NCBI GenBank assembly: GCA_007695115.1
Contig: REEK01000138.1
Location: 1-46,515, forward strand
Direction of reading: 5' to 3'
Origin: Sphaerobacteraceae bacterium
GTDB lineage: Bacteria; Chloroflexota; Chloroflexia; Thermomicrobiales; Thermomicrobiaceae
DNA length: 46,515 nucleotides
Shown: in pieces, positions 1 to 46,515 of the stretch
Position numbering within the stretch: the first letter of the stretch is position 1
Layout: each line of letters begins with the position of its first letter
Position numbers and translations under genes: made by a program
Notes under the pieces: generated by a model
The model's database searches: none
Seen by the model: only the letters and a program-made list of their open reading frames with translations
Told to the model about the DNA's origin: nothing

Positions 1-310
1 GGGCCCTCCTAAAAAACCCCCCGCCCGTATTCCAGTCGCCCTGCGCCCCGCACAACAATCAACCCCCCCCGGGGGCCCAGAATTCGCTGGCCCGCCTTTG
101 TGTGTGCTGGTGAACAGACGTCTGTATGAATCCCGAGTAGTTTTGATTGGCTGCCGCCGGCAGGCGGTCGACCCGTTCGGCTCCGTTCAGTGCAGGCTCC
201 ACTGATTGATCGATGAGGCTGTCAGAGCGTCTGCAGATGAGTCCAGTACCAGGTTAGACCGTGACAACGTTGCTTCAGTCAATACCAGAGCTTTTCGAGA
301 TGCATGAAGA
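1..310. other. Gene-free 5' edge of the window
   Basis: I see no credible gene here. The first 80 or so bases are odd: runs of C and G, a run of six A, and little codon structure. This resembles a low-quality contig end more than functional DNA. Further in there is a perfect 12-bp palindrome, ACAGACGTCTGT, at 114-125, and a GC-rich inverted repeat, CTGCCG-C-CGGCAG, near 152-164. Neither can be assigned a role. The long plus-strand reading frame that begins near 261 runs antisense through recA and is treated as its shadow. Confidence 0.5.
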
Positions 311-334
311 AACCCCGGCCAATCGGCCGGGGTT
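311..334 (-). terminator. Intrinsic terminator of recA
   Basis: A perfect 10-bp stem (AACCCCGGCC / GGCCGGGGTT) with the 4-base loop AATC lies about 50 bases past the recA stop codon. Read on the minus strand the stem is followed by TTTCTTC, a moderately U-rich tail. Position and orientation fit a Rho-independent terminator that ends the recA transcript. Confidence 0.8.
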
Positions 335-380
335 CGGTCTACGGGGATTCATCGTGCCGCCCGTGAGAGGCTCGGGAGCG

Positions 381-1445
381 TCAGTCGCTGGTTTCCGCTG
401 CAGCCTCATCAACAGCGTCTTTGCTGGAGTCAGAGCTGGCGTATTCAAGATTGTTGTTCAGCTCTGGGGAGAGCTGCTTGATGCGCTTCTGAATGTCCAG
501 CATGATGTCCTGGTTCGCCTTGAGGAATTCCTTGGCGTTCTCACGACCCTGTCCGAGCCGCTCTTCCTCGAGGTAGTACCAGGCTCCGCTCTTGCGGACG
601 ACCCCCAGATCGACGCCAACGTCCAGTATGCTGCCAACTGCAGAGATTCCCTCGTTGTACATGATGTCGAACTCGGCCTGCCGGAATGGAGGTGCGACTT
701 TGTTCTTGACCACTTTGACGCGGGCACGCATCCCGATGGTGTCCTGCCCGGACTTGATCGCTTCGATCCGGCGGATATCGAGCCGAACCGAGGAGTAGAA
801 CTTCAGTGCCTGACCGCCGGTAGTGGTTTCCGGGTTGCCGAACATCACCCCGATCTTCATCCGGAGCTGGTTGATGAACACCACCGAGGTCTTCGAGCGG
901 CTGATTGCTCCGGTCAGCTTACGCAGTGCCTGACTCATCAGGCGGGCTTGCAGACCGACATGGGCATCGCCCATATCACCGTCGATCTCGGCCCGTGGCA
1001 CCAGTGCGGCGACCGAGTCGACCACCACAACGTCAACGCCGCCACTGCGGACGAGCGTTTCGGCAATCTCCAGCGCCTGTTCGCCCGTGTCCGGCTGAGA
1101 GATCAGGAGATCCTGCAGGTTGATGCCACACCGTTCGGCATACAGAGGATCAAACGCGTGCTCAGCGTCGACCAGCGCAGCAATTCCCCCGAGCTTCTGA
1201 GCCTCGGCGATGATGTGCTGTGCCAGCGTTGTTTTCCCGCTGGATTCCGGACCGTAAATTTCTGTGATCCGGCCGCGTGGAATTCCGCCGACACCAAGGG
1301 CTAGATCGAGTGCGACCGAACCGGTCGGAATCGAGTCGATATGGACCTGCCCGGCCCCGTCGCCCATTCGCATGATCGAACCTTTGCCGAACTGCCGTTC
1401 GATCTGGGCCATCGCTGTATCAATTGCTTTGGATCGGTCATCCAT
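381..1445 (-). CDS. recA: Recombinase RecA
   Basis: RecA forms ATP-dependent filaments on single-stranded DNA, drives homologous pairing and strand exchange, and triggers LexA self-cleavage. The 354-residue protein has the family's usual length. It shows the Walker A sequence GPESSGKTT at about residues 65-73, the conserved [17 protein letters not shown] segment that includes DNA-binding loop L1, and an acidic C-terminal tail rich in D, E and S. No intein is present. I chose the ATG at 1445 because a GAGG ribosome site lies 9 bases upstream; an in-frame GTG at 1460 overlaps that site and is less likely. Regulation is by its own promoter with an SOS-like palindrome, and the gene ends at a strong terminator. 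No recX follows it. Confidence 0.98.
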
Positions 1446-1497
1446 GTGGATCGGCCTCACTCCCTGACGTTGTGTGTGACTGTGTTCAGCTACTCAA

Positions 1498-1515
1498 GTA
1501 GAAAATATGTTCTAC
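1498..1515 (-). promoter_or_regulatory. SOS-box-like operator of recA
   Basis: GTAGAAAATATGTTCTAC is an 18-bp element with perfect 6-bp outer arms. Its core, GAAAATATGTTC (1501-1512), matches the Gram-positive LexA pattern GAAC-N4-GTTC with one mismatch. It sits at the expected transcription start of recA, just downstream of the -10, where a repressor would block initiation. LexA binding is inferred; lexA itself is not in the window. Confidence 0.65.
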
Positions 1516-1521
1516 TTTTAT

Positions 1522-1550
1522 ATTCTATCGGGAGTACTCGTTCTGCGCAA
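1522..1550 (-). promoter_or_regulatory. recA promoter
   Basis: On the minus strand, TTGCGC (1545-1550) and TAGAAT (1522-1527) are separated by exactly 17 bp, a good housekeeping sigma promoter. Transcription would start near 1515, inside the palindromic operator. The leader would be about 70 bases long. Confidence 0.7.
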
Positions 1551-1593
1551 CAGTAGTGCGGGTTTGATCGGGTTGTTGGCGCAGTCGTGGATG

Positions 1594-1941
1594 CTACTCG
1601 ACCTGATGAGCGTAGATCCGTTCGAACCGCCCGACATTGAGGACGAAGATGATTGCTCCGCCGACTTCGACTTCGAGATTCTCGGCCAGGTACATGAGAC
1701 CAGGCTCGAGCGCTGGCGAATACGGGACTGCGACCTGTGTTCGTCGATGACAGACCGAACCGATAATCCGGAATACATCTGGAACCTGATCATCTGCCAC
1801 ACCAATCAGCAGACTCGTGTTTCCGGTCCGAAGCAGACTTCCCGTGGTGCTGACCTGCGTCACCCGGAAGTTTTCGGCAATTAGCGCCGAGAGAAGATTC
1901 TCGGCGTCTTCGTCCTGAATGACCGCGATGATCAGTTTCAT
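1594..1941 (-). CDS. darA: PII-like cyclic-di-AMP receptor (DarA/PstA/YaaQ family), copy 1
   Basis: A 115-residue protein of the PII-like c-di-AMP receptor family (formerly DUF970), which forms trimers that bind cyclic di-AMP between subunits. The family start MKLIIAVIQDEDAENL is present, as are the RTGNTSLLIGV loop containing the conserved asparagine and the C-terminal core EVEVGGAIIFVLNV. These proteins have no known catalytic activity and are thought to relay the nucleotide signal to partner proteins. It is a paralogue of the protein encoded at 30933-31265. Unlike that copy it stands alone between recA and the ECF operon, with its own promoter. No strong ribosome site precedes the ATG, so translation may be modest. 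The partner and the physiological role are unknown. Confidence 0.9.
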   Translation of the reverse strand: MKLIIAVIQDEDAENLLSALIAENFRVTQVSTTGSLLRTGNTSLLIGVADDQVPDVFRIIGSVCHRRTQVAVPYSPALEPGLMYLAENLEVEVGGAIIFVLNVGRFERIYAHQVE

Positions 1942-2019
1942 GGGAGTCCGTTCGGTGTTTCCGCTTGCGGATAGGTGTTTCGCCCGTGGTTGCAGAGCGG
2001 AGAGCTGATAATGTGAATG

Positions 2020-2048
2020 AGTATAGTTGAGTCAACCATTGTGCGCAA
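2020..2048 (-). promoter_or_regulatory. Promoter of c-di-AMP receptor gene copy 1
   Basis: On the minus strand, TTGCGC (2043-2048) and TATACT (2020-2025) are spaced by 17 bp. The -35 region shares the 10-mer CTGTTGCGCA with the recA promoter. The start site would be near 2013, giving a leader of about 70 bases. It also separates this gene from the ECF operon that ends at 2055. Confidence 0.65.
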
Positions 2049-2054
2049 CAGCGG

Positions 2055-3710
2055 TCAGACGCGCGCCTTAAGCACGGAATTCGGTGACATTACTGGATGC
2101 CGATTCGTTGAGGTAGTTGATTCCTGCGCAGCGGCTTCCACCTGATCGCATGTCAGGAACGATGATCCGAAGACCCGCGCGACGTCTGTCTGAAGCACGG
2201 GATCATGGCCAATGATGTCGGAGACAGTCCCCTTCGAGGAAATCCGCCCATTATCGAGCCGGATGACGTGGTCGGCCGTGGTGCAAACGAGGTCCATGTC
2301 ATGAGTCGCGATGAAGATCGCTATTCCAGTGCGTTTCAGTCGGTCCAGCATCGTGTAGAGAGATTGCCGGGCCGTCGCATCCATCCCGCGGGTCGGTTCG
2401 TCGAGTAGCAACACGCTCGGTTCGGCAGCCACCGCGATGGCGATCGCCAGACGTTGACGTTCGCCCCCGCTGATGTCCCACGAGAAACGTTCAGCGAGCT
2501 CGGTAAGACTGAATGCTTCGAGTACTTCGGTTGTCGTCCGACCAGTGGTTGCCTGCTCTAGTGCAATGTCGATCTCTTCCCGAACTGTCTCTCCGATAAA
2601 CAGCGAAGCAGGGTACTGGGGCACATATCCGATCGATCGCTGCCGGAGTGTGCCGGACAGTTCGTGAACGGGAGCTCCCTCGTACCGTACGATGCCGCGA
2701 TCCGGGCGCTGAAGACCGGCAAGCAGGCGGAGAATGGTCGTCTTTCCAGCGCCGTTCGGGCCGACAATTGCCTGGATCGTTCCCGAGGGAACGGTCAGGT
2801 CGATGTCTGCGATAGTATGCCGGTCGCTCTGTTGAACGGTGGCCCCGTGAGCCTCCAGCCTGACGATTCCCGCCACGCTGACATCTCGAATTGCCGGAGT
2901 GATGGTTGGGCCATTGCGCTGGACCATTGACCGGGCATCGTCGATCGTTGCCGGGATCTCCGGCCAATTGACGATTTGCGCCAGCCTGGCAAGCGCTGGC
3001 TTGTGTTGCAGTGTGTAGACGGCCGCCGGGCGCGATTGCAATCCGAAGCTGGACTCCCCGGTCGCCAGTTCGAGAACGTGCGTGCAGTGAGGCAGCAATT
3101 GATCGATACGGTGTTCCGCGACGATGACTGCAACTCGATCGCTGCGCCTCAGTTCGTCGAGCGTTTCCAGCAGATCCCGTGCTGCCCATGGATCGAGCTG
3201 AGACAGCGGCTCATCCAGCACGAGGAGTCGTGAGCCCATGGCCAATGTGGCGGCGATCACCACGCGTTGCCGCTCGCCACCGGACAGCGTTGAGATATCA
3301 CGTTTACCGAGATGGACGATCTTCAGTGTCCGCAGTGCGTTGGTGACTCGCTGCTCGATTTCTCGCTGGCTCAGTCCGAGGTTTTCCGGCCCGAAGGCGA
3401 TCTCATCGACCACCGTGTCGAAAACGGTCTGGGCTTCTGGCTCCTGCGAAACGAACCCGACGATCTGGCTTAGTTCTGCCGTATCTACCCGGCGGGTGTC
3501 TTGCCCATCAACACTGACCGATCCACCGAGCTTGCCACCATGAAAGTGCGGAACAAGCCCGTTGAGCGCGCGCAGCAATGTCGATTTACCGGAACCTGAT
3601 GGACCGACGACGCCGACGAACATTCCGGGTTCGACCGTCATCGAGATGTTGCGAAGTGCCGGATGACTGGCTGCATGATGCTGGAATGACAGGTTCTGGA
3701 TACTAAGCAT
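2055..3710 (-). CDS. ecfA: ECF transporter double ATPase (fused EcfA-EcfA')
   Basis: This is the cytoplasmic energy unit of an energy-coupling-factor vitamin transporter. The 551 residues carry two complete ABC ATPase domains in tandem. The first has Walker A GPSGSGKST (about 36-44), signature LSGGERQ (about 142) and Walker B LVLDEPLSQLD. The second has GPNGAGKTT (about 316), ISGGERQ (about 412) and DEPTRGMD (about 435). Fusing the two EcfA subunits into one chain is known in this family (YkoD/CbiO-like). It is the last gene of the riboswitch-controlled operon, and its ATG overlaps the end of ecfT by 8 bases. The riboswitch suggests cobalamin or a precursor as substrate; nothing in the ATPase itself shows specificity. 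Confidence 0.93.
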   Translation of the reverse strand: MLSIQNLSFQHHAASHPALRNISMTVEPGMFVGVVGPSGSGKSTLLRALNGLVPHFHGGKLGGSVSVDGQDTRRVDTAELSQIVGFVSQEPEAQTVFDTVVDEIAFGPENLGLSQREIEQRVTNALRTLKIVHLGKRDISTLSGGERQRVVIAATLAMGSRLLVLDEPLSQLDPWAARDLLETLDELRRSDRVAVIVAEHRIDQLLPHCTHVLELATGESSFGLQSRPAAVYTLQHKPALARLAQIVNWPEIPATIDDARSMVQRNGPTITPAIRDVSVAGIVRLEAHGATVQQSDRHTIADIDLTVPSGTIQAIVGPNGAGKTTILRLLAGLQRPDRGIVRYEGAPVHELSGTLRQRSIGYVPQYPASLFIGETVREEIDIALEQATTGRTTTEVLEAFSLTELAERFSWDISGGERQRLAIAIAVAAEPSVLLLDEPTRGMDATARQSLYTMLDRLKRTGIAIFIATHDMDLVCTTADHVIRLDNGRISSKGTVSDIIGHDPVLQTDVARVFGSSFLTCDQVEAAAQESTTSTNRHPVMSPNSVLKARV

Positions 3711-4740
3711 GGGCCGGCTCCGGATGACTCATGCGGAGCCAGGAGCGGGCTGGAATCGCTGCGAGGACGCAGGCGACGATCATCTCAATGCCCAGTACAG
3801 GGAACTCCATCACGGGATACGTCGAGTAGGTCAGGGTTGGGCTTCCCAGCGCGAGTTCGAGGCTGGTCAGGCCAATCATTAGCGCTGCCGCAGCCAGGAG
3901 TGGGATGTCGTTGCGATTGAGCGAAGACCGCCGATATCGGGCCACTGGCTTGAGCCGAAATACTCGAGCGGCAACGGCGAAGAGCCCGATTGCGGCGACG
4001 ATCGCCACCAATCCGATACCCGGGAACCCGATCCCGACCATCACAACGCCACCAGTCAAGATCATCAGGCTGGTGAGACTGACCCAGGCCGGGATTCGCA
4101 ATCCGGTCTGTCGGTTCCCGAAGCCACGACTCTCCATCGTCTCGGCCAGTCCGAAGGCTCGCTCCAGTCCGAGGTTCATCACCGGAATGATCAGACGACG
4201 AACATCCTGCGGGGAGCGTAGCTGTAGCCCACGGGCTCGATGGGCTTCCCGAACCTGGGCTATCGCGGCGATCGTTTGAGGGAACATGCTCAGCGCTGCG
4301 GTTCCGGCAATTGCGATCGTGCCCAGTGATTGCGGAATTAGCCGAACCAGCGCACTGCGATCCACTGCGGTGCTCAGTGTTGCTGCGATCATCAGCAAGC
4401 AGAGTAAGGCAAGTCCAGAGATGAGCCCGTAGACCGCTGCATTGAGGGTGAGCGGACCGCCGACGATTGGCCACGAGTCCGGGAGTCTGGCGAACTGAAT
4501 GTCACCAATGTGCACTGTCAGGACGTTGAAGAGGACACTGATGAACGCGATGACGACGCCGATTCGCAACACCGTGCTCCATGCCATTGCGATCGCAGAA
4601 CGCTGCTCGAGCGTCAGGTAGACGGTGGTGGTCGAGATCAGTACCAGTCCGAGATACACGGGGTTCCGCGTCGTCAAAACGATGAAGGCAACGGCGATTA
4701 CCCACAACAGCCAGGCTGGCGCTGAATATCGCTGGCTCAT
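3703..4740 (-). CDS. ecfT: ECF transporter transmembrane subunit EcfT (CbiQ family)
   Basis: EcfT is the membrane scaffold that couples ATP hydrolysis by EcfA to movement of a substrate-binding S component. The 345-residue protein has several hydrophobic helices at the N-terminus (WLLWVIAVAFIVLTT and following). It shows the two Ala/Ser-Arg-Gly signatures of coupling helices: HRARGLQLR, and ESRGFGNRQ further on. The ATG at 4740 overlaps the TGA of the upstream gene (ATGA), a typical translational-coupling junction; the frame stays open upstream but that extension is not needed. It is longer than the minimal EcfT (about 265 residues), with extra hydrophobic C-terminal segments (LLAAAALMIGLTSLELALG, IEMIVACVLAAIPARSW). 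Whether these replace a missing S component is discussed in the findings. Confidence 0.9.
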   Translation of the reverse strand: MSQRYSAPAWLLWVIAVAFIVLTTRNPVYLGLVLISTTTVYLTLEQRSAIAMAWSTVLRIGVVIAFISVLFNVLTVHIGDIQFARLPDSWPIVGGPLTLNAAVYGLISGLALLCLLMIAATLSTAVDRSALVRLIPQSLGTIAIAGTAALSMFPQTIAAIAQVREAHRARGLQLRSPQDVRRLIIPVMNLGLERAFGLAETMESRGFGNRQTGLRIPAWVSLTSLMILTGGVVMVGIGFPGIGLVAIVAAIGLFAVAARVFRLKPVARYRRSSLNRNDIPLLAAAALMIGLTSLELALGSPTLTYSTYPVMEFPVLGIEMIVACVLAAIPARSWLRMSHPEPAHA

Positions 4741-5459
4741 GGTGCGACTCGTGTCCCGTAGCGGCGCTTCCCGACAAATCCGAGGACTCCCGTCCCGATC
4801 GCAAGAATAGAGATGAACTGGAGACACTGCAGACCGGATCCAGAAGATTCCTGATCATCTGCAGACGCATCATCATCCAGATCGTCGGCTACTACGGTCG
4901 CGTCAGGGGAGAGGATGATCTCGGTAGGCACAGGGGTGGGTTCTTCGGCTCCGTCGACTGAGGCTGGAGCCGTGAAATCTTCGAAGCTGACCTCGGGAAG
5001 CTCCGGGTCACCGGCAGTCCAGGCCCAGGCCAGAATCTGCCCCGGTTCCATTTCGTGCTGGCTGGCGCCCTGGTGCTGAGGAACCCACTGCTGACCATCC
5101 CACTTGAAGAACTGCCAGTAGTAGGCTGGACTCGAGAACGACTCACAGAAGCAGTCCGAACCAGGGCATCCGGTGTCGTCGATCGAGCAGATCGCCTCAC
5201 CAAGACCACCAAACGGTGCGATCTCCAGGTCGTAGTCGCTTTCAAGCAGCAGTTCCATCGCGGTGATTGTCTCGGACGGGTCGAGTTCGAAGAGCACGAA
5301 ATCGGTGGTGTCGTCCCCGAACGAGATAACCATTCCGGCGTGGGTGTCTTCGCTGGCGGACCGGGCGGTGCCTGCCTCGTCCAGCATCGGCCAGCCGGCG
5401 ATGAGAATCGCGGCCAGAGCGATGGCTGTGAACGGAAGCAGGAACCGCATCCGGTGCAA
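4737..5459 (-). CDS. Membrane-anchored transcobalamin beta-domain-like (DUF4430-type) protein
   Basis: A 240-residue exported protein. It has an N-terminal signal (FLLPFTAIALAAILIAGW), then a beta-rich domain at roughly 40-155. A Pro/Asp-rich stalk follows (160-205), then a C-terminal transmembrane anchor (LQFISILAIGTGVLGFVG) with a basic tail. The middle domain resembles DUF4430, the family related to the C-terminal beta domain of intrinsic factor and transcobalamin. Visible features are the AICSIDDTGC segment with four nearby cysteines and the YYWQFFKWDGQQW ... GASQHEMEPGQILAWAW stretch. A TTG start at 5459 is favoured because GAGGAG at the end of the upstream gene lies 6 bases before it; an ATG at 5450 is the alternative. 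It lies 3 bases from its upstream neighbour and overlaps ecfT. Role inferred: holding the ligand at the outer membrane face for the ECF module. Confidence 0.75.
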   Translation of the reverse strand: MHRMRFLLPFTAIALAAILIAGWPMLDEAGTARSASEDTHAGMVISFGDDTTDFVLFELDPSETITAMELLLESDYDLEIAPFGGLGEAICSIDDTGCPGSDCFCESFSSPAYYWQFFKWDGQQWVPQHQGASQHEMEPGQILAWAWTAGDPELPEVSFEDFTAPASVDGAEEPTPVPTEIILSPDATVVADDLDDDASADDQESSGSGLQCLQFISILAIGTGVLGFVGKRRYGTRVAP

Positions 5460-5462
5460 TGG

Positions 5463-6959
5463 TTACTCCTCGCCGTGTTCCAGAACTTCTGCGCCGATGC
5501 GGCCCAGAAGCACGTCGTATCGTTCCGGCCATTCATCCGGGTGATACTCGAACCGGGCGTATTCGAACATCTGAACAGCCATCCCGTCGGAACCGAACTG
5601 GTCGGTGATCGGCATGCCCAGAATGTCTTCGCCACCGAACTCGTTCCAGTAGGTCAGGAACGCGCCACAGACGGCGTAATCGGCACCATCTGGCTGCTCA
5701 CACGGTCCGACCGGATCGAGGATCTCGGTCTGAGGCAAGATGTCGATGGCGTCATATCCAATCGCTTCGTGCCAGACCTGTTCGCCGTCATAGACGAATT
5801 TCGCTCGCTCGAAGTGCTGAACAACGACGTCGTTGCCATCAGCATCACTGCCGTCGAATTCGCCGGTGAGCGGGTAGCCGAATATTGCCAGTCCGCCGTT
5901 GGCCCACCAGTAGTCACCGAATCCGTGACAGATTGACTCTCCGGTGACCTCGAAGTTGTCGCAGGTGTCGTTGTCGACAACGTCTTCGCTGGCTTCGTCG
6001 TCGGCTTCGGTTTCGACCTGATCGACCGCTTCCTCATCGCCGGCAACGACCGGCAGCGGGATGTTGAGCATTGCCGGGAGCCCCTGCGCCGTGGAAAGCG
6101 CATTGTCGTCCGGCATGTCTTCCCGGTATCCGAGGGCTCCAGACTCGTTCTGAAAACCACTCAGGGCTTCGTGAGCTGCAACGATACGGTCGTCGTCTTC
6201 ATCAACACCGACCGCGATCATCGCCTGAATCGAGAGTGCGGTTGAGTTGGAGTCGCCCAATGGCGGATCCTCGGCATCAATCGCGTAGACGAATGAACCG
6301 TCATCGAGCTGTGCAGATTCGAGATAGGCAGTTGCGGTATCGATCACACCAGAGTTCTCGATTTCGGCCTGAATCAGCGCCTGGATCACCATAGCGGTAG
6401 TGTTGGTGTCGCCCATACCGGGGTCGGTGTCTCCGGTGAATGCCCAGCTACCATCCTCGATCTGGGATTCCAGCAGGAAATCGATTGCTGGCTCCGGAAT
6501 CGTTTCCCCGGCGCTGGCCAGCGCCAGAATGGCGGTCGCGTGGATGAAGATCTGCTCGTCATAGACTGAGTCTTCGATTTCCCGGTCGACGATCATATCG
6601 ACGATGTCACTACCGTCAACGCCAGCTGCCGAGTAAGCGAGAAGTAGCTTGGCCGCTCCGCCCTGAGTGGCGCTGTACTCTTCCGCTACGTCATTGAGGT
6701 AGTCAAGTGCGGCTTCGATCTCGTCGTCAGCGTCTCCTGCGGCCACCATAGCAACGATTGCATCTGTGGTGGCTCCGGGATCACCTTCGCCGTCGAAACC
6801 AGGGAATGAACCATCATCGAGTTGCTGGCTGATGAGCCAGTCTCGGGCATCAAGCGCTTCTGAGTTGAGTTCATTTGCGCTGGCTGCCGGGATCGCGATC
6901 AGTGCGGCCATCAGCAACATGATCACGACGAATGTCGAACGAACCGTAAATCGTCTCAC
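5463..6959 (-). CDS. Secreted alpha/alpha-barrel (prenyltransferase/transcobalamin-like) protein with two C-terminal FERAR-type repeats
   Basis: A 498-residue exported protein. Residues 1-26 form a signal peptide ending ASA-NE. Residues about 27-300 hold helical repeats with the recurring motif Q-x-x-D-G-S-F/W (QQLDDGSFPG, SQIEDGSWAF, AQLDDGSFVY). This is the signature of the prenyltransferase/terpene-cyclase toroid, which is also the fold of the alpha domain of intrinsic factor and transcobalamin. An acidic linker follows. Two copies of a Chloroflexota-type extracellular repeat end the protein (YWWANGGLAIFGYPLT ... HFERAKFVY, then YWNEFGGEDILGMPIT ... FEYARFEYHP). The GTG start at 6959 has AGGAGA upstream and gives a clean signal peptide. 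The open frame continues upstream through the riboswitch, which cannot be coding. It is the first gene after the riboswitch and terminator. Cobalamin binding is inferred from that control and the fold, not seen in residues. Confidence 0.78.
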   Translation of the reverse strand: MRRFTVRSTFVVIMLLMAALIAIPAASANELNSEALDARDWLISQQLDDGSFPGFDGEGDPGATTDAIVAMVAAGDADDEIEAALDYLNDVAEEYSATQGGAAKLLLAYSAAGVDGSDIVDMIVDREIEDSVYDEQIFIHATAILALASAGETIPEPAIDFLLESQIEDGSWAFTGDTDPGMGDTNTTAMVIQALIQAEIENSGVIDTATAYLESAQLDDGSFVYAIDAEDPPLGDSNSTALSIQAMIAVGVDEDDDRIVAAHEALSGFQNESGALGYREDMPDDNALSTAQGLPAMLNIPLPVVAGDEEAVDQVETEADDEASEDVVDNDTCDNFEVTGESICHGFGDYWWANGGLAIFGYPLTGEFDGSDADGNDVVVQHFERAKFVYDGEQVWHEAIGYDAIDILPQTEILDPVGPCEQPDGADYAVCGAFLTYWNEFGGEDILGMPITDQFGSDGMAVQMFEYARFEYHPDEWPERYDVLLGRIGAEVLEHGEE

Positions 6960-7003
6960 AGTGAACCTTCTCTCCTGCGCAGTAACAGCGTCCTTAAACA
7001 GAC

Positions 7004-7027
7004 AAAAACTCGCGCAATACGCGAGCT
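7004..7027 (-). terminator. Riboswitch expression-platform terminator
   Basis: Read on the minus strand, CTCGCG-TATTG-CGCGAG is followed by TTTTTGTC. The stem can extend with AAAG pairing to the U run. It lies about 75 bases past the end of the riboswitch aptamer and about 45 bases before the start codon of the first operon gene. It is placed so that ligand binding could stop transcription before the operon. Confidence 0.8.
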
Positions 7028-7102
7028 TTCTACGGGTACGTTCACTGTGGGCATAAATGTGCCAACGGTGTCCCCCTTCGTGCGCGCGAAGTTGTATCGG
7101 AC

Positions 7103-7231
7103 GTGATAGCGCAGGTATTCTGGCTTCGTCGGTCATCAAACGCCCGACGTTACAGTTGCGGCACAGCCCCGGATTCTCACCGGTGTTCCCCTGTCGAGTT
7201 CCTCGCACAGGCGTGCGAGCGTAGCTATCAC
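7103..7231 (-). ncRNA. Cobalamin (B12) riboswitch
   Basis: On the minus strand the closing helix P1 is GTGATAGC (7224-7231) pairing with GCTATCAC (7103-7110). Inside it are the conserved core CCGGTGAGAATCCGG, then GGCTGTGCCGCAACTGT (together 7152-7183), and the B12-box-like AGCCAGAATACCTGC (7111-7125; consensus AGCCAGGAGACCTGCC). Order and spacing match the cobalamin riboswitch class. It precedes an intrinsic terminator and the four-gene ECF operon, so the operon should be switched off when adenosyl- or methylcobalamin is plentiful. The exact cobalamin form recognised cannot be read from the sequence. Confidence 0.92.
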
Positions 7232-7260
7232 TTCGACAGTCAACTATTGATTTGTCCTGT

Positions 7261-7274
7261 GGTGCAATTGCACC
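7261..7274. promoter_or_regulatory. Perfect 14-bp palindrome in the divergent control region
   Basis: GGTGCAATTGCACC is a perfect dyad. It contains the TTGCAC -35 element of the plus-strand promoter and lies 30 bases upstream of the riboswitch on the other strand. It could be an operator for a dimeric regulator acting on one or both directions. No regulator is encoded nearby. Confidence 0.4.
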
Positions 7275-7296
7275 TGCACACAGTTTCCCAGATACT
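7268..7296 (+). promoter_or_regulatory. Putative promoter of the nucleosidase gene
   Basis: TTGCAC (7268-7273) and GATACT (7291-7296) are separated by 17 bp. The -10 matches the consensus at four of six positions. The start would be near 7303, about 50 bases before the GTG start codon. Confidence 0.45.
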
Positions 7297-7352
7297 GGGG
7301 AGCAGGTCAACCGACTGACGTCGTTCGGACGTATCGATGAGAGGCCAGAATC

Positions 7353-8144
7353 GTGACTATTCACCAGAATGCGCCCGTGATCGTTGTGGCGATGCCGAGC
7401 GAAATGCGCCAGGCGCTGGATCAGGTCGAAAGCCCGGAACGACACCCGCTCGGTCCGTGGGTCCGGTGGTCCGCGAGGCTGGATGGACAGCCGATCAACC
7501 TCGTGCTGAGCGGTATCGGCATGGTCAACGCCGGGTCATCTCTGGCGCGGTGCCTGGCTGATCTCAAGCCGTCGATGGTGCTGAACTACGGTTGTGCCGG
7601 TGCTCATCGAGCCGACATGAATCCCGGGGACGTGGTCATCGGCACCCGCTACGTTCATCATCGGGCGGTGATCATCACCGCGAGTGGCGAGGAGACGCCG
7701 ATCGGAGCAGCGATCTCTCCGGAGCAGTCTTCGCGGTTCGCCGATGCGTTCGAAGCCGATCCATCGCTGCTGGCCGCAGCTCGAACAGCCGTGCTGGACT
7801 GGCGACCCGATCGCTGGCCCTGGGCCACGACCAGTGAAACACCGGTAGTGCATGCTGGCCCACTCACCTCGGCCGACACCTGGACCCAGCAAACCAGCCT
7901 TCTGGAGCATATCCATACGCTGCATGGAACCTTCTGTGAAGACATGGAAGCTGCGGCACTGGCCCAGGTCGCGTCGATGCACGATCTGCCGTTTCTGGCG
8001 ATCAAGGACATCTCCAACAACGAGTTCCATTCCGCCACGATTCACGATGCGGCTGGTGCTCCGACACTGGACGATGTCGCGGACGAAGTCGGGCGCCGGG
8101 CGTTTGCGCTTCTCAGACGAACGCTGGCTCAGCTCTCGAACTGA
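7353..8144 (+). CDS. 5'-methylthioadenosine/S-adenosylhomocysteine nucleosidase-like protein
   Basis: A 263-residue member of the purine nucleoside phosphorylase/MTA-SAH nucleosidase superfamily. Such enzymes cleave the N-glycosidic bond of methylthioadenosine, S-adenosylhomocysteine or related nucleosides such as futalosine in the cytoplasm. Visible features are the start VIVVAMPSEMRQAL, the ribose-site region LSGIGMVNAGSSLARCL, the nucleoside-site motif FCEDMEAAALAQVA (family form EMEgaA), and AIKDISNNE near the catalytic aspartate (family IrxiSD). In this last segment the order is DISN rather than SD, so the catalytic position needs an alignment. The GTG start has GAGAGG 8 bases upstream. 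The gene is divergent from the ECF operon and is followed closely by mrfA, which has its own promoter. Futalosine hydrolase is a reasonable alternative. Confidence 0.75.
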   Translation: MTIHQNAPVIVVAMPSEMRQALDQVESPERHPLGPWVRWSARLDGQPINLVLSGIGMVNAGSSLARCLADLKPSMVLNYGCAGAHRADMNPGDVVIGTRYVHHRAVIITASGEETPIGAAISPEQSSRFADAFEADPSLLAAARTAVLDWRPDRWPWATTSETPVVHAGPLTSADTWTQQTSLLEHIHTLHGTFCEDMEAAALAQVASMHDLPFLAIKDISNNEFHSATIHDAAGAPTLDDVADEVGRRAFALLRRTLAQLSN

Positions 8145-8152
8145 TCGGCGGG

Positions 8153-8181
8153 TTCGTGGATTCTCCCGGCTGCTGTATACT
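8153..8181 (+). promoter_or_regulatory. Putative mrfA promoter
   Basis: TATACT (8176-8181) lies 17 bp after TTCGTG (8153-8158), a weak -35. The region begins just after the stop codon of the nucleosidase gene. Transcription would start near 8188, immediately before an SOS-like dyad. Confidence 0.45.
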
Positions 8182-8193
8182 CTGCCGGTATCA

Positions 8194-8205
8194 GAATGTA
8201 TGTTC
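8194..8205 (+). promoter_or_regulatory. SOS-box-like dyad upstream of mrfA
   Basis: GAATGTATGTTC matches GAAC-N4-GTTC with one mismatch. Its position relative to the -10 is like that of the recA operator, whose core is GAAAATATGTTC. The outer flanks are not palindromic, so on its own this is weak evidence. Confidence 0.35.
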
Positions 8206-8232
8206 GGATTCGGAAGAGGTGCCGGGATCGCT

Positions 8233-10521
8233 ATGGACATCGAAGCAGTCATCCAGGAGTTCCGACAGGATCCACAGATCGCCCGAAACATCGTCGAATG
8301 GCGAACGATCCCGGCACGCGATGCCGTCTATGAACCGTTCCCCGAGAACCTCGATCCGCGAGTTGCCGAGGCGCTTCGGAAGCGTGGCATCACGCAACTG
8401 TATTCCCATCAGGCCGAATCGATCAGACAGGTCATGCGCGGCGAGCATACCGCGGTGGTCACTGGCACCGCATCAGGAAAGACGGTCTGCTACAACGTTC
8501 CCGTCATGAATGCGCTGGCGGGAGACGATTCGACACGCGCACTGTATCTCTTCCCAACTAAAGCACTGGCGCAGGACCAGTACGCCTCACTGCACAGTCT
8601 GATCGAGGCCGCGGGCATCGATATCAAGACGCACACCTACGATGGTGATACTCCAGCAAACATCCGGCGCGTCATCCGCCACGCTGGGCACATCGTGATG
8701 ACCAACCCGGATATGCTGCACTCCGGCATCCTTCCGCACCACACCCGCTGGCACAACCTGTTCGAGAATCTGCAGTTTGTGGTGATCGACGAAATGCACG
8801 GCTATCGTGGTGTGTTTGGCTCCCACATGGCTAACGTGATTCGCCGGCTGAAACGGGTGTGCCGTCACTACGGCTCGGATCCGGTCTTCATCTTCGCCTC
8901 GGCCACGATTGCCAACCCGGGCGAGCTGGCGGAGAGTCTGATCGAAGACACGGTGTCGGTGGTCGATCAGGATGGCGCGCCTCATGGACGCCGCGAGATC
9001 GTCTTCTACAATCCGCCGGTAGTCAATCAGCAATTGGGTATTCGCCGATCGGTGCTGCTCGAATCCCGGCGCATCGCCAGCTTTCTGCTGGAGCGTGGGG
9101 TGCACACGATCGTGTTCGCCCGGGCGCGAACCACTGCGGAGGTGATGCTGACCTACCTGCGGGAGTCATTGCCGACCGATCTGGCAGGAAACAACGCGGT
9201 TCGCGGCTATCGAGGCGGGTATCTTCCGGGACAACGGCGGGAGATCGAGCGCGGGCTTCGTGATGGCACGGTACGCGGGGTGGTTTCCACCAATGCGCTG
9301 GAGCTGGGCGTGGACATAGGCTCACTGGATGCCTGTGTCATGGTCGGCTATCCCGGCACGATTGCCAGTTCACTCCAGCAGGCCGGACGGGCAGGTCGGC
9401 GGGATACCCCGTCTCTCTCGGTGATGGTCGGATCCTCGGCCCCAATGGATCAGTTCATCATGAGCAACCCGGACTACTTTTTCGAGCGAAAGCCCGAACA
9501 TGGCCTCATCAATCCCGACAACCTTCTCGTACTGCTCGATCACGTCAAGTGTGCGGCGTTTGAGCTCCCGTTCCGCGATGGCGATACGTTCGGACGCGAG
9601 CAACCGACCGAGCTGCTGGAGTATCTGGCGGACCATCAGGTGGTGCTGCACTCGGGAGACACCTGGTTCTGGACCGAACAGACCTATCCGGCCGAAGAGA
9701 TTAGTCTCCGGACAGCCGCCCGAGACAATGTAGTGATCATCAATCAGGCTGATCGGGCCAAGCCGGTGGTGGTTGGCGAGATCGACACCTTTGCCGCTCC
9801 GATGCTAGTGCATACCGAGGCGATCTACATCCATGAGGGCCAGCAGTATCACGTCGATCGGCTGGACTGGGACGAGAAGAAGGCATACATCCACCCGGTT
9901 AACGTCGATTACTACACGGATGCCAGCCTGTCTGTGCGGGTGCAGGTGATGGATCAGTTCTCTGACGGCCCGGCTCACGCAGAACGCCACCACGGTGAGG
10001 TTCTTATCGGGGCGATCGTGACGATGTTCAAGAAGATCAAGCTGCACACCCATGAGAATGTCGGCTGGGGTAAGGTCCATCTTCCGGAGCAGCAGATGCA
10101 CACCACCAGTTACTGGATGTCTCTACCGCAATCGAGCACGGGCTCACTGCGAGAGCCGGAGCTGGAAGGTGCCGTCATCGGCCTGTCGAACCTGCTGCGG
10201 AATGTCACTCCGATCTACCTGATGTGTGATCCGCGAGATATCGGAGTCTACCCGCAAGTGCGGTCACCACACACCGGGCGATCGACAATCTTCCTCTACG
10301 ATCTGGTTCCAGGTGGAGTCGGGTTCAGCGAAAAGCTGTTCGATCTGCATGTCGATCTGCTCCAGGCCTGTCGTGATCTGGTCGGCAATTGTTCCTGTGA
10401 GTCTGGCTGCCCGTCGTGCGTTGGTCCGATCGATGAGGTGGGTGAGCGCGCCCGGGAGAACACGCGGGGAGTGCTCGACTCGATGCTGAGCGGACATAAG
10501 GCGGATGCAGTCGCTGATTGA
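8233..10521 (+). CDS. mrfA: DEAD/DEAH-box repair helicase with DUF1998 zinc domain (MrfA/YprA-like)
   Basis: A 762-residue superfamily 2 helicase. The N-terminal half carries motif I TGTASGKTVCYNVP, the DEAH-type motif II VIDEMHGYRG and motif III FASATIANPGE. The second RecA-like domain contains VSTNALELGVDIGSLD and QQAGRAGRR. The C-terminal DUF1998 region has the four-cysteine cluster C-x-C-x3-C-x2-C (CSCESGCPSC) that binds zinc. In Bacillus, MrfA (YprA) is a 3'-5' helicase that works with the exonuclease MrfB in repair of mitomycin adducts; no mrfB-like gene is nearby. The ATG at 8233 follows GGAAGAGG; the frame remains open upstream into the nucleosidase gene but that part is a shadow. The stop codon overlaps the -35 of the pyrimidine promoter. 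Confidence 0.88.
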   Translation: MDIEAVIQEFRQDPQIARNIVEWRTIPARDAVYEPFPENLDPRVAEALRKRGITQLYSHQAESIRQVMRGEHTAVVTGTASGKTVCYNVPVMNALAGDDSTRALYLFPTKALAQDQYASLHSLIEAAGIDIKTHTYDGDTPANIRRVIRHAGHIVMTNPDMLHSGILPHHTRWHNLFENLQFVVIDEMHGYRGVFGSHMANVIRRLKRVCRHYGSDPVFIFASATIANPGELAESLIEDTVSVVDQDGAPHGRREIVFYNPPVVNQQLGIRRSVLLESRRIASFLLERGVHTIVFARARTTAEVMLTYLRESLPTDLAGNNAVRGYRGGYLPGQRREIERGLRDGTVRGVVSTNALELGVDIGSLDACVMVGYPGTIASSLQQAGRAGRRDTPSLSVMVGSSAPMDQFIMSNPDYFFERKPEHGLINPDNLLVLLDHVKCAAFELPFRDGDTFGREQPTELLEYLADHQVVLHSGDTWFWTEQTYPAEEISLRTAARDNVVIINQADRAKPVVVGEIDTFAAPMLVHTEAIYIHEGQQYHVDRLDWDEKKAYIHPVNVDYYTDASLSVRVQVMDQFSDGPAHAERHHGEVLIGAIVTMFKKIKLHTHENVGWGKVHLPEQQMHTTSYWMSLPQSSTGSLREPELEGAVIGLSNLLRNVTPIYLMCDPRDIGVYPQVRSPHTGRSTIFLYDLVPGGVGFSEKLFDLHVDLLQACRDLVGNCSCESGCPSCVGPIDEVGERARENTRGVLDSMLSGHKADAVAD

Positions 10522-10546
10522 CCTGCACGTACAGGCGCGCTATACT
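10518..10546 (+). promoter_or_regulatory. Pyrimidine operon promoter
   Basis: TTGACC (10518-10523) and TATACT (10541-10546) are separated by exactly 17 bp, one of the best housekeeping promoters in the window. It overlaps the helicase stop codon. Transcription would start near 10553, leaving a leader of about 165 bases before pyrC. Confidence 0.8.
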
Positions 10547-10658
10547 TCCCCGGATTAAGTGAGTGGCGGGGGCAAATCTTGCTCACGCGGATGCGAACAG
10601 GATGGTTTCTTTGACCGGGCATCGGTACCGTCCACAACACAGTATGCGAGTGATTACG

Positions 10659-10694
10659 GCCTTTGGGTTTCTGGCCAGACCCGAAGGCTTTTTT
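10659..10694 (+). terminator. Leader terminator (probable attenuator) of the pyrimidine operon
   Basis: GCCTTTGGGT (10659-10668) pairs along its whole length with ACCCGAAGGC (10679-10688), with one G-U pair, and is followed by TTTTTT. It lies downstream of the operon promoter and only about 15 bases before the pyrC ribosome site, so it must be read through for expression. This is the layout of transcription attenuation. I found no match to the PyrR-binding loop and no clear antiterminator. Confidence 0.78.
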
Positions 10695-10720
10695 GTTGTC
10701 CGGCTTCAGGAGATGAATTG

Positions 10721-12043
10721 ATGAGCAACACAGTGCTGATTCGTGGCGGCAGAGTCGTCGATCCATCACAGGGACTCGACGCGGTGATGGATGTTCTGCT
10801 CGAGAACGGGCAAGTGTCCGCGATTGAGGCTGATATCGACGCCTCACGTGCCGAGGAGGTGGTCGACGCTGCCGGAAAGCTCGTCACACCGGGACTGATC
10901 GACATGCACGTCCACTTTCGCGACCCGGGTTTCACCGACAAGGAGACTCTGGAAACCGGCGCGATCTCCGCAGCTCAGGGTGGCTTCACAACCGTCTGCT
11001 GTATGCCGAACACCAAGCCGGCGCTTGATACTCCGGAACGAATCCGCGACGTGATCGACCGCTCCGCTGGTCTGCCGACCCGGATACATCCGATCGGCAC
11101 GATCTCGGTCGGACGAGCGGGACACGAACTGGCCGATCTTCGGGGCATGGCCGCAGCCGGTGCCATCGGGTTCTCGGATGATGGTGACAGCACGAAGAGC
11201 AGCCAGGTGATGCGAGAAGCTCTGGAGTTGACCCTCGAACTGAACCTGCCGATCATGGTCCATTGCGAGGACTGGACGCTGATCAACGGTGGGGCGATCA
11301 ATGAGGGGCCGGTCTCTGAGGAACTGGGCGTGCCGGGTCTGACGGCCGCGGCTGAAGAGATCATCATCGGTCGGGACATCGAACTGGCCCGGTTGACCGG
11401 CGGCTGGCTGCACGTGCTTCACGTCACCACCGAGCGAGGGCGAGATCTCGTCCGCGATGCTGTTCGTGCCGGATATCGGGTAACCGCCGAGGTGATGCCG
11501 CATCACCTGATCATGACTGATCAATGGGTGGCTGGTCGGCGTCGGATTGTCGGGACAGATATTGAAGTTCCGGGCCCGTCGCCCGATCCAAATGCGAAGG
11601 TCAACCCGCCACTTCGTACCGAAGAAGATGCAAATGCACTGCTGGAAGGGATTCTCGATGGAACCTTCCAGATTCTGGCAACCGATCATGCACCGCACGC
11701 TCCGGAAGACAAACCGGAAGACCTTCGCAAGGCTGCATCCGGGATGAGTGGTCTGGAGCTTGCACTTCCCTCGCTACTCGAGATCGTCCGGCAGGGACGA
11801 CTGCCGCTGAGTACGATGGTCGAGAAGCTGACCGTCGCCCCGGCACGCATTTTCGGGCTGGCTGGCGGAACGCTCAAACCAGGGTCAGTTGCCGATGTCA
11901 CGATCATCGATCCGGAAGCGAAGTGGACCGTGAGTGCCGAGACGATCGCATCGAAGAGCAAGAACACGCCGATGCTCGGCATGGAAGTTCAGGGGCGGGC
12001 ATCAATGACCATTCTGGGAGGGGAGATCGTGTATGAGCTTTAG
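10721..12043 (+). CDS. pyrC: Dihydroorotase (class I)
   Basis: Dihydroorotase catalyses the reversible cyclisation of carbamoyl-aspartate to dihydroorotate, step three of pyrimidine synthesis. The 440-residue protein has the amidohydrolase zinc motif DMHVHFRDPG near residue 60, a histidine-rich path (MVHCEDW, HVLHVTTERG) and the catalytic-aspartate segment ATDHAPHA. The length and motifs fit class I enzymes, which often associate with aspartate transcarbamoylase, yet pyrB is not in this operon. The ATG at 10721 follows CAGGAG with good spacing. The frame is open for 54 codons upstream, back to a GTG at 10559 almost at the transcript start; I regard that stretch as leader RNA. The gene overlaps carA by 11 bases. 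Confidence 0.95.
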   Translation: MSNTVLIRGGRVVDPSQGLDAVMDVLLENGQVSAIEADIDASRAEEVVDAAGKLVTPGLIDMHVHFRDPGFTDKETLETGAISAAQGGFTTVCCMPNTKPALDTPERIRDVIDRSAGLPTRIHPIGTISVGRAGHELADLRGMAAAGAIGFSDDGDSTKSSQVMREALELTLELNLPIMVHCEDWTLINGGAINEGPVSEELGVPGLTAAAEEIIIGRDIELARLTGGWLHVLHVTTERGRDLVRDAVRAGYRVTAEVMPHHLIMTDQWVAGRRRIVGTDIEVPGPSPDPNAKVNPPLRTEEDANALLEGILDGTFQILATDHAPHAPEDKPEDLRKAASGMSGLELALPSLLEIVRQGRLPLSTMVEKLTVAPARIFGLAGGTLKPGSVADVTIIDPEAKWTVSAETIASKSKNTPMLGMEVQGRASMTILGGEIVYEL

Positions 12044-13163
12044 ACCTCAACTCTCCGGCGCGCTGGTGCTGGAAGATGGCCGGATCTTCCCTGGTAAGCC
12101 GTTCGGGGCTGAGAAGGATGCAGAGGGCGAAGCTGTCTTCACTACGACGATGACAGGCTATCAGGAAGTTTCCACCGATCCATCATTCTATGGACAGATC
12201 GTTTGCATGACGTATCCCCTGATCGGGAATTACGGTACCTGCGAGGGCGATGAGGAATCTCGTCAGCCGTGGATCAGCGGGATGATTGTCCGCGAGTATT
12301 GCGATGAACCTAGCAACTGGCGGAGCGAAGGAACCTACGGTTCCTATCTCAAGCAGCACAATATCCCGGCGCTCACGGGTGTCGATACCCGGGCGTTGAC
12401 CCGGCATATTCGATCGCTGGGGGCAATGCGGGCGGTAATCATCAACGATCGCGCGGGATTGTCTGACGCGGAGCTTCGCGAACGGGCGAAAGCGGCATGG
12501 ACACCAAACGAGGAGGACGTGCTGCCGGTGGTTACCACCCCTGAACGACGGGACATGGCTGCCGAGAACGACCTGCACGTGGTGCTGATCGATTGTGGCG
12601 TGAAAGAGAACATCATCCGCTCGCTCAACTGGCGCGGGATACGGGTGACCGTGGTTCCATACGGAACGTCGGCTCAGGAGATCGAACAGGTCGGTGCGGA
12701 TGCCGTGATTACGTCCCCTGGACCGGGCGACCCGTCGCTGGCGGAGGTCGGCGTCTCGACCGTACAGTCGATCATTACCCAGGGACGCCCCTATATGGGA
12801 ATCTGCCTCGGTCATCAGCTGTTGAGCCGGGCGATCGGCGCATCGACCCGCAAGCTGAAGTTCGGACACCGTGGCGGAAACCATCCGGTACGGGATGTCG
12901 TGACCGGGGTGGTTCACATAACGTCGCAGAACCACGGGTTCGAAGTCGATGCGGAAACGGTGCCGGTCGACCAGGGGTGGCAGGTCTCGCAGGTGAACAT
13001 CAACGACAACTCGGTCGAGGGCCTGCAACACGAATCGCTGCCGATTTTCTCGGTGCAGTATCACCCGGAAGGCTCTCCAGGGCCGCAGGACAATCAGTAC
13101 CTGTTCGATCGATTCGTACATATGGTGCGTGAGCACAAGTCGTCAACGTCAGCCAGCAACTGA
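12033..13163 (+). CDS. carA: Carbamoyl-phosphate synthase small (glutaminase) subunit
   Basis: This subunit hydrolyses glutamine and passes ammonia through a tunnel to CarB for carbamoyl phosphate synthesis, which feeds pyrimidines and arginine. The 376-residue protein has the CPSase small-chain N-terminal domain (LEDGRIFPGKPFGAEKDAEG, then TGYQEVSTDPSF). A class I glutaminase domain follows, with the catalytic cysteine in GICLGHQLLSRAIG and the His-Glu pair in QYHPEGSPGP. Length is normal. The ATG at 12033 lies inside the end of pyrC, so translation is probably coupled. carB follows 15 bases later. Confidence 0.97.
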   Translation: MSFRPQLSGALVLEDGRIFPGKPFGAEKDAEGEAVFTTTMTGYQEVSTDPSFYGQIVCMTYPLIGNYGTCEGDEESRQPWISGMIVREYCDEPSNWRSEGTYGSYLKQHNIPALTGVDTRALTRHIRSLGAMRAVIINDRAGLSDAELRERAKAAWTPNEEDVLPVVTTPERRDMAAENDLHVVLIDCGVKENIIRSLNWRGIRVTVVPYGTSAQEIEQVGADAVITSPGPGDPSLAEVGVSTVQSIITQGRPYMGICLGHQLLSRAIGASTRKLKFGHRGGNHPVRDVVTGVVHITSQNHGFEVDAETVPVDQGWQVSQVNINDNSVEGLQHESLPIFSVQYHPEGSPGPQDNQYLFDRFVHMVREHKSSTSASN

Positions 13164-13178
13164 GATTCGGAGTCTGCA

Positions 13179-16100
13179 TTGTCCAATTCTGAGTTCACCA
13201 GCGTCTCGAACTGTCTGGTAATCGGGTCCGGGCCGATCGTCATTGGTCAGGCCGCGGAGTTCGACTATGCCGGAACACAGGCCCTGCGCGCGCTGCGTGA
13301 AGAGGGGGTTCGCTCGATCCTCGTCAATTCCAACCCGGCAACGATCATGACCGACGAGGAGAACGCCGACGCGGTGTATATCGAACCACTCACGGTAGAG
13401 GTGTTGCGGCGGGTCATCATTCGTGAGCGGCCGGACGGCCTGCTGCCAACGCTCGGCGGGCAGACCGGCCTGAACCTCGCGGTTGAACTGGCCGAGTCGG
13501 GCATCCTGGACGAGTACAACGTCAAATTGCTGGGGACACCAATCGACTCGATCAAGAAAGCTGAAGATCGGGAGCTCTTCAAAGATCTCTTGATCGAGCT
13601 CGGCGAGCCGGTGATCGAGAGCGCGATCATTCATACCGTTGAGGAAGCCCGGAAGTTCGCACAGGAAGTCCCGCTGCCGCTGATTATTCGCCCGGCCTAT
13701 ACGCTTGGCGGAACCGGTGGCGGTGTCGCCTATACGCCGGAAGAACTCGATCAGCTGGTTGCCAGCGGGTTGCACGCCAGCATGATCAACCAGGTCCTGC
13801 TGGAGCGGTCACTGGTGGGCTGGAAAGAGATCGAGTACGAGGTGATGCGGGATCGCAACGATTCCTGCATCACGATCTGTAACATGGAAAACCTCGATCC
13901 CATGGGCGTTCACACCGGCGACAGCATCGTTGTAGCGCCGAGTCAGACGCTCAGCGATCGTGAGTACCAGATGCTGCGCTCCGCGTCGCTGAAGATCATC
14001 CGGGCGCTTGGTATCGAAGGTGGTTGCAACGTCCAGTACGCTCTCGACCCACACTCCATGCAGTACTACGTGATCGAGGTCAATCCGCGGGTGAGCCGGA
14101 GCTCGGCGCTGGCATCCAAGGCGACCGGTTACCCGATTGCCCGTGTCGCCGCCAAGATCGCGGTGGGGAAACGACTCGATGAGCTGATGAACTCGGTCAC
14201 CCGACGAACCACAGCAGCCTTCGAGCCGGCACTCGACTACTGTGTCGTGAAGATTCCCCGATGGCCGTTCGATAAATTCGGCCGGGCTGACCGCACCATC
14301 AATACGCAGATGAAGGCGACCGGCGAGGTGATGGCGATTGATCGCTCCTTCGAATCTGCCTTGCAGAAGGCGGTTCGCTCGCTGGAGACTGGCCAGGATG
14401 ACCTGCAGTGGGAGGATCCGAGCTGGATCGACAACCAGGAGAAACTGGAAGATGTCGTTACCAGACCGAACGATTTGCGGTTATGGGCGTTGATCAGCGC
14501 ATTGCGGCAAGGGTGGACGCCGGAACAGGTCAGTGAGCGCAGCAATGTCGATCCGTGGTTTACCCGGAAGATGCTCGGTCTGGTTGAACTGGAGCGTCGA
14601 CTTCAGAACCAGGAGCTCACCGACGAACTGCTCTGGGAAGCCAAGCGGAATGGATTCATCGACAAGCAGATCGCCGCGCTGAACGGTGGTGACGAGGCCG
14701 ACATCCGGGCACGGCGTGAATCCCTGGGAATGCTCCCCGTCTACAAGATGGTCGATACCTGCGCGGCGGAGTTCGAAGCCTACACGCCGTACTTCTACAG
14801 CACCTATGAATACGAGTCTGAAGCCCCGGCGCTGACCGGGAGAAAGGCGATGGTTGTCGGTTCCGGACCAATCCGGATCGGACAGGGGATCGAGTTCGAT
14901 TACGCCAGCGTGAAGGCAGCCCAGGCCCTCGGTGAGGCTGGCTATCAGTCGATTATGGTGAATAGCAACCCGGAGACCGTTTCGACCGACTTCGATACCT
15001 CGGATCGCCTGTACTTCGAGCCGCTGGACGAAGAGAGCGTGCTGGAGATTCTTCGGAACGAATCGCAGCAACCCGACGGTACCCTGGATACTCCATCGAT
15101 TCTCCAGTTTGGTGGACAGACGGCGATCAATCTCGCTGAACCTCTCGAGCAACATCACTCTCCGATTCTCGGAAGTGCCCGCGAGGCGATCGATATGGCC
15201 GAAGATCGCAAGCGGTTCGAAGCGTTTCTTTCCGGACTGGGAATTCCACAGCCTCCAGGTGCCGCAGTTTCCTCGCTCGGAGAGGCGCTGGAAGTCGCCA
15301 ACCGGATCGGGTACCCGATTCTGGTGCGGCCCTCCTACGTTCTCGGTGGACGGGCGATGGAAGTGGTTCACTCAGCGGACTATCTGGCGCGTTACCTGGA
15401 GTACGCGGTCTCCTTCGACACCCGCCACCCGATCCTGATCGACAAGTACATGTATGGCAAAGAGATCGAAGTCGACGCGATCTGCGACGGTGAGGAAGTG
15501 CTGATCCCTGGCGTTATGGAGCACATCGAGCGGGCCGGGGTTCACTCGGGGGACAGTTATGCGGTCTATCCGGGGCTGAACCTCTATCCGAGCGAAGTCG
15601 ATCGAATGGTCGAATACACCACCCGGATCGCCTCTGGACTCAAGGCAGTCGGACTCATCAACATTCAGTACGTGATTCATGGCGGCCGGATCTATGTTCT
15701 GGAAGTCAACCCGCGAGCCAGCCGGACCGTGCCATTTCTCAGCAAGGCGACGGGCGTCCCGATGGTGAAGATCGCCACGAATGCGATGCTCGGCAAGAGT
15801 ATCCGCGAGCAGGGTTATGAGCCGGGACTCTGGCCCCGTCAGCCACTGGTTGCCGTCAAGGCGCCCGTGTTCTCGATGGCCAAGCTCCGGGGAGTAGAAG
15901 TTCACCTCGGGCCGGAGATGAAATCGACCGGTGAGGCGATGGGGATCGATCGGGATTTCCCATCGGCGCTGTACAAGAGCCTGCTGGCGGCCAATCTGTC
16001 ATTCCCGAGGCAGGGGTCGGTATTGATCAGTATCGCCGACGAGGACAAGCCGGACGCGGTGGAGATGCTCGAACTGCTGGCGACGATGGGGTGTGGCATT

Positions 16101-16427
16101 TACGCGACCGAAGGAACCGCGGGAATGATCGAGCGCAACGGGATGCCGGTCCAGATGGTGACCAAGCGAATCGGCCACGGCTCCCCGGATATGCTGGATG
16201 TGATTCTGCAGGGAACCGTAGACGCGGTCATCAATACGCCGGGCCCGGCTCAACGTGAAGTGCTGGACGGGTTCCAGATTCGCCGGGCTGCGGTGGAGAA
16301 GGGGATTCCGTGCATTACCTCGATCGACACTGCCAAGGCGGTCGTCGGGGCAACTGCACGGTCCAGCGATGCCTACTCGATTCAGCCACTCGGGCTCTAC
16401 CGGCAGCGCGTGCAGATTTCCTACTGA
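13179..16427 (+). CDS. carB: Carbamoyl-phosphate synthase large subunit
   Basis: CarB makes carbamoyl phosphate from bicarbonate, ammonia and two ATP. The 1082-residue chain has the duplicated ATP-grasp architecture. Each half begins with a matching motif, [17 protein letters not shown] near residue 14 and [17 protein letters not shown] near 562, and each has a VIEVNPR or [10 protein letters not shown] metal-binding segment. An MGS-like allosteric domain ends the protein ([18 protein letters not shown] onward), the site of nucleotide control in relatives. The start codon is TTG at 13179, preceded by CGGAG at suitable spacing. Full length, with no sign of damage. Confidence 0.97.
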
Positions 16428-16467
16428 TCGAGGTTGAGGATCGAAGCGACAGTACAGGGGGACGGTA

Positions 16468-17049
16468 GTGGGTTTCGAACTGGAACGGACGCTGGAAGAG
16501 TGTGGGGCGCTGACCGAGGGTCACTTCCTGCTCTCCTCCGGCAAGCATAGTGATCGGTACGTTGAGAAGTTTCACCTGCTGCGAAAGCCAGCCGTGTTGC
16601 AGGACGTCTGCTCGGCAATGATCGAAAAGCTTGGTGGGACCCGGATCGATGTCGTTGCCGGACCCACGACCGGGGGGATTCTGATTGCCGCCGAGATCGC
16701 CCGCCAGCTCGGGGTTCGAGCCGCCTATGCTGAGCGGGCCGATGGCGGAAGCCTGGCGCGCGCGTTCCGGCGGGTCGACTACTTCGAACCTGGTGATCGG
16801 GTGATGGTTGTGGACGACATTCTCACCACAGGCGGCTCGTTGCGCGAGACGATGGACGCGCTGAGCAACCACGACGTCGAGCTGGCGTCAGTCATGGTGA
16901 TGGTTGATCGCAGCATGGGGAGAACAGATCTCGGATTTCCGTATCAGGCATTGACTCAGATGGATGTGCCGGCATGGGATCCCGACGGCTGCCCGTTGTG
17001 TGAACAGGGAGTGGCGCTGGTCAAGCCCGGAACGACGCAACAGGCGTAG
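16468..17049 (+). CDS. pyrE: Orotate phosphoribosyltransferase
   Basis: PyrE transfers phosphoribose from PRPP to orotate, giving orotidine monophosphate. The 193-residue protein has the family start LLSSGKHSDRYVEKF, a substrate loop GPTTGGILIAAEIARQ and the PRPP-binding motif VMVVDDILTTGGSLRETM. The GTG start at 16468 is preceded by GGGGGACG. It is the last gene of the pyrC-carA-carB-pyrE operon and converges with the small gene at 17090-17335; I see no clear terminator in the 40 bases between them. pyrB, pyrD, pyrF and pyrR are not in the window. Confidence 0.95.
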   Translation: MGFELERTLEECGALTEGHFLLSSGKHSDRYVEKFHLLRKPAVLQDVCSAMIEKLGGTRIDVVAGPTTGGILIAAEIARQLGVRAAYAERADGGSLARAFRRVDYFEPGDRVMVVDDILTTGGSLRETMDALSNHDVELASVMVMVDRSMGRTDLGFPYQALTQMDVPAWDPDGCPLCEQGVALVKPGTTQQA

Positions 17050-17089
17050 ATCCGGAGCCTCGAACGGCGGGCGGGTGATCAATAAGCAG

Positions 17090-17335
17090 TCAGTTTTCGT
17101 CGTCGCTTGTTTCTGACTCGTCAGCACCCTCAGCGTCCAGTTCCTGACGCCGCTTCAACTCGAGGCTGAGTCGATTGATTTCGTCCAGGCGCCTGATGAT
17201 CTGATCCAGTGTATCCGGCCGCGGATCACGAACATACTCATCCCGCAGTTCGAGAACCATCTGGGCCAGCCGCCCAACAGTTCGGACGGTATGGACCGGG
17301 TCTGTCTCGCGAGTTGGAACGCTGTACCCAGCCAT
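17090..17335 (-). CDS. Small protein of unknown function downstream of ligA
   Basis: An 81-residue protein I cannot assign. It is predicted mainly helical (a central segment LAQMVLELRDEYVRDPRP and IIRRLDEINRLSLELKRRQE), with an acidic tail rich in E, D and S. There is no signal peptide and no cysteine. AAGGAG with good spacing precedes the ATG at 17335, and only about 30 bases separate it from ligA, so co-transcription with the ligase is likely. A short coiled-coil or helical-hairpin adaptor is a reasonable structural guess only. Confidence 0.7.
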   Translation of the reverse strand: MAGYSVPTRETDPVHTVRTVGRLAQMVLELRDEYVRDPRPDTLDQIIRRLDEINRLSLELKRRQELDAEGADESETSDDEN

Positions 17336-17365
17336 GTTGTACTCTCCTTGCCCCAGTGTACTCAG

Positions 17366-19525
<2,160 letters not shown>

Positions 19526-19558
19526 CGCCTGAATTGACAGTAAGTCATGGAGGGTTTC

Positions 19559-21493
19559 GTGTCCAGCGCGCCGGAGACTTCGACCAGATACGACAAACTA
19601 CTCGACCGGGCATGTGAATTCATTATCGCCAACGGCAACGCCGTCCATGAGGATCTGCTCATTCGGCATGTCTTCGGTTCCAGTGGTCGCCCGGACCTCT
19701 GGCGATCGCTCCTCCGCCAGATCCTGGGCGAAGCGCCAGAGCTGGGCTTACGTGGTGACGGATACTGGACCGTCAGCCGATCGCGCGCTGATTCAGACGA
19801 CACTCCAGGCCTGATCGACGGCTCATACACCGTCATAGACGTCGAGACCACCGGGCTGAAGCCGCTGAACCATCGGGTGATCGAGTTCGGTGCTGTTCGC
19901 TACGACGGCGGTAAGCAGACCGGCACGCTGAGTCTGCTGATTCAGCCGGAGCGGAAGGTTCCGCAGTACGTCCGGAAACTCACCGGCATCGATGATCAAC
20001 TGCTTACTGACGCGCCTCTCTTCGGAGATGTGGCTCAGGAGATCCTGGAATTCATCGAAGATACGATGCTGATCGGCTACAACGTTGGCTTCGATGTCTC
20101 GTTTCTGAACGCCGAGCTCGACCGAATCGGGCACCAGACATTGCTGAATCAGACGATCGACCTTCTGCCCGTGGCGGGAGCCTTGATGCCGGCGACGCGC
20201 TCTCGAGGTTTGACCACACTGGCAAAGGAGCTGAACGTTGCCTCTACCGGAGCTCATCGAGCTCTGGACGACGCCTTGACCACCGCCGGAGTGCTGAAAG
20301 GTCTGATCCCCTGGATTCGAGCGGCCGGCATCACCTCGCTGCATCAACTGGATGGGTTTCGCTCAGCACGACGTGAAGAGCGCGATAGCAGCGGGCCATT
20401 CGCGCGTGGACGTTCGTTGCTCGATCCTGAGCACGTCTCATCAGCCCCGTCGACTCCCGGCGTGTACATCATGCGGGGCCAGAAAAATCGTGTCCTGTAC
20501 ATTGGCAAGGCGAAGGATCTGCGGGCGCGGATCCGCTCCTATTACTCTCAACCACTGGGCTACACCCGGAAGATGGACGGGTTGCTGCAATCGATAAAGG
20601 CGATCGAGACGGTCGAGACTGGCTCCGAGCTGGCTGCCTTGCTGCTTGAGCAGCAACTGATCGCACGCTATCGCCCGCAGTTCAATCGTCAGATGCGTAC
20701 CTCTGACAACTACCCCTACATCCGGATCGATATGAGCAATCCGTGGCCCCGTGTAAACATGGTCAAGGAAGCGAAAGATGATTCCGCCCGCTACTACGGG
20801 CCGTATCGAAGCTCTCGAGCGGCACGGGCGACCGTTGATGCGCTGAACGACATCTTTCCGCTCCGCAGTTGCTCACGAAGTTTCAAGAATTCCCGCAGTT
20901 TCGGCTCGCCCTGCACCGAACTCGATTTCGGGCGTTGTCTGGGTCCGTGTGTTGGTCAGGCCGATCGGGATGAGTATTTCAGCTACCTGCGAGAGATCAT
21001 CGCGTTCCTCGAGGGCGATGTTGAGCCAGTCATGGAGCGTTTGCACGCTCAACTGGAGCGAACTGCGGAGCGACTCGACTTCGAAAAGGCGACCCGCGTT
21101 CGGAACCGGATCGACCGGGTGACCGAGCTCTCTCAATCTCAGGAAGTGCTGAGCCTGGCCGTGAATCAGGGGGATCTGGTGGTCGTTCTGCCGGCGGTCG
21201 ATCCGGATTGCCGGGAGATCATGCTGACCCGTTTCGGGCGCACCTGGTCCCGGCGAATCTTCGATCAGGGTGAACCTTCAGAGGAGATTGCAGCAGACCT
21301 CGAGCGATCGTGGGAACGAGCCCGGGAGCTTGCTTCGATGACGATTCTGCAGCGCGAGCTCGATTCAGTGCAGATCCTCACCCGCTGGGTTCGAAAGAAC
21401 TGGGATCATCCATCGATCATGCCGGTTCCGGATGAACCGGTGGACTGGTCTCAGGTGGTGGAACATGCCAGAACGGTGCCGCTCATCGAGTAA
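19559..21493 (+). CDS. DnaQ-like exonuclease fused to UvrC N-terminal (Cho-like) endonuclease
   Basis: A 644-residue fusion. The N-terminal 70 or so residues are a helical, possibly winged-helix segment. A DEDDh exonuclease follows (VIDVETTGL, IGYNVGFDVSFLNAEL, HRALDDALT; about 80-250). Then comes a GIY-YIG nuclease as in UvrC (TPGVYIMRGQ, VLYIGKAKDLRARIRSYY; about 285-370), a cysteine-bearing segment (CTELDFGRCLGPCVG) and a UvrB-binding UVR-like helix pair (LDFEKATRVRNRIDRV). The RNase H-like and helix-hairpin-helix C-terminal half of full UvrC is absent, so only the 3' incision activity is expected, as in Cho. Similar fusions are known in actinobacteria. GGAGG lies 5 bases before the GTG at 19559; an ATG at 19547 overlaps that site. 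Likely SOS-controlled. Confidence 0.88.
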   Translation: MSSAPETSTRYDKLLDRACEFIIANGNAVHEDLLIRHVFGSSGRPDLWRSLLRQILGEAPELGLRGDGYWTVSRSRADSDDTPGLIDGSYTVIDVETTGLKPLNHRVIEFGAVRYDGGKQTGTLSLLIQPERKVPQYVRKLTGIDDQLLTDAPLFGDVAQEILEFIEDTMLIGYNVGFDVSFLNAELDRIGHQTLLNQTIDLLPVAGALMPATRSRGLTTLAKELNVASTGAHRALDDALTTAGVLKGLIPWIRAAGITSLHQLDGFRSARREERDSSGPFARGRSLLDPEHVSSAPSTPGVYIMRGQKNRVLYIGKAKDLRARIRSYYSQPLGYTRKMDGLLQSIKAIETVETGSELAALLLEQQLIARYRPQFNRQMRTSDNYPYIRIDMSNPWPRVNMVKEAKDDSARYYGPYRSSRAARATVDALNDIFPLRSCSRSFKNSRSFGSPCTELDFGRCLGPCVGQADRDEYFSYLREIIAFLEGDVEPVMERLHAQLERTAERLDFEKATRVRNRIDRVTELSQSQEVLSLAVNQGDLVVVLPAVDPDCREIMLTRFGRTWSRRIFDQGEPSEEIAADLERSWERARELASMTILQRELDSVQILTRWVRKNWDHPSIMPVPDEPVDWSQVVEHARTVPLIE

Positions 21494-21594
21494 AATCCAG
21501 TCGGCTGGAAGTGTCCGCCTCCGGAGCTGGTAGTGCAGGCATTGCCCTGCTCTGTGTGGCAATGTCTGTTGCAGAACACGAGAGTTGGACAGCT

Positions 21595-22992
21595 ATGGTG
21601 AGGTTTGGACACGACGGGTGGCTCGGCGAGCTCGCCTACGATCTGACATATGAGTCGATTGTCAACGTTGCGGTCGCTGCCGGGGTTACCATGACCCGCG
21701 ATAGCCGTAGCCATGGACCTCTTGTTATCGCCCACGATCGACGATCTCTGGGCGACGAGTTCTCCCGGGCGATTAGCCGGGAGCTGGCGTCGCTCGGTGT
21801 CGAGGTTATTCGACTCACCGAGCCGTTTCCATCTCCGGTGGTCTCCTCAGCAATCACGCAAACCGACGCTGTTGGCGGAATCATGGTCAGTGGCGGACAG
21901 GCCCCGGTCACCATGAATGGACTGCTGCTGCGAGGCCCTGATGGCGGGGCGCTACCCCGATGGATGCTCGATCAGATCTCTGAAGTCTCGCAATCAGGAT
22001 TGCCGGTCTCCAGGGTTGGCCCGACTGCCCGGGTGCGCACCTGGGACCCACTCGAGCGCTACCTCGATATTCTGGAAGCCCGATTCCCGCTGTCGGCAAT
22101 TCGGAACGCCGGGATTACCGTGGCGGTCGATTGTCTGTGGGGGACCGGTGCCGGAATTTTGCCGATGGTCGTCGATGGTGATGGAAGTCGGACGATCGAG
22201 TTCAGAACCGCGCACAACCCACTGTTTCCGGAGCTGTCATCGCTTACCCCAGATGTTTCGAACCTCGAACGGTTGCAGAAAATCGTGAGAACGGGCGATG
22301 CCGCGATCGGGATCGGGTTGTCAGCCGACGGATGCAACGCGGCGATCCTCGATGAACGAGGCATCGTGCTGCAGCCCGGTATGGTATCGGCGCTCACGGC
22401 CTGGCACCGATTCCACTATCGCAAGCAGGCCGGGACCATTGCTCGTTCCATCGGCGCTTCGACCAGCATCGATGCAATCACCCGGCGGACCGGTGTGATG
22501 CTGCACGAGTTGCCGTATGGCTACACCGCGGTGTGTGAGACGCTACGCGAGACTTCACCAGAGCTAGCCTGGGATGAGTCGGGCGGTCTGATTATGCCGA
22601 GCATCGGTATGGAACGCGACGGCATCGCCCAGAGCCTCTGTATCCTGTCACTGATGATCGATACAGAGGCGGAGCTCTCCGATCTTGTGGCTGAAGTTCA
22701 CCAGGTGACAGGCCCGCGTGTGCTTCTCCGGTCCCGGATCGATCTGGCGGTCGACCAGTCAGACCTTGCCCGTGTCAGAATTGGGCGGGAGTCATGGCCG
22801 GACCATGTTGCCGGGCTTCCGGTTCTGGAGCAGTACCTGACTGATGGAGTATCGCTGGAACTCGGAGAGCGAGCCTGGTTGTTGATACGCTACGATGAGA
22901 TCGAGGGGGCGTTGTACATCATCGCCGAGGCAGAATCGGACGAACGGGCGAGTGCGATCCTGGAAGCCGGTCGATCCATGATGTTGCTCTAG
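21595..22992 (+). CDS. Phosphohexomutase-family protein lacking catalytic loops (probable pseudoenzyme)
   Basis: A 465-residue protein of the phosphoglucomutase/phosphomannomutase superfamily. The start FGHDGWLGE matches the family FGTDGWRG. The key loops are changed. The phosphoserine loop TASHNP is replaced by a VSGGQAP-containing stretch before MNGLLLRGPDGG. The metal loop DGDADR is replaced by SADGCN (in IGIGLSADGCNAAILDERG). The C-terminal phosphate loop with SGTEP is replaced by RYDEIEG before ALYIIAEAES. Only the sugar-binding loop is intact (WDESGGL). Catalysis is therefore unlikely, while sugar-phosphate binding may persist. The ATG at 21595 follows GAGAG; the frame is open upstream. 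It lies between dnaQ-uvrC and udg on the same strand, likely in one operon. An inverted repeat, CATTGCC ... GGCAATG, lies upstream at 21540-21564. Confidence 0.85.
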   Translation: MVRFGHDGWLGELAYDLTYESIVNVAVAAGVTMTRDSRSHGPLVIAHDRRSLGDEFSRAISRELASLGVEVIRLTEPFPSPVVSSAITQTDAVGGIMVSGGQAPVTMNGLLLRGPDGGALPRWMLDQISEVSQSGLPVSRVGPTARVRTWDPLERYLDILEARFPLSAIRNAGITVAVDCLWGTGAGILPMVVDGDGSRTIEFRTAHNPLFPELSSLTPDVSNLERLQKIVRTGDAAIGIGLSADGCNAAILDERGIVLQPGMVSALTAWHRFHYRKQAGTIARSIGASTSIDAITRRTGVMLHELPYGYTAVCETLRETSPELAWDESGGLIMPSIGMERDGIAQSLCILSLMIDTEAELSDLVAEVHQVTGPRVLLRSRIDLAVDQSDLARVRIGRESWPDHVAGLPVLEQYLTDGVSLELGERAWLLIRYDEIEGALYIIAEAESDERASAILEAGRSMMLL

Positions 22993-23045
22993 CGGGAACG
23001 AAGTGAGTTGAGAATCAGAACCGATCTGGAAGGGGCGTTGTTCGG

Positions 23046-23654
23046 GTGGCTGAGTTGACGATGGCACAGGTAGAGGAACAGATCCGCGGTTGCACGATGT
23101 GTGACCTCAGTCGAACACGCACAAACGCCGTTCCGGGTGAGGGGAATCGATCTGCAAACGTCATGTTCATCGGGGAAGCGCCGGGATTCCACGAAGATCG
23201 AAATGGTGAACCGTTCGTTGGCGCGGCTGGAAAGTTTCTCAATGAGCTACTCGAATCGATCGATCTCGATCGATCAACCGTTTACATCACCAACGTCGTC
23301 AAGTGCCGTCCCCCGGGGAACCGTGATCCCCTGCCAGATGAACTCGCTGCCTGCGCGCACTACATCGATCGACAGATCGAGCTTATTGACCCCAAAGTCG
23401 TAGTAACGCTGGGTCGTTTCTCGATGTCGCGCTGGTTTCCGAAAGAGCGGATTTCGCGGATACACGGCACTCCAAAGCGATTTGGCAACGTCACGATCGT
23501 CCCGATGTACCATCCGGCGGCCGCCCTGCATCAGGGCTCGTTGCGGGCGACCATCGAAGCCGATATGAAGAAGCTGCCTCAGATCCTGGCGCAGATGGAA
23601 GCCGAGGAGAACGAGCAGGAAGACCCCGACGCTGAGCAGATGAAGCTGTTCTGA
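23046..23654 (+). CDS. udg: Family 4 uracil-DNA glycosylase (iron-sulfur)
   Basis: This enzyme removes uracil from DNA, starting base-excision repair. The 202-residue protein has the family 4 active-site motif GEAPGFHEDRNGEPFVG and the second motif HPAAAL. It has four cysteines for a 4Fe-4S cluster: the CTMC pair near the N-terminus, VKCRPPGNRDP and AACAHYID. The GTG start at 23046 follows GGGG at modest spacing. It lies about 50 bases after the phosphohexomutase-like gene on the same strand. Length and motifs match thermophile-type and actinobacterial UdgA-like enzymes. Confidence 0.93.
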   Translation: MAELTMAQVEEQIRGCTMCDLSRTRTNAVPGEGNRSANVMFIGEAPGFHEDRNGEPFVGAAGKFLNELLESIDLDRSTVYITNVVKCRPPGNRDPLPDELAACAHYIDRQIELIDPKVVVTLGRFSMSRWFPKERISRIHGTPKRFGNVTIVPMYHPAAALHQGSLRATIEADMKKLPQILAQMEAEENEQEDPDAEQMKLF

Positions 23655-23681
23655 AGTTATTCGCATTGACCCCGAGTCATC

Positions 23682-23715
23682 TGTTATCATGTGTCCGTAC
23701 ACCATGAATGTACGG
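23682..23715 (+). promoter_or_regulatory. Putative ftsK promoter and hairpin over the ribosome site
   Basis: TGTTATCAT (23682-23690) is an extended -10 candidate. Just downstream, CCGTAC (23695-23700) pairs with GTACGG (23710-23715) around a 9-base loop, and the right arm reaches the first bases of the CGGAGGGG ribosome site. The hairpin would lie at the very 5' end of the transcript and could limit ribosome access. No factor is implied. Confidence 0.35.
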
Positions 23716-23723
23716 AGGGGTAA

Positions 23724-25979
23724 ATGGCAGCTCGGGCGACTCAGGCGAAGCGAACGTCGCAGAAAACAAGCAAAAAGTCACAGAGTTCCGGGACGTCCGC
23801 GGCGTCCACGCTCAGTGCTACCGGTCGCCGGGTCACTGGCTGGTTCGGTGGTGTCGAAACTCCGGACGCAGTGCGCCGCGAAGTTGCCGCAGTTCTGGCG
23901 ATTACCGGGATGGCACTGATCATTCTGGCACTCTACGTTCCGGGCACGGGCTCCGCACTGGAGATACTCGGCTCCGGCCTGCGCTCGCTCTTTGGTCAGG
24001 CTTCGTTCCTGGTGCCGCTGGCCTGTATCTGGCTGGCCGGTGAGGCGCTGTTCAGCACCAGCGAAGGTGCCAGACGTCGCCGCACCATTGGTTTCGTCCT
24101 CTCGTCGATCTCAGTAGTTTCGTTCTTCCATATGATTGGTGCGCCAAACGGCTATCTCGGAGGCGGACACTTCGGCGCCGGTTTTGCAGAGATGGTCAAA
24201 CTGATCGTTGGCGAGATCGGCACCGGGATCATCATGATGAGCGTCGGCATTGTCGGCCTGTACTATCTCACCGGGGTCGACGCGATCGGGGCCGCGAAGG
24301 CCTGGCGTGAGCGCCGAGCAGAGGCCCGTGCGGCACGTGAGGCGCAGGCAGCGCAAACTCCGATCGAGGCGAAGAGTCGTCCTGCCAGCCCGAAGAAGCT
24401 CAAATCAGGTTCTGTGGATCCAATCAGCGGCGATGTCATTGCGCCGGAGCAGCCAGCTAACAAGCCGGTCATCAATGTTCCCAAAGCGGCGAAGGCACGA
24501 AAGCCTGCCAAAGTTGGATCGAAGAAGGATGGAACCGCCGAAGATCTCGACGGCACCGAGATTCCGGCAGGCCCGAAACCGTTGCCGGATATCGAACAAC
24601 TGGCGCTCTATGAGGGCGGCACCCCGGATCAATCCGAGCTCCAGAGTAAAGCGGAACTCATCGAAGAGACGCTGGAGAATTTCAAGGTCAGCGCATCGGT
24701 TCGGGAAGTACATCCGGGACCGGCCGTAACCCTCTTCACGCTGAAACCGGGTGCTGGCGTCAAGGTTCGCAAGATTACCGAGCTTCAGAATGACCTGGCA
24801 CTGGCTCTCGCCGCTCCGTCGATCCGGATCGAGGCCCCCGTGCCGGGAATGGCGCGTGTCGGCGTCGAGATTCCCAACGAGACCGTCCATACGGTGGGAC
24901 TCAGAGAGACGATCGAATCAAGCGACTTCTCGAATGCCAAAGCGAAACTTCCGCTGGCGCTGGGCCGCGATGTCAACGGCAGTTATCGAGTGTCTGACCT
25001 CACGAAGATGCCGCACCTGCTTATTGCTGGCTCCACCGGGTCGGGTAAGTCGGTCTGCATCAACGGGATCATTGCTACGTTCCTGGCCACAAATCCGCCA
25101 GAGGACCTGCAGATGGTGATGATCGACCCGAAGATGGTGGAGCTTGTCGGATTCAACGGCGTGCCCCATCTCAAGGGGCCTGTCGTCACCGAGATGGACA
25201 AAGTTGTTTCGGCCCTGAAGATGGTCCTGCGAGAGATGGAAGATCGCTACCAGCGGTTCTCCTCACTCGGAGTCCGTAACATCGATGGCTACAACCTGAA
25301 GCGGGAAGACGATCCATCGCTGGAGAAGATGCCGTATCTGGTGGTGATTATCGACGAGCTCGCCGACCTGATGATGACCGCTCCGGATGAGGTCGAAACG
25401 CTGCTCGTTCGCCTGGCGCAGATGGCCCGGGCCACGGGTATTCACCTGCTTATTGCTACCCAGCGACCGTCGGTCGATGTGATCACCGGATTGATCAAGG
25501 CCAACGTCCCGGCGCGAATTGCCTTCGCCGTGACATCACAGACCGATAGCCGCGTTATTCTGGACCTGCCTGGAGCAGAACGCTTGCTCGGTAAGGGTGA
25601 CATGCTGTATCTGCCGCCAGACGCGGCGAAGCCGAACCGGATGCAGGGTGCCTTCATCGATGACAAAGACCTCCAGTACCTCGTGCAGCACTGGAAGGAT
25701 CTCTACCCGGATTATCAATACGATCCGGCGTGGGTTGAGCTTCCGGCGTCGGATGACGCCAGTTCCGGGTCTGATGACGATCTGCTGCAGAAAGCTGAGG
25801 CGATCGTGAAGCAGCAGGGAACAGCCTCTGCGTCCATGCTTCAGCGCCGGTTGAGAATTGGCTACAACCGGGCGTCAAGATTGATCGAGCAACTGGAAGA
25901 AAGTGGGATCGTCGGCCCCTCGGACGGTCCTCGAGGCCGACAGGTGTACGCTGCTGACGACGGTGATCTCGATGACTAG
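23724..25979 (+). CDS. ftsK: DNA translocase FtsK/SpoIIIE
   Basis: FtsK anchors at the division septum and pumps chromosomal DNA with ATP so that replicated termini clear the closing septum. The 751-residue protein has about four N-terminal membrane helices (from VAAVLAITGMALIILALYV to IIMMSVGIVGLYYL). A basic, Ala/Pro/Lys-rich linker follows, then the alpha/beta motor with Walker A GSTGSGKSV (about residue 434) and Walker B VVIIDELADLMM. A C-terminal gamma winged helix recognises polar DNA signals (LLQKAEAIVKQQGTASASML onward). It is somewhat short for the family because the linker is short. GGAGGGG precedes the ATG closely. It converges with a zinc-ribbon gene. Confidence 0.95.
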   Translation: MAARATQAKRTSQKTSKKSQSSGTSAASTLSATGRRVTGWFGGVETPDAVRREVAAVLAITGMALIILALYVPGTGSALEILGSGLRSLFGQASFLVPLACIWLAGEALFSTSEGARRRRTIGFVLSSISVVSFFHMIGAPNGYLGGGHFGAGFAEMVKLIVGEIGTGIIMMSVGIVGLYYLTGVDAIGAAKAWRERRAEARAAREAQAAQTPIEAKSRPASPKKLKSGSVDPISGDVIAPEQPANKPVINVPKAAKARKPAKVGSKKDGTAEDLDGTEIPAGPKPLPDIEQLALYEGGTPDQSELQSKAELIEETLENFKVSASVREVHPGPAVTLFTLKPGAGVKVRKITELQNDLALALAAPSIRIEAPVPGMARVGVEIPNETVHTVGLRETIESSDFSNAKAKLPLALGRDVNGSYRVSDLTKMPHLLIAGSTGSGKSVCINGIIATFLATNPPEDLQMVMIDPKMVELVGFNGVPHLKGPVVTEMDKVVSALKMVLREMEDRYQRFSSLGVRNIDGYNLKREDDPSLEKMPYLVVIIDELADLMMTAPDEVETLLVRLAQMARATGIHLLIATQRPSVDVITGLIKANVPARIAFAVTSQTDSRVILDLPGAERLLGKGDMLYLPPDAAKPNRMQGAFIDDKDLQYLVQHWKDLYPDYQYDPAWVELPASDDASSGSDDDLLQKAEAIVKQQGTASASMLQRRLRIGYNRASRLIEQLEESGIVGPSDGPRGRQVYAADDGDLDD

Positions 25980-25992
25980 ATCGAGCGACCGC

Positions 25993-26325
25993 CTATTGAT
26001 CTGCGTGGACTTCAACGTTTTCGGTCGCAGTACTCGTTTCACGTGAGGCCGAGAAGCATGGTCCGCAATAGACCGGGCGTCCCTGGCGCGGCACGAATGG
26101 AACCGTCGTGTGGGCGCCGCAATCAGCGCAGATCACCTGATGCTGGACCGGAGGCTTGACCCCCATCTCTACTTTCCGGGCTGCCCGGCAATCAGGGCAG
26201 CGTACAGGGATATTCTGAAGTCCCTTTTCCCGGAAGAATGCTTGCTCGCCCGCCGTCCAGATGAAATCACCTGAACAATCCCGGCATTTCAGTGTCCGAT
26301 CGTTGTAGCTGGACCTGTCAACCAT
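25993..26325 (-). CDS. Zinc-ribbon protein of unknown function
   Basis: A 110-residue soluble protein with two zinc-ribbon modules. The first has CRDC near residue 14 paired with CPDC near residue 46, the layout of the 'probable zinc-ribbon' family. The second is C-x2-C-x15-C-x2-C (CADCGAHTTVPFVP ... YCGPC), a CxxC module often seen in Chloroflexota and related bacteria. The C-terminal tail is short and polar. The ATG at 26325 follows a G-rich ribosome site; the open frame extends a further 10 codons. Nucleic-acid or protein binding is plausible, but no specific role can be given. Its stop lies 13 bases from that of ftsK. Confidence 0.75.
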   Translation of the reverse strand: MVDRSSYNDRTLKCRDCSGDFIWTAGEQAFFREKGLQNIPVRCPDCRAARKVEMGVKPPVQHQVICADCGAHTTVPFVPRQGRPVYCGPCFSASRETSTATENVEVHADQ

Positions 26326-26766
26326 ATAGTCCCGCCCCCTTCCGCAGGTACGCATACCCCGGTTCGCGTGTCACCGACGCCGACAATCCCCTCGGACTGC
26401 ATTGCTCGGTGACCCGATGCAGTTCGGTCCTGCCGCTCGCCGTTCTCCTGGTAGCCTGAAGATTTCGGTTACCGTACCACAGTGCATTTATCCTTGCAAA
26501 CAGGGTATACGGATGAATTGCCCTGTACGGTAATCATTGTTATCACTCGATACTGTCTGTCATGTTGCCCGCTGCGACTGGGCGAGAAACGACTGGCGTC
26601 AAGAACCAGTCAGGACGCAGCTTTTGCGTTCGTCGGAGCCGCTGAGACTCCCACGGAGCAACACAGATTTGACACCTGCCCGGCTGGGGTGTTTCACAAG
26701 AGGATGGGGGCAAACGCTTTGCTATACTTTCAGTGTGGTTGGCAGTATACATGATCCGGGGGCGGA
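26326..26766. other. Structured intergenic region between the zinc-ribbon gene and recR
   Basis: About 440 bases without a convincing gene. TTACCGTAC (26469-26477) and GTACGGTAA (26525-26533) form a perfect 9-bp inverted repeat enclosing CAGGG (26501-26505) and CCCTG (26521-26525). GACTGG (26591-26596) can pair with CCAGTC (26606-26611). A possible minus-strand promoter for the zinc-ribbon gene is TTGCAA (26494-26499) and TACGGT (26471-26476), 17 bp apart, with a weak -10. A short open frame at 26482-26754 lacks a ribosome site and family-like sequence. An undetected small RNA is possible but not shown. Confidence 0.4.
26720..26728 (+). promoter_or_regulatory. recR promoter (extended -10)
   Basis: TGCTATACT is an extended -10 element about 38 bases before the recR ATG. 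I see no good -35 at 16-18 bp, which the TG-N extension may offset. Confidence 0.5.
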
Positions 26767-27375
26767 ATGAAGACTTCGATTACCGCAGAGCCTGTCAACC
26801 GATTGATCAACGAATTCTCGCGTTTGCCGGGGATCGGGCCAAAGTCTGCAGCACGGCTGGCGTATTTCATCCTTCGGGGTGGAGAGCATGAGGCTCGCTC
26901 ACTGGCAGAAGCGATTGTTGATGTGAAAGAGCGGATTGGCCTCTGTTCCGAGTGCTTCAATCTTTCGGAGCGAGACCCATGTCCGATCTGTTCCGATCCC
27001 GAACGGGATCGATCACTGATTTGTGTGGTTGAAGAGCCGCTTGACGTCATTGCACTCGATCGAACCAACGAGTACAGCGGCCTTTATCACGTGCTCCATG
27101 GAGCAATCTCACCGGTCGATGGTGTCGGACCAGATCAGATCCGGGTACACGAGCTGGTAGAGCGCGTCCGGAGTGCGGAGAAAATCGAAGAAGTGATCCT
27201 GGCAACGAACCCGAACATCGAAGGGGACGCCACTGCTATGTATATCGCCCGGCAACTGGCTCAGTTCGGGGTCAAAGTAACTCGCCCTGCTAGCGGCCTG
27301 CCTGTGGGTGGTGATCTCGAATATGCCGATGAGGTGACGCTGGGTCGGGCGCTCTCTGGCCGGCGCGCACTCTAG
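26767..27375 (+). CDS. recR: Recombination mediator RecR
   Basis: RecR acts with RecO (and RecF) to load RecA onto gapped DNA. The 202-residue protein has the helix-hairpin-helix LPGIGPKSAARLAYFIL, the four-cysteine zinc finger CSECFNLSERDPCPIC near residue 60, and a Toprim domain (ICVVEEPLDVIALDRT; ATNPNIEGDATAMYIARQL). Length is typical. GGGGGCGG lies just before the ATG. recO lies elsewhere in the window (34359-35162). The usual dnaX-ybaB-recR arrangement is absent. A 7-bp hairpin, GCTCGAC-AGACA-GTCGAGC (27385-27403), follows the stop codon without a U run. Confidence 0.96.
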   Translation: MKTSITAEPVNRLINEFSRLPGIGPKSAARLAYFILRGGEHEARSLAEAIVDVKERIGLCSECFNLSERDPCPICSDPERDRSLICVVEEPLDVIALDRTNEYSGLYHVLHGAISPVDGVGPDQIRVHELVERVRSAEKIEEVILATNPNIEGDATAMYIARQLAQFGVKVTRPASGLPVGGDLEYADEVTLGRALSGRRAL

Positions 27376-27443
27376 CATCCCCGGGCTCGACAGACAGTCG
27401 AGCGAGCAGCTTCGAAACGTGCGAATGCAATTCAGGAGACACC

Positions 27444-28478
27444 TTGACTGATTCCGGAATGCACGTTCGACCGCTCAGAATACGAGACTTTCTTCGGATG
27501 TCATCCTTGCGAACTGATGCAGTGATGCCTGCGCACGAACGCGGGCTGTTTGCTAGGGGGGTGCCTGATGCGGTTCTCTCAGCCCTTCCGATTACCCGAC
27601 GCGAGCGCCGTTCGCTGGTGGCCTACGACGATCGAACCGTAGCCGGGTCGATCGACCTGGTGGATGACCCGGTGAACCACCGCTGGGTGGTCTCTCGTGT
27701 TCGAACGAGCAAACATATCCCCGATGCTGAAGATGGCTCGTATGGGCTGCGCTCCCGGGTCTGGCAGGAATTGATCGCCGAGGCGATACGGTCGGCGGGC
27801 GCGGCCGGTGCCAAGCGGCTGCACGCAGTACTGGATGATGATTGTCCGCTCATCGAGACATTGCAGGAGACCGGATTTACGGCATACGCACACGATCGCG
27901 TGATGGCGATTCCATTGCCGATACACACCGACTCCACCGGCGTGACTCGCCGGCAGGAGTCGAGCGATGTGTGGGCGGTCCATCACCTGTATCACCAGGT
28001 TACCCCGCGCCCAGTTCAGTATGCGGAGGCGTTCACGAGTAACTACTGGGGTCGGATCATGCCAGGTCATGCCAGGATGCGGGCCTACGTCATCGAGGAT
28101 GGACTGGAAGTCGTGGCCCACTGCCGAGTAGTGCTTACCAGGCAAGGACCGGCACTCTATCCAATGGTGCATCCGGGATCGCGGGAGTTGATTGTACCGC
28201 TCATCGCCGACGTGGTAGCTGATCTGGAGCCAGCGCCCGAAAAGCCTCTGTATCTGGTGATACCGGATTATCTGCAGGAGTACGCGACCGCACTGCAGGA
28301 ATTCGATGTCAGTGAAACCGGATGTCATACAAGGCTCGTGAAATACACAGTGGTGGCCCGCCGAATGCAGATGAGATCACTAGAAGAGATCGGGAGCGAA
28401 GTTGTCGAGCACGCTCCCGCCGGAACTGCGACACTGACTTATGCTCCGGCACGAGAATCGAAACGGGATACACACTAA
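27444..28478 (+). CDS. GNAT-like acetyltransferase-fold protein
   Basis: A 344-residue protein with features of the GNAT acetyltransferase fold, but not a recognised family. The N-terminal part ([16 protein letters not shown], then [16 protein letters not shown], then an Arg/Ala-rich helix and [19 protein letters not shown]) follows the GNAT order of strands. A second, more diverged half follows ([18 protein letters not shown], then [17 protein letters not shown]), so it may be a tandem GNAT. A clear acetyl-CoA loop (Q/R-x-x-G-x-G/A) is not obvious. The TTG start at 27444 has AGGAG 5 bases upstream. It lies between recR and the R3H ATPase gene on the same strand. Substrate unknown. Confidence 0.65.
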
Positions 28479-28522
28479 ACGTGACAGAACACATGATTGA
28501 CGAGCAACCAGACAGGAGCAAC

Positions 28523-30280
28523 GTGCACGCAGAGCAACTCACCGAACCAGTTGTTGAGCATGAAGTTACCGACAACCTCGAAGACCTCCTTGCTGTGCTT
28601 CCGCCAAAGCTTGTTCCGGCGCTGCTGGAACTGAATGGCGAAGATGGTCGAGGAAATCTGATCGAGATCGTGCTGGATCTGGGGCGCCGCCCGGGTGCTC
28701 GATTCCACGGACACGAGGTCTTTCTTTCCAACGATGAAGTAACCCGGGACGACCTGAACTTCGTTGCCGAGCGGATCGGCACGTTCGGTGACGATAACCG
28801 GGCGGGTATCGAACGGACACTTCATCGAATTTCCGCGATACGAAGCCGGACCCAGGATATCGTCGGACTGACGTGCCGAATTGGACGCGCAGTCTACGGC
28901 ACCATCGGAATGCTCCGGGATCTCGTTGAATCCGGCGAAAGCATCCTGCTTCTGGGACGTCCCGGAGTTGGCAAGACGACGATGCTTCGAGAGACCGCCC
29001 GCGTTCTGGCGGATGATCTGCGGAAGCGGGTTGTCGTAGTCGACACCAGTAATGAGATCGCCGGGGATGGGGACATTCCGCATCCATCGATCGGACGTGC
29101 CCGCCGGATGCAGGTTCCCACGCCATCATTGCAGCATTCGGTGATGATCGAGGCGGTCGAGAACCACATGCCAGAAGTGATCGTGATCGACGAGATCGGC
29201 ACCGAACTGGAAGCCGCAGCGGCACGAACGATTGCCGAGCGCGGCGTCCAGCTTATCGGCACGGCGCATGGCAACACGCTGGAAAACTTGATGATGAATC
29301 CGACTCTGTCGGACCTGGTGGGTGGTATTCAGTCGGTGACCCTCAGTGACGAAGAGGCCAAACGCCGCGGGACACAGAAGTCGGTTCTGGAGCGCAAGGC
29401 TCCACCGTCATTCAGCGTCATGGTCGAGCTCCAGGAGCGAGATCGGTTTGCCGTCTACAAGGATGTGGCAGAGTCGGTCGACTCAGTTCTGCGTGGTTCA
29501 GAGCCGGACCTCGAAATCCGCGAACGGAAAGAAGATGGATCGGTCGAGACCTCGAATGTCAGACCTGTGCGTAGCCAGGACGAACTGGAACAGCAGTCCA
29601 ATCGCAAAGGCAAGCGTCAGCAGCGTCAGGAACGCGCTCGAACAAGTGATGATCTCGACCGGGAAGCCAACCGTCAGGCTGTGCGTGAAGAGAATGGCCA
29701 GCGTGCCGCAGTAACGCCACGGACGATGTTTGGAGTGGGTCGGGGTACTCGAGAGAAGCCAGTCCGGATCTTCGCATTCGGTGTCAGTCGCAATCGACTG
29801 GACCAGGCGATCAATCAGCTGGCGGCTCCAGCGGTCATCGTTCGTGACCTGAAGACCGCCGATGCGGTGGTCACATTGAAGAACTACTACCGACAGCGAC
29901 CGAAACCGTTGCGTGAGGCTGAATCACGCGGATTGCCAGTGTTTGTGCTCAGGAGCAATACGGTGACTCAGATGGCCAACTTGATGGGTTCTCTGTTCAC
30001 TGACCAGCACTCCGAGGAAGGCGCCGACGCGATCGACAACTGGGAAGACGACGGTGAAGAGCCGATCCCGGAAGATCAGATTGCCGCGGCAATGTTCGAA
30101 GCCGAAACGGCGATTCATGATGTCCTCCGGGGCTCTCGCAGCGTCGAGCTTCGACCGCAGGCGTCACGGATTCGTCGCCTTCAGCACGAGCTGGCCGAGC
30201 GGTACAACGTCGAGTCCCGAAGTCTTGGGTCGGATCCGTTCCGCCATGTTGAGGTGCTTCGTCGAGGTGAGTTCGCGTGA
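28523..30280 (+). CDS. SpoIIIAA/Ycf45-type AAA ATPase with C-terminal R3H domain
   Basis: A 585-residue protein. The N-terminal two thirds is an AAA-type ATPase resembling SpoIIIAA and plastid Ycf45. It has the upstream segment [20 protein letters not shown], Walker [14 protein letters not shown] and Walker [41 protein letters not shown] follows in the sensor region. A charged Gln/Arg-rich linker follows. The C-terminus ends in an R3H domain ([20 protein letters not shown], then SDPFRHV), which binds single-stranded nucleic acid. I chose the GTG at 28523 because AGGAG lies 4 bases before it; a GTG at 28481 is in frame but has a weak site. The GTG of tmk overlaps its TGA. The biochemical role is unknown; no sporulation genes are near. 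Confidence 0.85.
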
Positions 30281-30936
30281 GCCTGTTCGTGACATTCGAA
30301 GGTCCGGACGGTGCCGGAAAATCAACGCAGATCGAACTGGTAGCCCGGCGCCTTGAGGCGCATGGGCTATCGGTTGTAAAGACCCGTGAGCCAGGCGGAA
30401 CGCCGCTCGGAGAACGCGTCCGGGCGGTCTTGCTGGACCCGGGAGACTGTGCTATCGTCCCGCGGGCTGAAGCGCTGCTGATGACGGCAGCACGGGCCCA
30501 GCATGTTGCCGATGTCATCGTGCCCGCATTGTCTGATGGCCGCGTCGTTCTGTGTGATCGGTTTTCGGATTCGACCCTGGCGTATCAGGGTGCGGGCCGG
30601 GGCCTGCCGACTGAGAAGTTGAACATGTTGCAGGCGTTTGCAACCGATGGGCTGCAGCCCGATCTGACGATTCTGCTGGACATTTCTGCAGAGAACGGTC
30701 TGGAGCGACGACGGTCTTCTGGGACGCCGATGAACCGGCTCGACCAGGACAGTCTCGCGTTTCACGAACGCGTCCGTGAGTGGTATGTTCAGGAAGCGAA
30801 GGCGCATCCGGAGCGCTGGGTATTGCTGGAGGCTGGTCGGGCGCAGGACGATCTCGCCGACGAAATCTGCCAGGTGATTCTCGACCGATCAGGTGAAGCA
30901 GCCGCACGCGCGGATGCGAACAGGAAGAGTGAATGA
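30277..30936 (+). CDS. tmk: Thymidylate kinase
   Basis: Tmk phosphorylates dTMP to dTDP for DNA synthesis. The 219-residue protein has P-loop [10 protein letters not shown], the DRX motif in [18 protein letters not shown] and a LID region [11 protein letters not shown]. The length is slightly above the usual 205-213 because of a short polar C-terminal tail. The start is GTG at 30277, overlapping the previous stop (GTGA). The stop overlaps the ATG of the c-di-AMP receptor gene (ATGA). The tmk-yaaQ order is conserved with Firmicutes, but holB, which follows there, is missing here. Confidence 0.97.
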
Positions 30937-31265
30937 AACTCGTTTTCGCCGTCGTTCAGGGCAAAGATGCAGATGGACTGACAGCGGCGCTGCGAGCAAG
31001 CGGCTACCGCTTCACTCAGGTTAACAGTGCGGGTGGGTTCCTCCGGGAGCACAACGTCACGGTTATGGTCGGCGTCGATGATGCGGCGGTTCCGGACGTC
31101 CTGAGAGTTGTCAAACAGAATTGTTATAGTCGCACGCAGTATGTGAACCCGTTGCTGCCAGTTATCGAGCCGGGCGAATTCTATGTTCCCAGCCCGGTCG
31201 AGGTTCAGGTCGGCGGGGCAACGGTTTTCGTGCTGAATGTTCGCCATTATGAGCGCATGGGTTAG
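30933..31265 (+). CDS. darA: PII-like cyclic-di-AMP receptor (DarA/PstA/YaaQ family), copy 2
   Basis: A 110-residue paralogue of the protein encoded at 1594-1941, with the same start ([16 protein letters not shown]) and core (VEVQVGGATVFVLNV). The T-loop region differs: REHNVTVMVGV here against RTGNTSLLIGV in copy 1. The glycine before the conserved asparagine is replaced by histidine, and the threonine is shifted. Copy 2 has the classical genomic position directly after tmk and is translationally coupled to it. The two proteins may differ in ligand affinity or partner. Binding of c-di-AMP is inferred from the family. Confidence 0.92.
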   Translation: MKLVFAVVQGKDADGLTAALRASGYRFTQVNSAGGFLREHNVTVMVGVDDAAVPDVLRVVKQNCYSRTQYVNPLLPVIEPGEFYVPSPVEVQVGGATVFVLNVRHYERMG

Positions 31266-31311
31266 TAGGCGGCGAGTTGTCGCGCACTAGTCGCTGGAGT
31301 TGCATCCCTCT

Positions 31312-32364
31312 ATGGAAGCGTTGATCGCGCGTTCCGTCCAGATTCTTATTGCGCTGGGTGGTGCGTATGTCCTGACGTTGTGGTTCGCAATCGTCGTCTG
31401 GACATTTCAGGATATCCAGGCACGCAGCCGTAGCGTTGTCGCACAGATTTTCTCCACGCTCGTGGTGCTGATTTTCTCAATCCCCGGGCTTCTGATCTAC
31501 CTGATTCTGCGCCCGCGCTATACCCTCGATGATGCGTTCCAGCGATCGCTTGAAGAGGAATACCTGATGCAAGACCTGGAAGAGCTCCCGCTCTGTCCGG
31601 GTTGCCAGCAGTATGTCGAGGATGACTGGGTGTTCTGCCCGAACTGTCGAACCGAACTGCGGGACAACTGTATTGCCTGCGATCAGTTGATCGATCTCCG
31701 ATGGGAGATCTGCCCGTTTTGTGGAACCGAGCAGTACGAGGATGAAGATGCGCCGCTTCCGGAGCCTGTGATTCAGCCGGTTATGGCGCCATCACCACAA
31801 TTTCTCGGGCGACCGCAGATGACCCAGACAGACGTGTTCCGGCTGCAGGAATCCGAGCAGCATACCCGGCCGATCATTCCAGCCACGGTCAGGGTTGATC
31901 TGAGAAGTGGCGACGTGCTGAAAGAGGTAGTGCCTGAGCTTCCCATTTCAACGCCGATCAATTCGCTCGGTGGCCCGGGCGAACTGCGACGAGTGACGCT
32001 GGCTGAGAATGGTGATAAGCCGGTGGCGAATAGCACCGAAACGATGACGCCGGATCCAGTTGACATACCGGATACCGGGGCTGATGACGGTTCCGACTCG
32101 CCTGATACCACCTCAGACATTCCGGCGGATGGGGCAGCAAGATCGGAGGCCGATCGCGGCGAAGACGTGTCAGACGACTCCATTCCGGCCCAGGAAGCAA
32201 CCTCTGGAGATGAGCTGGCCGAGGCTGATTCCGTGACAGCCGATGATTCGGTTGCTCAGGATCAGGAAACGTCGCCCGACAAGCCGGCGAACGAAACCAA
32301 TACAAAGCCGAAAAAGCGGCGAAAGCGCCGACGGAAGCCTCGCGAAGCAGACGCCGACAGCTAG
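31312..32364 (+). CDS. Membrane protein with double zinc ribbon and acidic, then basic tail
   Basis: A 350-residue protein. Two membrane helices come first (SVQILIALGGAYVLTLWFAI and IFSTLVVLIFSIPGLLIYLI). A cytoplasmic double zinc ribbon follows at about 95-145, with four C-x2-C pairs: CPGC, CPNC, CIAC and CPFC. The rest is low-complexity: a long Asp/Glu/Ser/Thr-rich region, then a strongly basic end (KPKKRRKRRRKPREAD). The ATG at 31312 is preferred; a TTG at 31300 is also in frame. It is the last gene of the recR-to-tmk run and ends tail to tail with the SDR epimerase gene. Anchoring of a nucleic-acid or ribosome-binding tail at the membrane is conceivable; the function is unknown. Confidence 0.75.
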   Translation: MEALIARSVQILIALGGAYVLTLWFAIVVWTFQDIQARSRSVVAQIFSTLVVLIFSIPGLLIYLILRPRYTLDDAFQRSLEEEYLMQDLEELPLCPGCQQYVEDDWVFCPNCRTELRDNCIACDQLIDLRWEICPFCGTEQYEDEDAPLPEPVIQPVMAPSPQFLGRPQMTQTDVFRLQESEQHTRPIIPATVRVDLRSGDVLKEVVPELPISTPINSLGGPGELRRVTLAENGDKPVANSTETMTPDPVDIPDTGADDGSDSPDTTSDIPADGAARSEADRGEDVSDDSIPAQEATSGDELAEADSVTADDSVAQDQETSPDKPANETNTKPKKRRKRRRKPREADADS

Positions 32365-32382
32365 TTTCGGCTGACCACTGAG

Positions 32383-33291
32383 CTACCCGAGCAAGTCCTT
32401 CAACGCTGGTTCGACATCCGGAAACTTGAACTCGAACCCTGCCTCCAGCAGCCGGTGCGGAACCACGTACTGTCCATAGATCAGGTGATTGGCGAATTCA
32501 CCAACTGCGGCCCGCAGCGCAAACCCCGGGGCGGGCATGAATGATGGTCGTCCGAGCGCCTTGCCGATCGCTTTGCTGAACTGTCGATTGCTGGCCGGGT
32601 TGGGAGCGCTGAGGTTGATCGGCCCCGCGAGATCACTCTCCTTCAGCAGGAATCTCAACGCTTCGATGTGATCCCGGATGTGAATCCAGGAGACACCCTG
32701 TTTCCCGGAGGCGATCGGGCCGCCGACGAAGAACTTGAACGGCATTGCCATCAGCGGCAGTGCGCCTTCGTTTCCATCAAGAACAATGGCATTGCGAATC
32801 AGAGCCCGCGAGGTTCCGAACGCCTCGAGCGGCTCAGTGCTGGCTTCCCAGTCGATGCACACCTTCGAGAGGAAATCGTTTCCGGCCGGTTCGTCCTCGG
32901 TGAGGTACTTGTCACTTCGGTGTCCATAGTAGTTGACACCCGAAGCCTGGATGAGCCGGGCAGGTGCGGTGCCAGCCTTGTTGACCGCGTCGACGATCGC
33001 GCGTCCTGCGTTGATCCTGCTGTCGTAGACCCGCTGCTTCTTGGCTTCGCTCCAGCGTTCACTGCCGATGCTGTCTCCGGCGAGGTTGACGATTGCGTCG
33101 GTATCGGCCAGTTCATGGCTCCAGCCTTCGCCGGTCTGACTGTCCCACTGGACGATCCGGGCCTCAGGCACCAGTCCATCGGGGCGCTTGCTGCTCCGCG
33201 ACAGGATGACGATTTCGTCGCCATCCTGTGCCAATCGCTTGCTCAACGCCCGGCCGATCAGGCCAGTGCCACCGGTAATAATGATCTTCAT
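32383..33291 (-). CDS. TIGR01777-family NAD(P)-dependent epimerase (YfcH/SDR39U1-like)
   Basis: A 302-residue short-chain dehydrogenase of the extended, atypical type. It begins with the Rossmann motif ITGGTGLIGRALSKRL, followed by DAIVNLAGDSIGSERW and the ASGVNYYGHR region with the tyrosine of the active site. The C-terminal DUF1731 part includes APNPASNRQFSKAIGKALGRP and FKFPDVEPALKDLLG. Family members are often called cell-division inhibitor SulA-like by transfer from YfcH, but their substrate is not known. It lies 87 bases downstream of nadK on the same strand, so co-transcription with the NAD kinase that could supply its NADP is plausible. Confidence 0.92.
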   Translation of the reverse strand: MKIIITGGTGLIGRALSKRLAQDGDEIVILSRSSKRPDGLVPEARIVQWDSQTGEGWSHELADTDAIVNLAGDSIGSERWSEAKKQRVYDSRINAGRAIVDAVNKAGTAPARLIQASGVNYYGHRSDKYLTEDEPAGNDFLSKVCIDWEASTEPLEAFGTSRALIRNAIVLDGNEGALPLMAMPFKFFVGGPIASGKQGVSWIHIRDHIEALRFLLKESDLAGPINLSAPNPASNRQFSKAIGKALGRPSFMPAPGFALRAAVGEFANHLIYGQYVVPHRLLEAGFEFKFPDVEPALKDLLG

Positions 33292-33378
33292 GTTGGGTTC
33301 TCATTCTGTGCTTGCGAACATCCTCCTCGTGAAGAGTCTGATCGCATGAACGGGACCGGGGCGTGGTGGTTGAACCAG

Positions 33379-34218
33379 CTAGCGATCGGTTCCCAGCGAT
33401 GGCACCGCCTGAGGCCGGATCATGTAGTTAAATTTGCTGCGGAATGTCTGGTAGAAGTCGGTTCCTTCGACCATGACGAGTTGGAATTCGGCCGACGCAG
33501 CGGAGATCTGAATGATGTCTCCTTTATGGAGTTCTCCATCAGCGGTGCCATCCAGCAGCAGATCACAAGGTGAATCATTGACGATCACCAGTTCGATCTT
33601 GGCCGACTCCGGGACCACGATGTTGGTCCGAATCGGAGAGTGTGGGCAAATCGGCACCACGGCAAAGCCACGGACTCCGGCGCCAAGGGCTGGCCCTCCA
33701 GCCGCCATGCAGTAGGCTGTGCTGCCTTGCGGCGTGGCGACGATCATCCCGTCGCCAGGATAGGTGTTGACGAACTGTCGGTCGATGTAGACCTCGATGT
33801 CCACCATTGATGAACCACTCCGCAGCACCACGTCGTTGACGGCCCACCCGCTGAACTGCTCGTCGTCACCCCGAAGGAGCCGTGCGGAGAGCGTCGGACC
33901 GGACTGAATCCGGGAGCTGCCGGAGATCAGTAGATCCAGCGCTCGTTTCCAGTCGTCGCGCTCGATCATCGCCATGAATCCGACTTTGCCGACGTTTATG
34001 CCCAGCAGTGGTGTGTTCGGGTAGGTATGGGCCATGCGCATGATGAGGCCATCGCCACCAAGGGCGACGAGGACATCGACTGTCGACGGATCTGTCTGGA
34101 GCTCGTCCTCGGGGACAACGGTGCAGGACTGCTCGCTCAGCCATTTTGCGACGTCTACGCCGAGCTCCTGTGCTTCGTCCTTGCTTCGGGCGCAAACCAG
34201 CCCGATTCGCATTGTCAT
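33379..34218 (-). CDS. nadK: NAD kinase
   Basis: NadK phosphorylates NAD to NADP. The 279-residue protein has the GGDG motif in VLVALGGDGLIMRMA with the catalytic aspartate, the substrate-site NDVVLRSGSS, and the conserved PGDGMIVATPQGSTAYCMAAGGP segment split across two loops. It ends with the usual beta-rich domain. The ATG at 34218 (MTMRIGL) has GAGAG upstream; the open frame reaches further but overlaps recO on the other strand. The gene is divergent from recO. Confidence 0.95.
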   Translation of the reverse strand: MTMRIGLVCARSKDEAQELGVDVAKWLSEQSCTVVPEDELQTDPSTVDVLVALGGDGLIMRMAHTYPNTPLLGINVGKVGFMAMIERDDWKRALDLLISGSSRIQSGPTLSARLLRGDDEQFSGWAVNDVVLRSGSSMVDIEVYIDRQFVNTYPGDGMIVATPQGSTAYCMAAGGPALGAGVRGFAVVPICPHSPIRTNIVVPESAKIELVIVNDSPCDLLLDGTADGELHKGDIIQISAASAEFQLVMVEGTDFYQTFRSKFNYMIRPQAVPSLGTDR

Positions 34219-34358
34219 GAGTTCCAGCTCTCTTCGGAAATCCGCTGTGCAATCGCAAAAAGCGGCAACCATTTTGTCAGCTAATGGTATCGCAACGCGG
34301 TATGCTCTGAAATAGCGGTAACGTCGAGTTAGCGTCGATTCAGGTGGAGTATTTCCAG

Positions 34359-35162
34359 GTGAGCAACACTGGCGAGTCGCGACAGCGATCACGTGTCTAC
34401 CGATGTGAGGGGATCGTCATCCGCCGTCGCGATTTCGGCGAGGCGGACCGACTGGTGACCGTCCTGACAGACGATCATGGAAAGGTTCGGGCGCTGGCCA
34501 AGGGCAGTCGCCGCACCAAGAGCCGCCTTGGCGGACACCTCGAGCCGTATGCACGGGTACGCCTCATGCTGGCCCGTGGCAGGAACCTGGACATCATCAC
34601 TTCGGCTCAGGTGCTGGAACCGATGACGCATCTGCGTCGCGAAGAGCGCTCGATTCTTTATGCCTCACACTGGTCCGAGATTGCCGACCAACTGATGGCC
34701 GAATCGGAGCAGAACCGGTTTGGCTATGGTGTTCTGGTGCGGGCGCTAACATCGCTTGAACTCGGTCGGGATCCGGTGATTACCTCGCGGATTTGTGAAT
34801 GGGAGTTTCTGGCGGCCTCGGGATTTCAACCGGAACTGTTTCAATGCACCGGGTGCGGCCGGCAGATCGAGCCTGGCGGTAATGGGATGCATATTGAAGC
34901 GGGTGGCGTAGTCTGCCCGCAATGTCACGCACTGGATCCGCTCTCTCGTGCTATCAGCAATGATGCGTTACGAGTATTGCGGGCGATTGGGCGGGGTGAC
35001 GGCGGTCTTCTGTATGACCGACAGCTCAATGACGACCTGCTCAAGGAAATCGAGCAGTTGCTGATCGGTTACCTGAGAAGCGTTATCGAGCGGGATCTGC
35101 AGGCGTGGCAGATCCTCAGTTCGCTGGAGGACGGAACGACCTGGGGCACGCCAGGTCATTAG
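34359..35162 (+). CDS. recO: DNA repair protein RecO
   Basis: RecO anneals single strands and, with RecR, loads RecA. The 267-residue protein has the N-terminal OB fold (GIVIRRRDFGEADRLVTVLT, then GKVRALAKGSRRTKSRLGG), a helical core, and a four-cysteine zinc site (CTGCGRQIEPGG ... VCPQCHAL). The GTG at 34359 has GGAG 9 bases upstream and is preferred over the GTG at 34344. It converges with ftsH, leaving 1 base between the genes. The neighbouring era-recO arrangement of Firmicutes is not kept. Confidence 0.94.
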   Translation: MSNTGESRQRSRVYRCEGIVIRRRDFGEADRLVTVLTDDHGKVRALAKGSRRTKSRLGGHLEPYARVRLMLARGRNLDIITSAQVLEPMTHLRREERSILYASHWSEIADQLMAESEQNRFGYGVLVRALTSLELGRDPVITSRICEWEFLAASGFQPELFQCTGCGRQIEPGGNGMHIEAGGVVCPQCHALDPLSRAISNDALRVLRAIGRGDGGLLYDRQLNDDLLKEIEQLLIGYLRSVIERDLQAWQILSSLEDGTTWGTPGH

Positions 35163-35163
35163 A

Positions 35164-37161
35164 CTAGCGCGCTTTGATCGACCGTTGCGGTCTTCGTCGG
35201 GCCGGATTCGGCTGCGGTGTCTCTCGCTGAACCAGGCGGCCGATGCTGCTCAGCACAGCCGTTGCTGCAGCTGCCAGTCGGCGTGGTCGAGAAGCGCGTT
35301 GTTTTGTGCCGTCGAGGATAGTAATGGGCTCCGGAGCGGATTCGGTGACCCCTCGACTTCCCGAATGCGATACCGGTGCGGTGTCACGCTGCGGAATCAT
35401 CGACTGAAGCTCGGTTCCTTCGATTGTCTCAACATCCATCAGTCGGACGGCGATCTGCTCCAGTTCATCCCGGTACTCCCGGATGAGGTCGAGTGCCAGA
35501 CGATGCGCATCGGAGACGATAGCCAGCGCCTCCTGCTCCGCCGCGAAAGTCGATTGCGGCGAGAGTGGCGGGGCTGTGCCGTTACCGGCAGATAACAGAC
35601 CGAACGTCTTGCCCATCCCGTAGCGCTGAACCATCGACCCGGCGATACTGGTGGCCTGCTCCAGGTCATTCGATGAGCCAGTGGTGACTTCCTCGAACAC
35701 GACTTCCTCGGCTGCCATACCGGCCAGCAGGCCGGCAAGTCGCTGCTCGAGCTGCGTCCGTGTCCAGAGGCCCCGATCTTCTTCCGGGGTAATCATGGTG
35801 AATCCGCCGGCCTGACCGCGCGCCACGATCGAGACTTTGCGAACGGTGTCAGCGTGGGGTAGCACGTGAGTTACCAGGGCGTGGCCAGCTTCGTGGTATG
35901 CCACGACTCGACGTTCATGCTCGCTGAAGCGGCGGCCCGTCCGGGCCGGGCCCGCCAGTGTTCGCTCCAGCGCTTCGGCCATGTTTGCCATCGTGATCGA
36001 GACCTGCTGGTCGCGTCCGGCAAGGATGGCCGCCTCGTTGACGACGTTGGAGAGATCGGCACCAGTCAATCCAGCGGTGCGAGCAGCGATCTCCTCGAAA
36101 TTAACATCACCAGCAATCGGCTTCCCTCGGGCGTGGACGTTGAGAATAGCTCGTCGTGCTTCACGATCGGGGAGTTCCACATGAACTTTGCGGTCGAACC
36201 GGCCCGGACGCAGCAGCGCCGAATCGAGCACATCTGATCGGTTCGTGGCGGCAATCACGACCACGTTGCTGCGTTCGTCGAAGCCGTCCATCTCCACAAG
36301 AATCTGGTTCAGTGTCTGGTCGTACTCTGAGCTGTTCTCGGAGCGCCCACGACGTCGACCGATTGCGTCGATCTCATCGATGAAGATGATGGATGGTTCG
36401 ACTTCGCGAGCCTTCTTGAAGAGTTCCCGGACGCGTGATGCACCGACACCGACATAGAGCTCGACGAACTCGGCCCCGCTGACCGAGAAGAAATTCGCGT
36501 TGGCCTCGCCAGCCAGTGCCTTGGCCAGCAATGTCTTGCCGGTGCCGGGTGGGCCAACCAGGAGCAAGCCATGCGGGATGTGCGCGCCAACTGCCCGGAA
36601 TCGTTCCGGATAGCGCAGGAAGTCGACGACATCCGACACCTCATGCTTGATTTCCGAGGCTCCGGCCACATCGTCGAAGCTCACCGGGCTCTGTCCGGCC
36701 GGAATCGGGGTGAATCGATTTTTTCGCCCGCCGCCACCGAAGGCGCCTGGCATCATTCGGCGCATCAGCAGAATGATCAACACGAAGATCAGCGCAACGA
36801 ACGTGATCCGCATCAGGAAGCCAGTTCCCTCACCTAACGATGGGCTGGCTGCCTCCGGATAGATCGCTGGCCATTGCGAGGACGGTATATCTGCTTCGTT
36901 CATCAGCGCGGTTAGTGATTGACCAGATTGAAGCGTGCCGCTTCGCTCGGTTCCATCAGCCATCACGATCTCGAGCGACGTACCACTCGAACTGATAGTG
37001 ATCTCGGAAACCTCTCCGGATCGGATCTCTTCCAGCAATGAGGTGAGGTTCGTGCGCTCGGGATCGCTTCCACCGAGCATCGTTGAGGCAACGTAAACTC
37101 CCACCGCAACGAGTGCGATTGCGGCGAGGAGATACCACTTTCGGTTCCCGCTAAGTCGCAT
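35164..37161 (-). CDS. ftsH: ATP-dependent zinc metalloprotease FtsH
   Basis: FtsH degrades damaged or regulatory membrane and soluble proteins. The 665-residue protein has two N-terminal membrane helices (WYLLAAIALVAVGVYVAS and ITFVALIFVLIILLM) flanking a small extracytoplasmic domain. The AAA module follows, with Walker A GPPGTGKTLLAKAL, Walker B IIFIDEIDAIG and the SRH segment ATNRSDVLDSALLRPGRFDR. The zinc protease motif is HEAGH in AYHEAGHALV. A basic C-terminal extension of about 60 residues (ending RRRPQRSIKAR) is unusual in composition. The gene lies downstream of the AAA ATPase gene on the same strand, 116 bases away. Confidence 0.96.
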   Translation of the reverse strand: MRLSGNRKWYLLAAIALVAVGVYVASTMLGGSDPERTNLTSLLEEIRSGEVSEITISSSGTSLEIVMADGTERSGTLQSGQSLTALMNEADIPSSQWPAIYPEAASPSLGEGTGFLMRITFVALIFVLIILLMRRMMPGAFGGGGRKNRFTPIPAGQSPVSFDDVAGASEIKHEVSDVVDFLRYPERFRAVGAHIPHGLLLVGPPGTGKTLLAKALAGEANANFFSVSGAEFVELYVGVGASRVRELFKKAREVEPSIIFIDEIDAIGRRRGRSENSSEYDQTLNQILVEMDGFDERSNVVVIAATNRSDVLDSALLRPGRFDRKVHVELPDREARRAILNVHARGKPIAGDVNFEEIAARTAGLTGADLSNVVNEAAILAGRDQQVSITMANMAEALERTLAGPARTGRRFSEHERRVVAYHEAGHALVTHVLPHADTVRKVSIVARGQAGGFTMITPEEDRGLWTRTQLEQRLAGLLAGMAAEEVVFEEVTTGSSNDLEQATSIAGSMVQRYGMGKTFGLLSAGNGTAPPLSPQSTFAAEQEALAIVSDAHRLALDLIREYRDELEQIAVRLMDVETIEGTELQSMIPQRDTAPVSHSGSRGVTESAPEPITILDGTKQRASRPRRLAAAATAVLSSIGRLVQRETPQPNPARRRPQRSIKAR

Positions 37162-37277
37162 GTGTCAAGCAAGCCTCGGAGACCAGTGGTTTCGGTCTCG
37201 GTGTGGGTGCGGATAGTCAGCGTTCATCTTGCAGCTAAGGATACTGGATTTTATCGGCTAGTGTCTGCTGCCCCAGG

Positions 37278-38564
37278 CTATCCAAGATCGACGAAATATG
37301 TTCGGCATGCCCGGTCTACGAGATCGGGATCGAGCGATGGGGGGACATCCAGATACTTGGCGATTCCGATCAGAATCCGCAAGATATCGCGCGGATGACA
37401 GGCGCGAAGCTCTCGCTGCTGCTTCACATAATGCTCGCGCAGCAGGTAGACCAGTCCTTGCTGATCGAACGGGATCTGGAAGTGCTCGCATTGGAGTTTG
37501 AAGATCTCACGAAACTGATTTGCGGACGGGTTGACGACGTTGATCTTGCTCTGAATTCGGCGCAGGAAGGCGTCATCGACCAGATCCCGCGGGTTGAGGT
37601 TGGTGGAGAAGACGATGACCTCCTCGAAGGGGATCTCGATCTTCTTTCCGGTCTTCAACGTGAGGTAGTCGATGCGTTTTTCCAGCGGCACGATCCACCG
37701 GTTGAGCAGATCGGTGGGGCGGACCTGCTGGCGGCCGAAGTCGTCGATCAGGAACATGCCGTTGTTGGCCTTCATCTGCAGCGGCGCCTCGTATACCTTG
37801 GAGACCGGATCGTAGACAAGGTCGAGACTCGTCAGCGTCAACTCGCCACCGACCATGACCGATGGCCGCTTGCAGAGCACCCAGCGTCGATCGTATTCGA
37901 CACGACCCGGCGCAATCGGTACGGGCTCGTGATTCTGCACATCCAGAACTTTGATGATCTGTCCATCGATCGTCACGGCGTGCGGAATCAGCACGTAGCC
38001 ACCCAGCAATTCCGCCATGCGCTCGGCGATAGCTGTTTTGCCGTTGCCCGGTTCCCCGAACAGGAACATGGAGCGACCGGTGTTGACCGCCTGACCGACC
38101 TGGTCAACGGTCGCGTCCGCTACCACCATGTCGGACATCGCCTTGATTACTTCCTCACGGCTGACGCGCTCGGGACCCCGGGACTGTTCCATCACCATGT
38201 TCTGGTACGCCTCGAGTGTCACCGGTGCAGGACCGGCGTATGCTGTGCGGTCGATCTGCTCCTGCGCACGGCTAGAACCTTTCGGCGTCAGAGTGTACTG
38301 GTAGGCCAGTTCGCCGAAACCTGACGATCCGGAGACTTCGACATACTCTTCCCGCTTGAGATAACCGAGTGCGCGTTCGAGTACGTTGAAATAGGGGAGG
38401 CAGAGATGCTCGGACATCGCCTGGCCGGTGATCATTCCCTGGAAATAGACCACTTTCAGCGCCATATCGGCGATCGATATCAGATCCAGACCGGTTTGTT
38501 CGATACTCGTTGGCTCCTGGGCCGCGAGCATTCGTGTGGTTGGACCCGCTGACGCAACTGACAT
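37278..38564 (-). CDS. MoxR-like AAA+ ATPase of unknown function
   Basis: A 428-residue ATPase. The N-terminal 120 residues resemble a winged-helix module (LDLISIADMALKVVYFQGMI, then ALGYLKREEYVEVSG and YQYTLTPKGSSRAQEQI). The AAA+ core has Walker A GEPGNGKTAIAERM, Walker B GMFLIDDFGRQ and a sensor in VIVFSTNLNPRDLVDDAFLRRI, and ends in a helical lid. MoxR-type ATPases act as chaperones for partner proteins, often with a VWA protein, but none is nearby. The ATG at 38564 is preferred over an in-frame TTG at 38606; the ribosome site (CGGAA) is weak. It lies between the HlyD-like gene and ftsH on the same strand. Confidence 0.8.
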   Translation of the reverse strand: MSVASAGPTTRMLAAQEPTSIEQTGLDLISIADMALKVVYFQGMITGQAMSEHLCLPYFNVLERALGYLKREEYVEVSGSSGFGELAYQYTLTPKGSSRAQEQIDRTAYAGPAPVTLEAYQNMVMEQSRGPERVSREEVIKAMSDMVVADATVDQVGQAVNTGRSMFLFGEPGNGKTAIAERMAELLGGYVLIPHAVTIDGQIIKVLDVQNHEPVPIAPGRVEYDRRWVLCKRPSVMVGGELTLTSLDLVYDPVSKVYEAPLQMKANNGMFLIDDFGRQQVRPTDLLNRWIVPLEKRIDYLTLKTGKKIEIPFEEVIVFSTNLNPRDLVDDAFLRRIQSKINVVNPSANQFREIFKLQCEHFQIPFDQQGLVYLLREHYVKQQRELRACHPRDILRILIGIAKYLDVPPSLDPDLVDRACRTYFVDLG

Positions 38565-38730
38565 TCTGGATGTTCCGTTTCTGGGATGGCTGCCCGAATC
38601 GCTCAATTATTTGTAATTAAGCCTACCTGTGTGGAGAGTATTCAGTCAGTAGCTAAATTGTATCGATTCTGGGATCGACAGCATTGTTACCCGGGTACCA
38701 AGGTACCCTGTGCTGTTCGTTGCCAATGGT
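38565..38730. promoter_or_regulatory. Intergenic region with a perfect GGGTACC dyad upstream of the AAA ATPase gene
   Basis: This region contains GGGTACC-AA-GGTACCC at 38693-38708, a perfect 7-bp inverted repeat with a 2-base gap, about 22 bases past the stop of the HlyD-like gene. There is no U run on the minus strand, so it is not a classical terminator; an operator is possible. A minus-strand TACAAT (38657-38662) may be a -10 for the ATPase gene, but no -35 is clear. A short A/T-rich repeat, AATTATTTGTAATT, lies at 38605-38618. Confidence 0.4.
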
Positions 38731-39720
38731 TCAGGGCAGAACGACTTCGTCGCCTTCGTTCAATCCATCGGCGATCTCGACCATTCCCCCACTGCGGATA
38801 CCGGTGCGGATCTCGCGTTCGACGATGTCCCCATCCTCGAGTACGTTCACGAACGTTCGCCGACCAACGGTCTGAAATGATCCTTCTGGAAGCACCAGCA
38901 CGTCACGACGAACCTCGGCGGTAATTTCGACTTCAGCGTTCATCCCCGGGAGGATGAGGAGATCGCCTTCGGCGTCAAAGCGGACCTGCGCCGGGAAGAC
39001 GGTGGTACCACCAACCATCTCGGCACGGCGTGCGATCGAGTAGATCTCGCTCTCGATCGTCGTCTCCGGGAATGCCTCGAGAATGATCCGGGTCTCGGCG
39101 CCGACGTTGATCAGCGGAAGATCGACCTCATCGATATTGACGATCAGTTCGAACTGGCGAAGTTCGGCAAGTTGTATGAGATCCGTACCCTGAGGAACTG
39201 GATCTCCTTCGTCAATAGCAACGTGTATCACCGTGCCGTCGGTGGGAGCGAGGACCAGGCTTTCGGACAGAGCCTGTTCGGCATCAGCGAGCGCACGCTC
39301 GGCCTCATCGACGATCTGCTGAGCCTGCACACGCTGGGCGATCGATTCCGCAGTGGTTGGTTCATCAGTCTGTTCGTTCAACAGCGAGAGGTTCGCCTCG
39401 GCCTCTTCCAGCGCGTTTTCGGCTTCTTCTACTGTTTCATCGAACGGTTCTCGATCCAGCTCGATCAGTACGTCTCCTTCGCGAACCTCATCTCCGGGGA
39501 TCACCGAGATCAGTTCGACCGTGGTTGTTGCCGGGGCGATGAGTTGTGTCGCGTCTCTCATGGAGACGGTTCCCACTGATTCAATGGTGACGTCCACGTC
39601 TCCGCGGGTCACGGTGACCGTGTCATCCTGCGAATCAGTGCGGAGCACTACCACAGTGACAATTATCGCCACGACCACAACGATCCCTGCCGCCAGCGCA
39701 ATCCAGAACCATTTACTCAT
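38731..39720 (-). CDS. HlyD/MacA-type membrane-fusion adaptor
   Basis: A 329-residue protein with one N-terminal membrane helix (WFWIALAAGIVVVVAIIVTVVV). It has a split lipoyl (barrel-sandwich) domain (VIPGDEVREGDVLIELDREP and LAPTDGTVIHVAIDEGDPV) around an acidic, Glu/Ala-rich helical hairpin. Beta-barrel and membrane-proximal parts follow (AEVEITAEVRRDVLVLPEG, VEIADGLNEGDEVVLP). Adaptors of this type link a MacB-like ABC pump to the outer layers. It overlaps the permease gene by 8 bases and its ATG is at 39720. No signal-lipobox cysteine is present. Confidence 0.88.
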   Translation of the reverse strand: MSKWFWIALAAGIVVVVAIIVTVVVLRTDSQDDTVTVTRGDVDVTIESVGTVSMRDATQLIAPATTTVELISVIPGDEVREGDVLIELDREPFDETVEEAENALEEAEANLSLLNEQTDEPTTAESIAQRVQAQQIVDEAERALADAEQALSESLVLAPTDGTVIHVAIDEGDPVPQGTDLIQLAELRQFELIVNIDEVDLPLINVGAETRIILEAFPETTIESEIYSIARRAEMVGGTTVFPAQVRFDAEGDLLILPGMNAEVEITAEVRRDVLVLPEGSFQTVGRRTFVNVLEDGDIVEREIRTGIRSGGMVEIADGLNEGDEVVLP

Positions 39721-42055
39721 AACGGAGCACCTGAATCGGGCGAATTCGCGTCGCGATCAGCGCCGGGCCGAGTGCGACGGCCGCACTGGCCAGCACAGCG
39801 ACAAGGAAGGAGCCGATGAGCGCGACATTACTGAAATGGAACTCCAGTCCGAACAGCTGAGAGCTGGTCAGATTGACCAGGTAACGCGCCAGTGGATAAC
39901 CAATCACCAGGCCGACCGCATATCCCAGAGTTGCGAGCGCGACACCTTCCGTCACCAGCAAACGAATGAGTTGTTGACGACTGGCTCCCACGCTTCTCAA
40001 GATGCCGAACTCTCTCCGTCGTTCCGTCAGATTGATGATCAACGTATTGACGATTCCCGCAAGGCCGACCAGCCCAACGATAGCGACCATTGCGTTAAGC
40101 ATCAAGGTCAGGATGCCGATCACGCGCTCCGCGGACTCCTGGTCCTGATACATCGGAACCGTTTGCGGTTGCTGCATGGCGTAGGTCTCTTCGATATCCG
40201 AGAGGATTCGGTCAACATCGTCCGGTGCGGAGGATGAGAGCTGCATGGCAAAGATACCGGCGGTCTGACCGCGACCCAATAGGCGTTGCTGATCCTCGAT
40301 ACGCAGGAAGACTTTGCCAATAGCATCGGCACCCAGGAACGTGCTCTCATCATCGACGAGGCCCACCACCTCAACCAGATTCGAGCGGTCATCCATGTCA
40401 AGCGTGATGACGTCACCCACTCCCGTATCGAGCTCACGCGCGAGGTTTGTTGTCAGCACGGCCTGCGTGGGATTTCCGCGCCCCAGCCAGGTTCCGTCAG
40501 TCAAACGTGCATGGTAGATGCGAGTGTCGGCGGGTAATCCCCAGACTGTGGTTGTGGTTGACCCGACCGATCCCCGGGAGCGGGTCCATGGCTCGGCTCG
40601 CTCGACATCCGGGTGACGTTCCAGTTGCCTGCTGAAGCCGATATCGATCGGTTGATCGAACGAGACCCAGCCCTCGCCGCCGTACAGGTCATAGAGGTTG
40701 TCCACGGTTGTGGTGACCGAGCGATTGACGGCCTCAGTTCCGAGAAATGCACTGACCGCCACAGCCACCACGAGTACGGTGATTGCTGCTCGCCCTGGTC
40801 GGCGTGCCAGATTCCGCACCCCCATCGCGAAGATCGTTCCGAGCCGGGCAGCGGCGATTGTGAACCGGTGAACCAGACCGCGACGGAAGTCGGCAACTAC
40901 GCCGATGTTCTGCAACAGCTCGGCAATTTTTCGTCGGGTATTGAGCCATGTCGGGATTAGCGCGGAGACCACGGCAACGCCAACGCCAACCCCGAAGGCG
41001 AGCGCGACATCGGTCCAGTCGATCGAGAAGCCGGGCAGAAACAGTCCGGACAGGCCGGCGAGATAGCTCGTGAGCACTCTGCCGCCAATCAGACCCAGCC
41101 CGAGTCCGAAGACCGAGCCGAGTAACCCGATAATTGTGGCGAACCCCAGGTATCCGATGATCATGTAGCGCATTCGCCCGCCGACCGCCTTGATGATGCC
41201 GATCTGGCGAGTTTCCTCGACCATGATTGCGGCGATCGTATTGACGACCAGAAAGCCGCTGAGTGCCAGGCCGATTATCGAGAAGACTCTGAGAAGCACG
41301 AGGAGCGTTTCAAGCTCACGACTACCCGTGAACACCTCTGCGTCGCGCACATTGGGAGTACTTGTGCCGATTCCGCGTCGATTCAGCATCCGGGTGATCG
41401 AGCTTGCGGTGCTGCTAGCCTGACGCGGGTCCTCCAGACGGATCATGAGGAAGTTGTTGAGCTGGCGTCCTTCGAACCGTCGGGCTTCGACCGCCGGAAC
41501 GAAGGCGGTTGCGCGACCGGCAACAGCAGGATCCAGCGCTTCCGGCACCTGTACGAATCCACTGACCTCGACGTAGTGTGTTGGCGCTCCTCCCGATCGC
41601 TGCAGCGCCACGGTATCGCCGATCTCCAGGCCCAGGACTTCCTGAGCGCCGAAGTCGTAGGCGACTTCTCCGCGATCAGGGTATCGACCGGAAATGAGTT
41701 GCATTTCGGAAAGACGAATGTTCTGGAAATCCTCGACCCCGATGAGCCGTGTGCTGAACCATCCGGCACCGGCTGACGTTCGGGTTGTTCGAACCATCCT
41801 GGTATCGACGGTCTGAACATTCTCCTGCCTGGCCACGAGATCAACCAGCGTCGGAGAGATCTGCGAAACGAACACGGTGATGTCCGGCTGGCGGGCACCA
41901 GCGTATGTCTCGCGCTGCGCATCGGCAAGGTTGTGTCCGGTGTGATTGATGGCAACCAGTCCCGCCACACCGAGCATGATTCCGACGATGGTCAACACCG
42001 TTCGGAGTGGTCGCCTCTGAATGTCCCGAAGTGCCTTTACCAGGAGTGTGATCAT
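39713..42055 (-). CDS. Double FtsX/MacB-type ABC transporter permease
   Basis: A 780-residue permease with two FtsX units. Each unit has a membrane helix, an extracytoplasmic MacB periplasmic-core domain and three further helices. The first begins RPLRTVLTIVGIMLGVAGLVAI and returns at FSIIGLALSGFLVVNTIAA; the second begins RPGRAAITVLVVAVAVSAFLG and ends with VALIGSFLVAVLASAAVALG. The layout resembles LolE/BceB-like exporters of lipids, lipoproteins or peptides. The ATG at 42055 (MITLLVKALRDIQRR) matches the family start; no good ribosome site precedes it. No ABC ATPase gene adjoins, so the energising subunit must be encoded elsewhere. Confidence 0.87.
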   Translation of the reverse strand: MITLLVKALRDIQRRPLRTVLTIVGIMLGVAGLVAINHTGHNLADAQRETYAGARQPDITVFVSQISPTLVDLVARQENVQTVDTRMVRTTRTSAGAGWFSTRLIGVEDFQNIRLSEMQLISGRYPDRGEVAYDFGAQEVLGLEIGDTVALQRSGGAPTHYVEVSGFVQVPEALDPAVAGRATAFVPAVEARRFEGRQLNNFLMIRLEDPRQASSTASSITRMLNRRGIGTSTPNVRDAEVFTGSRELETLLVLLRVFSIIGLALSGFLVVNTIAAIMVEETRQIGIIKAVGGRMRYMIIGYLGFATIIGLLGSVFGLGLGLIGGRVLTSYLAGLSGLFLPGFSIDWTDVALAFGVGVGVAVVSALIPTWLNTRRKIAELLQNIGVVADFRRGLVHRFTIAAARLGTIFAMGVRNLARRPGRAAITVLVVAVAVSAFLGTEAVNRSVTTTVDNLYDLYGGEGWVSFDQPIDIGFSRQLERHPDVERAEPWTRSRGSVGSTTTTVWGLPADTRIYHARLTDGTWLGRGNPTQAVLTTNLARELDTGVGDVITLDMDDRSNLVEVVGLVDDESTFLGADAIGKVFLRIEDQQRLLGRGQTAGIFAMQLSSSAPDDVDRILSDIEETYAMQQPQTVPMYQDQESAERVIGILTLMLNAMVAIVGLVGLAGIVNTLIINLTERRREFGILRSVGASRQQLIRLLVTEGVALATLGYAVGLVIGYPLARYLVNLTSSQLFGLEFHFSNVALIGSFLVAVLASAAVALGPALIATRIRPIQVLRYE

Positions 42056-42486
42056 TGAGTGGGGTGGTTCTTTGACGACAAAAACTCTGAGCGATGAGTA
42101 TAGCAGTTTAGCGTTCTGTTCTCTTGGCACACCGATGTGGCCGAGACACCCCCAGGAGCTGTAAAGCGCTTCCATCCGCAATTGAGACAATAGTTGTGCA
42201 GTATGAAACATTGTGTGATGTATACAGGGAATTTCTCCTGCGTAATATTGTCACCGTATGATAGACTGGGGCATCCGTTTGAACCGGAAACGTGCAGGAG
42301 CGTACCGGTTGTTTGTCTACTTACGAGGTCGATTTGGCACATCGGTGTGAGACCCGGTCGATAGTGCGAATCTGTACCCCGGAAGCAGGAAACGGAGGAG
42401 GAGATTTTGGCAAACGCATTCCGTGTGGGGATGCGCATGCACGTATACGTGGCAGGGTCTGAGACTTTGTGGGAGGAACTTCACTT
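42056..42486. other. Divergent intergenic region before the first substrate-binding protein gene
   Basis: About 430 bases with no gene. A weak plus-strand promoter is possible: TTCTCC (42233-42238) and TATGAT (42257-42262), 18 bp apart. Nearer the gene there is a purine-rich GGAGGAGGAG stretch near 42395, a hairpin around GCATTCC / GGGGATGC (42416-42434), and a perfect 12-bp palindrome, CACGTATACGTG, at 42440-42451. The ribosome site GGGAGG lies about 10 bases before the ATG. Confidence 0.4.
42440..42451. promoter_or_regulatory. Palindrome upstream of the first substrate-binding protein gene
   Basis: CACGTATACGTG is a perfect 12-bp dyad 36 bases before the start codon, within the probable leader. 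It could be an operator or the tip of an RNA hairpin. It has no exact copy before the second gene, where only CACGCGTG (44969-44976) is found. Confidence 0.3.
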
Positions 42487-44427
42487 ATGGGTTTTGCTGA
42501 CAGCCAGAAGAAGCTGATGGAAGATGTGCTCGCTGGCGCGATTAGCCGCCGTTCGCTGTTGAAGCGTGCTGCGGTTCTCGGCGTTAGCGCGCCGGTTATC
42601 GCCAGCTTGCTTGCAGCATGCGAGGACGACGATTCCGATGATTCAGTTGATGACCCGGATCCGGCGGTTGACACCGATGATGACGAAGATCCGGTAGAGA
42701 CTGACGACGATCCGGTCGATACCGATGATGAAGATGACGACGAACCAATTGATGATCCGGACGAAGATGATGACGACGATGCTGCTGAAGCTCCCAGCGA
42801 AGCTGGCGGCGGCGGTCGACTGGACCTTCTCTGGTGGCAAGCTGTGGATATCATTAACCCGCATCTGGCTCAGGGTACCAAGGACTTCGACGCGTCCAAC
42901 GTTGTCTATGAGGCGCTTGCCTATACTGGCGATGATGGACAGATGATTCCGCGCCTGGCGACCGAAGTTCCCAGCGTTGAAGATGGAACTGTCGATGAAG
43001 ATGGTATGTGGGTCGAGTGGACGCTGCGTGACGACGTCTACTGGCACGACGGCGAGCAGTTCACTGCCGAAGACGTTCGCTTCACCTGGGAATTCGTTGC
43101 CGACGAAGCCACGACGGCAACCACGTTTGCCACCTACGAGATGATCGACGACATCGACATCGTCGATGACTTCACGATCCGGATTAACTTCCGTGAGCAG
43201 ACACCGGGCTGGTTCGTGCCGTTTACCGGTGGCAACGGTCTGATTCTGCCGGAGCACCTGTTCCGCGATTATGTCGGCGCTGAAGCTCGTAACGCTCCGT
43301 ACAACATGGAGCCGGTCGGTACCGGACCGTTCCGCGTGGTCGATTTCCGCCCGGCAGACACTGTCTTCTACGAGCGAAACGAAGAGTACTGGGATGAAGG
43401 CAAGCCGTACTTCGATACCGTGGAGATGATCGGTGGCGGTGACGCAACAAGCGTGGCACGTGCCGTTATTGTCACAGGTGAAGGCGACTGGGCCTGGAAC
43501 ATTCAGGTCGAAGCCGACATTCTCGACTCTCTCGAAGAGCAGGGCGATGCTGGATTCGTTCACGCATCCCCGGGCGAGAGCTGCGAGCGCCTGATGGTTA
43601 ACTTCGCCGATCCGTGGGAAGAAGTTGATGGTGCGCGGTCTGAGCCAAGCACCGAGCATCCATTCCTGACCGATCAGCTCGTACGTGATGCGATCAAGCT
43701 GTCAATTCAGCGAGACGTTATCGCCGATCAGCTGTACGGCCCTGGTGGTGTTACCACCGCGAACAACCTGAACGCACCAGAGTGGGTCGTCAATGAGGAC
43801 CTGTCCTGGGAGTTCGATCTGGACGCTGCGGCCGAACTGCTGGACGAAGCTGGCGCAGAAGATACCGATGGCGACGGTGTTCGAGAGTACAACGGTACAC
43901 CGATGTTCATGCTGTATCAGACATCGATCAACTCCATCCGCCAGAGCAACCAGGAGATTGTCCAGGACGACTTGAACTCGATCGGGTTCGACGTCGAACT
44001 GAAGGCTGTTGATGCAGCCGTGTACTTCTCCTCGGACGCTGGTAACCCGGACACCTACGGTCACTTCTATGCGGACGTCCAGATGTACACCAACGGTCCG
44101 TCAAACCCGTACCCAGTCAACTGGGCACAGCGGTTTGCATCATGGGAGATAGCAGAACAGGCAAATGCCTGGGCTGGTGAGAACCCAAACCGCTACGCCA
44201 GTGATGAGATGGACGATGTCATCCGCGCGATGGGCACCGAAATGGATCCGGATGAGCAGGAATCGCTGTTCCAGGAAATGAACCGGATTGCCACCGAAGA
44301 CGGTGTGGAGATCCCGATCGTTTTCCGGACCGGTGTCGAGACAGTTGCGAACGACCTCGCGGGATACAACCCTGGTCCATTCCGCTCTGACCTGTGGAAC
44401 ATTGGCGACTGGTATCGCGAAGAGTAA
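42487..44427 (+). CDS. Family 5 (peptide/solute) ABC substrate-binding lipoprotein, copy 1
   Basis: A 646-residue extracellular solute-binding protein of the oligopeptide/dipeptide family (SBP family 5). The N-terminus has a twin-arginine-type motif SRRSLLKRA, a hydrophobic stretch and a lipobox LLAAC, so it is probably a Tat-exported lipoprotein. The next 56 residues are almost all D, E, P, T and V. The folded domain then starts at GGGGRLDLLWWQAVDIINPH and shows family landmarks (WTLRDDVYWHDGEQFTAEDV, then NMEPVGTGPFRVVDF and AIKLSIQRDVIADQLY). It lacks adjoining permease and ATPase genes within the window. The ATG at 42487 follows GGGAGG; an in-frame GTG at 42469 overlaps that site. The next gene is a close paralogue. 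Confidence 0.93.
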   Translation: MGFADSQKKLMEDVLAGAISRRSLLKRAAVLGVSAPVIASLLAACEDDDSDDSVDDPDPAVDTDDDEDPVETDDDPVDTDDEDDDEPIDDPDEDDDDDAAEAPSEAGGGGRLDLLWWQAVDIINPHLAQGTKDFDASNVVYEALAYTGDDGQMIPRLATEVPSVEDGTVDEDGMWVEWTLRDDVYWHDGEQFTAEDVRFTWEFVADEATTATTFATYEMIDDIDIVDDFTIRINFREQTPGWFVPFTGGNGLILPEHLFRDYVGAEARNAPYNMEPVGTGPFRVVDFRPADTVFYERNEEYWDEGKPYFDTVEMIGGGDATSVARAVIVTGEGDWAWNIQVEADILDSLEEQGDAGFVHASPGESCERLMVNFADPWEEVDGARSEPSTEHPFLTDQLVRDAIKLSIQRDVIADQLYGPGGVTTANNLNAPEWVVNEDLSWEFDLDAAAELLDEAGAEDTDGDGVREYNGTPMFMLYQTSINSIRQSNQEIVQDDLNSIGFDVELKAVDAAVYFSSDAGNPDTYGHFYADVQMYTNGPSNPYPVNWAQRFASWEIAEQANAWAGENPNRYASDEMDDVIRAMGTEMDPDEQESLFQEMNRIATEDGVEIPIVFRTGVETVANDLAGYNPGPFRSDLWNIGDWYREE

Positions 44428-44985
44428 AGCTCTTCACGAAACTCAGTTATCTGAGATCGAATCAAAGCGGGCGGCCGATCGGGCCGCCCGCTTCGTCGTT
44501 AAACCGGATTGCCATGGGTCAGGTACTCCCTTTCCGGAAACTGGCGTCTCTCTGCCCCATATTTCATGATCTTGATGATCGCGTAACTTCACCCACACAT
44601 CTGTTGCTGAGAGTAGTGGAATCGTTTCCAGCTCTGCCGGGACGGCCAAAACTTCACTGCCTCTCGCTGGCGACTAAACGGGCATTGTCCAGGCGGGCAA
44701 TAATTTGCTCTTGTCAACGCACCGTGTTCTATGCCAAACTACGCCCATCTCGTGACGAACTCTGACTGTTGGAAAACGCTGGAGAATCGGTTAACGCAAA
44801 TTCTTTCATTGTCGTGCGCAGACCGCGCCGCGCAAAGGATGGGTTTGATGTTGACGTATATCTCAGCAGGGGAGGAGGACCAGTACCTGTACGGTAATTA
44901 GGCGAACGTGAAAGCTGACTGGTGAACCATCTTCAGTCACTCCGTAACTGGGTGAATTTATGAATGCACGCGTGTGGGAGGAACG
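44428..44985. other. Intergenic region between the tandem substrate-binding protein genes
   Basis: After the terminator (44465-44493), about 490 bases hold no supported gene. I see no strong promoter. TTGTCA near 44714 and TTGACG near 44851 lack well-spaced -10 partners. A purine-rich GGGGAGGAGGA (44869-44879) resembles a ribosome site without a following gene. GAACGTG and CACGCGTG sequences occur near the second gene. The length suggests that the second copy has its own transcription signals, whose details I cannot fix. Confidence 0.4.
44465..44493 (+). terminator. Terminator after the first substrate-binding protein gene
   Basis: AAGCGGGCGGCC (44465-44476) pairs perfectly with GGCCGCCCGCTT (44482-44493) around the loop GATCG. 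The 12-bp GC-rich stem is very stable; the tail CGTCGTT is only weakly U-rich. It lies about 40 bases after the stop codon. Confidence 0.75.
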
Positions 44986-46515
44986 ATGAATCTGTCGGAT
45001 AGCCAGAAATTGCTCTTGGATGATGTCCTCGCCGGACGCATCAGTCGGCGGTCATTGCTGAAGCGTGCCGCCGCCCTTGGTGTGAGCGCGCCGGTGATCG
45101 CCAGCCTGCTTGCGGCGTGTGAGGATGATGACGCGGCAGACGATGATGAGCCTGCTGCAGATCCAGATGACGATGATGAAGAAGTTGTCGTCGAGGACGA
45201 CGATGATGACGAAGAAGACGAGCCGGAAGATACTGACGATTCAGACGACGACGAGCCGGTCGACGAGCCCGACGATGACGACGAAGAAGATGATGATGCC
45301 GACGATGCTCCCAGCGAAGCTGGTGGCGGTGGACGCCTCGACCTGTTGTGGTGGCAGGCTGTTGACATCATCAACCCGCATCTGGCTCAGGGAACCAAGG
45401 ACTTCGACGCGTCGAGCGTCGTCTACGAAGCACTCGCTTACACAGGCGACGATGGTCAGTTGATTCCACGCCTGGCAACCGAGATCCCCAGTCTCGAGGC
45501 CGGCACGGTTGACGAAGACGGCATGTGGGTCGACTGGGAACTGCGTGACGATGTCTACTGGCATGATGGCGAGCAGTTCACTGCAGAAGACGTCAAATTC
45601 ACGTGGGAGTTTGTTGTCGAAGAGACAACAACGGCTACCACGTTTACGACCTACGAGATGATCGAGGACGTTGAGATCATCGATGACTTCAATGTTCGCC
45701 TGCACTTCCGTGAGCAGTCGCCGGGCTGGTTTGTTCCCTATACGGGCGTCAACGGACTCGTATTGCCAGAGCATCTCTTCCGTGACTATATCGGTACTGA
45801 AGCACGGAATGCTCCGTACAACATGGAGCCGATCGGCACCGGCCCGTTCCGGGTTGTCGATTTCCGCCCGGCCGACACCGTGTTCTTCGAACGAAACGAA
45901 GACTACTGGGATCCGGGCAAGCCGTACTTTGACTCGGTCGAGATGATCGGTGGCGGTGACGCAACCAGTGCCGCTCGTGCGGTTATCGTGACCGGTGAAG
46001 CAGACTGGGCCTGGAACATTCAGGTCGAAGCAGACATTCTGGACGCGCTCGAAGACCAGGGTGATGCCGGCTTCGTGCATGCGTTCCCGGGTGTCAGTGC
46101 CGAGCGTCTCATGATCAACTTCGCCGATCCGTGGGAAGAGGTTGATGGTGCGCGGTCTGAACCGAGCACCGAGCATCCGTTCCTGACCGATCAACTGATT
46201 CGCGATGCAATCAAGTTGTCGATCCAGCGTGATGTTATCTCTGACCAGCTCTACGGTGCTGGTGGTGTCGCCACAGCGAACAACCTGAACCAGCCAGAGT
46301 GGGCCGTCAACCCGGACCTGACCTGGGAGTTCGACCTGGATGCCGCGGCGGAACTGCTGGACGAAGCTGGCGCAGAAGATACCGACGGAGACGGTGTTCG
46401 TGAGTACAACGGCACACCGCTGTACATGCTGTATCAGACCTCTATCAACTCGATCCGCCAGAGTAACCAGGAGATCGTCAAGGACGACCTGGACTCGATC
46501 GGGTTCGATGTCGAG
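44986..46515 (+). CDS. Family 5 ABC substrate-binding lipoprotein, copy 2 (cut by window end)
   Basis: The first 510 codons of a close paralogue of the preceding gene; no stop is reached. It has the same Tat-type motif (SRRSLLKRA), lipobox LLAAC, acidic linker (62 residues here) and domain start GGGGRLDLLWWQAVDI. Long segments are identical (HLAQGTKDFDAS, NAPYNMEP, EVDGARSEPSTEHPFL, EDTDGDGVREYNGTP). Differences are spread through the protein, for example FVVEETTTATTFTTYEM against FVADEATTATTFATYEM. GGGAGG lies 4 bases before the ATG at 44986. A tandem duplication with later divergence is the simplest origin. The different binding-domain residues may give different ligands. Confidence 0.92.
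   Translation, partial: MNLSDSQKLLLDDVLAGRISRRSLLKRAAALGVSAPVIASLLAACEDDDAADDDEPAADPDDDDEEVVVEDDDDDEEDEPEDTDDSDDDEPVDEPDDDDEEDDDADDAPSEAGGGGRLDLLWWQAVDIINPHLAQGTKDFDASSVVYEALAYTGDDGQLIPRLATEIPSLEAGTVDEDGMWVDWELRDDVYWHDGEQFTAEDVKFTWEFVVEETTTATTFTTYEMIEDVEIIDDFNVRLHFREQSPGWFVPYTGVNGLVLPEHLFRDYIGTEARNAPYNMEPIGTGPFRVVDFRPADTVFFERNEDYWDPGKPYFDSVEMIGGGDATSAARAVIVTGEADWAWNIQVEADILDALEDQGDAGFVHAFPGVSAERLMINFADPWEEVDGARSEPSTEHPFLTDQLIRDAIKLSIQRDVISDQLYGAGGVATANNLNQPEWAVNPDLTWEFDLDAAAELLDEAGAEDTDGDGVREYNGTPLYMLYQTSINSIRQSNQEIVKDDLDSIGFDVE

Follow-up and report, generated by a model that had tools for sequence, protein, structure and literature searches.

A gene with the landmarks of a phosphohexomutase lies between two DNA-repair genes in the genome of a Sphaerobacteraceae bacterium, and its active-site loops depart from the canonical ones. 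Is its product an enzyme in decay, an enzyme whose catalytic residues have moved, or a protein kept for another job? We addressed this with loop alignments, structure prediction, measures of selection and gene order across related genomes, starting from the window, by which we mean the whole stretch of DNA analysed (46 515 nt, contig REEK01000138.1 of assembly GCA_007695115.1).

Gene and predicted fold

The gene occupies positions 21595–22992 on the forward strand and encodes 465 amino acids, numbered here from the M at 21595 (M = 1). Its open frame is 21511–22992 and the longer ORF begins with GTG at 21511; the ATG at 21595 is the likely start, since orthologues of the same genus have TTG at the same residue. 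The protein matches Pfam phosphohexomutase domains I, II and III (PF02878, PF02879 and PF02880) over cut-off, with E-values of 2e-19, 6e-10 and 2e-12, placing it among these fold families. The HMM matches stop short of domain IV (PF00408), but the structural model extends over the entire protein and can be aligned with complete mutases. AlphaFold2, given an alignment of 28 homologues, modelled the full-length protein with a mean pLDDT of 91.3 and a pTM of 0.91. The best PDB sequence match was 1TUO (E 6e-37), with 9DU5 and 1WQA also among the nearest, and Foldseek matched the model to these three active mutases over their length, with a TM of about 0.85. The gene product is accordingly modelled as an intact phosphohexomutase fold. 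Scores fell below cut-off for the NCBIfam GlmM and PMM/PGM equivalogs, TIGR03990 (188 versus 439 bits) and TIGR01455 (125 versus 447 bits); the canonical orthologues likewise fall under these cut-offs.

Active-site loops

The loops were compared among the window protein, two orthologues of the same genus and 25 class homologues with canonical loops. Ser101, His102, Asn103, Asp243, Gly244, Asp245, Asp247, Arg248, Ser434, Gly435 and Thr436 are present in 25/25 of the class homologues; only Asp245 is kept in the window protein and in its orthologues of 95% and 44% identity. The phosphoserine loop (21886–21906, forward strand) reads VSGGQAP in place of ITASHNP, with the catalytic Ser101 replaced by Gly in the window protein and both aligned orthologues, and with His102 replaced by Gln and Asn103 by Ala in the window protein. 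The metal loop (22321–22338, forward strand) reads SADGCN for canonical DGDxDR, so that two of three Asp are lost and D245 alone remains; SADATI, also non-canonical, is the other form seen in the genus. The phosphate loop (22888–22908, forward strand) reads RYDEIEG for RxSGTEP, having lost SGT and P, kept Arg432 and gained an acidic residue (S434D). In loop 1 of the window protein T6 has become H and R10 has become L. The initial annotation had described a phosphoserine loop without Ser, a metal loop SADGCN and a lost SGTEP, and all three are borne out against the 25 canonical homologues. It had also stated that the ESGG sugar loop persists, which holds for the window protein (DESGG for canonical EESGG; 22573–22587, forward strand) and fails for the 44%-identical orthologue (DQDGG). 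The alignment thus gives good support to reading the window protein as a pseudoenzyme in which catalysis would be lost. The closest solved sequences, the Thermus putative phosphomannomutase 1TUO and the archaeal PMM/PGM structures 1WQA and 9DU5, have the same fold and, unlike the window protein, canonical Ser and metal loops.

Selection within the genus

Four genomes of the genus share the loop losses: the window genome (G000), G002, G001 and, as end fragments, G003, where two contig ends each carry a piece of the gene; these pieces read VTGGAHP and RHDEIDE and hence lack the Ser and SGTEP. Their presence in four genomes argues against sequencing error. Replacement states, among them S101G, D243S, G244A, S434D and P438G, are common across 44% identity.

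The gene might nonetheless be in slow decay, a mutase redundant with the PMM/PGM paralogue, weakly constrained and on its way to being lost, as has happened cleanly in genus g6. Mutases are able to cover for each other (PMC6797236), and constraint on the pseudoenzyme is relaxed, since both its dN/dS and its divergence exceed those of its neighbours: dN/dS between G000 and G002 is 0.124 (bootstrap 0.07–0.20) as against 0.03–0.06 for four neighbouring genes, and identity between G000 and G001 is 44%, as against 88% for the uracil-DNA glycosylase (UDG) and 85% for RecR. The pseudoenzyme evolves 2–4 times faster than its neighbours. Even the upper bound on dN/dS is low, however, which points to a protein under selection and not to simple decay. 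The G000–G002 differences at codon positions 1/2/3 number 16/8/63. The ORFs are full length and free of internal stops in three genomes of the genus across 44% identity, with the G003 end fragments open; replacement states are common to divergent orthologues, and the fold is predicted intact with high confidence. These points count against decay, and we regard it as an unlikely explanation. The initial annotation had proposed orthologues as a way to see whether the altered loops were conserved or variable, and the answer is a set of losses common to the genus.

A second explanation is a ligand-binding sensor whose altered cleft still binds a sugar phosphate or other small molecule; the initial annotation had suggested a sensor or a scaffold. 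Asp245, Arg284, Glu305 and Arg432 are retained in the alignment, and vertebrate PGM5 is inactive with its substrate binding intact (PMC7761743). Against this, G000 and G001 share 44% of residues in the four active-site loops and 45% elsewhere in the protein, whereas canonical pairs show 92% versus 50%. The extra constraint on the active site is therefore gone, and this speaks against a ligand site having been kept. As the loops drift at the average rate of the protein, the sugar loop varies within the genus and the phosphate loop now carries an added acidic residue, the claim of retained ligand binding is unsupported, and we consider a sensor of this kind distinctly improbable.

The best conserved 15-residue window between two divergent pseudoenzymes lies elsewhere, in the block LRGPDGGALPRWMLD (21928–21972, forward strand), where 14/15 residues are identical (shuffle P 0.0185; two species are compared, as the G003 fragment stops short of the block). 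This block may mark a newly acquired functional surface.

Gene order and ancestry

Upstream of the gene is a DEDD exonuclease–UvrC (GIY-YIG) protein (19547–21493, forward strand) and downstream a family-4 UDG (23046–23654, forward strand), both ancestral neighbours. Genera g2, g3 and g4 have the order LigA, DEDD-UvrC, mutase, UDG4, FtsK, RecR, and their mutase is canonical; in genus g5, too, the mutase is between UvrC-like and UDG genes. The mutase gene is absent from the five g6 genomes checked, where the UvrC-like and UDG genes stand directly side by side. This conserved gene order makes the window gene positionally orthologous to an ordinary alpha-phosphohexomutase.

The initial annotation had called the place between a UvrC-like gene and a UDG gene unexpected; it is instead ancestral. 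The setting offers no clue to a new role, because each other genus of the family that retains the gene has an active-looking mutase at this place, and g6 no longer carries it. We therefore think it very improbable that the protein is a partner of the adjoining repair proteins: their genes are on the same strand, about 100 and 53 bases away, but in other genera an active-looking enzyme is encoded in the same order, and both repair genes persist in g6 without the mutase gene.

Several minor features of the neighbourhood were seen. In the 19547–21493 product a DEDD exonuclease is fused to the GIY-YIG and UVR portion at the N-terminus of UvrC, and at 69–73% identity within the genus the protein evolves faster than UDG or RecR. 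A small treble-clef zinc-finger protein is encoded on the reverse strand at 25993–26355, between FtsK and RecR; a zinc-finger gene occupies the FtsK–RecR place in G001, G003 and G004 of the window genus, and tblastn finds none in the other family genera examined. In G004 a contig end falls just past UDG.

Remaining sugar-phosphate enzymes

One other phosphohexomutase was found in the window genome by PF02878/PF02880 match, a PMM/PGM with canonical loops (L001). GlmS matches occur in 21/21 genomes of the family, and MurA scores over cut-off in 20/21, the window genus included. Since GlmS and MurA persist across the family, a need for sugar-phosphate mutase activity presumably remains and would be filled by L001 or an undetected enzyme. 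We also considered that the mutase had been shed because the peptidoglycan pathway was gone, and rejected this on the presence of GlmS and MurA in the family, including the window genus.

GlmM binds and inhibits the c-di-AMP cyclase CdaA (PMC8573169), and each genome of the family has one DAC-domain gene. A similar cyclase regulator is nonetheless hard to credit in the window protein: genomes lacking the pseudoenzyme gene have the DAC gene all the same, and in a pairwise alignment of the window protein with B. subtilis GlmM the CdaA-contacting Asp151 faces a gap and Glu154 a Pro. That the protein is still an active mutase whose catalytic residues have moved, which the initial annotation had raised as the case against its own reading, is scarcely conceivable, since Ser99, two residues upstream of the catalytic position, aligns with a canonical Thr and is Thr in G001, and two metal Asp, loop-1 Arg10 and the phosphate-loop SGT are lost as well.

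A second lineage in the class

A second pseudo-phosphohexomutase (pseudo-PGM), of about 375 aa, was found in families f11 and f13, which are probably Chloroflexales (L117, 5871–6983; L118, 5207–6346; L119, 3906–5012; and L120–L133). At 17/17 loci examined in these families it directly follows an active-looking PMM/PGM gene and precedes a CofD/YvcK-like one; the latter scores 135 bits against the NCBIfam YvcK cut-off of 196, and so is below it. In G090 (f13) the PMM/PGM and YvcK-like genes are present and the pseudo-PGM is absent. Of 158 class genomes searched with a profile, 51 exceeded 310 bits, every one of them in f11 or f13; no other genome scored more than 197 bits. The catalytic Ser is lost in 16 aligned members (SARNRP, SACNRP, SAGNRE and similar). 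Like the window protein, the f11/f13 proteins belong to the same mutase clade, lack the Ser and keep only the middle metal Asp; unlike it, they are about 375 aa long, lack domain IV and are encoded between PMM/PGM and a YvcK-like gene. In G095 a single ORF of 822 aa (L124, 706–3144) joins the pseudo-PGM to the YvcK-like protein; it may be a true fusion or an assembly frameshift, and was left out of the analysis. A contig scan with two narrow patterns gave no clear further pseudoenzyme outside the genus, with two of six distant hits inspected.

The two lineages join in the full tree, with support of 79/94 on a branch that is not starred and is flagged as long branches meeting, and this grouping keeps a common origin in play. 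A tree keeping the window genus with the other mutases of its family (f1) is not rejected (AU p 0.39). When f11 rows are left out, a starred branch (95/99) sets the window genus on the side of its own family, and when the window genus is left out, the f11 clade remains outside f1. The split trees and the conserved gene order together favour, though they do not prove, independent origins.

Possible role

We propose the following course of events. The ancestor of the whole family would already have had an ordinary alpha-phosphohexomutase between its UvrC-like and UDG genes; in this genus the active-site loops would have been lost before the sampled members diverged, and the folded, non-catalytic protein then kept by selection. 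It would now bind another protein, most likely in sugar-phosphate or UDP-sugar metabolism, possibly the active PMM/PGM, for example, as a regulatory or structural subunit. We give about even chances to this reading of an ancestral mutase turned protein-binding, non-catalytic regulator of sugar-phosphate/UDP-sugar metabolism. The metabolic assignment is a guess from the ancestry of the protein, from the f11/f13 gene order and from two links: in B. subtilis a genetic link joins phosphoglucomutase to glmR (PMC6797236), and the GlmR protein binds GlmS and stimulates it (PMC7525490). The f11/f13 arrangement serves the window genus by analogy only, because the YvcK gene of the window genome is on another contig, unlinked to the pseudoenzyme gene.

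Separate, similar changes in distant families would suggest a regulatory rather than a chemical job. A broader reading, which we hold tentatively and think somewhat doubtful, is that within the class one mutase clade was twice independently made into a non-catalytic regulator, once at the original locus and once flanked by an active mutase gene and a YvcK/GlmR-like gene. If true, it would mean an unrecognised layer of control over sugar-phosphate or UDP-sugar flux. A maintained bacterial pseudomutase, together with a serine-less family that many genomes encode between an active mutase and a GlmR-like gene, offers a tractable place to seek protein-level control of cell-envelope sugar supply.

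Known relatives

Pseudoenzymes of this superfamily are already known from vertebrate PGM5, and the case here is a bacterial, maintained one; the full-text literature searched, whose coverage is incomplete with most subscription journals outside it, held no bacterial pseudo-phosphohexomutase. PGM5 (aciculin; PDB 6Y8X, 6Y8Y and 6Y8Z; PMC7761743) is likewise mutase-inactive and maintained. It largely keeps its Ser and metal loops, and its substrate binding, whereas the window protein has lost the Ser, metal and phosphate loops. The loop identities within the genus argue against PGM5-like retention of substrate binding. By way of 1TUO, we take cd05800 (PGM_like2) as a possible subfamily of the window gene's active ancestor. 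The cd05800 protein Slr1334, a glucose-1,6-bisphosphate synthase, is active (PMC9426568), unlike the window protein. The genome search also led to two cyanobacterial loci, both of which turned out to encode GlmM.
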